Assembly (NCBI RefSeq): GCF_000189635.1
Contig: NW_002476477.1
Span: 62,001-126,000 of the forward strand
Direction of reading: 5' to 3'
DNA: 64,000 nucleotides
DNA from: Tetrahymena thermophila SB210
Lineage: Eukaryota; Ciliophora; Oligohymenophorea; Hymenostomatida; Tetrahymenidae
The notes beneath the pieces were generated by a model, which did no database searches, was not told the DNA's origin, and saw only the letters and a list, made by a program, of their open reading frames with translations. The position numbers and the translations under genes are program-made. Below, piece after piece: positions 1-64,000 of the stretch (positions within the stretch are counted from its first letter, which is position 1; each line of letters begins with the position of its first letter).

Positions 1-625
1 TATATTAAACAATAAACAAACAATCTTAGCTTATATAATATGTTAATTAATATTAGTAATTTATACTATTATTGGTTTTATAAAAAGAAAGGATAAATCA
101 TTTATTTTGATATAAATAGATAAATTAAATGTATTTATCAGGTAATTCAAGTAAGAAATTATAAGAAAAAGAAATGTAATGTTTTTACAAATTAATGACT
201 CCTATCAAACAACATTAAATGGCTATATTTAGATATCTTGAATATATTACTAATTACTTTCCTTCAAAATAACTTGATAATTTATCAAATTTTTTGATTT
301 TTGTTTCAAATAAAAATATTAATTAATTAGATAGAATTTTATATTTTTGCTAAGGTATTTATTTAAAAAATTATATATTTAAAATAAAATTAAATACATT
401 TATCCTCTTTCAAATTTAGTTTTTGTAATAGAGAAAATTGAATATTTTGACAAAATATATATTTTTATAGTTGGATCAGTTTTAAGAAAATTATATATTT
501 ATTTAGATTTGGCATAATATTTGTAATTTATTATGGTGATAAATAGTTTAATAAAAAATTTTAAAGTGAATTACTATAACTATGAAAAATATAGATTTTT
601 ATATTATTATTTTAATTAATATTTT
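1..625. other. AT-rich intergenic stretch
   Basis: Very AT-rich sequence with no open frame longer than chance when TGA is the only stop. It lies downstream of the protease gene that ends at 626. Nothing further recognised. Confidence 0.6.
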
Positions 626-1603
626 TCAAATGTAAGGTGCATAAGCTCTAGTACAAATAGCACAAGTGTTAGCAATTTGATTATTAGTAATCTTAGCAGA
701 GAGATAGATGTAACCACCTTCACCAAATTTAGGACCCCATGAGTTTTTTACCTTCCAAGCTTCTTTGACAGAATCATAACCAACAAGCAGAACTCCGTGA
801 TTGATCTTCGTACCACAGTTTGAGAAGATTCCGTTTGTATAGAATTAGAGGTTAGAAGAATCAATACCAACAGTAACGGGAGCTTTTTGAATAGCATTTA
901 CTAGGTCAGAACATTACTTAATAGCTGTGAAACCAGAAATAGTATAAGGATTGCTCTTACCTTAAAGTCTGCATTTACCATTTTTGGCTTCATATGAATA
1001 CTCTTCTTCTGTAGTTAAACCTGTTTCTTTTACATAATTTAAGGCAATATCTCTTAAGCCGCCACCACAACCCTTATTTTAAGTGTTGCAATCAATCAAT
1101 TATTGTTAAGATAAATTAGGGAGGACATTTTTGTAGACGAAGTTAGCACCCTCAACACCACCAGTTGTAGCAAATGACCAACAGCCACCACAACCTCCTT
1201 AATTTTTAACAGGAGTAACTGCACCTTTTTCAACCCAATCAATAACAATATCTTCATTATGTTAAATTGGTTATAAAGAGTCGATTTCTTCATCAATGTT
1301 TTCAGCAGGATTCAAGTAGAGTTCTGCGAATTCTGTATGAGTAAGATCCATAAATTTAGTAACACCCATAGTTGGATCTTTTTTAGTGAATTCCAAATTA
1401 TCAAAGAAGACATTCATTCTGTAAACTTCTTCATCATCATCTTAATCAGCATATTTCTTGTTATAAGTTTACTTGAAACTCTTCCACATTTTAATTTGGT
1501 CTTCAGTAAATTCTACTCTAGAGGATTTGTGGATAAGTAAAAATGAAGTTAAACCTAATAAGGTTAAACCCAAAGTAGCAGCGATAAGCAATTAAGTCTT
1601 CAT
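626..1603 (-). CDS. Papain-family (cathepsin L-like) cysteine protease precursor
   Basis: Single exon of 325 codons, read with TAA/TAG as Gln and ending at TGA (626-628). A hydrophobic N-terminus (about residues 4-24) suggests a signal peptide or anchor. It is followed by an inhibitory propeptide of I29 type (about 35-95) and a mature C1A peptidase domain from about 122. The active-site triad is visible: Cys141 in [12 protein letters not shown] with oxyanion Gln135, His269 in [10 protein letters not shown], and Asn287 in KNSWG. The GCGGG motif after the Cys loop is also present. Length fits the family (about 320-340). By analogy with the family it should be a lysosomal, phagosomal or secreted protease. 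GGC replaces the commoner GSC just before the nucleophile. The upstream ATG is preceded by an AT-rich leader with repeated TTTTA. Confidence 0.93.
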
Positions 1604-3231
1604 TATTTTATTTTATTTTATTTTATTTAATATTTTCAAAAATTTATATTATCAGGTTTTTATTTAAAGCTAAGTATTTGAATTTTGTTCTAAATTAATT
1701 TTGAAAAAAGATAAAAAGTAAACTTTTTTATTATGTATTATTCAACTTCAAGTCTAATATTTCAATATTTTTATTTATTTCTATGCATGCTGGTTACATA
1801 TTATTTTATTAATAGTAAAAGTCAATTAATTAATAAAAGCAAAATAAATAGTTTAAATTAGCTAAAGTGGAGCCAAAAATATCTATTAATTAGTAAATAT
1901 TTTTCTATCAAATTATTGAAATTCTTTTATAATAATTGTAATATAATTTAATTGATCATTCACTAGACTTTTTATTGAGAAAGTCAATATTATTTACATC
2001 TAAAAAGCTTGAAATGAATTAAATATCATTTTTAAAAAAGTTTTCAAAAAAATATTGCTCAATAAATTAAGTGTTTCACATAAATGTGAATATAATTTAT
2101 TACTAGAGTTTTTTATTAAGATGGTAAATTTTTATAACATAAATAAGGTAATTTCCATAGTATATAGTGAGTGAATATTCTAATTTTTTTATCAACTCTG
2201 TTTTATGAAAAATTTCTTCAATCAAAAAATTATTTCAAAAATTTAATAAAATTAAAAGCTATTTATAATTATATGATTATCTTAAGAGTTTTTAAAAATC
2301 ATTCCTCAAAAAAAGAAGCTTTTCTAAATTTAAATAAATAAATAAAATAAATTTTGGATAATAAAGCAAATTAAATATTGCTAATCTGTAGAATCAATTT
2401 TAAAATATTTAAATAAAATTTTTTGAAAAAAAAAAAAATTTTAACTAAACTAAATTATTTTATTAAATTTGTAAATACATTTATTTTATAATTTTTTTTA
2501 ATAAAATTAATTTTTTTCTAATAAGGATAAAATTTTAAAATCAACAAATAATATAAGCAATAATATAGCACTTATACAAATAATAGGAGCGTAAAGTTAG
2601 TTTTTAAATGAAGATATAATATATATTTAATTCATTTTAATATATAAGAAATAATTAAATATAATATGATTATGAACTAGCCTACCTTAGTATTTGCTTT
2701 TGATTAGCACTTTTTAATGGTGCTTCTCAAGTTTAGTAGAAAGATTAAGATAGTATGAAATGAAAATATTTTTAATTTTAAGGAGAAAAATCAATTTAGA
2801 AGTATTTTAAGATTAAGATTTTTAATCTAAAAAATTAAATTTATTCATTAGGTTAATTCTGATAAAATCTTTTTGAAAAATTGAATAAAAACATAAAAAT
2901 AAAAAATATAAATATATGCATATACTTTTAATCGAAAATTTGCAAATTACTTGTGTTTAAATTAGGATATTTTAGATTGTTGATTTAATCATAGAGTATT
3001 TATTTTGAAATTAATAATTGGAAAATATAGAACATTATATTAGAATATATAAATAATTTATCTTAAAACTTATAATGCGAAATGTTAGTTTTATGTTTAC
3101 AAAGTGTGATAAATAAATAATTTATTTGAATATTTTTTATTATATACAAGAGAATTGTAATTGAAATAATTAATTTAGTATATTATTTAATAGTTTTACT
3201 TAAAATATTTTTAAGTTATTTTGGTTATTAT
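1604..3231. other. Intergenic, no gene seen
   Basis: About 1.6 kb of AT-rich sequence between the protease start and the end of the first transporter gene. It should hold the protease promoter. I see no open frame, RNA gene or repeat array. Confidence 0.6.
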
Positions 3232-5044
3232 TCAACATTTTAGTTCATTTTGTTACAAATCTTATTAGTTGTTATTTAAATTATTAGATGTTTATTCTTG
3301 ATTTTTATCATTTTTAGGAGAAATTTCATTTAAGGTAGCTATTTAATTTGTTGTAATTTGAGGAATTGTTTACAATTCTGTTGAAGTAAAAATATGATTT
3401 TTAGTTTAATTATCCTTTTGAGATTGCTTTTCTAGCTGACCACTCTTTATTCTTATTAAGATAGGCAAAAGGATTACAATAAAGAAGCTTACAACATATC
3501 CCGCAAAGGACATAATTACTCCCAAGTTGAGTCTGGTTAAAATAGCAATTAAAGCGCAACCACAAAATACCACATTAGAAAGGAGGAAAGAAAATCTTGT
3601 TGGTTACTTTCCTTTGCTCAAGAAAGTACTAAAAAAGTTACTTCTTGAACCAAATACAATAATAGGATAGACGCCAATAATATAGATACAAAGACCAAAT
3701 CTTACGATTATGTTAAAGACATCAGTATCTGAAAAGTATTCAAGGATTGTATCACCTGGATTTCCATTTCTATTTAATAATTAAAATAAATTTAGACATA
3801 AAATAATTATTTAAAAATAGAAAATTAAATTTATTCATTCTTTAATTTATATTTTTATCTCTTTTTTGGAGTTGATCCAATATCCAAATATATTAATTAT
3901 TTATTTATTGGTGGGGGATTAAAGATTAAATTTAAGGTAAAATATGTGCTTACATAGGGGATTTTCCAGAAATAGCTAGAACACCGAAGAGGGATATAAG
4001 TATGTAAGTAACAAATGTGATCACATAGCACACAAATGTATCTCTTTCATTTTTTGTTTAGTCTTTATTGTCTCTCAGAATAGGAATAATCAAGCAATGA
4101 ATTTAGAAACTAAGAATGAAAATGCCTATTAGGTTGTATATTTTAGGAGTAAATAAAGGAGTATCTTACAAATCGATTCCGTTAGTAATGTTGGATCCAA
4201 ATTTGACAATAGCAAATAAGACAATAACACCTACTGAAAGAAGGCCATATTAAGTAATCTTCATGATGAATGAGAGATCTCTCTTAGCAAGAACAAGGAA
4301 AAAGAAGCTAATTGTTGCAATGCCACACCATTCATATGAGAATTTACTAAAGGTGGCTTCATCTCTCTAGGCTACATCTACATTAAAAGCACCTTCAAGG
4401 AAATATTTTACAAGAGGGAAAAAGAATGAATTGAATAGCAAAAAATATATTATGGAAACCAAGAATAATAATATAGAATTAGCAACAGTGTAAACTCCCT
4501 TCCAAGTTTTACCGAGAAGTCTTTCTATAGTATCGTAAAGATCTCTTTCATGTGGCTGGCAATATTTTACACACCAGATGCAGGTTTTATATAAAAAGGC
4601 ACCTACAACAAACATACAAATAAACGAAGTAATAATTCCATTTTCTTTAAAAATGGCAGGAAATACAACAATAGAAGAACCCATCATAGTATTAGCAGCA
4701 GCTATCCAACTTCTCCATGAAGGGTTAGTACCTTTTATAGCTTTTGGTATCTAGGTGCCATTATCTGAAGGGCAAACTTAAGAGCTGTTACCTTCGATGT
4801 TTTGGTTCGATCTTGATTCTTAATCATTTTAAAAAGATACAGGATTGTATTGGTTAGAATTAACTTATTCTGGAGTTTATTTAGAGTTATTTTAAGTTAT
4901 GGTTAGAACCTAATTTGTATTGATTAGGGGGTCAGAATTACTGTTTTTAAGCTGAATATCCATGCAAATAGGGTGGACCTGATTGATTTTATCACCCTGC
5001 ATTTCAATGTCTTAATTACTGTTCTAGTTTTTAATTGGAGCCAT
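3232..5044 (-). CDS. Amino acid transporter, AAAP family (paralogue 1)
   Basis: Two exons, 3954-5044 and 3232-3769, joined over a 184-nt intron (GTAAGC...AAATAG, phase 2); 542 residues ending at TGA. An N-terminal Q/N-rich cytosolic tail of about 105 residues leads into PSWRSWIAAANTMMGSSIVV, the first helix with the unwound GS-type motif of amino acid/auxin permeases. About ten further hydrophobic helices follow, then a polar Q/N-rich C-tail. IHCLIIPILRDNKD and NPGDTILEYF are shared with the second copy at 7568-9020. Likely a proton- or sodium-coupled neutral or cationic amino acid carrier of plasma or endosomal membrane; the substrate cannot be read from sequence. The start is the first ATG of the exon. 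Confidence 0.88.
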
Positions 5045-7184
5045 TTTAGTATTCAGACAAATGTGTAATTTTTATTATATAAATTGTTTTTATTTAATTA
5101 ATTAATTATTGATTTCAGAGTTCTGCTAAAAGTCTAATTTAATAGTACCTAATTTACATAAGTGTAGATAGTTTTAATTTTAAGTAGAATATAAATCTTT
5201 TCTCCTCCAAATGTGTTAAATATATAAATAAAAATGTTTTGATTTAAAATAATATTCAAGAAATAGCATGAATTCTATCCATATTGATTAAAATAATAGT
5301 ATTTTATGGCCATTTTTATTGTTTGGTTCTATTGATTTTTAGATCCCAGATTGTTCGATTTTATATAGTTAAGTTAATTTTTTTTGTTTGATGTCTCCTA
5401 AAGTTAAGATGTTTTTAATGTGTATGCATAGGTGTACCCTACGAATTTTTATTTTAGATCTTATTTATGGAAATTGCGAAATATTTTTGAAATTTAGTTT
5501 GAAATGTATATTATAATGCATCATTAAAAGTGAAGCGTAGCATATATTAACCCAGATAAAAATTTATTAATACTTACTTTTGTCAATTTGATGTCAGTCT
5601 GATACAGTAATAATTATTTTCAATATATTTTTGCAAGAATTTGGGATTAACTCAGTCAAGATTTGCATTAAACAGATTAACAGAAAAGATACACATTACT
5701 AAGCACCTTATAAATAAACAAAATCAAAATCTCAAATTTACTTAACTTTGACCACCGATTTTAACTCCTAGGATAAACACTTTCAGTAACAAATATTAAA
5801 AAACAGGGAATTCAATTTAAAATTTTATAGATTTCCTTGAGGAAAGTATGCTCTGCTTTAAAATAGTTATTGAAATCTATCATTATTCTCTTATGGAAAA
5901 AATCTAGAATTTTAATCAAAAAAAAATGTATTTGTTAAATTTATATTGATTTTGATAATATGTACTTTAATTATATATTGCAAACAGCAATGCAATCATA
6001 AGTCATGGTTAGATTTATACTTTTAATCAAAATATATCAATCTTGTCTAATTAATCTATGCTTGCTTAATTTAATTAATTAGCTATCAATTGATTTTGTT
6101 TGTGATAGGCTTGTAAAAGAATTAGATCACTTTGATATGTAAAGTTAATTAAATTCTTATAAAGATTATATGCAAATTTATTACGTATGCTCTCAAACTA
6201 CTTGATATTACTCAATAAAAGCATGCAACATCTTTAATTTACTCATAATAACATCTCTTATTAATACTAATTTTTAAAAATGATCTTTCAATGAGCAAAT
6301 ATCAAACTTTTCTACCATTTTTCCATAAAATTTGTCCCTTTTTTAAAACAAAATTAATGCACATAGTATCCTCTACTCATATAATATCTAAAAAATACGC
6401 ATAAAAATACATTTTCTATATATTCTAAAGAAATTCTAATAACTTATTCTTACTTAATTATAATATGGTTAGTTAATTAAATGACAATAGGATATTTCCA
6501 TAATAAAATAAAGTAAAAAGAATAAAAAATCAAAAAGTTTACTTATAATGAATTAAATGTAGAAAATATCTACTATTATATTTTAAATCAATATAATATC
6601 TCTATAAGAATACTATACTTTTAGTCTATATTTTCTTGATCAAACAATAGATAATCTTTATAGAGTCATAATTCAAAAAAAATATAATTTTTCTTTATTT
6701 GATTACATATTTATCTAATTATTCATTTAATGATTAATTTTAATGTAAACCAATACAAGCAAATTTTTTTTTTAGTATGTAAATTTAAGGATGTAAGTCT
6801 TGCAATCACTCAAAAAAATCAGATTTTATTAAAATTAAAAAGTCCATCATTAATTTAAATTAAAAAATTTGTCTATTAAAATTTGATAAATTAAGAATTT
6901 TCTGTTTGATTCTAACCCTACTTAACTAACAATCAGATACTAAATAACTAGCTTCTAACCCACTTAAGTTAATCTTTAGAGTCCTTAACTTTTTCTTTAA
7001 AGTACCTCTCCTATTGATGTATCTTTTGTTTTAAAATTTATCTCTTTTTAAATTTACCCTTACAAAATATCTATTTTATTTTTCTACTTAAAATTTTTTA
7101 GTTGTTTATTTTATAAAGAATATAATTTTTTTAAAATAAATATTAACATTGATTTCATCTTTCTTACTCAATAAAATAAAAAAG
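5045..7184. other. Intergenic, no protein gene seen
   Basis: About 2.1 kb of AT-rich sequence upstream of transporter paralogue 1. The left part should contain its promoter. No coding frame with Tetrahymena-like codon usage was found on either strand. Confidence 0.55.
7178..7183 (-). terminator. RNA polymerase III T-run terminator of tRNA-Asn
   Basis: Six consecutive T on the minus strand, one base after the discriminator base of the tRNA gene, the usual pol III stop signal. Confidence 0.8.
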
Positions 7185-7258
7185 CGCTCGATGTAGGGAT
7201 CGAACCTACGACCTTGCGGTTAACAGCCGCATGCTCTAACCAGCTGAGCTAATCGAGC
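7185..7258 (-). tRNA. tRNA-Asn (anticodon GUU)
   Basis: All cloverleaf parts are present. The acceptor stem GCTCGAT pairs with ATCGAGC, and the D-stem is GCTC/GAGC. The anticodon stem TGCGG/CCGCA encloses loop CTGTTAA with anticodon GTT. The T-arm is GTAGG-TTCGATC-CCTAC, and the discriminator base is G. No intron. The internal pol III promoter boxes are intact (A box TAGCTCAGCTGG, B box GGTTCGATCCC). It lies between two minus-strand transporter paralogues. Confidence 0.97.
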
Positions 7259-7567
7259 TTCAAAGTTTTTAATTTAAGACTTTAGTTTTATTTATAAGTG
7301 ATCATTTATTAATAATTTTTTTCTTTTTAAAGATGATATTCTAATTTATTTAAAATATCTTCTTATTAAAACTAATAGAATCTATATAATATATTTTCTT
7401 TTTTAAATAAGTTCATATTTTAGTTAAAAAATTTTCTTTAAAACAATTTAAGTAAAAAATTAAAATAATTTTTATATTTATAAAAGAAAAGTATTACGAA
7501 AGGAAGTACATTAAATTTATAATTTAAGTTTATATTTACATCAAAATAATATAATAATTGAAAATTT
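7259..7567. other. Short AT-rich spacer
   Basis: Spacer of about 310 nt between the tRNA 5' end and the stop of transporter paralogue 2. Nothing recognised. Confidence 0.6.
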
Positions 7568-9020
7568 TCATAATTTGTTTTCTTAGTTTTGGGAGTTATT
7601 ATCTTTTAGGCCTGGTTCTGTTTCTACCTTCTTTATGGATTGAATTTTTGCATTTTAAGCAACTTTAATTCTGATGAGTATTGGTATTAAAATTACTGTA
7701 AAGAAACTAACTGTATAACCTGATAATGACATGACGAGATCTAAATTTAGTGAGAATAAACCAGCTAATAATGAAGATCCGCAAAAGGCTACGTTAGAAA
7801 GAAGATGCATTTTATAAGATGGTTCTTAAGGAACTTAATTTGTATTTGAAGATTCTTTGAAAATAATAGAAAAGAAACTAACTCTAGAAGAATAAACGTT
7901 GATTGGATAAATTCCAAATAAATAAACGCACAACCCTAATCTTATGCAAATATTTAGAGGGTCACTATCACTGTAATACTCAAGAATGGTATCTCCTGGA
8001 TATCCTTTTCTAAAAAAAAATTGTTTAGATGAAAATAAAATTAAATAAAAATTACTATGGCTTTTTCCCAGAAATAGCAAACACACCAAAGAATGCAATG
8101 AGACAATAAACAGTAAATGAAATTATATAAATTATTGAAAGGTCTCTATTTGTTTTTGATTAATCTTTATTATCTTTCAAGACAGGAACAATGACAGAGT
8201 GAATTTACAAACTCAGTATAAATATTCCAACAATATCTAACACATTGCTTGTGAACAAAGGAGTGTTTTCAAGGTTGATTTCTGACATTTCTTATTGTCC
8301 AAATCTGACAAATACATAAATAACAACGAATACGACTGTAACTAGACCAAATTGAGTGATTTTCATAATACCAGATAGATCTCTTTTTGCTAATAAAGCG
8401 AACATAAAAAATGTCGTAATGATAGAGAGCCATTAAAATGAAAATTTTGAGTAAGTCGACTCTTCTCTTTCAGCGACAGATAAACCGAATCCGTCTTCTA
8501 ATAAGACTTTAAGACAAGGATATAGGAAAGAAACTAAGAGCAAGAAACAAATAATTTATATCAAGAAAAGGAAAATAGAATTACAAACATTAAAAACAAG
8601 TTTCCATTTATATCCTAGAATTCTTTCAATAGTTTAGCAAATTTTTTATTCTGAAGGAAGTCTGTAAGTGATATAAAACGAACATGTTTTATAGAGAAAA
8701 ACAACCAAAACAATCATAGTTATCAAGCAAGTAAGAATTCCATTCTTTTAAAGTATTACTGGTAAAACTACGATTGTGGAGCCCATCATTGAGTTAACAC
8801 CAGCAATCCAACTTCTCCAAGATGGAGTTTTTCCCTTAAAGTTAGATATTTCTTTAACATTTTACTTCTCGATATTATCTGTGTCATCAATATCTTTCAA
8901 GCTCTCAGGATGGACTTTATTATATTAGTTAGTCTAAACATTTTCTTATTAGCTTTCTTAGAATCCCAAATTAGCCAGTGTTGGCAGATCTACTTATTTG
9001 CTGTTTTCGGAAACCGGCAT
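7568..9020 (-). CDS. Amino acid transporter, AAAP family (paralogue 2)
   Basis: Two exons, 8056-9020 and 7568-8009, with a 46-nt intron (GTAATT...TTTTAG, phase 2); 468 residues ending at TGA. The intron sits at the same codon position as in paralogue 1, just before the shared PGDTILEY motif. The transport core matches the other copy, from PSWRSWIAGVNSMMGSTIVV through LAKRDLSGIMKITQFG to KDNKDQSKTNRD. The N- and C-terminal tails are shorter, which explains the 74-residue difference. About eleven hydrophobic helices are visible. Predicted membrane amino acid carrier with unknown substrate. The two genes arose by duplication long enough ago that tails and intron length differ. Confidence 0.88.
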
Positions 9021-10440
9021 AGTTTTTTAAAGCAAGAGGAGTTTTAATGTAAATGCAATAGATGCAAAATATTTTTAAATTATTTGAAATTAATTTAAAT
9101 TATAAAAATAAATGTAGATTGATTTTAAATTTACTATTTCAGACTATCATGCATATGTTTTTATAGTACTATTGGAATAAATGAGCTTTTTTAAAAGTAA
9201 TTATTAAGTTAATAAAGTAATTACATAAGATGAAAAAATATTTACATTCTTTAATTTATTAAAATGCTAAATTAAACCTTAACCATTTATTGAGGTAATA
9301 TAGAAAAAGAGTGTTTTCATTACGATTTTGAAGTTTATAAATAGTAACAGACACTTCTACAGTTTTCCTAGTATTTATGGTTTTACTAGTTGTTCTTTAT
9401 CAGTTAATATTTAACTGAATATAGTCTAAACATACTCGATTAATAATAAGTAAAATTACTAATTAAATAATTTCTCAGTATTGGGTCCAATCAAGTAAAA
9501 AGTCTAAGTTGTAAAGCAGTTTCAATCAAAAATTACCATAACTGATATGTCATTAATAAACTGATATTTATGTATAAAATATTTAAGTGATTTTCATAGA
9601 ATTTAAATAAATGGTTAAGAAACTTATAATAAAGTTTTAATAGTGATAGTGATCATATTACAGCTGAATGTGATTTTCTTAGATCCATTCTAAAATTAGC
9701 TCTTAATTATACATAAAGTAATATATTTAAAATAATATTTTAAAATATTAAAATTTGTAAAAAATTAGACACTTTTCAATAATCAGATCAGTTTAATAAA
9801 AACTTTTAGTGAGGATTTTTTTTTTTCAATTGTAAATGTATTTTTGATAAGTTACTAATTAGTGATAAACGATTTGTATATGGCTTACTAGATTTTTATA
9901 TTTCTACTTATTTATAGTACAATTTATAGTAATTAGTTTAATTTTAGAGTATAACTAAAATTAATCAATATCAACTGAATCATTTATTTAAATATATTAC
10001 TTATTATTTTTTTGAAAATGTTCTACTGTCCTAGTATTATTTTCTAAATAATTAATTTTCTTCACTTTGTTTTTGATAACATATTTTTTTAAAATTATCC
10101 ATATCTATTAATTTTTTCTCTTTTATTTAATTTAATAAAGGAGAGAATTTGATCATGAATTAATAAATAATACTAAATTAAATGAATATAAATATTGATA
10201 GAATTTCATTTCATTTAGTTTACTTTGTTATTAAGTCATTTAATTGTTATAAAGTTAACAGATTACGAAAACGTTGAAAAATAAAATTACTTTTTGAAAT
10301 GTAATATATAACCTAATTACTAAGTATGTTTATAATTTTTTTAAGATTGAATTTTTAAAAGTATTTAATATGGAAAAATATTTGAGTAAAGAATTTAGAA
10401 AGATCAGATTTTTGTTATTTTTTTAGTAATTGTTAAGATA
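9021..10440. other. Intergenic, no gene seen
   Basis: About 1.4 kb of AT-rich sequence upstream of transporter paralogue 2 and downstream of the next minus-strand gene. No coding frame or RNA found. Confidence 0.55.
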
Positions 10441-13400
10441 TCAATTTTTTTCTAGCCGATTAGAATAAATTTATAAGAGAAGATCTAAATGAAGGTCTAT
10501 ATCTAGTTATTCATAGCTAGGAGTTGGTAAACGTCGATAATCGTTATTTTGAATGTCTTTTAAAGTGTCTGCTGGATATTTAATCAATTTAGTCATGTTT
10601 TCAAAAATTTAGCGCTCATTTAAGATATCAGTAAATATTTTTGGAAAACTTTCATGCACTCTTACAGTTGACGTAAAAGATTTATCAACGTTATAGTTTT
10701 AAGCTTGTTTTGAGTCATCAAGCAGAACAAGACTATTAACAAAAAACTTTACTTCTTCTATCTTATCTTCTGAAGTAATATTAGCTCCTTCTTAGGCGTA
10801 AAGCATCTTTATAAATACTTTACACCTATTATTTTCATTTGCCATTAACATTGCTTACTAAATTTCTTATATCATTTTTTATTCAGCGACTTTTTTAAGT
10901 CCAAATCTATGAATGAATTATTCATAAGTAACTACATGTAATGGGTTTAGTGCATTGTTATTTTTAACTAACTTTATCAAGTCACTATAAACCATTGATA
11001 AGGTTTTGTTTATTTAAGGAAGATATTTATTTTTCTTCAAATCAGGTCGACATTTTTTGAATTACCTGCTAATTTCGATTAAGAGATTGTTTGCTGCTTC
11101 AGTATGAATGGAAGTTGTCTTTATATTATTACGAGTAAGTTAACTAAATGGTATAATATTCAGAGATTTTGTTGGATTTTAAGAGTTAGTGTTAATTTAT
11201 AAGTTTGTTTCTTGCTTAACTATATTTTTTTTCTATCTCTTTTTAGCATCTGGCTCATCCTTATCAATATCTTTTAAAGATGGAATCCTGAACTCAGAGC
11301 TGCATTGACTATCATCTTCACCTGCATTTTCTTTGTATCTTTCTTGAGAGGTATCAGGCATACTAGTGATGGAATTTAATTGATTGCTTTGTTAATGATA
11401 AGGCTAAACAGAGCTACTGAAGCTAGTCCTCTTCATATTACTCACATTGATAGATGTATCTTACTATCCTCTTTACTGACTATTTTTCCTCCCTTAATTT
11501 TAATTAACACTTGGCTAACTTGTATATACTTCTTTATTTTGCTATGTAAGCGATTAATGATTTGAATATCTTTTCTTAAATTAATCATGTTATTGAGGTA
11601 TTTATTTGATTTCACTCACACTTCTTGTTGATTTGTAATTCCTCATGTCGAGTTCACTTAACGCCGTTATCTAGCGTTAGCTATTTTAACTTCCACTGTA
11701 TGCCGAAATCATACTTACTTTTCTGTTTAATTTTGACTAATCTTAATTGTCTATAATTTGTTTAGTTTCTTCTGAATCAAAAGGTTGTTATTAAAGTGTT
11801 GTATTCATCAGTTAAGTTCTAGAAGTCTGATCTATTATCAGGTCTGAATCCATAGACTCAAAGCTCAGCTCTTCTACCTTAATCATCATAATATTTTAAA
11901 GCTTTTGATTTTAATTTAAAAAAAAGATAAACCTTATCTTATTTTTCAATTAAAATAAAAAAAACCATGAATCAAATTTATTTTTAAGCTAATTCTCACG
12001 TTAAAAAAACAAAGAATATCATTTTAAAGAAACTTTAAAGGAAAAAATCTTTAAATAATGCAATATTTGATAAAAATTAAATACCTTTTTATAATCTTCA
12101 GACAAATGAAGAAGTTTTGACATTTATAGCTGATTTTAATCTTTTATAATTTATAGTTAGTTTTCAAGGTCAGTTTTTTATCTATTCATTTCTAATTCAG
12201 TTTATTGATGACGCATAAACTTGTCCTTTACATTCCTGACAAGTTTTTCCTAGATCTATATCTTTTATTCAATCAATTTTTTACACTCATACAAACCTTC
12301 TGTGGAAATATGTTCTTTTTTAATAGCAGTTTCTATTATATTTTTAAGCTCCATTGAAATATGTGTTCCCTTCAAACTATCTAACTCAATTTCAGTTTCA
12401 GATGGTATTCTTATCTGAATTTCTTTCACTGTTTAAACGGCAACACATTTTTTATTAAATTATTCAAAAAAGCTATTATTCAAATCTTTATCCCAATATT
12501 CTTCTCCAACTCTATTATTAATTAATAATTAGGTATTAATTATATAATTTTATTTATAAATTAATATAAAATAGTTACTTAATATCCATAATATCACCAG
12601 TGTATTCAGTTTATTATCCACAAGAACAAAGCTCGTGAACTTCAGTTTATGTGAATATTGGAAATGTGACAGCTTTACATTAAATAGCAGAATCTACAGA
12701 ATCAAATTATTTATTTTTTTTATTAGTCATTTCTGTTATAAGCACTTTTTCAGTATTTACTTCTTTTTCCACTAAATTAAAAATGGAAAAATCTGTTTAC
12801 GTCGAATTAGTTTTTATGTAATCTTAGTCATCCAAATTAAATCCTATTTTCAAATCTGTTTAATCTGATTCATTATCAACCTCTTGTATTATATTTTGCA
12901 GCTAATTTTCTACAGGATCTATGATATATTCTTTTAAGATCTCATCCATATCCTATTTATTATGTAACACAATTTAATGATTTTTATAATTTCAGTTAGA
13001 TTTTTAGAATAATAAAGGCATTTTAATTAAGTTAATGATAATTATATCATCGAAATATATTTTTTAATTAATAGATTTTTATTTTTTTAATAGAGATTGG
13101 TTATTACTAACTACAAACTCATTAAATTAAAAATAAAATATAAATTAAAAATTTATGAATGGTTTGATATTTATTGCGTCAAATTTATTTAAATTGTTAA
13201 GTATTTTTGCTAAAATAATGCTATAAAAAAAATAAATATTTTTGATGATATTTTTCTTTTCAAATCAAAATTTTTTTTTTGAAGTAATGTTAAATTAATT
13301 AAATAAATTATGTGGATAGAATTAAAGCTTAAAATTTCCAATTTTTGATGCTTTTTTATTAGTGGTTGCTAAGAGATTAATTTAAAATAATATAAGATTA

Positions 13401-15208
13401 CTATATGCTACTGTATTTCGTTTTGATCGACATGCATCTTTATTTGTTGTGCAATTTCTTTAATGCTTTTTTAGGCAGAAATTCTTTTGTTTTTTGTTAA
13501 TTCAAAATATTTCCTTTAATATTCTAGTGCTTCTCTCCATGTCAATTCTTCGTGAGACATTAAATATTTAAGATGTTCTCTAATTGAACTGTTAAGTTCG
13601 TCTTGAAGATAATTAATAGAGTTTTATGACATTTTATATAGCTTTTCAAGTTTTCTGTCTTTCTTCCTTAAATACCTGTTTTCTTATATTTGTTTTTCTA
13701 TAAAATTGTCTCTGTCAGCTATTTGGGTTTATTGTTTGCTAATAATTTTGAGGTCTTCATTGATTGTTTTTTAATACTTTTAGTGTAGTTCTTAAATATT
13801 TTTTGATAAGTCTTTCTCTATTTAGGACTTTTACTTCTCTAAAAAAATGAATAAGTTAGTCATTAATTCCATAGTACTATCCCAAATTTCCTAAAGAACT
13901 AATGCTCTTTCCTTACAATCTATAGAAATTTGTCGAATCAATTCTTCTAAGCAGCTGCTATAAATATTTTACCTGAGAATAAAAATATCATCTTTTGTCA
14001 AAGGGTCTTTAGAAAGAAGCTCTTTAATTTTAATTTCTAAGTAATTCTTGATTTGGAGAGCATCTTGTCTTTTTCCTAACTACCCTCTTATGCTATTTAT
14101 TATTAACAAAAAACGTTTTCACATAATTAAATTTAAAGAAAACATGAAATTATAAATAATTTTAATGAATCATTATTAATTTCAATTATCTCTTTTTGTA
14201 AAAATCAAAAAACTAATCCATTATAATTTTCTCTTTTACTTCTACTTTTTTCTTAAATCATATTTAAATATCCCACCGCCAAATATACAAAGAAGTTCCT
14301 TTAAATAAATGAATTATTTACAATTAGTTATGACTGACTATATTTTTAGCAGGTGGTTATGGCAATTAATCTAAAAATGTTGTAGAATGATTTCTTCTTT
14401 ATGTCAAAAACCCAGATGAAACTTATTATATACTCCCTTGTAATATCCTTTAATCATCAATTATTTTAAGACTTTTTTAATTATTTGCAGGAGCTACATA
14501 TGAAGAACTAGTGTAGCTATTTGTTTAAAAGCTATATTTTTTTCTTGGTGTTAATGGCTTGGATGTTTAGTTATAGAAAGATTAAGATGGCTGAAAATTC
14601 ATACTGTAAATATCATTTATTTCAGCTGCTGAATTAGGCAGTATTATATTAGGTTTACTTTACAAATTATTTGAACTCAAAGGTACAGTTAATGAACTCC
14701 CGCTTTAGCTTCCAAGCAAAGGTGAAGATCTAAGCGAAGTATCACCGTTCTTTTATACATTAAGAAAAGTTTTATATGCATAAGAATCTATTTTGGCGTA
14801 TATATTTGTTTGGTAGTTTTTTTATAAAGTTTATTTTTTATGCAATTATTCCTCATCAATTATTTTACTAACAAATTATAAAGTAGCTGAGCTATCTCCA
14901 TCGATACTACTCCCATTATTCGTAATTTTAATTTGCATTAATTTCTTTTTTTACTTTTGCAGCCTTTGGTCATTTAAGAAAATTTTATTGTTTATTTGGT
15001 TTTTATCGCTCTCGTGTTGAAATCGCATCTTTTGGATGCTCTTAAATTCTTCTTTTTTTAACTATTGTAAACTATCTTAAGAACTTAAGTTAGTAATCAC
15101 ATCTGAAAGGCTCTTGTTGGAACTCACATTATGAGAATTTTGCTGCGAAATCTATGTTGGTACTTGCAGATTATTTGGTAGAATCTTTTTTCTAGGACTT
15201 TGAAGCAT
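10441..15208 (-). CDS. Axonemal dynein light chain (p28/AXDND1-like) domain protein
   Basis: Predicted five-exon gene: 14322-15208, 13402-14092, 12579-12952, 12085-12511 and 10441-11901. It encodes 1279 residues and ends at TGA. All four junctions agree in phase. Exon 2 has no start codon (an in-frame TGA lies just upstream) and no stop, so it must be spliced on both sides. Residues 1-295 are Ser/Gln-rich. From about 300 the protein matches the Ax_dynein_light domain: NYLEIKIKELL, then CLEELIRQISIDCKERALVL (about 343-362), corresponding to the conserved CFDELIRQVT..C.ERG.LL block of inner-arm dynein light chain p28, followed by coiled coil. Length and layout resemble AXDND1 rather than the roughly 250-residue p28. 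A ciliary role is inferred. The C-terminal 480 residues are not recognised. If the second or third intron is wrong, 10441-12949 could be a separate gene. Confidence 0.7.
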
Positions 15209-16226
15209 CTTAAGTCGAACCTATCTTGCTTTTGATTTAAGAAGCTGTATAAAATGCTAGCAACTCTCTAGTAGAAAGAGTTTGTGTTAGAGTAATTAAT
15301 TATTGAAAAAATAATTTAGATAAGAGCGGAAGAAAATTAAATTGTAGTTTCTATTCACTTAATTGTTTATGTTTAATTGAAATTAAAAGATTCTTTCTTC
15401 AAATGGTTATAAATTAAGATTCCACTCTAATTTTATAATAATCACAATTCATCTCAATATACTTTTCATTCATAAATCTTAGATTAATTCCCTAAAAATT
15501 TGAGCAATAATCAGTATCTCTGTTTTTTTATACTGAGGCACTCTATAATTTCTGGTAATTAATTGTTTTTTTATCCACTGTCTCTTTCAATAAATTTTTA
15601 TTTCTTGCATACATATATAAATTAAAAGCATAATTTTTTATACATATCTGATAAAACGAATATTCAAAAAGTGTATATGTTTTAAAATTATTAACTTACT
15701 TATGTCTATTTCTAAAATTGTTTTTATAAATTTTCATTTTCAAGTAAATGTGTAAGTTAATATTTATGATTTTTAATAGCGTATATAACTATTACTAAAA
15801 TGATCTTCATAAGTAAAATAAATTTTTAAATAAGAATATTTTTTACTTATATATCTATTTATAAATTAAAAAAAATATCGAATTCAATTCAATTATTCTA
15901 ATTATAATTAAAATAAAATAGTAATTTCTTTTATTTGAATACTTTTTTAAAATAAATTATTTTGTAAGAAACACTTGTTTGTTTTCTTTTTTTGTTTGTT
16001 AATAAAGATCCTGTAAATTCAAATTTTAGTATAGTGCATTAATTAAAATTGACAAATAGAAAAGAAATACAATAATTTTGTTAAAAGTAAATTATTAAAC
16101 AAAAAAAATTACAGCTATAAATTAATTAATTTTTTCTTTACATTAAAAATCAGAGGTAAATAAAAGCTTGTTATAAATAACTATTTTTTAAATTTAAAAT
16201 TTTGAATTAAACTTTCACAAATTATT
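15209..16226. other. Intergenic, promoter region
   Basis: About 1 kb of AT-rich sequence between the AXDND1-like gene start and the kelch-MORC gene stop. No gene seen. Confidence 0.55.
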
Positions 16227-19200
16227 TCAATCAGTTTTTAACTCTTTTCTTAATTCAGGTTCTTCAATATTATCTGAGCTTCTACTTCTGATTTTGTCGC
16301 TCTTTGCTTATGTTTACTGTTTTTATGCTTTCAAGAACTATTTCAAGCACTGTCTTACAGCAGCTTCTTAGAAAGAGTTTTCTAATCCCTATTAGAATTT
16401 TCAAATATTTTATAAAAATTTTCAAAAAATAAAACAAATAACTTACATTATAAAAAAGATTTGGTGAGAAGAATTTATCAAGTTCAATAACACCAACATA
16501 CTTAAACAGATTACTTTGATTTTTAGATTTATTAATTATTTTTTCAATAAAATAAGAACCAAAGTGATTAGATTCTGCTCTTCCAATCAACCTCTCATCT
16601 TGATACAATAAAATTCCTTGATGTTACTCAGCTGAAGTGTTTTTGCGTGTAGTTGTACCTTCTACATAATAAAATTTAAAATAAAAAAATATTAAAATAA
16701 TAAAATATTAAGCTTACCCTTAGTTTCAGTATTAGATTAGTCTTATTCTTAAGTGGTTTAAGCTGCTTGTGGTTAAGTTGATGCTGATTGATCAAGGTTA
16801 TAATTAGTTTATTCATAAATGGTTACTTTTCCAGAATCTCTAACCATAGGGAAATTATCGATATTTAATTCTTTTAAGAATCTCATTCCTTTTTATTTAG
16901 TTAGAATATTCTGATATGATAAAAATTCATATCTTTGTCCATTAATACAAAAGTGCATATTTTCTGGTGTTTTTACATATAAATGTTGAAGATAACTCTT
17001 TAAACTGTAATCAATCAATTTTTCAACATGTTCTTTTTTTTCTTTGAAGAAATTTTTCTTTTTAGCAACTATGTCAGGTTTATTGGGGCTATATTAAAAT
17101 TCATACCCTTCTCTACCAGTAAGAGGAATGCGTTTTAAATCAAAGATATAAATATAATTTCCTTTATCGTGCTTAAAGAGCTATTCTTCGTTCATTAAAT
17201 GAGCAATATTGTTCAAAATAATTCTTTTATTTTAATCACCACTCTCAGTCAAATAAACCTTCTTTTTCATGTCAATACTAAACAAAAATATAATGCATTC
17301 TTACAAATTTGGATTTATCTTTCCACTAGAACTAATTAAACCTAATTTTTATATCAAATAATTTTTAATCTAAAAAATATTAGAAAAATAGATGGTATTT
17401 CTTATCATCATAATTAATATTTACCTACGTTTAAGATATTATAAGTCTTATTTTTTGAAATGAAAAGGACATTTTGACCTAATCTTAAGCCAGCTAATTT
17501 GATGTTATTTCCATATTAAGCTTTTGATTACAATTGAATTTCATCTTAAATTAATTCCTTGTGAGCTTTATTGTATTAGATAACTTTGTAACTATCAAAT
17601 TTATACATAATATCTACAAAATCATTGTGAGGGAAACCTTCACTGTCATCATAAATTTATAAGAATAAGTTATGATTATCAATAACATTCTTATCAATAG
17701 GTTAATTCAAGAGGAATCCATTACACTTGCTTTGATTATTGTTATTCAATCCTTAATTAGCATCCTAAAGATTTTAAGAGCTTCCAGTTTTATTTTATTA
17801 ATTAGCTGCTTAAGCTTAAGTATTAATATAAGTTTCCCTCTTCTTTTAGCACATCAAATTTATTTGGATAGTACTAGCAAATCTATAAATTAATTTATTA
17901 TTTAATTATTAGTTGTCCATATATAAATAAAAAAATAATATTTTATTATTTAAACTTTTTTCTAGATTAATTTAAAAAAACAAAAACTTCTTTTAATTAA
18001 TCTATGATAAACTAAATTTATAATTTGATTTTTAATTTAATAAAATTTATTTTAATTAATAAATTTAATAATTTGGTTATTGAAATTTATTTGAATAGCA
18101 TTTTATTTGAATAAAAAGCTAAATGTTATATTTTTTAAATAAATAAAATTGAAGGAAATTTACTGGGATTTAGCGTTGTGGACTAGTAAACCAAAAGCAG
18201 AGAATGGCCAACCAATAAGATTTGCTATCGAATTTAAGAAAGACATAGAAATATATGGCTATCTAATAGTTAAAATAGAGTCTTCTTGTAATTGTTAGTG
18301 TTAGTGCTGATGACCTTATGATGCCATTTCTTTTTTAAGTGCTTTGTTTATTTCTTATTGTCTCAGCTTTTCTTCACTTTCCAAAACAGAATCATCCTTG
18401 GAATCAACATCAAACTAATCTAATTTTGCTCCACTTCCAGATCTTTTTTCATCATTTTCTTCTTTAATACTGGCATCTTAATCTTCCTCCTATTCCTCAT
18501 CTATATCATTTTCATCTTTCATATTAAATAATAATTATTAAACAATCTTTTATTTAATTGAAAATTACCTTTTTTAACAATTTTTCCATCTGTTTCTGTA
18601 TCCATTTCATTTTCATTCTTTTCAATTATTTGGCTTTCCTAATTTTCTTTTACATCATCGTAAATCTTTTCATTACTAGCTTCAACTTTCTTTTCAGATT
18701 CAGCTTATTAATTCAAATTTTTATCTACTTATTCATCACCTTATTAATTTGAATTTGCTTAATCATCATTGGTGTTTTCTTGTTTATCTTCATCAATCAT
18801 TTATTATTCTGTTCCACTATTTTACTTACTTTATTTTGAATTTTAATCATTTTCCTTTAACTTAGGCTTATCTACTTCTGTCTCATTTCCTCCATCTTCG
18901 CCTCTATTTTCATTTTCAAAAACTTCTGGATGCTTCAATTAAATATCTTCTCTATCAACATCTATTCTAATGTTATCTTCATCATCAATTTAATTATTTT
19001 TCAAAGCTTGCTCTAACTACTTTTGTTTTTCTATTTGCTAATCTGTTAAATTATAAACCACTTCACATGTATTGCAAGTTTTTTTATTTTCCTTTTAAAT
19101 TAATGTTAAATTAAAACCTTTGGACTAAATAAATTTTATTTACTTATGAATTACTGTGGTTTTTGTTTTCCTCAACATAATTAAGCTAAAGTACTAAAGT

Positions 19201-20818
19201 TTAATCTGAATGGAAATTATTATCTTCCTTCAATAAACCTCCAAATATAATGATTTAATCCTATTTATAAATTAGACTGAGCTAAATGTTTTTTATACTT
19301 TCTGAATTTACTTAGTAAACTGAGCTTGAAAGAGAAATAATAGGTTTAAGTGGGCATCTATGCTTTTTGTGAGGAACTTCGATCCAAATATTATCTTCAA
19401 TATCATAAGCCCAAATATCATCTAATTTAGTTTCTTATCTTTCGCCTGCTATAATAAATATATATCTGTCTTTAAAAACACACATTGAGTGTGAAGCTCT
19501 AACACAAGGCTTTTTGTCTTCATTTTAAGAAATTACTGTTAAAATCTCTACAGTTTCTGACTTACCATCACCAAGCATATTAAACTAATAATTTTAAATA
19601 AAAAATTAATTTAAAAAAAAATACATTGAATCTATCTTTATAAAATTTAGCAAGATATCGATTTAAAATCTAATTATAAACTTTAACAATATTTCATGTT
19701 AAATTAAGTTAGGATAAATAATCGAATTAAATAATAATTTTCTATTTAAACTTAACATATGAATTTAAATTACTTTCAATTTGTAAAAGTCGTTGTAGAA
19801 AACATCGTCTTTGCCAACAGATTTACCTTGTCCACCAAAAACATAAACAAATCCATTAACATTAGTCATAGAAAAACTATCACGAGCTTCAATTTAAAAT
19901 CCGTGTTTATTGGTAACTTCTCTCCAGGCATTAGTTTAGGTATCGAATATATACATGTCGTCATAGACAACAAGTTCTTCTGCTTCTTTACCATTTGTGC
20001 CGCCAAAAACAATCATGTATCTATTAAAAAAATAAAGCAACTAAGAAAAAGCTATTTATAAATTTATTTCGATATTTTCAATATCTATTTTGCTATTAGA
20101 CAAGATCTACTTGTTATTTATTATTAATAAAATAATAAATCTGAAAAGCAGCTTTTGCGAAAATTAAAATCACTTAAAGAATAAATAAAAAATATCTTTT
20201 TATCTCATAAATATTTTACCTGTCTTCGAGAGAGCAAGCTTGATGGCTTTCTCTCACTAATGGCAATGTGCCAGTTGCATCAATTTTTTTCCATTCATGC
20301 TTTTTTGTATCGAAAACAGCAATATCATTCTTGACCCTTTCATCTGCAGTTTTACCACCAAATAAATAAATTTTTCCTTAAATAAGACAAAGAGAGTGGG
20401 AATCTCTATGCTCTGGTGCAGAAGAAGCATTACACATAACTTTTTCCCATTCGTAAGTTTCGCAATCGAGACGATATATTTATTCTCTAGCTACTTATGG
20501 ATAGATATCATCAATATATCCCCCAATTAAATACATGTATTGTCCTACTACTACTGTTTAATGACCCCAACGCTCTAGAGGATAATTAGGGGCAGTTTTT
20601 GATTTAGATTCTAGATGCTTTTCAGATTATACTTCTCCTTCTTCTAATTCATCATTTTATAATTTTTATTTCTTTTTTGTCTTATTTAACCATTTATTAT
20701 TGGTAAAGGGGTTCTTAAGATCTAATAATTAAGTATCTCTTTCGCTACGACTTAATTCTTCCCTATATTAAATAATATTGTAATTTTTTCTCTATTAATA
20801 AGCAGATTAAATTCTCAT
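16227..20818 (-). CDS. Kelch-repeat protein fused to a MORC-like GHKL ATPase module
   Basis: Predicted nine exons: 20220-20818, 19774-20020, 19155-19584, 18569-19042, 18164-18515, 17429-17882, 16718-17369, 16447-16661 and 16227-16388. All eight introns agree in phase; 1194 residues. The ATG has an in-frame TGA 33 nt upstream. Residues about 80-425 hold kelch blades, with repeated GG pairs (MYLIGGY, IYLFGGK, YMIVFGGT, VYVFGGQ, IIIFGGL) and downstream W. An acidic Glu/Gln linker (about 425-650) follows. From about 670 the order of motifs is that of MORC ATPases: WPFSAFGLLVHNA (motif N region), IYDDSEGF (motif I), YGNNIKLAGLRLG (motif II), DYSLKSYLQHLYVK, then GILLYQDERLIG and YVGVIEL. The N-box Glu is replaced by Leu692 while Asn697 stays, and DxGxG reads DDSEG, so ATP hydrolysis may be lost. 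Likely a nuclear chromatin factor. The exon 3/4 border has two possible solutions. Confidence 0.78.
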
Positions 20819-21962
20819 TTTTAAACTCTTACTTTGAGTCAGGGCTCAGCATCTATCTTATTTTGTCACTTAATTATTGTTATTACTTGGGTTTTCTAAC
20901 TTCAAAAATTATTTTTTTGATCTTTATTTATTTATGAGTATGCAAAATCTTTTAATTTAATTAATTATAACAATTAGGCAAAGTTTTAAATAATGTCAAA
21001 ACCAGCAGCCCTCCAAATTATTTACAAAATCTACAATTAATTCATTTTTATTTTGTGTATAATATATATATAAATAAATAAGTAAATAATCGTATACAGT
21101 AATTAATATATTTAAAGACATTAAAATCCTTTTTTTTACATCTAAAAACTTACATAAATTTTAAAAACACTATGACCATTATTTTATTTTAAATATTTTT
21201 TAATTAAATACTCTTAATACAATCATTATTGAAATTATTTTTTCTTTTCTTATTTTTAAAAGTTTCTTTATTTTTTTTTTTGTTAAAGAAAACTTTTAAA
21301 AGAAAAGATAGATTACATTATTATAACAATAAATTTTTTATTTTTTAACTATTTTGCTAAATGAATTAAAAAAATTTAATTTTAAAGAATATCAAGAATA
21401 ATTTTTTGTTTTATGATGAGTATATTAGGTTTCAGATATTAATTTAAAAATATTTTTTGAATGAATATAAAGATATTTTATTTTATTTGTTTTAGTAATA
21501 GAAAACCTTTATCTTTTTATAAAATTATCAATCTTTTTTTACAATATTTTATATGAATGTTTACTTTTAAATTTACCTTCTGTGAGCATCTAACTTTAAA
21601 AAATATGACTGTTAATAATTTCTCGATTTTTCTTTTAAATCAAAACCCAAAACAATAAGTTATATTTGTTATAGCTTTTACATATTTTAATCATAAAAAT
21701 CGATAAAAACATTTTTTTCTTCTATTAAACTGTAATTTAAATTTATTTTTTATATCGATATTTATTGAATATATTTATTTTAGTAAAGAGTGTTTAATAA
21801 AAAATTGATAGATACTAAATAAAGATATAGGAGGTAAAGAATAATCTGGATTGTATTAAATATAGATATTTGTTGGATATACATAATTAATATTAATTAA
21901 GATCAGAATTAAAATTTCATTCACTTCTACACTTTTATAAATACAAAAATATCTCAAATAGC
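20819..21962. other. Divergent intergenic region
   Basis: About 1.1 kb between two outward-facing genes (kelch-MORC on minus, dehydrogenase on plus), so it should contain both promoters. Very AT-rich. A short TATATATATA run lies near 21063. No ORF. Confidence 0.55.
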
Positions 21963-22955
21963 ATGAATTTGTTAAAGAAAATTCCTACTTTTGTTGGTTT
22001 AGGCACTATTGGCTACTATTCTTATGAATGGGGCTCTAGATATTTTTATCATAGCATAAATGAAAACGAATTAGATTTTATTAAGAGATACGGAAACTGT
22101 TATGGTCTAGTAAGCGGAGGCTCATAAGGATTAGGAAAGGAATATGCAAATGAATTAGCCAAAAGAGGTATCAATCTTGTATTAGTTGCCAGAGGTTAAG
22201 AATCTCTCGAAAAAGCAAAATAAGAGATCAAAGAAAAGCATCCTTAAATTGATGTTAAAACCATTTCTTTTGATTTTTCCACATCAAATCCTTCTGATTA
22301 CTAAAAACTTGCATCTCAATTGAAAGATTTAGATATTGGAATATTGGTTAATAATGTTGGTGTCTTTTAGCATGGCCCTTTACATGAAGCTAATTCTAAA
22401 GATTTAAAAAATTTATTAGTAGTTAACACTTACCCTGTAACATATTTAACATAAACTTTCCTTCCATCTTTATAAAAAAGGTAAATTATTTTATAAATTT
22501 ATATCTAAATAAATTAAAAACTTAAGGTTTACACTTTAAATTCATATATTTTTTATATTTTTATGATTAGAAATAAAAAGTCATTAGTAATTAATGTTGC
22601 AAGTGAAGCAGGAGAATTTGTGCATAAAGAATTCCCTGTTTACAGTGCTAGTAAAAGTTATGACATATAGTTATCTAAGTGCCTTCAATAGTTTTACAAA
22701 GGTAGCAACATTGATGTTTCTCTTTTCCTTCCTGGACCAACTTACACTCCACTTGTTTAGAAAATAGATACTGATTTTAATAAAACACCTTATGGTAAAG
22801 CATATTGTGCAGATCCTTCCCAAGCTGCAAAGGACAGTTTTAGAAAAATAGGATATTAAAGTTCTATCTTCGGTGATTAGAAGCATGAATATTTTCATTT
22901 TATGCATAGATATTTTAGATCTCTCTCTGAATACATTTATCCCTAAACAAAGTGA
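21963..22955 (+). CDS. Short-chain dehydrogenase, 17beta-HSD12 / very-long-chain 3-oxoacyl-CoA reductase type
   Basis: Two exons, 21963-22480 and 22571-22955 (phase-2 intron GTAAAT...ATTAG); 300 residues ending at TGA. An N-terminal hydrophobic stretch (about 8-22) is a probable membrane anchor. The Rossmann fold shows the cofactor loop SGGSQGLG (51-58), NNVG (130-133), catalytic Ser184 in NVASEAG, and the active-site pair Tyr197 and Lys201 in YSASKSY. The VARG after beta-2 fits NADP(H) preference. Arrangement and length (about 310) match the ER membrane family of HSD17B12/KAR, which reduces 3-ketoacyl-CoA during fatty acid elongation or acts on steroids. The substrate is inferred from family only. 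The canonical NNAG is NNVG here, as often in this subfamily. Confidence 0.9.
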
Positions 22956-23532
22956 TAAGTTGCTTATAAATTCATTTAAAATACATACTAATTAAGCTAT
23001 ATATCTAATTTAAATCTAATATATTTTCGAATTTTGTTTATAAATCAATCTCTAAATAATATTTTTATTTTTTCTAAAAATTCATCAAATATTTGTGATA
23101 ATTTCAAAAAACTAAATAATTAATAAATGATATAAAACTAAAAAACTATGTTATATTTTTTAAATTATTTATTAAAAAAATAGTTTATTAAATTAAATTT
23201 GTTAGAATTAATAAAATAAAAAACAATAAATTCTTTATTCAAAATTATACATTGAATTTTATTGAATTTTGGAGTTTAAATTGTAATTTTTGATAAAGAT
23301 TTAAAATAAATTTTATGAAAATTATTAATAGAAATAAATATTTAATTTTTAGTAATAATATTGAGGAAATAAAATTGTTTTTTTTAACAATCAGTTAACT
23401 TAATTCATCAAATTAATTTTAAAATAATTTAAATGAGAAAGAAATGCAAATAATTTTGAATAATATTTTATTTTGATAACAATATTTTGATTATTAAATA
23501 AATTATTAAAGTATTTAATTAATTTAAAGGAA
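22956..23532. other. Convergent intergenic spacer
   Basis: About 580 nt between two genes that end toward each other. AT-rich 3' flanks, nothing recognised. Confidence 0.6.
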
Positions 23533-25196
23533 TCACTCCTTTAGTTTTTTATCACTTTTAGAGAGTACCTATTTAACTTTTTAATCTATTTCTGCTATTT
23601 TATTTATTATACTTTATGATTAAGAAACTTATGACATTTTAAATTAGTTATCAGTTAGAGTATTAGCTTAATTTTTATCTAAATCATGCTAAGCTATATA
23701 AACTCTGATTTCATTTATATATGGATTTTGTTATACGTTTATAGCGTGCTAACTATTTTGTTTTTATGGATGCCTTTAAGAAAACTATTAAGATTCTAGT
23801 TAAGATTCATCTATTTCTTCTTCTTTGATTATGCTTAAACGTTAGAGTTAATCTGATCTCAATTAGCTAATGTCAATATTTTAAACTTAAATATTTTAAT
23901 CTTATTGATAAACAGGATAAGGTGGAGCTAAATCAGATAATTTAAGTTCTTCAGTGTTTAATGGGTCTTCTTTTTTAATTGTACTTGATCTAAATACATT
24001 TTATGAAGTGGCTAGACTTGTAAGTGAAGAGGTATTCATTTTTTCATTGCTTTACTAATCACTTCCAAATTAATCTACAATAAAGGCATATCTGGTTGGA
24101 GGAGGAGTAAAGCTAATATAATTTAATAGTTTTTAAATTAAATAAGTAAAAATTTTCCATATATTAACAAAAATAATATGATTAAAAATAATTTAAATTT
24201 ATTTAATTATAAAACGTAATACCTTTCAGTTAAATATGTTGTGTAGTTTGTTGTTCCTTAGTTTATAGTAGTTTATGGGTTTTCAAATTAGAATGACTTT
24301 TTTTGAATTGAGGTTGGAGCTAAATAATTTGTGTCAAGAGTGTTAGGAATAGTGAAGTTAGGGGTATTAATGTTTTCTTGCTTGAATTGATAATTCAAGT
24401 TTTATGCCTCAATTGCTGGGGCATTAAAAAATTTTGTATTATCTTTTGGTGATTTACTATTAGAAAGTCCTTGATAATTCTAAAAAAATGAAGAGGAATC
24501 ATTATTTGAAAAAGGTTTATTGTTATTATTCTTTTTAATTTCTTCAAATTCTTTTTTTATGTCTAATATCTATTATTATACTTTAAGTATTTTGTTTATA
24601 TCTTCATCTTCTTCTGTTTTCATTCTTCCTATTTCATATTCTAATCTTTCACTCTTTATATTGCTACCTATTCAAAATAAAATGTGGGTTTAAAAAAAAA
24701 CATAATTAGCATCAATTTAAATTGTATTTATAAAATTAAAACTCCTTCCTTTTTATAGTGTTAAATATTTACTTTGTTATTAATTCGTTGATGTCTTGAA
24801 AGTATTTTAAAGATCTTGCTTTTGAATAATATGCCTTGTCGTAATTTTGTATTTAAATTCCTAATGAGTGGTAAATAATTGAAATATTTTAACTAATGGA
24901 AATGAAAATTTACTTAATTAATTAAAGAAGGGTTGCCTCTTTTGTATTTATTTAATGTTTACTCTAAATCTGCATAGGTCATTGTATAATCTTAAGGAGA
25001 CACTCCCAAATTGGCAAAGAATGATTAGCTGTTAAAACTAAAACGGTAAATTATTATATTTAATATATACACGACACTATGAATTTTACTTATCATATGA
25101 TTTGAAGTTACTACTGCTATATTAAAGACTGCTTAGGTGGCTACTACTTTAATGGTTATTAGTTCGGATGAACCCATTTTCAATTATTGATGTCAT
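23533..25196 (-). CDS. Hypothetical coiled-coil protein, Q/N-rich C-terminus
   Basis: Five-exon model: 25090-25196, 24963-25037, 24773-24892, 24223-24663 and 23533-24112. All four introns are phase 2; 440 residues ending at TGA. The Ser-rich N-terminus (MTSIIENGFIRTNNHQSSS) leads into a helical segment with YHSLGIQIQNYDKAYYSKA and a coiled coil rich in Lys/Glu/Ile (about residues 85-145). The remaining two-thirds are Asn/Gln/Ser-rich and probably disordered, with a final short helical stretch. I do not recognise the family. The 69-nt intron after exon 2 could be read through in frame for a while, but only the spliced frame joins to the downstream coil. Its start faces a 1.76-kb region shared with the citrate carrier gene. 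Confidence 0.65.
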
Positions 25197-26955
25197 TTGC
25201 GTAAATTTAAAAATCAATATCAATCTAAATATATTTGAATGTGTGTATGGATTGATAATAATGTAATGTAATAGAAGAGCAATCAATATTTTTAATTTAT
25301 CATAATCCTAAAATTTTAAATTCTTGTGAAATTTCTACTGAATGAAATGAAACAAAAAGTTAATTAAATTCTTTTTTTGAAGTTCGTTGAATTATTTTAT
25401 TATTTTATTTATGAAGTAAAGCAAAGATATTAAATAAATAAATATCCTTTTATCACTTAATTCAATTCTTGAAAAATAAAATTATACAGTATTAAAGTTG
25501 ATTGTTTTATGTAGAATAAATTTTATTCATGCTTTCTTTGCTAAAAGGATTTACATTAAATACAATTAGTAATAATTTAAATGTATTTTGTATGAGAAAA
25601 ATAATAATTTAAAAAATGTGACACTTTTATAATTTTAGAAAATAAATATAATTGATTATTTTGCTTCTACCAAAATCAATAAATAATTAAAATATCTTGA
25701 AATGTATTTATTAAAATTGTTCTACCCAAAATAGTACTTAATTTAAATATCTTATAAAAATATCAAGAATTTTTCTCTGCTATTTTTAATATTGTTAAAG
25801 TATTATATAATTTGTAAGAATTGTTTCTTACTTATATCTAGAGAAACTTGTTTTCTGAATTAATTTTAGGTTTTTTTTTGAATAAGACGCATTTAATTAA
25901 CAAAAATTAGCAAAATTGATGCTGTCTTAAGAATATGACCACAGATGTTTCTTAACTTTTTCTTAATTTACCTTAAAAAAAAAAAATAGTAGTGATGGCA
26001 TAATTTTATTTATATAATTACAGTTTATATTAGCCTTTACTTAATTAAACTAATGAAACTAAAAGTTTGAAGATATAATAGAGTAAATAATTCGACTTTT
26101 TCGAACAAATTCCATTTTTATAATCTTAATATAACAATTACTAAATTTAGATAAGTTTGAAGGTTAAAGTAAATATTTTAGCATGCAGATTTTATGATTT
26201 TATTTATAAACAAGGATCAATCTAGTGATGGTGTAGTCTTATTTGTAATTGATTTAATTTTATTTATATTAGCATTTACTTTTTTAATTTACTGAATGTT
26301 TAATTCTAGAGATATAATAGAAAAAATATGGAAATATTTAGGAAAGGGTATTAATTATTGAATTAAACCATAGTGAATAAGAAAATAAAATAAGTATGGA
26401 GATGACAGTAAATTTTGAAGTGTGTATTTTATTTTAAAAAGGATAAGAGATAACACAGTAAAAAAATGGATTAAAAATTAACTAAAGCTATGCTTATGGA
26501 ACAGATTATTAATGTAAAATAGTGTGAAATATGGATTTATGATATAATATTTTTGATCTAGAAATGAAGATAATCCGTAAAATGTGTACGAATGTCATGT
26601 AAATAGGAATAATATATGTTAATTGCGCAAATATGGTACATTCGAGATAATCTATCAGTATTTTCATCAACTAGTTCTTTTATAAATATATATCTAAAAT
26701 GAAACAAAATAAAAATATATTTGAAATTATTTAGTAGTTAATCTTTTAAATTATCAATCATTCTATTTATTTATTTATTGTAACAAAATAATCTTCAATA
26801 AAATCAAGAAAAAAATATTGTTTAAATCTGTTTGGAATTATTTCCTATAATAAATAATTATACTAAATTAACCAAAAAAATTTTATTAACAAATAAAAAT
26901 AATACAAGATATTCCATTTTCAAACTTTTAAAAAGCACTTCAAACTCAAAATAAA
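25197..26955. other. Long divergent intergenic region
   Basis: About 1.76 kb between the coiled-coil gene (minus) and the carrier gene (plus). No coding frame, RNA gene or array was found. It must hold the promoter of the apparently highly expressed carrier gene. Confidence 0.55.
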
Positions 26956-28299
26956 ATGGCTCCTCCTCCTCAACCTGGTCAAAAGAGAAACCCCCTCAAG
27001 GCTATTATTTCTGGTAAGCATTCATTTTTAAAAAATCTATATGCATAACAACTAAAAATCCAATTTTATAACTAAATTAAAGGTGGTATTACTGGTGGTA
27101 TTGAAATCTGTATTACTTATCCTACTGAATTCGTCAAGACTAAGATGCAACTCTATCCCCATCTTGCTAAGAAGGGTGCTATCTAATGTGCTAAGGACAC
27201 TATTCACTAATACGGTGTTGTTGGTAAAATTAATCCCCTTTTGCTGGATTCATTTTACTTATTTCATTCTAATCAAAAGGTTTATACAAGGGTCTCTCTG
27301 CTTTATTGACTTTTTCCATCCCCAAAACTGCAGTCAGATTCGGTTCCAATGAAGCTTTAAAAAACAATGTTTTCAAGGTAATATATAAGCTTTCTTTAAG
27401 GCAAAGACCCAAATTATTACATAGGTTTTAGACATATTTTCCAAGTCAACTAAAGAAGCATTTATAGTTTAGGAAACAGTAAAAAAAAAACAACTCTAAT
27501 TTTATTAAAATAGGAAAAAAATAGAGTTAATACATTCATGGCTGGTTTGGGAGCTGGTGTCTGTGAAGCTATTGTCGTCGTTACCCCTGCTGAAACCTTA
27601 AAGGTTAAATTGATCCACGACAAGCTCTTAGAATAACCCAAGTACAAAGGTATGATCGATGGTATCAAAACTATTGCTTCCCAACAAGGTCTTTCAGGCC
27701 TTTACAAAGGTTTAACTCCTACTATCATTAAGCAAGGTTCAAACCAAGGTATCCGTTTCTTAGTTTATGAAGACTCAAAGAAACTTCTCAAGGTGATTTG
27801 AATTAAAATATTAAAATGAAATTTTCTTTTAGCAAAATAAATTTTGTTCATCTATTTAATAGTAGATACTTTTGCATTTAAAAAAAAACTCAAATCGTTT
27901 ATTTAATTGAGTAATAATATTTTATTTTATAAAAATAGAGTGTTGGTACTACTGATGTTTTAGCAACCTTATTAGCTGGTGGTGTTGCTGGTGCTGCTTC
28001 TGTTTTCGGTAAATATTATATATTTTTCTGTTACATAAATAATATATTCAATTTAAATTTTAAAAAAAGCTAATACTCCTGTTGATGTCATTAAAACCCT
28101 CATGCAAGGTTTAGAAGCTCATAAATATAAAAACTCCCTTGACTGCTTCTTCTAAGTCTTAAAGAACGAAGGTGTTAGAGGTTTATATAAGGGTACTCTT
28201 CCCAGATTATCAAGAGTCGTCTTAGATGTTGCTATCACTTTCACTCTTTACGAATAAATTACTAAAGCCATTAACTACGTATGGCCCGAAAAGCATTGA
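26956..28299 (+). CDS. Mitochondrial tricarboxylate (citrate) carrier, SLC25A1-like
   Basis: Six exons: 26956-27013, 27083-27223, 27280-27377, 27514-27792, 27939-28008 and 28070-28299. 291 residues ending at TGA, the normal length for SLC25 carriers. The three-fold repeat is clear, each unit with its Px[DE]xx[KR] signature: [18 protein letters not shown] and TPVDVIKT. Each is followed by a GLYKG element. The order and the residues around them ([30 protein letters not shown]) are those of citrate transport proteins, which exchange citrate for malate across the inner membrane and export acetyl units for lipid synthesis. Codon choice differs from neighbours: strong use of GGT, AAG, TTC, ATC and CTC, as in highly expressed Tetrahymena genes. 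Confidence 0.95.
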
Positions 28300-28867
28300 A
28301 GAAAACAAAATAGGCAAAAATGATTTTAAATATGTCAGAGTTTTCAAATATAAAATAGAATTAGCGACATTTTAATTTATGAATGAAATCTTAATATTTA
28401 TCAATTTATTTTTTGTGTGTTTTGTGAGCTTTTTAAAAGTATTTCTCATTTCATCTGCTTATTTTTTAGAATTATCTAGGAATATTACTTCTTTAAATTA
28501 ATTATAATTCATTTTATTCAATATTCAAAATATCAAATAAATTTTTAAACAATAATAAAAAATTGATTCCTTTATTAAAATTTTAAATGTAATGGTATTG
28601 AAAATAAATTCAGATTTTTTAGTAAATTTAAGATCTACATGCATATTTAAAATAATCCTTTTTTTTATTTATTTTCTGCAGATATATCACAAAGGCTTTA
28701 GTTTTCAACGTATACATATTCCTAAATACATGCAAGCATAAGCTTTGATAAAAATTTCACTTGATAGAAAATTTCAAATATAATCAAAATTAGCTATATT
28801 TAGTGATTAAAAAAGTAGAAAAGAAAGAGATTTACAAATAACTTATTCTGCATAACCCTTATTGATT
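28300..28867. other. Intergenic spacer
   Basis: About 570 nt, AT-rich, between the carrier stop and the SNARE start on the same strand. Nothing recognised. Confidence 0.6.
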
Positions 28868-30333
28868 ATGAAGATAGATATAACTAAAGATTTTATAAGA
28901 GATGCTAGCGCTCATTAAACAAATAAATATTAGAATTAAATGAAGGATGATGAGATTAGCGTGGCATTCAACATATTTACAAATGATATTGTAAAATATA
29001 TATTATGAGATAATGAGAATATTTAAATCTAATTAGCAATCAAAAAAATTAGGTCTTGAATATAGAAAAAGTATTTCAAACTCTGAAGCAAAATGAAGAA
29101 AAATATTTAACTTCTTCTTCTTTTGAGTATTTATTTATCATATTTGAATTTTACAAAAATTTCAATATTTTTATCAAATAAAATCAGAAAAGATGCCTTG
29201 ACAGAATAAGAAAAAGATGATTTAGATAAAATAGTAAAGTAAAAATAGCTTTTTTTAAATATTGATAATAGAATATTTATTAAACTGAAATAAATTATAA
29301 TAATAGAGAATCTATAGTTACTTTAAATGGATCTGTGTCTAGTTTAAACAAAAATTTAAAAGAGTAAAAAGGATTTTTAAAGTCAAGAACAACTAAGTAA
29401 TGAATAATTTAAAAAAAGAAGTAAATAAATATTTTAAAATTATCAAAATAAAAATTATATTTAGTGAGTATGCTCACAAAGAAGTTGTCATCTCTTGTCT
29501 TTCTAAGAGATTAAAAGATTTAGCTTAATTCTTTAGCAAATTTTAAAAATATCGTCTTGATTAGAAAGAGAAACTTTAAAAGTAACTATTATAATTACAA
29601 AACGTGTGAGGATTCAAATTATTATTTGTAAATTAGACTACTAAATTAAGAATAAACTAAGTAAAAAATGTTTAGAATGAGACCTAAAAGAGAAGATTTA
29701 GAGAAAAATTCAGAAAATAATAAAGAAAATCACGGAGTATCAGAACTAGAATAAGACAATTAATTTTTACTTTCTAAATATCATGATGACGAATAAAAAA
29801 GACAAAATATTTTAAATAACATTTAAGAAATAGGTGCTATGTTAGATAATCTTTCTAAAGAAGTTGAAGAATAAAAAGAAACTACATAATAAAGTAATCA
29901 ATTATTATTATCTCTATTTTCAAAATTATTAACATTTAAAATAATTTAATTTGTTCAATTATGCAAAAAAATAAAAATTTTACGAAAAACCTCTCTATTT
30001 TATTTCAAATTAATAAAAATTTCTAAACGATATTCATTAAATATTAGGTGGGGTATAAGGCCTTTCAAAACTTAATATTATTTTTAAAAATATTTGAAAG
30101 TTTTTTAATTGATAACCTTAGATTAGATAGTTTTGTAAAAATAAACTTATTTTAACTATTTTTTTATATTAATAGTATTATAAAATGCTGAGGACACTTT
30201 AAAATTAAGTGAGCAAGCAAACGTAGGTTTAAGAAAAGCAGTAGAGTATAGTAAAGATGTTGGAAAAGCTTGGAGTATCCTCTTTTTTGGCTTAGGAGTC
30301 TTTTTATTATTTTATGACTTCATTAAAAGCTGA
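28868..30333 (+). CDS. STX18: Syntaxin-18-type Qa-SNARE (ER)
   Basis: Seven-exon model: 28868-28990, 29053-29126, 29188-29238, 29307-29396, 29465-29603, 29662-29893 and 30176-30333. All phases agree; 288 residues ending at TGA. The start MKIDITKDF resembles the conserved N-terminal peptide of syntaxin 18/Ufe1. The middle has DALTEQEKDDLDKIV and YAHKEVVISCLSKRLKDLAQ, like the Habc part of syntaxin 18. The C-terminal SNARE helix (about 205-265) contains EEQKETTQ at the expected zero layer. It ends in a tail anchor, SILFFGLGVFLLFYDF, with a very short lumenal end, the hallmark of this subfamily. Predicted role: fusion of Golgi-derived COPI vesicles with the ER. The next gene on the same strand is ERD2, from the same retrieval route. 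Short exon 3 (51 nt) is the least certain part. Confidence 0.85.
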
Positions 30334-30791
30334 TTTTACTATTAAAATGAAAATATTAATTAATTTAAGTTATTTATTGAGTTTGATTTCTAAATATAAA
30401 CTCTTCTTTGTTCTAGATAACAAATTTTAGTTATTAAATGCAGTAAATAATAAATAAATAAGTCTAGATAAATTTATTTGTTTGTTATAAAAAATTTATA
30501 TTGAAAATGGATTAATGATATTGTTTTGATATATCTTTATATTCTTCGTTTAAAGCTAACACTCTGAGATTATTCTTAGATTATTCATAACAAAAAAAAA
30601 AGAATGTCATTCTAAAATCACGTGTTGATCAATGACAAGCATTAGTTTTTTACAAAATTAATAAACAATAACTTTTTTATTTAGCTGACTTAAAATAAAA
30701 AGTTATTTAATCATTAAATTGAAAAATAATTAATTAAGATACACAAAAATAAAAATTTCAATTTTTTCTTTAGGAAAACAAATATATAGAT
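30334..30791. other. Intergenic spacer
   Basis: About 460 nt between the SNARE and ERD2 genes. AT-rich apart from a short mixed patch near 30605-30645. No gene seen. Confidence 0.55.
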
Positions 30792-32020
30792 ATGAATATT
30801 TTCAGATTTATAGCAGATTTACTTCATTTAACTTCCTTCTTCATTTTGATTTTCAAGATCAGAAAATCAATGAATGTTGTAGGTAATAATTTCATTTTCT
30901 CTTTCAATATATGTTTAGTATAATCAAAGAAATACATTTCAATCTTACAACTATTATTATTAACATTCATTTAAATTCTGTCTGTAATCTCACTCATTAA
31001 TTTATTTAAAATATTTTTAACTAAAAAAGGTTTATCTTACAAGTCAAAAGAATTATATTTAGTTGTAATGATTTTTCTTAATAAGCATTAAATAAATTGA
31101 AGAAAAATTTGGATTTGAATTGCAATGCATTTTGATAATCAAACCAAAATTATGATAACGCTTATCATTTTAACATTCAAAAAATAAATATTATAATAAA
31201 TAAATAGGTATTCCTTCTCAGATATTTGGACTTATTTTTATACTTTGTTTCATTTTACAACACTATAATGAAGATTCTATACATTTCATTGACAGCTTAT
31301 CTTATTTACATCATTAGATTTAGAAGACCTTATTGCTTAGTAATATTTTATTAAAAATTTCATTTTAATCATCTCTTGTGAAAAAAATTAGACCTACGAT
31401 TCATAAAATGACTCTTTTCCTCACTTAAAATTCATTTATCCAGGTGAACAAAAAACTAAAAGGTTAAACTTTTAAATAATTTTAATTTTTTATATATTAT
31501 AAAGGTGCCGCTCTTGTAACCCTAATTTCCCTCGATTACTCTAACATAGGATTATTTGAAATTTGCTGGACATACTCTATTTGGTTAGAGTCTTTAGCTA
31601 TTCTTCCTTAATTGCACATGATTCAATAAACAAAAGAAGTATGCATGCATTATTTTAGTGTAAAAGGTGTATTTAAAATTTCTATTAATATCAATAGTGT
31701 GAAAATATCACAGGACATTACATGGCCTCCCTTGGTTTCTACAGATTTTTCTATATTTTAAATTGGTAATATTTTTAGTAAAAAATAATCAAGTAGGCTA
31801 ATTAAATTAATATATGAAAATTAGGATATACGTTTATTACTATACTGAAAAAATTTAATGGATTTCTACTCTTGGTGGAATACTCTAAACGGCTCTTTAC
31901 TCTGACTTTTTATATGTCTATTTAAAAAGGTAATATAATAATAATCTCATAAATTTTACTTATTTTATTTTTGCATAAAAATATAATAGCCAAGGAAGAA
32001 AGATTGAAATTTCAGTTTGA
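30792..32020 (+). CDS. ERD2: ER lumen protein-retaining (KDEL) receptor
   Basis: Eight exons: 30792-30882, 31030-31064, 31208-31339, 31392-31443, 31505-31638, 31698-31765, 31825-31929 and 31990-32020. All phases agree; 215 residues ending at TGA, against about 212 in the family. Seven membrane helices follow the ERD2 pattern: FRFIADLLHLTSFFILIFKI at the N-terminus, then GLSYKSKELYLVVFLLRYLD, YNTIMKILYI and YSIWLESLAILPQLHM. These are followed by ITGHYMASLGFYRFFYILNW and LYSDFLYVYLKS. The residues known to line the ligand pocket (Arg-Tyr-Leu-Asp in helix 2, Trp-Leu-Glu-Ser) are kept. It recycles soluble ER proteins from Golgi to ER. The short lysine-bearing C-tail fits cytosolic COPI recruitment. 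Highly intron-rich: about one intron per 27 codons. Confidence 0.95.
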
Positions 32021-32417
32021 TATAGCTTTTATCTTGAGTGAAAAACGATAAAATATTTAGCATTAATATATATCAAATATATATTTCAAATATATTAGCT
32101 AAATTCAAAATATTTCTAAGTGTTTATATTTTTAAGTAGATAATAGTAAATTAGTTACTGACTTACTTATTAGTTAAAAATATTCATGCTTATTTTCGAA
32201 TATTATAAATACTCTAATTTATTTGTTTTGGTTTTATTGATCAGAATTTTGAGTTATTTTTTTTTAAATTAAAGTTGAAAAATCCAATCTATTTTATAAT
32301 AATTATTATTATAATAAAAAATATATTTGTTTAATACTTTTCGTAAATCTTTACGAAAAGTAGAAAACACATCAAATAAAAACTGGTAATTCACAATAAA
32401 CTAAATCTAAACCATTT
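32021..32417. other. Intergenic spacer with one inverted repeat
   Basis: About 400 nt. At 32337-32361 CTTTTCGTAAATC is followed by TTTACGAAAAG, a perfect 11-bp inverted repeat around a very short loop. It could form a hairpin in the ERD2 3' flank. Otherwise AT-rich. Confidence 0.5.
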
Positions 32418-32863
32418 ATGGAAAAAATATCCTTTGAAAAGTAAGCTATTTCTTAGTATTAATAGAGGGTTATTAAATAAAAATTTTCATAGCATAAATT
32501 TTAAAAAAATTTAATAAATTTAGTTTATTTTTTAATACTTTATAGACTTTTTATTTACACCCTCCTATAGAACTATAATTAAAAGGTTTTATTTTGATAA
32601 TAAATTCAAGTTAATAACAAGAACCATTTCTTGATTACCCAGGAAACTTTGAAACAGTTGAATTAGATTGCATTGGAGAATAAGAAACATAAAAAGAAAA
32701 TAACTCTTATGATTAGATTTATTCACTATATGAAAATGTACATTAAAATGTTAAAATAGAAAGTAGTTAATCTTTTCAAATACCCTAATCAGAAGACAGA
32801 AATAATTACTAAGATTAAAATCTTCGCTTTAAATCAACTATAAGTTGCGACGAATAAAAATGA
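32418..32863 (+). CDS. Small hypothetical protein
   Basis: Two-exon model: 32418-32468 and 32546-32863 (phase 0), 122 residues ending at TGA. The 3' part (from about 32634) is a convincing coding frame with EPFLDYPGNFETVELDCIGE followed by a polar Gln/Ser/Asn-rich tail. The 5' exon and splice sites are less sure, because an alternative GTAAGC donor lies in the first exon. No domain recognised and no transmembrane segment in the polar half. Position 0.4 kb downstream of ERD2 on the same strand could also mean an independent small gene or an alternative 3' exon of its neighbour. Confidence 0.4.
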
Positions 32864-33758
32864 GTAGATATTGAAAAAATAAAAACCAATTTGTCATCAA
32901 CTCAAAACTAAACCCTCAATCAAAATTAATAAAATCAATTCAACTAATATCAAATATAAATTGTATCCAATAAGGGAAGCAATTCAGATATAACCACATT
33001 TAAATAAAATCAAAGAGATTAGTATAAGTGAAAAATATGAAAGAAATAATTATAAGCTCTTATAATTTTATAAATAATCAAATATAAGTAAAAAAAAACA
33101 TTAGCAGCAAGTTTATTTCAATTATCTACTGAATTATATTTATGTTTGTATTTAATCTTATTTTTATGTAAAATTTATTAAAAAAATTTTGCAAATTTTG
33201 TAGAAAAGTAAGAGTAATTTATTAATTCATTTTTTTTTGTCTCCTTAAAAATATATAAAATATTTTACTGCAAATATTATTTTGTGAATTAAAAATAATT
33301 ATTTATAAAATATAAGAAAACGAAATTGAAAGAGTAATAATAATAAAAAATATATTGAAATTATTTAATAAATGGTTAAAGTTTTGACTGTTCAATAGTC
33401 ATTTTATTTTAATTGGCACTCTCGAATAATAAATATTGTTTATATTGTTTGAATAAATCAAATGAAAATATAAAATCAAATTATTATTGGTTTTAATAAT
33501 TTGAATATTTGTTTGAAAATAAATAAAACAAAAAATTAAGTATGAAATCTATCAGCCTAATGGTTGATTTCAAACAATTCTATTTTGACAATCTTTAGCA
33601 TTGAAATTTATTAAATTATTATTCAAATTAATTTATTTGCAAATATCATTTAAGAAAAAAGGGATTATTAAAATTTTTTATACTTTATAGCTTATTCAAA
33701 AAATCAAACTGAAACAATAGGGATTTCCAAAATTAAGCTTAGAAACCGCTAATAAGAA
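32864..33758. other. Intergenic region upstream of the Q/N-rich gene
   Basis: About 0.9 kb, AT-rich. The frame of the Q/N-rich gene stays open upstream of its ATG to about 33690, so a small 5' exon may lie here. Short ATG frames at 33372 and 33541 end at TGA without a usable donor. Confidence 0.45.
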
Positions 33759-36700
33759 ATGTTGTCTCAAAGTGGATCAAACACAAAATTGCAACAAAAC
33801 ACCACAAACTAGCAAATAAATAGCTCTTAAAATGCCAACATGAATAATTATCACTCAAATAACTTAAATTAGAATTAATTTCAATACGCCCAAAATAATT
33901 TTCATTCACAAGATCATTTATTGTAAGGAGAACATATGTTCAATAAAAGCTAATAGTAACAAAGCTCATAAAACAATAGTAATGCTCTTGCTTAACATTT
34001 ATTGGCATCGTCTTCTATATAAGTGAATAATGGTACAAACAATAAAAAGAGTAGCGTTAAAAATCAAAATCAAGGAACTACTAATTAAGCAGCTAACTAC
34101 AGTAGTGGGATTGGACAGTCACAAGTGGTTGGCAGAAAAAAGAGTCAGGGGTTACTGCAAAATATAAATAATATGAATGTAAATAATCAAAATCATAATC
34201 TTAACTAAATTATTTCATATTAGGAAAGCACATCTGCATCTTCCAATATGGCAAACTAGAACAGTAAACAAAATGAGAAGAACATGTTGGTTGATATTTT
34301 GAGTATCAACTAGCAATACCAAAATTAGATTTAACAGCATTAATAGTTTATTTAATAGAAAATGAATAACAACAACAAAGCTAACAACAACTTAAATAAT
34401 GAAAGTAACCAGCAGTCACCTTTAGAATGTACAAGTGGAAGTAAAAATAGGAATGAAAGTAGCGGTCATGAAGGGTCTAAGGTGTAAAATATAAAACTTA
34501 ACAATCTGATTAACTAACTTACAAAGCAGTCTTAATTTAATTCTCAATTTTAAGAAGGAGGCTCTCCGTCTAAAGTATCAGATGAGGCTCCCATTTCGAA
34601 CAGCAAACAGACTAAAAAATGTAAATTTAAAATTTTATACATAAATAATTTAAAATGGTTGTGATAGAGTGAGTGGTGAATCAATTAAAAAAACAGAATC
34701 AAATTTAATACAAATGATATGAATTAATTAACTAACTAACTCAATAACAAAAATCCAGAATTTGATGATATATGCAAATATAGTTAACATTTATTCATTG
34801 ATTTGTAAACACATAGAACATACATACATGCATAAATCAAATAATAATCAAATCTCTTAATTTTTGAAAATAATAATTAAAAAATTAAGAAATTTAATTT
34901 ATTCTTTTTATTACATTTAAAAAATTGATTAATAATAATAATAGCAAAGCAGTAGCCATAGCAAGCAGCAGGAAATTCGAAAGACAAGCAAAAGAATACC
35001 ATGCATTCGTACTCTAATTCTTTGACAAATTAAAAGAATAAATCTTCCAGTTGCTCTTCTCAACAGCATTTACTGCAAACTCAATAGATTTAACAAAATA
35101 TCTCGATTCCTCCTTAAAGTCCAACAGGATTAGCATAAATGATGCAAAAGTAAGAAAGTCCTGATCTTAAATTCGGAAATTAGCAATAATAACAATATAG
35201 TGCAGTTTTAGTAAGCAACTGGAATATGGCTAACACTTCTCAAACATCTAGCTAGAATGGGTTTTAGAGCGGAACATAACAAAACTCATCAAACTAGCAA
35301 GGATACCTCCAAAATTTTTAACAGTCTCAATTACAATAGACTTCCATCGCTGACCAAATTCATAAAATTATTTGCGGTAATGGCAAGTCAGTAGTATCTA
35401 CTTCTAATTCTTCATAGCAACAGTAGAATTAATAGCTTAATTAACAGCAAAACAGCTATAATAATATGAAGCAAAATGATTACTACGAAGTTATGACTAA
35501 AGTCGATAAAGACAAAAATAAAAAAGGTAGAAATGGATACCAACAAAACAATTAAGCTAGTAGTCCTTAATCACAAGCAAGTGCAACAGCAGCAACAGGT
35601 TCTACTATTCTATAAAACAGTAATCACACAAGCAGTATTAACTTTTAGCAAAACAGCGCAAACACTAACTAAAACCACTATGTGAACGCATCTTCTACTA
35701 ACACAAACCAAATGTATAATAACGTAAATTTAATGAATAGCAACAATGTAAATTAGGGAGGAGCATTTAACAATATAAGCTCTCTAAACAACACAAATAA
35801 AATATCATCTATTTAAAAGAAGACTGAAAAAAATAAATCTAAAAAATAATTAACAATAAATACAGCTGAAGTTCATCAAACATATAATTTCCCTCAAAAT
35901 ATGTAAATTCCACATACAACAACCACAACTACAAATAAAAACTAATTATATGCAACAAATGATGAAAATGTCAATCAGATGTAACTTCAGTAACAATTAT
36001 AAAAGTAAATTCTTTAGCACTCCTCAACCAATGCTGCCTACAATTAATATTTACAATCTTCTTAAGTTTAGCATGACCTCTTGCACAATTCAAAAAGTAA
36101 TGTAAACCTTCAATCACAGTAACTCTACCTCTAGTAAGGTTAAATTTCTTAGATTTTAAGCTAGCAGCAGCTTTCTCATTAATAATCTTAGTCTCAGCAA
36201 TCAAATTTGTAGTAATCATCTAACTTGTCATCTTGCAACAGACCTAAAACTGCTAAAAATAGTGCATCATCTTCCTCAAATAAATAAAATTTTATTATAA
36301 ATTCATCTAAATCAAAATAGCAATCAAATGCAACATCTTCTGCATCTTCATCTATAATGAAATAACTTTCACCAAAATACCAATAACAGCTTATGAAATA
36401 TGAAGGTATGACTAATGTCCTTCAACAACAATAAGATTAAATTCTAAAAGAAAACTTCTTAAATTAAATAACAGCTAAGTAAAATGAAATAAATGGTATT
36501 GAAATCAATCACTAAGAGCCTTTCTTTTTATCTCCTAAACACCCTAAATCTCAACCCCAAAGTACAAAAAATCAGTAAAAATAAACTCACTTTGAATTCC
36601 CATTGAACTAATAGAATCAACAAGTGTAGAACTAATAGCAAGTAAATAACTTTTAATCTACTAATTAGCATGATTTGGTAAACTTAAGTCAAACCCTTAA

Positions 36701-37124
36701 CTAATAGAAACAATAATAAAAGTAAAAAAATCTATAAATAAATTAAATACTATTGTAATAGCAATAATAAATCCTTCAAAATTAACAGTAACAATAGTAA
36801 TAATAATAAATGCATTAGTCTTCGACAATTTCAAATTCTTAGTCATAAAACTCATAAATGCTTACAAATAAAAAATTTTCTTCACGTGAAACTTAAGACT
36901 TAAAATCAAATTCTCAGTTAAAATAAAGTAGCACAAGAGATACTTCGATCTAAAAATTATAAAGATCCGATCTAATAAAGATAGTGTAAAGAACATCATA
37001 AATTTTAAATTCATATTCTAAATAGAAAGAGTTTTGGATCCAAGAAAAAAGAATGCTCCTAAATGAAGTAAATTAATTAAGAGCAAGATTATAATTCTAT
37101 GAAGACAATACTAATCTATAGTGA
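33759..37124 (+). CDS. Long Q/N-rich, prion-like low-complexity protein
   Basis: Two exons, 33759-34620 and 34945-37124 (phase 1), giving 1013 residues ending at TGA. Glutamine and asparagine dominate throughout, with Ser, Thr, Tyr and Met interspersed and few hydrophobic residues. Gln runs are mostly spelt TAA/TAG, the longest nine in a row at 36783-36809. A few less biased islands exist, for example DQIHKIICGNGKSVVSTS, NDYYEVMTKVDKDKNKKGR and, near the end, EFWIQEKRMLLNEVNQLRA, which looks like a short coiled coil. No RNA-binding or kinase domain was seen. Such composition is typical of proteins that form condensates or of transcription and RNA regulators in Tetrahymena, but function is unknown. 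The open frame upstream of the ATG leaves the start uncertain. Confidence 0.8.
36783..36809 (+). repeat. Polyglutamine tract written with TAA/TAG/CAA/CAG
   Basis: Nine consecutive Gln codons inside the Q/N-rich gene, using four different codons (TAA six times). The tract is therefore not a pure trinucleotide slip product. Confidence 0.8.
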
Positions 37125-37681
37125 AAAAATTAATCTATTAAAATTTGATTCAAAATAAAAAGATTTAATTTTTTTTCATAAGTAAGTACCAAAAATAATA
37201 TTAAAAGAAAAACTCGAAAAAAAATGTCGCTTTTCCTTAATATATTTACTTGAAAAAATAATTATTATAATTTATTATTATCAGAAATTATTTTAACATT
37301 TTTTTGTATATTTTATTTATAATTAAAAACATATTTTTATATCATATTTTAAAAATTTTCTTAATTCATCTTAATTTAAATTTACATTTAAATAATTCAT
37401 TCATTTAAATATAATACATATATACATAGTTGTTTTTACTCTAAATATATTCTTCTCAATCAGTAAAAATTTCAAACTCATCAAAAATTAAAATAAATAT
37501 TTTATAGTAAATTTGATAATTATATGACTAACACTTAGCATACTTATTATATATGTATTGATTATAATATATTTTTTACACTGTTTTTTATATTATTTTA
37601 ACTATTTTTTATCAAATTAAATTTTTAAAATTAAATATTTACAAGACCTTTTTTAATCAAAATGAAGCACAAAGTTAATTT
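37125..37681. other. Convergent intergenic spacer
   Basis: About 560 nt between two converging genes. AT-rich, nothing recognised. Confidence 0.6.
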
Positions 37682-40234
37682 TCACTTTTTAGAATTATTA
37701 CCCAGTACATTAAGCTTACCAGAGTTCATTCCTCCAGTTCCTCTTTTAGATTCATTACTTCCTATTAATATAAATTATTTACACTGTTAAATACTATGTT
37801 AACAAATATCTAATTACCTCTCCTTGAACCAGCCATAGAAATAAAACCTATTTTGGATTATCTTGAGCTTTGCTGCATTAATTATTGATCTACATAAAAA
37901 TATTGTTAAATGATTGAATTCTTAAATCAATAAAATACCATTGACTAACTTGTAGGTTTATTTCAATTGATTAGAAAGGCTTTTAATTTCACTCTCTAAT
38001 CTGTAAATATTTCTTTCGTCAAGCTAAATTTAATTCTTGCACTCTTTTATAATTTCCTTTAGTTCTAATTTGTATTAAATACAATTAGTTGGATTTATTG
38101 ATTGATTTAAATTTACTTAAATTTTCTTCATTTGCTTCTTAGCTTTTTTCTTAGAAAATCCTTGATTACTCTTAGGATTACTTAGCTTATTCTTGTGATT
38201 TGTAGAGTAGCTACTTTTAAGTATTTAGTTTATCATTTAGATCTTTTACTTGCAGTTCTAGTTCTGTTTTTTGTTCTTCTTTTTTCTTTAGATTACTTTC
38301 TAACTCTTTTACTTTATTGTCCTACTTACTAATGGTGTCTTTTAAATTATCTTTCGTACTTTGTGATTAATATTGATTAGAAAGCTAATTTTATAGTTCT
38401 TCTACTTACACTTGAGAATCTAATTAATTTGAAAATTGTTATTAGCATTATCGCCTATTAAAATGTGTAATTAATAAAAAAATAAATACTTCTTAATTTG
38501 TTTTCTAAGTCTTACAGTTTTGCAAATTGGTCTTCGTTTATTTATTTTAATGACTTTAGATCAGCTTCTTTTTAGTTTACACTACTTTTCAATTCTTTAA
38601 TTATATATTTATTTTTATCTTAAAAAGAGGAAAATAATTTGAATGAATTAATTACTATTAATTTCTTCAACATATTTATTTTCTTAAATTAAATAGCTGT
38701 ATTTTTATTCTTCTATTTACTTTTAAAGGTTCTAGTAGTTCTATTATACTTCTTCATGTTATAATACATCATTATTCAGTCTGTCTATTTATTCTTGCAA
38801 ATCATTAATTCTCTCTAATTAAAATAGTAAGATTAAGTTAATCATAGTTGACCAAATAAAATTATACACATTACCATCGCTTTAAGAGTTTATATGATCG
38901 ATTTCTTATTTTAATCTTATATTTTCATCCTTAAGAAATTCACACTGTTCTAATATTTATTAATCTTTTAGAATATCCTGAGGTTTCTTAACTTAGTTAG
39001 AAAAATATTATTAAATAAATTAGATTTAGCGCAAATTTACTTTAGTTTAGTTCGCCTGCCAATTTAAGTATCGAACTGACCTTTTCAAGTTCATTTGAAA
39101 GTTCGAAAACACATTGCTGAGATTTAGCAAATTTATCTGATATTTCAACTTAATTTGCTTGAAAATCTTAAATTTTACTCTTTAGCTAATAAAATTAAAT
39201 AATAAATTATATTAAATATAAAATGTATTTAGTACTATTTTAGTTAGATATCAGTTAAGCAATTAAAAAATTAAAAAAATAAATACATGAGCAATTTCTT
39301 AATCCTTGTCATTTATTATTTACTTAATTTATCCATCTCTATAACTTTCAATTAATTCATTCATTTCTTGTTGTATTTCTTCCTCCAATTCACCTTATTC
39401 TTTTAACAAATAAAATTTAATTTAATCAGTAAAAATATAATACTAATTTATATTCACACAATTATTTGATTTATTTATTAATTAATAATTACCTTCATAA
39501 GAAAGCTTATTTTATTACATCAAAGGATCTATATTTGATTAATTTTCCATTAGGTTTACCAATTTAAATAATACTAAAGACGATTCTTTTAAACTCTCAA
39601 TATAGTTTTCTATTTTAAGTGCCAATTCCTTCCTATTTTAGTCGCTTTCATCTTTTTTTAGTTTGACTTCATCCTTGGAAAGTATAATTACTTACTGTTT
39701 TAGCTTTTACAAGTTTAATTCTAATATATCAGTAGAAGTCTACTAGCTTATTTGCTTAAGTAAACTCTGCAAAGATCGGATTTGCTTGCTGGGTTGTAAA
39801 CAATCTTGTTCAAACTTTTAAATTGCAAATCCCAAATTGTATTTGGGAGAGTCTAATTTTTGTTGAATTAGAGACAATCCTTTTAAAATAGATTCCATCT
39901 TAGTTTTTGATTCTGAAATGATAGTGTTTTGAAATTCATATTTTGAGTTTTTGCTCCTCACAGCAATATCTGTTTTGAGTATAATCTATTATAGAGAATA
40001 AAACTATAAAGACTCCATAGATGATTATTGCATTTAGCTCACACAAATTGGACAAAATGGTTGGAAATTTTTATCTAAATATTCTAACTTTTAATGGTCT
40101 TTTCCTCTCTTGCATTGAGGAAATGTAATTTATTCGGTATTATTAAAACAAAACTAACTTTAATTAAATAAGGTAGTGCTACCTGTTTCACTCTCGTTAC
40201 CCCTGTAAGGAGAACCAATAAAATTAGGAATCAT
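37682..40234 (-). CDS. Coiled-coil protein with N-terminal Cys/His motif
   Basis: Ten exons: 39493-40234, 39287-39399, 39041-39185, 38875-38991, 38656-38814, 38490-38618, 38117-38419, 37939-38064, 37818-37889 and 37682-37761. All phases agree; 661 residues ending at TGA. Near residues 40-70 the pattern FPQCKRGKDH...PFCPICVSQM resembles one half of a B-box or similar zinc-binding finger. From about 250 to 600 the sequence is almost unbroken coiled coil rich in Gln, Glu, Lys and Leu. The C-terminal tail is basic and Gly/Ser/Asn-rich (GSRRGSNESKRGTGG). The layout recalls TRIM-like or cytoskeletal scaffold proteins, but no family can be assigned. It converges with the Q/N-rich gene. Confidence 0.75.
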
Positions 40235-41890
40235 TTCTTATCTTGAAAGAATCAAAAATATGGCTAAAATAAGGTTTGTATTTATTTGCCTTGTATCTTT
40301 AATTTAATTTAAAGTTTGGTGTTAATTAATTATTTCTTTGTATTCGTTAAAAGTTATATTCTATCAGTCAAACTATAAATTAATAATTGTTAGTAATTGA
40401 AAGAGATAACAAAATAACATAGTAAACAAAGGCTTTGAATTACAGAGTGTTCTCTATATTTTTCTAATCATTCAATTTTTATTGATTACTTGATTATCAT
40501 TAATTATTCAATTTAATCTTTAAATAAATTTACTTGAATTTAGAGATAAAATAATAAATAATAAATTACTCTATAAATAAATTAGTGGTCATATTTAATT
40601 TATATAAATAATAATAAACCGTTTTGCACAAGATTCAAATTATTAAAAGTGTGTAAATTGTGTTACTTTATCAATAAAAACTCCGAATTAATAACTATAA
40701 ATTACTTATTTTGAAGTATTACATTCAATAATTCTGATACATTTGCAAAGCCTAATTTATTGTAAGTATTTGATTAAATTTACTTTGAAATGTATGTATT
40801 AATTTATATTAAATAACCAATTTCTTATTTTATTTTTTAAAATGGTTGTATTTACAAAAAACATGCATGGTTTATTCTAATATAACTCGCTTTATGCTTT
40901 TTATTCTCAAAAAATTAACAGCTTTTTACTATTAAAGTATTCATAATGCATGAATGAAATTCTTTCAACTGAATAACCTTTTTTAATTATTTCCTTTAAG
41001 AATTTTAGAAAGAAAAGATTACACCAATACTGAAATATTATGATGATCAATTGATACTCGCTTTACCATATAAATTATAAATTAATTTAAAAAGATAAAT
41101 TTATACATATTTACCCTAAATATTAAATTCTCTAGATTATTTTATTTTATCTTTAATTATTTTTTAGTTAAAAAAATTATGTCAACTCTATTACTTTTCC
41201 TATAAATATTACGAATTAATTATTACTTTTTATTATCAAAATTACATTAATTCTGATAAATTTTTTATTTCCTTTTTATTTGTTTAATGATTTTTTAAAA
41301 TTTACTTTACTCATAAAATAGCTTAGAAATTTACAAAATGTTACATTAATAAAAATAATATTTTTATTTCACTAAAAATCCAAATTTATTTGCAATTAAT
41401 AAAATTTTTTGCAACCAATTGTTAAATAAATATGTACTAGCATTGCGGAGAGGGGTAAATAGAAGGGAATGCATTTTTTTAACCTTTTAAAATATTTAAC
41501 TTTTTTTCATTTCTTCTAATTTCCTCCAAAAGTAATTTTTTTTGCAATCAAATTTCTTTTAAAAAATTTAAAGTGCTCTGAAATTTATTCCTCTTTAAAT
41601 TTTATTTTTTGTTTAAATTTTACTCAAACTTAAAAAAAATCTTTAGATCAAAATAAAAAAATATGTTTAACTACCACACAAATGGAAGTTTATAGGGTTT
41701 CATTCTATTTCCTGCTCTTTATTTTAATATATTTTATTTTTTGAAATACTATTTTTCTAATATATTTATTGCTTGTAAAAATTCAAAAAACATCAAACCT
41801 CCTCATAAATAAAAATCAATAAATAGATATTTAATATTAAAAAGTTGATTAAATAAAAAAGTTAAAACCAAAAAATTTAAAAATAAAAAA
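40235..41890. other. Divergent intergenic region
   Basis: About 1.65 kb between two outward-facing genes. AT-rich except for a purine-rich patch, GCGGAGAGGGGTAAATAGA, at 41445-41463, unusual against this background. No ORF or tRNA found. Confidence 0.5.
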
Positions 41891-44800
41891 ATGTCGTAAT
41901 AGAATAACATTTTTTATAATTTAGAAGATGTATTTATTTATTATATTTTATTATCTTAACAGCTTAAATCTTTTTTAATTTATAAAAGTTTGTCAAGTCT
42001 GACTTGTAGGCACACACTCATCTTGACTTATAATTCTTGTAAAACCATCTATTCATTTATTAATTTATTTAATTAATTTTTAATTAAATCTATATTTTGA
42101 TAAAATGTTCAGATTTTATTAAATGCTTAATAAAATAAACTTATTATTTTTTATTTTGTTCTTGAAAAATAAATTAACAACTTTTTTAAAAAAAGGAATT
42201 TTGAAGTTGAAGAAAGATTTCTAATTTAATTGAATTCTTCTTTAAAAAATTGCTCATAAATTTAAAGTTTAAAATTAAATCTAGAGTAAAATTTTATTTA
42301 ACTCGTAAATTGAATGAATAAGTAAACTAAAATTCAACAATTTCTATATAAAAAAGATATGAAGATATTACTGATAATAACTTAGAGTAAATTTTAAATG
42401 ACTTGCCTGAATACAAAGAATTAACTAGCCTTTCTTTAAATTTGAAGTAAAAAAAATTAATTTCTAAAAAATATATTTCTTCATTTTTAAAAACTCAAAA
42501 TAAATTTAATTATGAATATAATTTTTTTTAATAGTGAAAATCCATCTCTTAAATAATAAGGAGCAAAAACTGTTAAGTAGTTTTTAAAAAAGTGCTTAAA
42601 TGTTACAGAACTCAAGCTTTTACTATCGTAATAATTAAAGTATTCTAATCTATTTTTACTTAATTATAATAAAAATTTTAGCAGCTGCAAACTTTAGAAC
42701 GAGGGAATATTAGAAATAACAGAAGCTATTATGGAAATGAAAAATATTGAAAAATTAGAACTTGATTTTGCGTAATTAATTAATTAATTAAAATTTTATC
42801 TTTATCTCTATCTTTTCTGTTTTGAAGTCAATTAAATTATTTTTTTAAATAATTAAATAATTTTTGTAATTTAAATATTTATATTTAAAAAAGATACAGT
42901 AATATTGATGATAATACTGCTATTGCGCTTAGTAATACTATTAAAATTCATAAAAACCTATCTAGCCTAATACTCGAATTGAGGTAAAATATTCATTAAA
43001 ATTTAATTCAGATATTTTAAAAATAATAATTTAAATTTACTAAAAATATATAAAACTGTCTTTGAGCAAATTTAGTAAAATATTTAAATTGAAAGAAATC
43101 GCAAATAAATTTAAATAAAAATTTATTTTTCAAGAATTTTTAATTTTTTAAAATAAAAATTACTCAATAATTTTTATATAATTAATAAATTTAATATTAA
43201 AAGTGGAAATCATCTTAAATATGAAGGAGCGTTTGCATTAAGCTAGATAATTTCTAATTGTACTAACCTAACAAAATTGTAAATTTCTTTAGGGTAAATT
43301 CAATATTTATTAAACAAATAAGAAATTTAAGTTAACTTTACTTGTTATTTAATTTTTTAATTTATTCAATCAATATTTTAGAAAAAAATAGTTTACAACC
43401 TATATTTGTATCTTTAAATAAATTATATTTTAAAAGTGGTAACTAAATTTGTGATGATGGAGCCTCTATTTTAGCACAAGAACTTAGTAATCTCACTGAA
43501 ATAACATCCCTTGAATTCTATTTATGGTAAAATATAATATTATTTTAGATACTCATAAAGCAATTATAAAATATAAAAAAATAAATTTATAAAAACTTTT
43601 AATAATAGGTAAAACCCAATTTCTGACAAAGGTGTATGTTCTATTGCTGAAGGGATAGGAAAATGCAAAAAACTCATAAATTTATCGCTAAGTTTACAGT
43701 AAATATCATTTTTATTTATATTTTTCATGATCAAGGTTTAAAAAAGCATATGTTTTGTTGGCTTTTTACTAATAAATTTTAGTTTTTGATTTATTTTTAT
43801 TAAGCTAAATAGTTTTTAAATAAAGTCATGGGCTTAATCAAGCCTATTATATAAAAATATATTTTCAAAGATATTTACAATTAATTAAAATTAAAATCTT
43901 TATTTTTTTGATATATATATTTTTATAATTAGTTAATTGATTTACTTAATCATAATTTTATTAATTTCTCCCTTACTTTATCATATATTAATCAATAATA
44001 TAATTAAATTATTTTATTTTTTTACTCTTTTATTTATTTGAATTAACTAATTCGTTTAAGAAACAAGAAATTAAGAAAAATTAATTCATACCTAAATTTT
44101 TATATTCATTTATAAATATTAGAAAAAACAAAATAAGTGATATAGGAGCCTCTAGTATAGGATAAATATTGAACTAATTTACAGAATTAACAGTTTTGTA
44201 TTTGTACTTATGGTAAATAGATATTTTAATTCTTTAATTTTTTTATTATTTAAAAAAAACATTATTTGAAAAAACAAATTAATTAAAAATTAATTATTTT
44301 ATTTATTAATTTTTGCTTAATTTTAATTTTTAAAATAAAGGGAGTGCTAAATTGGTAATTAAGGAGCTGTTTCAATAGGAGAAGGATTAAAGAGTTGCAA
44401 AAATTTAACATTATTAGAACTCAGCTTATCGTAATATTATTTTGTAATTTTTGATAATCTGTAGTCAAATCAAAAAATTCTGAGGGTCTTTATTATTTTA
44501 AAAAATGAGTTTCTATCTATTTGTTATTAAAAATTTAAATTTGATTAAACTATTTTTTCTTTTATTTAATTCTTGCTTTCTAAAAAATAATAATAAGAAT
44601 TATTTTTATTTTTAGCTAACTTAATTTAAATTTACTTACATAAATAAATATTTTACAAATTAACAGTGCAGAATTTTTTTTTAGATTGATAATACTTATT
44701 ACTATTCAATAAATTGATAAAAATTAAAAAATAATAGAATTGAAAATAAAATTTGTAGTATTTTAAAAATAAAATTTTGTTATTAATTTAAAAAGTAAAA

Positions 44801-46641
44801 ATTAAATTGGGGATATAGGTGCTATTAGTATTGGAGAAGGATTGAGCAGTTGTACATAAGTTACCAATTTACTTTTGTATTTATGGTAATTTATTAAAGT
44901 TTATATAAAAAAATATCTTTTTAATTATTTAAAAATTACAAATAAATTGAATAATTTTTAAAAATAGGGATAACAAAATCAGTGATGAAGGAGTGTAAGC
45001 TGTTGCGATGGGATTAAGCAATCTTAAAAACCTAAACGATTTATAATTTGAGTTAGAGTAAAATAATTTTTCAAGCTATTTTTAAAAAAATATTTTTGTT
45101 ATTCAATATAATCTAATAGGAAAAATGAAATAAGCGATTTAGGAGCATTAAGTATAGGAAAAGGATTTAGTAAATGCACATAGCTTTAAAAATTGCAGTT
45201 TTATATTTGGTAAAATCTAAATTATGATTTATTTTAATAATTAAATTTATTTTTAAAGGACAAATAAAATCGGAGATGAAGGAGCTTGTGCACTTGCTGA
45301 AGGAATAAGCGAATGTTAAAATCTCATTAATTTAGATATTAGCTTTGTGTAAGTTTTATCTCTTAAATTGAGAATAATTAATTATACTTAAAAAATATTA
45401 AATTAATCATTACCTACTGACCATCTATTTTCTAAGTTAAGATAAAAATTCAATTAATTGTGATAAATTTTAAAAATAATCTTTTCTCATTTACCTTAAC
45501 ATACCTTAATTTAGAAAAAACTAATAATGATATTTTTAAAATTGAAAATGATAAACTGTAAGTTCTTATTAATTCACCTCAAATTATATTAACCCCCAAA
45601 ATTAAGAAAAATTTTTAAGGTTGTTTATTTATTTTGAAAATAGATGGTAATTATAATTTTTATAAGAATACTTTTAAGGTTTAAAAAATAACTCATATCT
45701 TAATTTTTAATTTCAAAAAGTAAAAACTAAATAGGTAATAAAGGAGCATCATGTTTGATTGAAAAGTTAAGTTAATGTACACAACTAACAAACTTAACAA
45801 TATATTTAGAGTACAAATTACTTCTTATAATTTCATTATTTTAGTTTTTAATATAAATATTTATAAATATTTTTAGTCACTCACTAATTTAAATTTTATT
45901 TATGAAAGGGAGAATTTAATTGAAGATCAAGGAGCGCTTGGAATTAGCAAATAGTTAGAAAATTTCAAAAATCTTAAAGAGCTTGAGCTTAACTTAAGGT
46001 AAAAAATACATTTACTTATTCAGTATGATAGTTAAATTTTACCCAAATTAAAAAATATAGATACTTAAACTATTTTTTATGAATTCTCTTAAAAACTAAT
46101 TTTAATAATTTTAATCTCTGTTTTTTAATTAATTTTAAAACTCAATATTACAATTTTAGCAAGATATATTATTTAAAGTATTAAGATAAAGCAAATAACT
46201 TATTTTCATTTAGTTTTTATATTAAAGTCAATATTTTTTTTTTAATAAAAATAGGGACAATTAAATTTCTGAATAAGGATATTTAAGTTTAGGAAAATCC
46301 CTAAGTAAAATAGCTAAACTTATTACTCTGGTATTGCTTTTTAGGTAAAACTTTAAAAATATATGAAAGTCTTTAAATATTGAAAATAAAAATAGCAAAG
46401 ATGAAAAATATCTGAAATCTTCTGAAATAGTCAATTGTAAGAATATTAAGATTTTAGATTTAGATCTCAGGTACATGTTTTAATTAAACTAAATAAATTA
46501 ATTAATAGATTTTTATCATAAAAATTTTCTTGTAGCTGGCTAATTTAGGAAGATAAAATATATCACAAAAGAAAGGCTTTAAAAATTAAGCGATTGGTCA
46601 AGCTAAAAATTAAAGGTTTTATTGATTTCGGTGATGTTTGA
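41891..46641 (+). CDS. Leucine-rich-repeat (RNI-like) protein, gene A
   Basis: Twenty-one exons predicted, 600 residues ending at TGA. The leader exon (41891-41929, ending at GAA GAT) and a 50-nt exon (41989-42038) are matched in genes B and C. Then come 17 repeat exons starting at 42196, 42357, 42535, 42682, 42894, 43204, 43437, 43609, 44123, 44341, 44796, 44968, 45120, 45259, 45721, 45909 and 46255. Each is exactly 90 nt except 42535 (93). A 75-nt exon (46396-46470) and a terminal exon (46536-46641) close the gene. Each 90-nt exon encodes one 30-residue unit of the form xNxIxDxGAxSIGxGLSxCTxL, then TxLxLxL, with introns always in phase 2. The fold expected is a curved RNI-type LRR for protein binding. 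No signal peptide or kinase domain was seen. Confidence 0.85.
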
Positions 46642-46968
46642 CTTCTCCACACTAAAATAAATAATTTATTTACTGAAAAAAATAAAAATTAGTTAATCTA
46701 ATTTATTCAGCTTTATTGATAAATATATTGTAAAATTTTATAGACATTTTATCTTAATTGAGACTTTAATTTCTTTTTTAATAATTTCTTTAAGTTTTAG
46801 ATTTTTTATAAATAAAATAATTATTTAATTTAATTATTTTTTTGCCAAAAAAAGTTCAATTTACAAAGCAATACAAACATATATATATTTTCATACATGC
46901 ACTACATTAAATTTATAAATTAATTTTATTTAAAATTGTTTTATTTTGAAATAAAGTGAATGGTTTAG
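46642..46968. other. Convergent intergenic spacer
   Basis: About 330 nt between LRR gene A and the membrane protein gene that converges on it. AT-rich. Confidence 0.6.
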
Positions 46969-49900
46969 TCATTTTTATTTAATAGATCTATCATCATTAA
47001 TACATACATTTTCATCTGAAAAATAATCGTCACTTTTTGAATTAATAAACGATGACAAATTTTGATTTTTGATTGTGTCTTTAACTACTTTTCTAAACCT
47101 TTAAAAATTTATTTCAAGATTTTTAGTATAAATTTAAAGTTTTGCAGATGGAAACCTACTGAGGAATCTCTATGAGCAATTATATTTTTACATCTTTTGT
47201 ACTGAAGTATAAAATACTGATATTATTATTTTATGAATAATATATATGTAGAAAATAAATTAGCATGCCAATACCAAGTAATAAAATACTTCTGAAATTA
47301 TTTTACCCATTTAATACTAATCATATTAGTTTCCTATATTGAATTCTAACTAAAGACATATAGATGATAAAAAGTATAAGATAGACAAACTGATAGAGGT
47401 GATTTCTACTTTATTCATGAATACTTGTTAGAAAGGCTTGTAGTATATAATTAAAGTAGAATATAAACTCAACACTCCACAGTATACTAAACAGCACATT
47501 ACAATATGAGTTTTTCCAAAAGAAACCAAGGCTGATAATAAGGTACTTAATAATAATTTTATAAACTACCAATAGAAATACTATCTTTTGTATTCATCAT
47601 ACATAAATCCAAACGATAAAATTATCTTACTTTTTTCTAGCTGCTTCCTGTTTTGGAAAATATATCCAAAAAATATAAGAGGTATAGCAAATACGTAAAT
47701 AACCAGAGCTGGAATACTAACAGCATACATTAAGCTTCTCCACGACTAATCATTGCAATTTATTGTAGTGTCAATCATTAGATAGCTATCTCTAGAAGTG
47801 AGTTGAATACATGTGATCGATTCAATTGAATATTAAATAATGGAGGGTTAAAAAACGAAAATTATGCTATATAAAAAGCTGCTTATCAGTAAAAAATAAT
47901 AATTCTTTTTTCTTATCTAACTGTAAATTGTAACTAATAATAAAATGAAAGTGTTTAAGATAAGTGGACAGAAAACTGATATCAAAAGCTTGATAAATCC
48001 TAAACTTTCACTATTTGGAAAGTATTCTTTAAGAAAACAATCATATGAAACACCATCTGAACTTTGTAAAGGATTGAAAAAATTATATATGCTGCTATGA
48101 ATAGAAGAATCATACTAATTGAAATCTACGAAGTAATAGGTCAAAAGATACATTTAGAAATTAAAAAGAAGTATTTTCATGTAGACTGAAGCTTATTTTT
48201 ATCTTACAAAGCTATATCCTATGTAGATTTTTTTCATATAAAAAGAAAGATATTTTCGGTAAATCTATGCTCTCATTCTTTTAAAACTACTTATAATAGT
48301 GAAAAAGAACATGAAAAGAGCTAAACAATCAGATAAATAAATATAAAGATTGTTATTTTTAACAGAGCTACATTTAACACACTTGAAGTAGCCTTATTAT
48401 CCATATGATTCCCCTTCCCAAAACTCTCCTTTAATATCGCATGTTAAACACTAAGCTCCTATGTAACCTTCAGAACACAATTAATTTCCATATCCTGTTC
48501 TGCTATCTCCATTACAACTTTTCTAATTTAATTAACAAGAGTATGTATCATTAAATTAAGAATTTTAAGGTCTCCAGAAGTTTTATTTTAGGTAGGAAAC
48601 ATCAGCGTAGCACTTATCAAATGTTTGTTTATCACATACTTAGCAATTGCTATTGGTTTAATCATTATAAGTACCCGAATCACAATATTTGCATTACATT
48701 TCATTTTACCTCATATTAAATATTTACTCCATTCCTTTTTCGCATTTTGAATTAGGATGAAAACAAACCCTTCTTGAATTTGATGTGTGATCATATAAGA
48801 AATAAAATAAATCAATGAATCCATAAGATGTTTTGCAGTCATATTAAAGAGAATAGCTAGTTAACAAGTAAGGGTAATTTGCGTCAGGTAAATCATTATT
48901 CATAAAGTATTATTTAGTGTCATTCTTCAAATAGTTATAAAGGTTTCCAATAGATTAATTTTCATCAAATTCTCTAACAACACATTTTTACTTAAAATTT
49001 TTTTCAGCACATTCATACTCTACTCTGAATCTTATTACATATAATAGATTTTTGTATACTGAAGCATTATGTATTTCAACATGAAAGTCTGCATAGGATA
49101 TTTAATCTTCCATTTTTTTTTAGTGATATTCTGTATTAACTAATTCTGCATTTAATTCATAAATTGAATCAAATTCAAATAAATTACAATTATACATCAT
49201 CCTATCATCTGGCTAAGATGTACATATAAAATACTACTAGGAAGAAACAGTAGCAGAGTTATTAAAATACTTAATTTTATCATAATCTATTTATTGATAT
49301 GCTTTATTCCCTAAAAAAGCTCCTCCACCAATTTTACTTTTACAATTTGATATTTTTATCTCATCTGTAATGCTTAAGGTACCAGTGTAAAGAGCTCCGC
49401 CAAACATATCACTTTAGCAAGAATCAAATGTTGTATTAGTAAATTGAAGAATACCAAATCCCCAATTTTTGATGCAACCACCAGAGTCTAAACTTTTCAT
49501 ATGACTAAACTGAGAGTTTTTAATGACTGTTTGATGAGTCATATCATTATTTATTAGAAGAAACCTTACATTTAAATTGTTAAAATTAGCAATTATATTT
49601 TCTATCTCAATAGAGCAATTATAATTGAACATATTCTTAACGTCATTACTCTAAAATTTCAAAAAATTCGAATACTTCTAATTTTAATAAGTTTTTTCTT
49701 ATCCTTAATTTTTTTAAATCATACCAAAATTGCAATCTTTCATAATAAATTTCGAAACTTTTAATAGATCATAAAAATTATCATTTAAACTACTTATTGT
49801 CTTAATATCTACTGTCAAATCACTTACACTAAAAGCAGTAACTTCAGAAATTTTGCCAAACCCATAGCTCATATTACTATTTTTTATGAACCCACTTTAA

Positions 49901-50310
49901 ATTGCTAAATTTTTGACACTACTAACATTAATTATACGTCCGTATGCTGATAAGTTATCAAATTAAAGCTAATATATAACTAAAGAGTCAAGTAAATTTA
50001 ATGTTAAGAAATCTTTTGCTCCATCAAATAAAGTTAATGTTTTAATATCAATTAACACATTTCGTAGAATTATTTTTTCAAAGTTGATACTCAAAAATGG
50101 ACTAAATTAAATTTAATCTACAATAGTAGTATTTTCTAGTGTAAAGGAAATATTAGCATTAGGAGGTCCATTTATTTAAAAAAAAAACTCAGTTTTTTTA
50201 TATTAAATTCCTTATTCATTAAGCATTTAAATAATTAATTCTGTAGAATTACTTTAGCATAGCAAAAAGCTTACTAAATTTGTGAGAAAAAGAACTAATG
50301 TTTTTTTCAT
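46969..50310 (-). CDS. Cysteine-rich multi-pass membrane protein, intronless
   Basis: One uninterrupted frame of 1113 residues ending at TGA, remarkable beside intron-rich neighbours. It starts with a signal peptide (MKKTLVLFLTNLVSFLLC). A long extracellular part (about 20-630) has N-glycosylation sites and irregular beta-helix-like repeats (for example SGGCIKNWGFGILQFTNTTF and GGALYTGTLSI). A cysteine-rich segment (about 560-690) contains CKYCDSGTYNDQTNSNC, CSEGYIGAQCLTC and CVKC. Seven or more membrane helices (about 700-1000) follow, with the protist-typical block SFGFMYDEYKRQYFYWQF. The last 100 residues are cytosolic. This domain order is common in a large family of Tetrahymena surface proteins whose function is unknown; a receptor or channel-like role is only a guess. 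Confidence 0.85.
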
Positions 50311-52114
50311 TATTTTTAATTACATATTTTTTGATTTAATATTGAATTATCTAAATTGATCTAATCTCATAAAATATCTTAAATTAAATAGACAAAATAA
50401 ATCAATAGTCAGTCGAATCAATTTTTTTCCACCCATTTGATATAAGATACTTCTAATAATTATTATCAATACTGTAATTTTTTAGTATCACTCAAATTTA
50501 CATAAACCATTTATGTGCTTAGCAATTATATGGTTGAAAAAATAAAAGCTTTAATTGACGTTAATCCTAGGTTGGTATTATTATACAGGATTTATGTTAA
50601 ATATAAATAAAATGTTTTTTTTTCAGATATTTTTTTTAACCTAATTAAGAATAATTTCTCTAAAATTATTTATTAATTCATAAATTTACTTTTCTTGCAA
50701 TTCAAACAATATAATTATATAAATAAAAATATGGAAAAATGTAAATGCATTCACTCAGAAATTAATTTTGAATGAAATGTAAGATGAAAATTTGTCTTTT
50801 TTTATATATATTTTGTTATATATTTTTCTTATTTTGAAATAATCCTTTCTCAAATTTAATCAAATAAATTGCAATTATTTTCCTTAAGTTAAATGCATCA
50901 TTCAATTTTTATTATGTATTGTCCATTCAAATGTTTTCTCATTAAATATATTCATATAAGATTGTATCTATCTCTTTTTATCCACACAATATTAAAATTT
51001 TATGATAACAATTCTACTTTTATAAATCAAATAAATTTCAATTAGATTAAGCTTGAAAAGCATACGTTTACAACAAAAAAATTATAAAAGTAAATAAGAA
51101 AAGAATTAATTAATATATCTATATTTGAATAGTTAATAATAGATTTATATTATTCTAACTAAGAAATATTGAAATATAATTGGTTGACAGATAGATAGAT
51201 AAAGTATATATTTCAAAATACTTTTATTGACTAAATTTTAATAGGTATTTACCCTTTTATTATTAATCAAATATTTAAAATAATTAAGACTTTTTAGTTA
51301 GAATAAAATTATATATTATAAAATTACAGATAGATACTGCTTTAATTTCCGTGATAATTCATCTATCTCTTTTTAAAATTAAATTATAAAATTAATTTTA
51401 TTCTGGTTATTGCTCTTTTTTTATTTGAGCTATCATTGCATTGTATTTTATGCTTTTAAATATTTTTTTAATAAATCAAATTATTTTATTAATTCATTTT
51501 TATAATTATCTTTATCATTAATACAACCATTTTTATAGTAGAAAAAATTCTAAATTGAATAACAAAGAAGCTACAAATTAATTACGATTTTTAATGGTAT
51601 TTAAAGAAATCTGGTTAAATTCCTAATATAAGATAAGTTTTATTATAGAAATATTATTAATTTTTATATTTTAATTACTGAATTTATATAAAGAGATGTT
51701 CTTTTTAAAGGGTTCTAAAATATACTAAAAATTAAATCCATAGAGATATAACTTTTAATTTTATTAAGGTTAAATAAACATTCACTTAAGCTTCTTATTG
51801 TTTTGTTTAATATCAACCATCATATTTTTTACATTCAATTTTAAATTAAGTAAAAATTTCCCATTAAAAAAAAACTATTTACTACATAGCTACTTACTTA
51901 AAATTGTTATATTTTATTCAATAGTATCTTATATATTTCCTTATGTTGTTAATACTTTTAATTTTTTTTACATTCATATTTTAATAAATTTTACTTAACA
52001 AATTAACCTAATGATCATTATCCAATTCACTCAGTATAAAAAAATAAATACTTTAATTTAATAAATTAATTAAATTATCTGAAATTTAAATTTGTAAAAA
52101 ATAAAAAGAGTTAA
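50311..52114. other. Divergent intergenic region; right part is duplicated
   Basis: About 1.8 kb between the membrane protein start and LRR gene B. From about 51536 rightward it is the 5' flank of the tandem duplication and reappears at 56059. A short GATA run lies near 51190. No gene seen. Confidence 0.55.
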
Positions 52115-55100
52115 ATGTAATAAAATGTTTCTGTTAGCAATTTAGAAGATGTAAATTTTGTTTTTAAAATATAAATTTCAAGAATATACTTAATTCATTT
52201 CAAAAAGGTAGCTAAATTTGATTTGAAAACAGTCAGCCATCTTAATATATAATTTAAGTATTAAAGTTTATTTTTTTAACAAACTTTCAAAATCAGTTTA
52301 TTATTTTAATTTTTGAATGAAAATATTAATTTCTTTAAAATAATTTCAAAGGGAATATTATATTTTAGATAAAGGGATAATTCTACTAAATTCTTATTTA
52401 TAACAGTGCTAATTAATTCAAACTCTGATATTGAATTTTGAGTAAATTTTAATTAGCTATTTTTAAAATTAAAATTTAAAAATAAGAAATAAAGCAATTA
52501 ATGGCAATTAGATTGTTTTACTGTTTAAAAATCTCCCAGAATTTAAAAATTTGACAACCTTTTAGTTAAACTTAAAGTAATTTTATATTTATTTATTTAT
52601 TTAAAATGAATAAAATTATTTGTAAAATAAATAAATCCTTGTTAATAAAATTAGTAATTGCTACATTGATTTATCATATCCTTAAGGAGCAAAAGCACTA
52701 AGTGATTTTCTTGAAAAGTGTTAGAATCTAACAAAACTCTAACTCTTGCATAAGTAAAAACTTATTAATATTTTTTATAATAGTTTACTTTGATTTAATA
52801 ATTTCTAGTGGAAATTAATTTGATAACTAAGGTTTAGCATTAATAATAGGCTCTCTTGTTAAATTAAAAACTATCCAAGATTTATAGATAGACTTAGGGT
52901 ATAACTTTTTATATTTTAAAAAATATTTAAATATAAAAATTAATTAAAGTTTCTTAAAAATTAATATATTTATTATTCATTAAATTTCAGTTATTCTTTT
53001 ATCTTAAAATTTAAAATTATTAATAAATAAATTAATAGAGATGTATAACTTGATAACGAAACCGCTTCTTAATTAAGTATTGCTTTAAGCTTTTTTCAGA
53101 ATTTGGTAAACTTAAAGCTAGATTTAATGTAAAAATAAAATATCTCATAACTCAAAAACAAACTATTTATCTTAAAATTCACATTTTTTAAATTACTCAT
53201 AAGCTTTCTTATTTTTTGTTTGAATTATAAAAATAATTAATAAATTTTGTTGTAAATAAGAAATTTTAGTTAATGTGAAAAAGTAATATTTTTTATATTT
53301 TTAAAAAGACATTGTTCAATTTCTGATGATCAAGTATGCTCTATCAGCGAAGGAATTAGTAATTGTAAAAATCTTTAAAAAATAGACTTTAACTTAGGGT
53401 AAATTTGACAAAACAAATTTTACTTAATATAAATTGAAATATTTATTATTTTTATTAATTTTAGCTGAATAATTTAAATTGAAATAAACATTTTTGTTTT
53501 TTTAAATTTTAATTATTTCATTTTAAAATATTTTTTATTCTTAGATAAAACTCATTGAGCAAAAAAGGGGTATCTGGAATATAAAAATGGATGATTAATT
53601 GCTCTGAGCTTACATAATTGCATTTACATTTGTGGTAAATAAATAATATTGAATAAATTATAATATCAAGTAAAAAATTAACTGTTTTTTACAAAAGGGG
53701 GTGTTAATTAGGTGATGAAGAGGCTAATTTGATAGGTGAAGGTTTAAAAAAATGTAAAAACCTAGTTGAATTATTACTTAGTTTGTCGTAATATTTTAAT
53801 TTACTTCTATTGGTATTTTAGTATACTAAATATAGATTTTTAATGATCACTATTTTTATTTTTTATAATTAAATTTAAAGCAACTTGCTAAATCAATTAT
53901 TCATATTAAAATAATAAAAAAGAAAAAATAAAATCTAAGACTAAGGTGTCTCTAGCATTGGAATAGGATTGAGCAACTGTACAAAAATTGAAAGTTTGAT
54001 TTTTTATATATGGTAAATCTTTTGCTTGTTGCTATTTTATAAATTTAATTTAATTTGATAAATTTTTACTTATCAGAATAAAATATTTAATGTCGTTAAA
54101 TCAATATTTATTGAAATTTAAGGGGAAATTAAATTGGGAATAAAGGCTCATAAACATTAGGGATGGGTTTGAGTAATTTTTAAAATCTGATAAACCTGGA
54201 GTGCTCGTTTTAGTAAATTAATTTATTTTTTTCAAAGCAATAATTTTTTTTTAATTTTTATGAATCAAAGCAATTTCTTTTTCAAATTTATGAAAATAAA
54301 AATATTTTAAAGTCATTTCATATTAGATTATTTTTAATTTTTTATATTTTTAAAAGATAAAATTAGTTTAATCAAGAAGGAGCTCTTAGCATTTTGTCAG
54401 GGATAAAAAATTACACTCAAATTTAAAAATTACAGCTCTATATCGGGTGAATATATAAAAAATAGCTTTTCATTTTATTAACATATTGATTATTATTTAA
54501 TAGGTCAAGCCATTTTGGTTTACAAGGGGCATCTGAAATAGGAAGATGGTTGTCTAAATGTTAAAATCTATCAACTATTGATTTAAGTTTTGTGTATCTT
54601 TATTTATTGATATTTATTAATATAATAAAATCCTTAGCTAAATTTATATATCTATATTTATTTTATATTAAATAGTGAATGTAATATTGGTGATGAAGGA
54701 GTTTCTAGCATAGCATGTGGATTGAGTTAATGTCCAAATATTTCAATTATAGAGCTTTATTTAGGGTAATTCGGCAAAGCTATTTCTGTTTTAATTTTTA
54801 ATTAATTTTATTGATTTATATTAATAATTTTGGTAAATTCATCAATTTATTTCAATATTTAATATAAGGGAAAATAATATTAGCCAAGTCGGAGCTATTG
54901 AATTCAGTAAATATATTTAGAAATTAGAAAACGTAAAAGATTTTCTTTTAAGTTTAAGGTAAAATATTATAAAAATATTGTTTTTAATGTAAACTTTGAA
55001 TTTTTAAAAAGGTGGCTCATATTCTATATAAATTTATTAAAATAACATAAATAAAGAAAGAATCTTAAAACTTAAATTTCTTCGTAAAGCATAATTATTT

Positions 55101-56058
55101 TTTAAGTTAAGAAAATAGCTAATAAAGTTTATTTTTCAAAAAAATTTTTAAATAAAAAACACTAATATGAATTCAAAGATAAATATTTCTGAAATTTTAT
55201 CAGACTTTTTGATAGTTTAATTTACAAAATTATTGTATTTATTTCTTTAATTTAATAAAAAATTTAGAGACAATATTATTAGTGAAGAAGGATATTTAAG
55301 CATAGGATAATCTTTAAGTAAGCTGACAAATATGCACACTTTAAGATTAAATTTATCGTAAGTAAAATTTAAAATAAAAAATTTTTAATGTTTAAGTAAA
55401 TATTTAACAGCGATAATGACTATTTTCTGAAATCTAAACATTTGCTAAATTGCTCAAATATTAGAGTTTTGGAGGTGGATGTGAGGTAATACTTTTAAAT
55501 CAATTTTTTACTATTTTCTCATATTTTATTTTATAATTTAATATAGTTATTGCTCAACTAATAGTTATAAATTATATCATTATAGAAAAGCAAATAAACT
55601 GAAAAGATTAGTAAAGTTAAGTATTAAATTATGATTAATGATATAAAATTGATAATAGAATTTATTTTAAATTTATGATTTTTATGTTCAAATTTTTATT
55701 ATTTTTATTTAAATCATAAACTATAATTAAAGATGTAAAATAAAAATTATTTAAATCTGTTAAAAATTATTCATTTTTAATATTTATCTCTATACCCTCA
55801 ATAAATATAATATCTTATTATTTACTGTTTTATTATTTTTTGTAATATCAATATCAGATTCACAAAATGTAAACTAAGTTCCTAATAAATGTTATTTTTA
55901 GTTAAATATTTATTTATTTTTTCTAATAAAATTAAGTTGGTTTAATTCCTAAAAGAGGAATTTGTAAATTTTCTTTCATAACAAAATTTTAATACTGAAT
56001 ATTCTCATTAATTAATTCCACCCTTTTAATTTTTTACTAAATTTTTCACTCTTGTTAA
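51536..56058 (+). repeat. Tandem segmental duplication, left unit (about 4.5 kb)
   Basis: Begins near AAATTCTAAATT(G) and ends near TTTTTCACTCTTGTT. Carries LRR gene B with its 5' and 3' flanks. Near-identical stretches recur in the right unit, including ATGTTTCTGTTAGCAATTTA and GTCAGCCATCTTAATATATA. The unit is about 0.9 kb longer than the right one because of a block around 52300-53240. Confidence 0.85.
52115..55634 (+). CDS. Leucine-rich-repeat (RNI-like) protein, gene B
   Basis: Nineteen exons, 535 residues ending at TGA. Leader 52115-52150 (QNVSVSNLED) and a 50-nt exon 52208-52257 (VAKFDLKTVSHLNIQF) come first. Repeat exons start at 52352, 52487, 52655 (99 nt), 52809, 53039, 53309, 53545, 53698, 53923, 54123, 54357, 54504, 54676, 54869 and 55268. 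All but 52655 are exactly 90 nt. Then come a 75-nt exon (55411-55485) and the last exon 55547-55634, ending in a basic Lys-rich segment (KLKRLVKLSIKL). Every intron after the second exon is in phase 2. Typical unit: CSISDDQVCSISEGISNC then KNLQKIDFNL. It shares leader, repeat logic and terminal exons with genes A and C. Function unknown; protein-protein binding is expected. Confidence 0.85.
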
Positions 56059-56626
56059 AAGTAAAAAAAATTCTAAATTAAACCAAAAAGAAGCTAAAAA
56101 TTATGATCTTTTATGGTATTTAAAGAAATATGGTTAAATTCTTAATAGAAGATAGCTTTTATTATAAAAGTATTTTTATTACTTAGTTAAAGTAAAAATG
56201 TATCCTTAAATATTTTCCTAAATCTTACAAAATTTAATTTTACTTTTAATTTTTTAAAGTTAATAAAACAAACATTCAATTAAGCTTCTTATCCTTTTGT
56301 TTAATATCAACTGTCATATTTTTACTTTAAATTTTCTATAAAATAAAAATTTCCAAGCACACTATAAAGAAATCTATTTACAACATAGCTACTTACTTAA
56401 AATTGTTAAATTTTATATATTAACACTATCTAATATATTTTCTTGCATTACTAATACTTTTAATTTTTTTTACATTTATATTTTACTAAATTTTACTTAA
56501 TAAATTAACCCAAGGATCATTATCCAATGTTTATAGTTAAAAAAATAATTACTTTAATTTAATAAATACATAATTAATTAATTAATTAAATAAATAATCT
56601 AAAATTCAAATTTGTAAAAAATAAAA
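55635..56626. other. Spacer between LRR genes B and C
   Basis: About 1 kb containing the 3' flank of unit 1 and, from about 56059, the 5' flank of unit 2. No gene seen. The sequence matches the flanks at 51536-52114 and 59274-59686. Confidence 0.65.
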
Positions 56627-59600
56627 ATGCTGGAATAAAATGTTTCTGTTAGCAATTTAGAAGATGTAAATTTTGTTTTTAAAATATAAATTTCAAGAAT
56701 ATTATATTTATCCATATCAAAAAGTTAGCTAAATTTGATTTGAAAACTGTCAGCCATCTTAATATATAATTAAAGTATTAAAATTTATTTTTTTAACAAA
56801 CTTTTTTCAAAATAAATAAATATATGTTAAAAATAATAAATTTTTTATTTACTTGATAATAAATTTTGCAGTAAATATGAAATGTTAATGTGAAAAAGTA
56901 ATATTTTTTTATTTCTTAAAAGAAATTGTTCAATTTCTGATGATCAGATATGCTCTATCAGCGAAGGAATTAGCAACTGTAAAAATCTTTAAAAAATAGA
57001 CTTTAACTTAGGGTAAATTTGACAAAATAAATTTTACTTAAAAAAATTGAAATATTTAAGATTTTTATGCTTAATATTTTAAATTGAAATAAATAATAAA
57101 CATTTTTGTTTTTTAAATTTTAATTATTTCACTTTAAATTATTTTTTTATTCTTAGATAAAACTCATTGAGCAAAAAAGGGGTATCTGGCATATAAAAAT
57201 GGATGATTAATTGCTCAGAGCTTATATAATTACATTTAAATTTATGGTAAATAAATAAAATTATAATATCAACTAAAAAATTAACTGTTTTTTACAAAAG
57301 GAGCTGTTAATTAGGTGATGAAGAGGCTAATTTGATAGGTGAAGGTTTAAAAAAATGTAAAAACCTAGTTGAATTATAACTTAGTTTGGCGTAACATTTT
57401 AATTTGTTTTTATAGATGTTTTTTGATACTAAATATAGATTTATAATGGTGACTATTTTGATTTTTAAAAATTAAGTTTAAAGCAAATTGATAAATACAA
57501 TTAATTATTCTTATAAAAAAATAATAATAAAGAAAAAATAAAATCTAAGACTTAGGTGCCTCTAGAATTGGAATAGGATTGAGCAACTGTACAAAAATTG
57601 AAAGTTTGAAGTTGTTTATATGGTAAATCTATTGCTTATTGCTATTTTTATAATTTTAATTTAATTTGATAAATTTTTACTTATCAGAACAAAATATTTA
57701 AAGTCGTTAAATCAATATTTATTGAAATTTAAGGGGAAATTAAATTGGAAATAAAGGCTCATAAGCATTAGGGATGGGTTTGAGTAATTTTTAAAATCTG
57801 ATAAACTTGGAGTGCTCGTTTTAGTAAATTAATTTATTTTTTTCAAAGCAAAAATTTTTTAAAATTTTTTATAATCAAAACAATTTCTTTTTCAAATTTA
57901 TGAAAATAGTTTTAATAAAGATATTTACATTAATCTCAATTCGATTATTTTTAATTTTTTATATTTTTAAAAGACAAAATTTTTTTAATCAAGAAGGAGC
58001 TCTTAGCATTTTGTCAGGGATAAAAAATTACACTCAAATTTAAAAATTGCAGTTCTATTTACCGTGAATATATAAAAAAATAGCTTTTAATTTTATTAAT
58101 GTATTGATTATTATTTAATAGGTCAAGCCAGTTAGGTTTAGAGGGAGCATCTGAAATAGGAAGGTGGATGTCTGAATGCTAAAACCTATCAACTATAAGT
58201 TTAAGTTTAGAGTATATTTATTTATTATGTTTATTAATATAATATAATCATTAGCTAAATTTACCTGTATTTATTTTATATTAAATAGTGATTGTAATAT
58301 TGGCGATGAAGGAGTTTCTAGCATTGCATGTGGATTAAGTTAATGTCCAAATATTTCAATTTTAAAGCTTTATTTAGGGTAATTAGGCAAAGCAATTTAA
58401 GCTTTAATTTTTAACTAATTTTATTGAAAAAGATTTTTATTGATTTATTTTAATAATTTTGGTTAATTCCTCAATTTCAATATTAAAATAAAAGGTAAAA
58501 TAATATTAGCCAAGTCGGAGCTATTGAATTCAGCAAACAAATTTAGAAATTACAAAATACAAAAGATTTTCTTTTAAGTTTAGGGTAAAATACTACAAAA
58601 ATATTGTTATAAACTTTGAATTTTTATAAAGGTGGCTCATATTCAATACGAATTTATGAAAATAACATAAATAATCTTAAACTTAAATTTCTTCATAAAG
58701 CATAAATATACTTATTAAATTTAAATATTTTTTAAGTTAATAAAATAGCAAATAAAGTTTATTTATTTTTTAAAAAAATTTTAAAATAAAAAATACTAAT
58801 ATGAATTCAAAGATAAATATTCTGAAATTTTATCAGACTTTTTTGATAGTTTAATTTACAAAATTATTGTATTTATTTCTTTAATTTAATAAAAAATTTA
58901 GAGACAATATTATTAGTGAAGAAGGATATTTAAGCATAGGATAATCTTTAAGTAAGCTGACAAATATGCACACTTTAAGATTAGATTTATCGTAAGAAAA
59001 ATTAAAAATAAAAATGTTTAATATTTAAGTAAATATATAAAAGTGATAGTGAATATTTTCTGAAATCTAAGCATTTGTTAAATTGCTCAAATATTAGAAT
59101 TTTGGAGGTGGATGTTAGGTAATACTTTTAAATCAATTTTTTACTATTTTATCATTTTTTATTTTATAATTTAATATAGTTCTTGCTCAAGTAATAGTGA
59201 AAAATCATATAATTACAGAAAAGCAAATAAACTGAAAAGATTAGTAAAGTTAAATATTAAATATGATTATTGATATATTGATAATCAAATTTATTTTAAA
59301 TTTATGAATTTTATGTTCAAATTTTTATTATTTTTATTTAAATCATAAACTATAATTAAAGATGTAAAATAAAAATTATTTAAATCTGTTAAAAATTATT
59401 CATTTTTAATATTCATATCTTTACCCTCAATAAAAATAATCTATAATTATTTACTGTTATATTATTTTTTTGAAATATCAATATCAGATTCATAAAATGT
59501 AAACTAAGTTCCTCATAAATGTTATTTTTAGTTAAATATTTATTTATAATAATAAAATAAAGTTGGTTTAATTCCTAAAAGAGGAATTTGTAAATCCTCT

Positions 59601-59686
59601 TTGATAATAAAATCTGAATACTGTATATTCTCATTAATTAAATCCAACCTATTAATTTTTTGCTAAATTTTTCACTCTGGTTAAGG
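56059..59686 (+). repeat. Tandem segmental duplication, right unit (about 3.6 kb)
   Basis: Starts near GTAAAAAAAATTCTAAATT, directly after the end of unit 1, and ends near TTTTTCACTCTGGTT, after which the two units no longer match. Carries LRR gene C. Substitutions and small indels lie mostly in introns and flanks. Confidence 0.85.
56627..59273 (+). CDS. Leucine-rich-repeat (RNI-like) protein, gene C (shortened copy of B)
   Basis: Fourteen exons, 385 residues ending at TGA. Leader 56627-56665 and the 50-nt exon 56725-56774 match gene B. Then come ten 90-nt repeat exons starting at 56923, 57157, 57301, 57533, 57734, 57974, 58122, 58289, 58495 and 58902. A 75-nt exon (59044-59118) and the last exon 59180-59273 follow. 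The units corresponding to gene B exons at 52352-53128 (five repeats) are absent. All remaining exons are open and correctly phased, so the gene looks intact rather than dead. The last exon is six nt longer than in B (stop context changed by indels). Function unknown. Confidence 0.83.
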
Positions 59687-60892
59687 AAAAATATTTTAGG
59701 TAAGATAAATTTATTCTATGTAAGAAATTAATGTGAAAATGTATTTGATAAAATAATTTTAAAGTAGGTATTTGAAAAAATATTTTACAAAGAATTATTT
59801 TGTAAAAAATTAAAATAATAAAAATCTGATTGCTGAAAGGGTGAGTGAACTGATAACACTTTTTCTGAAATAAAAGTAGGTTAAAATAAAATTTATAATA
59901 ATATTGTAATATATTACACCTAACTCTGAGTAAGGTCATCAATAATTATCAATCAAGCTAGCGAATAATTTAAACTCATTAAATCAAAATAAAATTAAAG
60001 TTTTAAAATTGAGTTAATAAAATCTGAAAAATAATTAGTTTGATCAACAAACATCATCATACAAAAGTTTTTTAATTAATTTTTTTCTTTTTAAGTTGTA
60101 AATAACTTATTGGAATTTAATATAATATTCTTTAGAATTAAATAATTTATTGACTTTTTCATTTTGGTCGAATTTAAAAATTATTAACTATCAAAAAATT
60201 TGACACTATCTAGATTAATAATTACTAGAAAAAGTTAAGTTAATTAAATTAATATTGAGCGAGATAAGTATTTTGAAAAGATAAGTATACTCAAAATAAA
60301 TATGGATTAATTTTTAATTCATAACTAAATTTTTTTTTACAAAAATAATATTTTAAAAAAAATACTCAGATTATTTTTAAGGTAATTTTACAAAGAAATG
60401 TTTAATTTTCCTTCATTAATAAAGAAAGGATTTTATTTAAAAATATTTCAATTAAATTTAATAATTCATTCTACATCTTAACTTTTTATTAAATACGTAT
60501 TGTATGATCAGCTACCTAATCTATTTTTGATGTAGGATATTCATAGAATTTATCGCTTTTTAGACTTTGGTTACTCTAAATTAAAATATAAGCTCTTTTC
60601 TAGGTTTGCAGTAAGTTAAAATTTGAAACAAATGATTAAGTCAAAATGGTTTGACTTTATATATAAAAATAATATTAGCATAAAAGCAAATAAATACAAA
60701 ATATTTGAACAACTATCTATCTTCTGTTTGTGTGATAAATTTATACAATTAATTATTTGTGTGATAAAAAAAAATATACAATTATTTATTTATTTAGTTT
60801 TGAAAAATATTATTTATGGTAATTAAAAATTGGATGAGCAAAAATTGATAATTAATTAATTTATTAATTTAAAAAAAAAGCTTTTAGAACTT
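59274..60892. other. Intergenic; possible small upstream exon of the next gene
   Basis: About 1.6 kb. The left 0.4 kb is duplicated 3' flank. A frame open from about 60483 (LPNLFLMQDIHRIYRFLDF) ends at a strong GTAAGT donor at 60610 and could splice in phase to 60881 (AAAAAAAAAG). This would add residues before the acyltransferase ATG. Unproven. Confidence 0.4.
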
Positions 60893-62956
60893 ATGAATTC
60901 TTGTTTAATTTATTACGGAGAACTAATCTCTGAAGTTGCTTAAGGAAAATCATTTACAGATCCTACTAAAATTGCTTATGTAAATTATTCAGGAAGTACA
61001 TTAAACTAGTAAGGAGATGTAGCAGCTTGCCTAAGAACTCCTTAGATGAACTTTGTTGAATTAAAGCTATACTTCCCTGGTGTAACATTTTTCGAAGGAA
61101 TATGTATTAAAGATATTTGCTCTGCAAAAGCTCTGATATCTATCAAGAAAGAATTCGCTTATCTGTTGTCATTAGTATTTTAAACATAAATAACTCCTGA
61201 TCAATTTGACTTTGTTTAATACCCTGTTGAGAAGCCTTCAACTGATAACTATGGCTTTATAATAATTTCTCTAATTTTAGCTTTCATACTTCTTTTGACT
61301 TTAATTTCTTTTTTTATGGTGAATTTTAAGAGTAAAAGTAAAGATAGAAATAAAAGTAACTCAGAATCAAAAGATTCTAACGCTAAAAGTCATTTAATTA
61401 ATAAAAATCAAATTTAGGACTATTTAAAACTTGAAGATGAGAAGCTAAATGAAGAACTTGAAGGGAATTTAGAAGAAAAAAAAACTCTAAACGAAGGTCA
61501 AAAAAAGTTAGAGAATGAAAATGAATCTATTTTTATGCGAATAATTAATTGTTGGAATTTGAAGTCTAATCTTTAAAAAACATTCAATGTAACAGTGAGA
61601 AATTCAGACTTAGCTGCTTTTGATTGCATAAGAACTTTAAGTTTCTTGTAAGTTATGTTAGGTCATTGTTTTCTCATATGTATTTCATATTATTCCAATT
61701 TTAATGATTTCGATATAGTTCAAAAAGAGCCTTTTACATTGTTTATTTTAGGCTGTTTTTATTCTGTTGATGTTTTCTTTATGCTTGGAGGATTTTTCCT
61801 TGCTTATGTTATTGCTGATCCAAAAATTTAACAAAGTTTTAAGGTAAAAAACTTTTTAAAAATGATTATCTCCTACTTTATAGCAATTTTAAATAGATTA
61901 AGTAGAATTCTACCTACTTATTTTATAGCTCTTTATGTAATTTGGTAATATTTAAGTCAGATTGGCTAATCTCCTACATGGTCTGAAATTGAGTTCTTTA
62001 GTGGATTATGTGACGAAAATAAATTGAAGAAAATGTTATTTATAGATAATCTATATGATGAGCCTATTAGTTGCCTTCCATGGACTTGGTATCTTTCAAA
62101 TGACATGCAAATGTTTGTATTATCTCTAATATTAATGATTGTTTATGCTAATAACAAAACTGCTGGTAAACTTTTGATATTTAGTGCTTTGGGAGCATTC
62201 ATAGGATTGGCAATTTATTTATCTTATGACTATGAAATTTTAATAGTTAGTTAGCTAACTCCTATGCTCAATCCTCACTGGAACGATATCTATTTTAAGC
62301 CTTGGTGTAGAATTCCCCCTTATCTTTTAGGTTTATTGTTTGGTATATTTTACAAAGAATATCAAATAGAAAAATAATAAAATGACAGTTCTAAAAAAGT
62401 ATCTTTCCTCATGAAAATATCACATTACATGAGAGAGACCTTTGTAAAATGGATGTCATATTCTTTAGGATTAGCTATAATTTTTTATTTGATATTTGGA
62501 CCAAGACCATTATAAGTCAATGGAGTTGACTATTGGAACTAAAATACCTAACATTTTGTATATGGTATCAGCAGAGTCCTTTACTCTTTAGCTGTTATAC
62601 TAGTTTTACTACCTTCTGTGTGCGGTTCTAAAGATTTAATAGTAAAAATAATGAGCTCATCCATATTTTAGTTTATGTCTAAACTTACATTTTAAGGCTA
62701 CCTTTATCACTATGCAATAGAAACTTACTCCCTCTGGTCATTTTACGATTCAATGTATTTGAGTATATAAAACGTTTTAAACATTTATGTAGCTCAAGTC
62801 CCGATTATTTTCTTAATATCTTTCATATTTTATGTGCTAATTGAGCTACCATTTAATAACCTCGCTAACATCTTCTTCAATAGAAATTCAAAAAAGAAAT
62901 AAATAGAAAAAGAAGAAAACGACAAACAAAAGGCTTAACATTAAGGAATAAATTGA
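60893..62956 (+). CDS. Acyltransferase-3 family membrane protein (NRF-6-like)
   Basis: Single open frame of 687 residues ending at TGA. The N-terminal part (1-115) has the Cys pattern of NRF domains (NSCLIYYGE, GDVAACLRT, GICIKDICS) and should be lumenal or extracellular. A membrane helix (about 123-145) and a charged coiled linker (about 150-215) follow. The acyltransferase-3 core with about ten helices includes FDCIRTLSFLQVMLGHC (conserved Arg and His), LGCFYSVDVFFMLGGFFLAY, RLSRILPTYFIALYVIW, PWTWYLSNDMQMFVLSL and WCRIPPYLLGLLFG. The C-tail is Lys/Glu-rich. Members transfer acyl groups to membrane or cell-surface molecules; the substrate is unknown. No signal peptide starts at this ATG, so a 5' exon is likely missing from this model. 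Confidence 0.85.
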
Positions 62957-63484
62957 AAGCATTCTAAATATATTTGTTCAAATTAAACCTTTATTTTTTT
63001 TGTAAAGATTAACCATAATTTATAAGAAATAATCATCATAAATTATAATTTTTTTCACTATAAGTCACTTTATAAATTCTTCTTTAAAATTGTTTCTGTT
63101 TAATTAATGACTAAATATAATTTTCAGTCAAATTTTAAGTAACAAAAATAAAAATTACCGTCTATTCTCTAAAAAAAGGTGATATACAACATGCCGAAAA
63201 AATAATAGCTAGACTTTATTTTAAAAAATTTTTATGAGTTTATAAAAAGGAGTGTTAACTTATGAGAAAAGAAATTATTTAGTATATTTACTTATCTATC
63301 TTATCTTAGAATATAATTAATTTTCTAAAATTTTAATTTAATATTATGCCAAATAAATTTAAAATTGATAAAAAATAATAATTAAATTTTAATATATTTA
63401 GTGTACTAAAATTTTAATAGTTTTATTAAATTGTTTTTTAATAATAACAGATTTATTTTTAATAATGATAATTTAATAATTAAG
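62957..63484. other. Intergenic, probably holding the leader of LRR gene D
   Basis: About 530 nt. ATG at 63191 (MPKKQQLDFILKNFYEF) resembles the leader of the other LRR genes only loosely. No splice solution satisfied both phase and length, so the 5' end of gene D is left open. Confidence 0.4.
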
Positions 63485-63937
63485 GATGAATAATATTTAA
63501 GATTAAAGAGTATCTAACATAAATGAAATGCTCAATGCATTAACTAATTTGACATAATTACATTTATATTTATGGTAATTTTCTTTTAAAATCTCTTTAT
63601 TATTTTTAATTTTAAACATAATCTTAACAATTCTTAAACTCATTTTTTAAAAAGGGAGTGCTAAATAGTCGATTAGGGAGCTTATTATATTGGTGAAAGC
63701 CTCTAAAACTGTAAAAATTTGATTAGTTTAGAACTGAGCTTGTCGTAAACTATTTAACACCTTTTTATTCAATATTTGTTAAAAATTTAGATTTTTTTAA
63801 TAAATGTTACTAAATGATTGATTTAATTTTTTACATTAAAATATAAGTAAAAATAATATCGGTGATGAAAGTTGCTCTATCCTAGCAAAAGGATTAAGCA
63901 ATTGTACTAAAGTGCAAAATTTAATACTTTATTTATG
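63485..63937 (+). CDS. Leucine-rich-repeat (RNI-like) protein, gene D, partial
   Basis: Three consecutive repeat exons of exactly 90 nt each, 63485-63574, 63655-63744 and 63848-63937. All are in phase 2 and end in the same way as gene A units (LTQLHLYLW, LISLELSLS, VQNLILYLW). The third exon is followed by GTAAAT and the gene runs off the right edge of the window. The 5' end is not resolved. The units are closest in style to gene A (GDESCSILAKGLSNCT). Together with A, B and C this makes a local family of at least four genes. Confidence 0.75.
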
Positions 63938-64000
63938 GTAAATATTCTTTAAGAATTACAAATATGGTCTTTTAACTAAATATAAATATGAATTAAAATT

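Follow-up and report, generated by a model that had tools for sequence, protein, structure and literature searches.

Gene organization at the locus

The window, meaning the whole stretch of 64,000 nucleotides that was analysed, has a G+C content of 19-25%. Its first part carries, all on the minus strand, a papain-family cysteine protease frame with an I29 propeptide (629-1651, E 7.3e-55), a frame of the amino acid transporter family (Aa_trans, 3755-5593, E 9.6e-11) and a gene for tRNA-Asn (GTT) at 7184-7258. A short-chain dehydrogenase frame is found on the plus strand at 21609-22952 (adh_short, E 4.7e-34); the match falls into two stretches, perhaps with an intron within. Further along there is a tandem duplication of about 2.8 kb (53290-56058 and 56904-59684, spacing about 3.6 kb), the aligned pieces of which are 85-97% identical, and alongside it shorter copies connect 51580-52287 with 56099-56804.

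The gene described here lies at 16227..20818 on the minus strand and is predicted to encode a kelch domain followed by a MORC module. Its parts are:

16227..20818, minus strand: whole gene; nine exons, eight GT...AG introns, 1206 codons plus TGA under NCBI table 6 (gene model, translation, frame test)
20220..20818, minus strand: exon 1, aa 1-199; N-terminus, kelch blades 1-2 and start of blade 3 (gene model, Pfam; blade limits by eye)
19774..20020, minus strand: exon 2, aa 200-282; kelch blades 3-4 (gene model, Pfam; blade limits by eye)
19144..19584, minus strand: exon 3, aa 283-429; kelch blades 5-6 (gene model, Pfam; blade 6 by eye)
18569..19091, minus strand: exon 4, aa 430-603; acidic low-complexity linker (gene model)
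18516..18568, minus strand: intron of 53 nt, phase 1, between the kelch and MORC halves (sequence)
18164..18515, minus strand: exon 5, aa 604-720; end of the acidic linker, start of the MORC GHKL domain, N-box WPFSAFGLLVHN at aa 706-717 (Leu at the Glu position)
17883..18163, minus strand: intron of 281 nt (gene model)
17425..17882, minus strand: exon 6, aa 721-873; Q/N-rich insert, motif II DDSEGF at aa 799-804, motif III AQYGNNIK, LRLG at aa 853-856
16718..17341, minus strand: exon 7, aa 874-1081; remainder of NVGLIS, S5/transducer-like region, DYSLKSYL at aa 984-991
16447..16661, minus strand: exon 8, aa 1082-1153; motifs GILLYQDERLIG and VGVIEL
16227..16388, minus strand: exon 9, aa 1154-1206; C-terminal tail, no CW zinc finger by Pfam

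The frame opens with an ATG at 20818 and closes with a TGA that ends at 16227, and it uses the ciliate code throughout, with TAA (65 times) and TAG (13 times) read as glutamine. TGA occurs only once in the 1207 codons of the spliced frame, at its end, while the other two sense frames contain 23 and 78; a first-order Markov resample gives an expectation of 35 (range 22-51, n=300). The coding part has 28.6% G+C and the eight introns 9-18%. Two splice sites were revised or rejected during modelling. An intron at 17428-17370 was replaced by one at 17424-17342, which preserves the frame and gives NVGLIS, a choice that was guided by the MORC motif, and a last-intron acceptor 7 nt later was rejected by eye because the frame then meets a TGA about 13 codons on.

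Join between the kelch and MORC halves

Without splicing, the kelch frame (ORF 18519..19229) ends at a TGA at 18521-18519 that overlaps the ATG of the MORC frame at 18522-18520. The 53-nt intron at 18568-18516 (GTAATT...AAAG) has GT...AG ends, and its phase fits the join of both frames. An alternative TAG acceptor, located by eye and ending at 18501, would give a 68-nt intron and also keep the frame, with five residues fewer. Acidic linker is present on either side of the 53-nt intron. The AAAG acceptor differs from the TAG that ends six of the eight modelled introns, a feature favouring two neighbouring genes, one kelch and one MORC, that have been mistaken for one. Such an arrangement is very improbable: the overlap of the kelch stop with the MORC start codon would leave zero intergenic DNA, the acidic linker runs across both sides of the intron, the TAG acceptor 15 nt downstream is likewise frame-preserving, and both domains are described within one apicomplexan protein (PMC11483127, PMC12891473). 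The two halves thus very probably belong to a single predicted spliced gene, as the sequence-only reading had proposed from the phase-1 intron and the overlapping stop and start. The ATG, TGA and introns of that reading agree with the present model, except that its 18516-18569 is one base too long for the intron at 18568-18516.

The kelch half

The N-terminal part is identified from its sequence as a kelch propeller with six motifs, one of them weak. It matches PF24681 at E 1e-62 and contains five Kelch_4 stretches; the sixth, weaker motif was recognized by eye and ends in IIFGG, which starts at aa 394. Within it, in exon 3, a 30-nt GTAAAT...TTTAG stretch (19311-19282, minus strand) is in frame and could either be spliced out as a very short intron or form a loop; it is kept as coding in the model. 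Among the best 60 of the 75 PDB matches of the kelch half, KLHDC3 comes first (E 2.4e-29), KLHDC2 matches at E 2.6e-22, and there is no MORC chain. These matches to the KLHDC3 and KLHDC2 propellers are confined to the kelch half. Both of these proteins are degron receptors.

Assignment of the C-terminal half to the MORC family

When the MORC half was compared with PDB sequences (phmmer, E up to 10), three distinct sequences were matched, two of MORC3 (2.2e-5 and 4.2e-5) and one of MORC4 (0.084). The best of these, MORC3 (PDB 5ix1, 6o1e), matches residues 160-330 of the 524-aa query at E 2.2e-5, a stretch that starts in the GHKL lid and takes in the S5 region. The segments WPFSA and GILLY..RLI are collinear with MORC3, each being individually insignificant. 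By homology, the half is assigned to the MORC family because the lid-to-S5 match is joined by collinear motifs on either side, a GHKL domain being followed by an S5 region. The N-terminal GHKL half alone reaches MORC3 only at E 0.87, which is not significant, and the C-terminal 106 residues match no MORC in PDB.

The Pfam matches are weaker. Over the full length of the protein, no HATPase_c_3 match appears up to E 1, and the Morc6_S5 match (E 0.063) lies below the cut-off. On the MORC half, HATPase_c_3 scores 18.4 bits against a cut-off of 25, and only after the Q/N-rich insert is deleted does it just reach the cut-off (25.0 bits, E 2e-5), the sole case in which a MORC-related Pfam model does so. 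The pairing of kelch and MORC-like parts that had been read from the letters is borne out by PF24681 and by the phmmer match to MORC3. The earlier remark on motif order is also upheld: five loosened MORC motif patterns give eight matches in the six frames of the window, five of them within the gene and in MORC order and three elsewhere, the patterns having been written after the gene was known, so that they speak to order and not to independent significance. A structure prediction of exon 7 by AlphaFold without an alignment was unusable (mean pLDDT 33.3).

Pfam finds no zf-CW in the protein at E up to 1. A CW zinc finger and a C-terminal coiled coil are not universal in the MORC family. A candidate region for the transducer lysine (Lys427 of MORC2), by a tentative alignment, is YNGLENSF, which contains no lysine.

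The predicted nucleotide-binding site

In MORC2, roles are described for Glu35 (general base), Asn39 (Mg), Asp68 (adenine), Gly70/72 (G1), Gly98/101/103 (G2) and Lys105 (alpha-phosphate) (PMC5811534). Alignment to MORC3 places a Leu at the general-base position of the ciliate protein (WPFSAFGLLVHN vs WPFSAVAELIDN); the N-box stretch alone scores 0.7 bits, and its alignment depends on its position and on the WPFSA that both proteins share. The same alignment pairs WPFSAFGLLVHNA with WPFSAVAELIDNA, and in it the ciliate protein retains both the Asn of the N-box and the Lys of motif III. The motif II Asp of DDSEGF is also kept, as aligned by eye. The G1 motif has Ser in place of its first Gly and keeps the second (one of two, by eye), and the G2 box reads AxxGxN, with one of three glycines kept according to the MORC3 alignment. 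MORC3 has the N-box Glu and a GxxGxG, where the ciliate protein has Leu and AxxGxN. A Q/N-rich insert lies within the GHKL domain.

ATPase activity of the module is doubtful, judging from these residues, because the N-box lacks its general base and G2 has lost two of its three glycines. The term "GHKL ATPase" used in the sequence-only reading is not supported in that wording, and the Leu and the replaced lid glycines had escaped that reading. An active enzyme that cycles as animal MORC does, with another residue taking over from the missing glutamate, would accord with what is kept: Asn in the N-box, Asp in motif II, Lys in motif III and a single glycine each in G1 and G2. It is nonetheless quite improbable, given the Leu at the general-base position, the Ser at the first G1 position, the two changed G2 glycines, and the retention of Glu in MutL- and Hsp90-like frames of the same genome. 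In that genome the N-box Glu is kept in four of the five other HATPase_c_3 matches (two MutL-like, two Hsp90-like) and is absent from the fifth, which is histidine-kinase-like (by eye).

Related genes in the genome

Same-genome searches covered a 101-Mb assembly of 445 contigs; its size and the low G+C content of the window would suit a Tetrahymena-like macronucleus. The MORC half matches five places, all of them exons of the same gene. HATPase_c_3 also matches five places, assigned by eye as MutL-like (L001, L002), Hsp90-like (L003, L004) and histidine-kinase-like (L005). A second divergent MORC could be present, because this search missed the kelch-MORC gene itself and another such gene could escape likewise. 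Morc6_S5 was not found in the genome by a search that recovered none of 14 controls, and zf-CW was not found in its six frames by one that recovered a single control of 14, below the cut-off. Relatives were sought by pattern in viral_contigs (six matches) and in genome_contigs (46 matches), and none was confirmed. Two further searches have no direct bearing on the kelch-MORC gene: AP2 (PF00847) was not found in the genome at E 0.01, with one of 14 controls recovered, and HDAC domains occur at 14 places.

Predicted function

The protein appears to be built of a kelch propeller, followed by about 250 residues of acidic linker and, at the C-terminus, by a MORC module that comprises a GHKL domain and an S5/transducer-like region. 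In a presumably nuclear role, the propeller would dock the protein onto a chromatin partner, and the MORC module may dimerise around DNA and act there as a tether or a co-repressor scaffold. The module would probably bind nucleotide without efficient hydrolysis and so form a static or long-lived clamp, since it has Leu instead of the Glu and changed glycines in the lid but retains the Asn, Asp and Lys. The balance tips slightly towards such a kelch-docked tether.

Findings on other MORC proteins offer precedents. Plasmodium MORC has been proposed as part of a scaffold that connects transcription factors to epigenetic regulators and is linked to HDAC (PMC6693557). MORC1 and MORC2 are said to differ in their need for hydrolysis: ATP binding alone suffices for DNA compaction by MORC1, while MORC2 needs hydrolysis, and N39A, a mutant of it that is unable to bind, shows no compaction (PMC12216690). 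The MORC2 variant S87L combines lower ATPase with constitutive dimers and higher silencing (PMC5811534, Table 2). Together, the scaffold proposal, the ATP findings on MORC1 and MORC2, and S87L suggest a kelch-docked, long-lived clamp.

Loss of the general base could alternatively mean loss of function, by analogy with MORC2, which is reported to need hydrolysis and of which the N39A mutant fails to compact. The G1 and G2 changes could also abolish nucleotide binding. The main rival to the nucleotide-bound clamp is a pseudo-ATPase that binds no nucleotide, its MORC part serving as a structural scaffold or as a heterodimer partner. Several lost lid positions and the Q/N-rich insert inside the GHKL domain fit this reading, which leaves the kept Asn, Asp and Lys contacts without explanation; moreover, a second MORC as partner was not detected in the genome, by searches that are weak for divergent, intron-split genes. 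We regard it as somewhat unlikely, and a bound but barely hydrolysed nucleotide is preferred.

Relation to apicomplexan MORC proteins

It is already published that kelch and MORC occur together in Apicomplexa, and the remark on kelch repeats in apicomplexan MORC that accompanied the sequence-only reading agrees with these descriptions (PMC11483127, PMC11620747, PMC7820235, PMC12221972, PMC12891473, PMC6693557). As described, apicomplexan MORC proteins (PfMORC PF3D7_1468100, TgMORC) combine a GHKL/MORC domain with kelch motifs in a single chain, as does the product of the ciliate gene, for which the same pairing is deduced on the basis of one predicted spliced frame. They differ in the CW zinc finger, which is described for apicomplexan MORC (PMC11483127, PMC11620747) and is not detected by Pfam in the ciliate protein. 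This comparison is with published descriptions of the apicomplexan proteins. The kelch-bearing structure of Plasmodium MORC has been termed unique relative to its orthologues (PMC12221972), and the architecture has been read as a hint of parasite-specific roles (PMC11483127). Iyer et al. 2008 (PMC2292703) list MORC in apicomplexans, with kelch and ciliate unmentioned. For a ciliate MORC, no paper was found by title in the open-licence literature, and an earlier report may exist elsewhere.

Common descent of the ciliate protein with apicomplexan MORC is plausible, as is an alveolate-wide architecture, the basis for the latter being one ciliate gene and the published apicomplexan descriptions. 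Kelch propellers are common domains. The fusion might have arisen independently in ciliates and apicomplexans, as the commonness of such propellers would allow, the apicomplexan side being known here from published descriptions; an independent origin is compatible with any of these readings of the gene. It seems unlikely, since the identical domain pair occurs in two alveolate lineages and a single origin is simpler.

With a single origin, it is conceivable, if tentative, that kelch-MORC is older than the split between ciliates and apicomplexans and not an invention of parasites, and that the ciliate branch converted it into a hydrolysis-dead, ATP-locked DNA tether. If true, nature would here have uncoupled MORC clamping from ATP turnover. 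The apparent loss of catalytic residues poses a testable question, namely whether MORC proteins function by ATP hydrolysis or by ATP-bound clamping alone. A ciliate kelch-MORC would shift the origin of the architecture closer to the alveolate ancestor and would supply a non-parasitic system.
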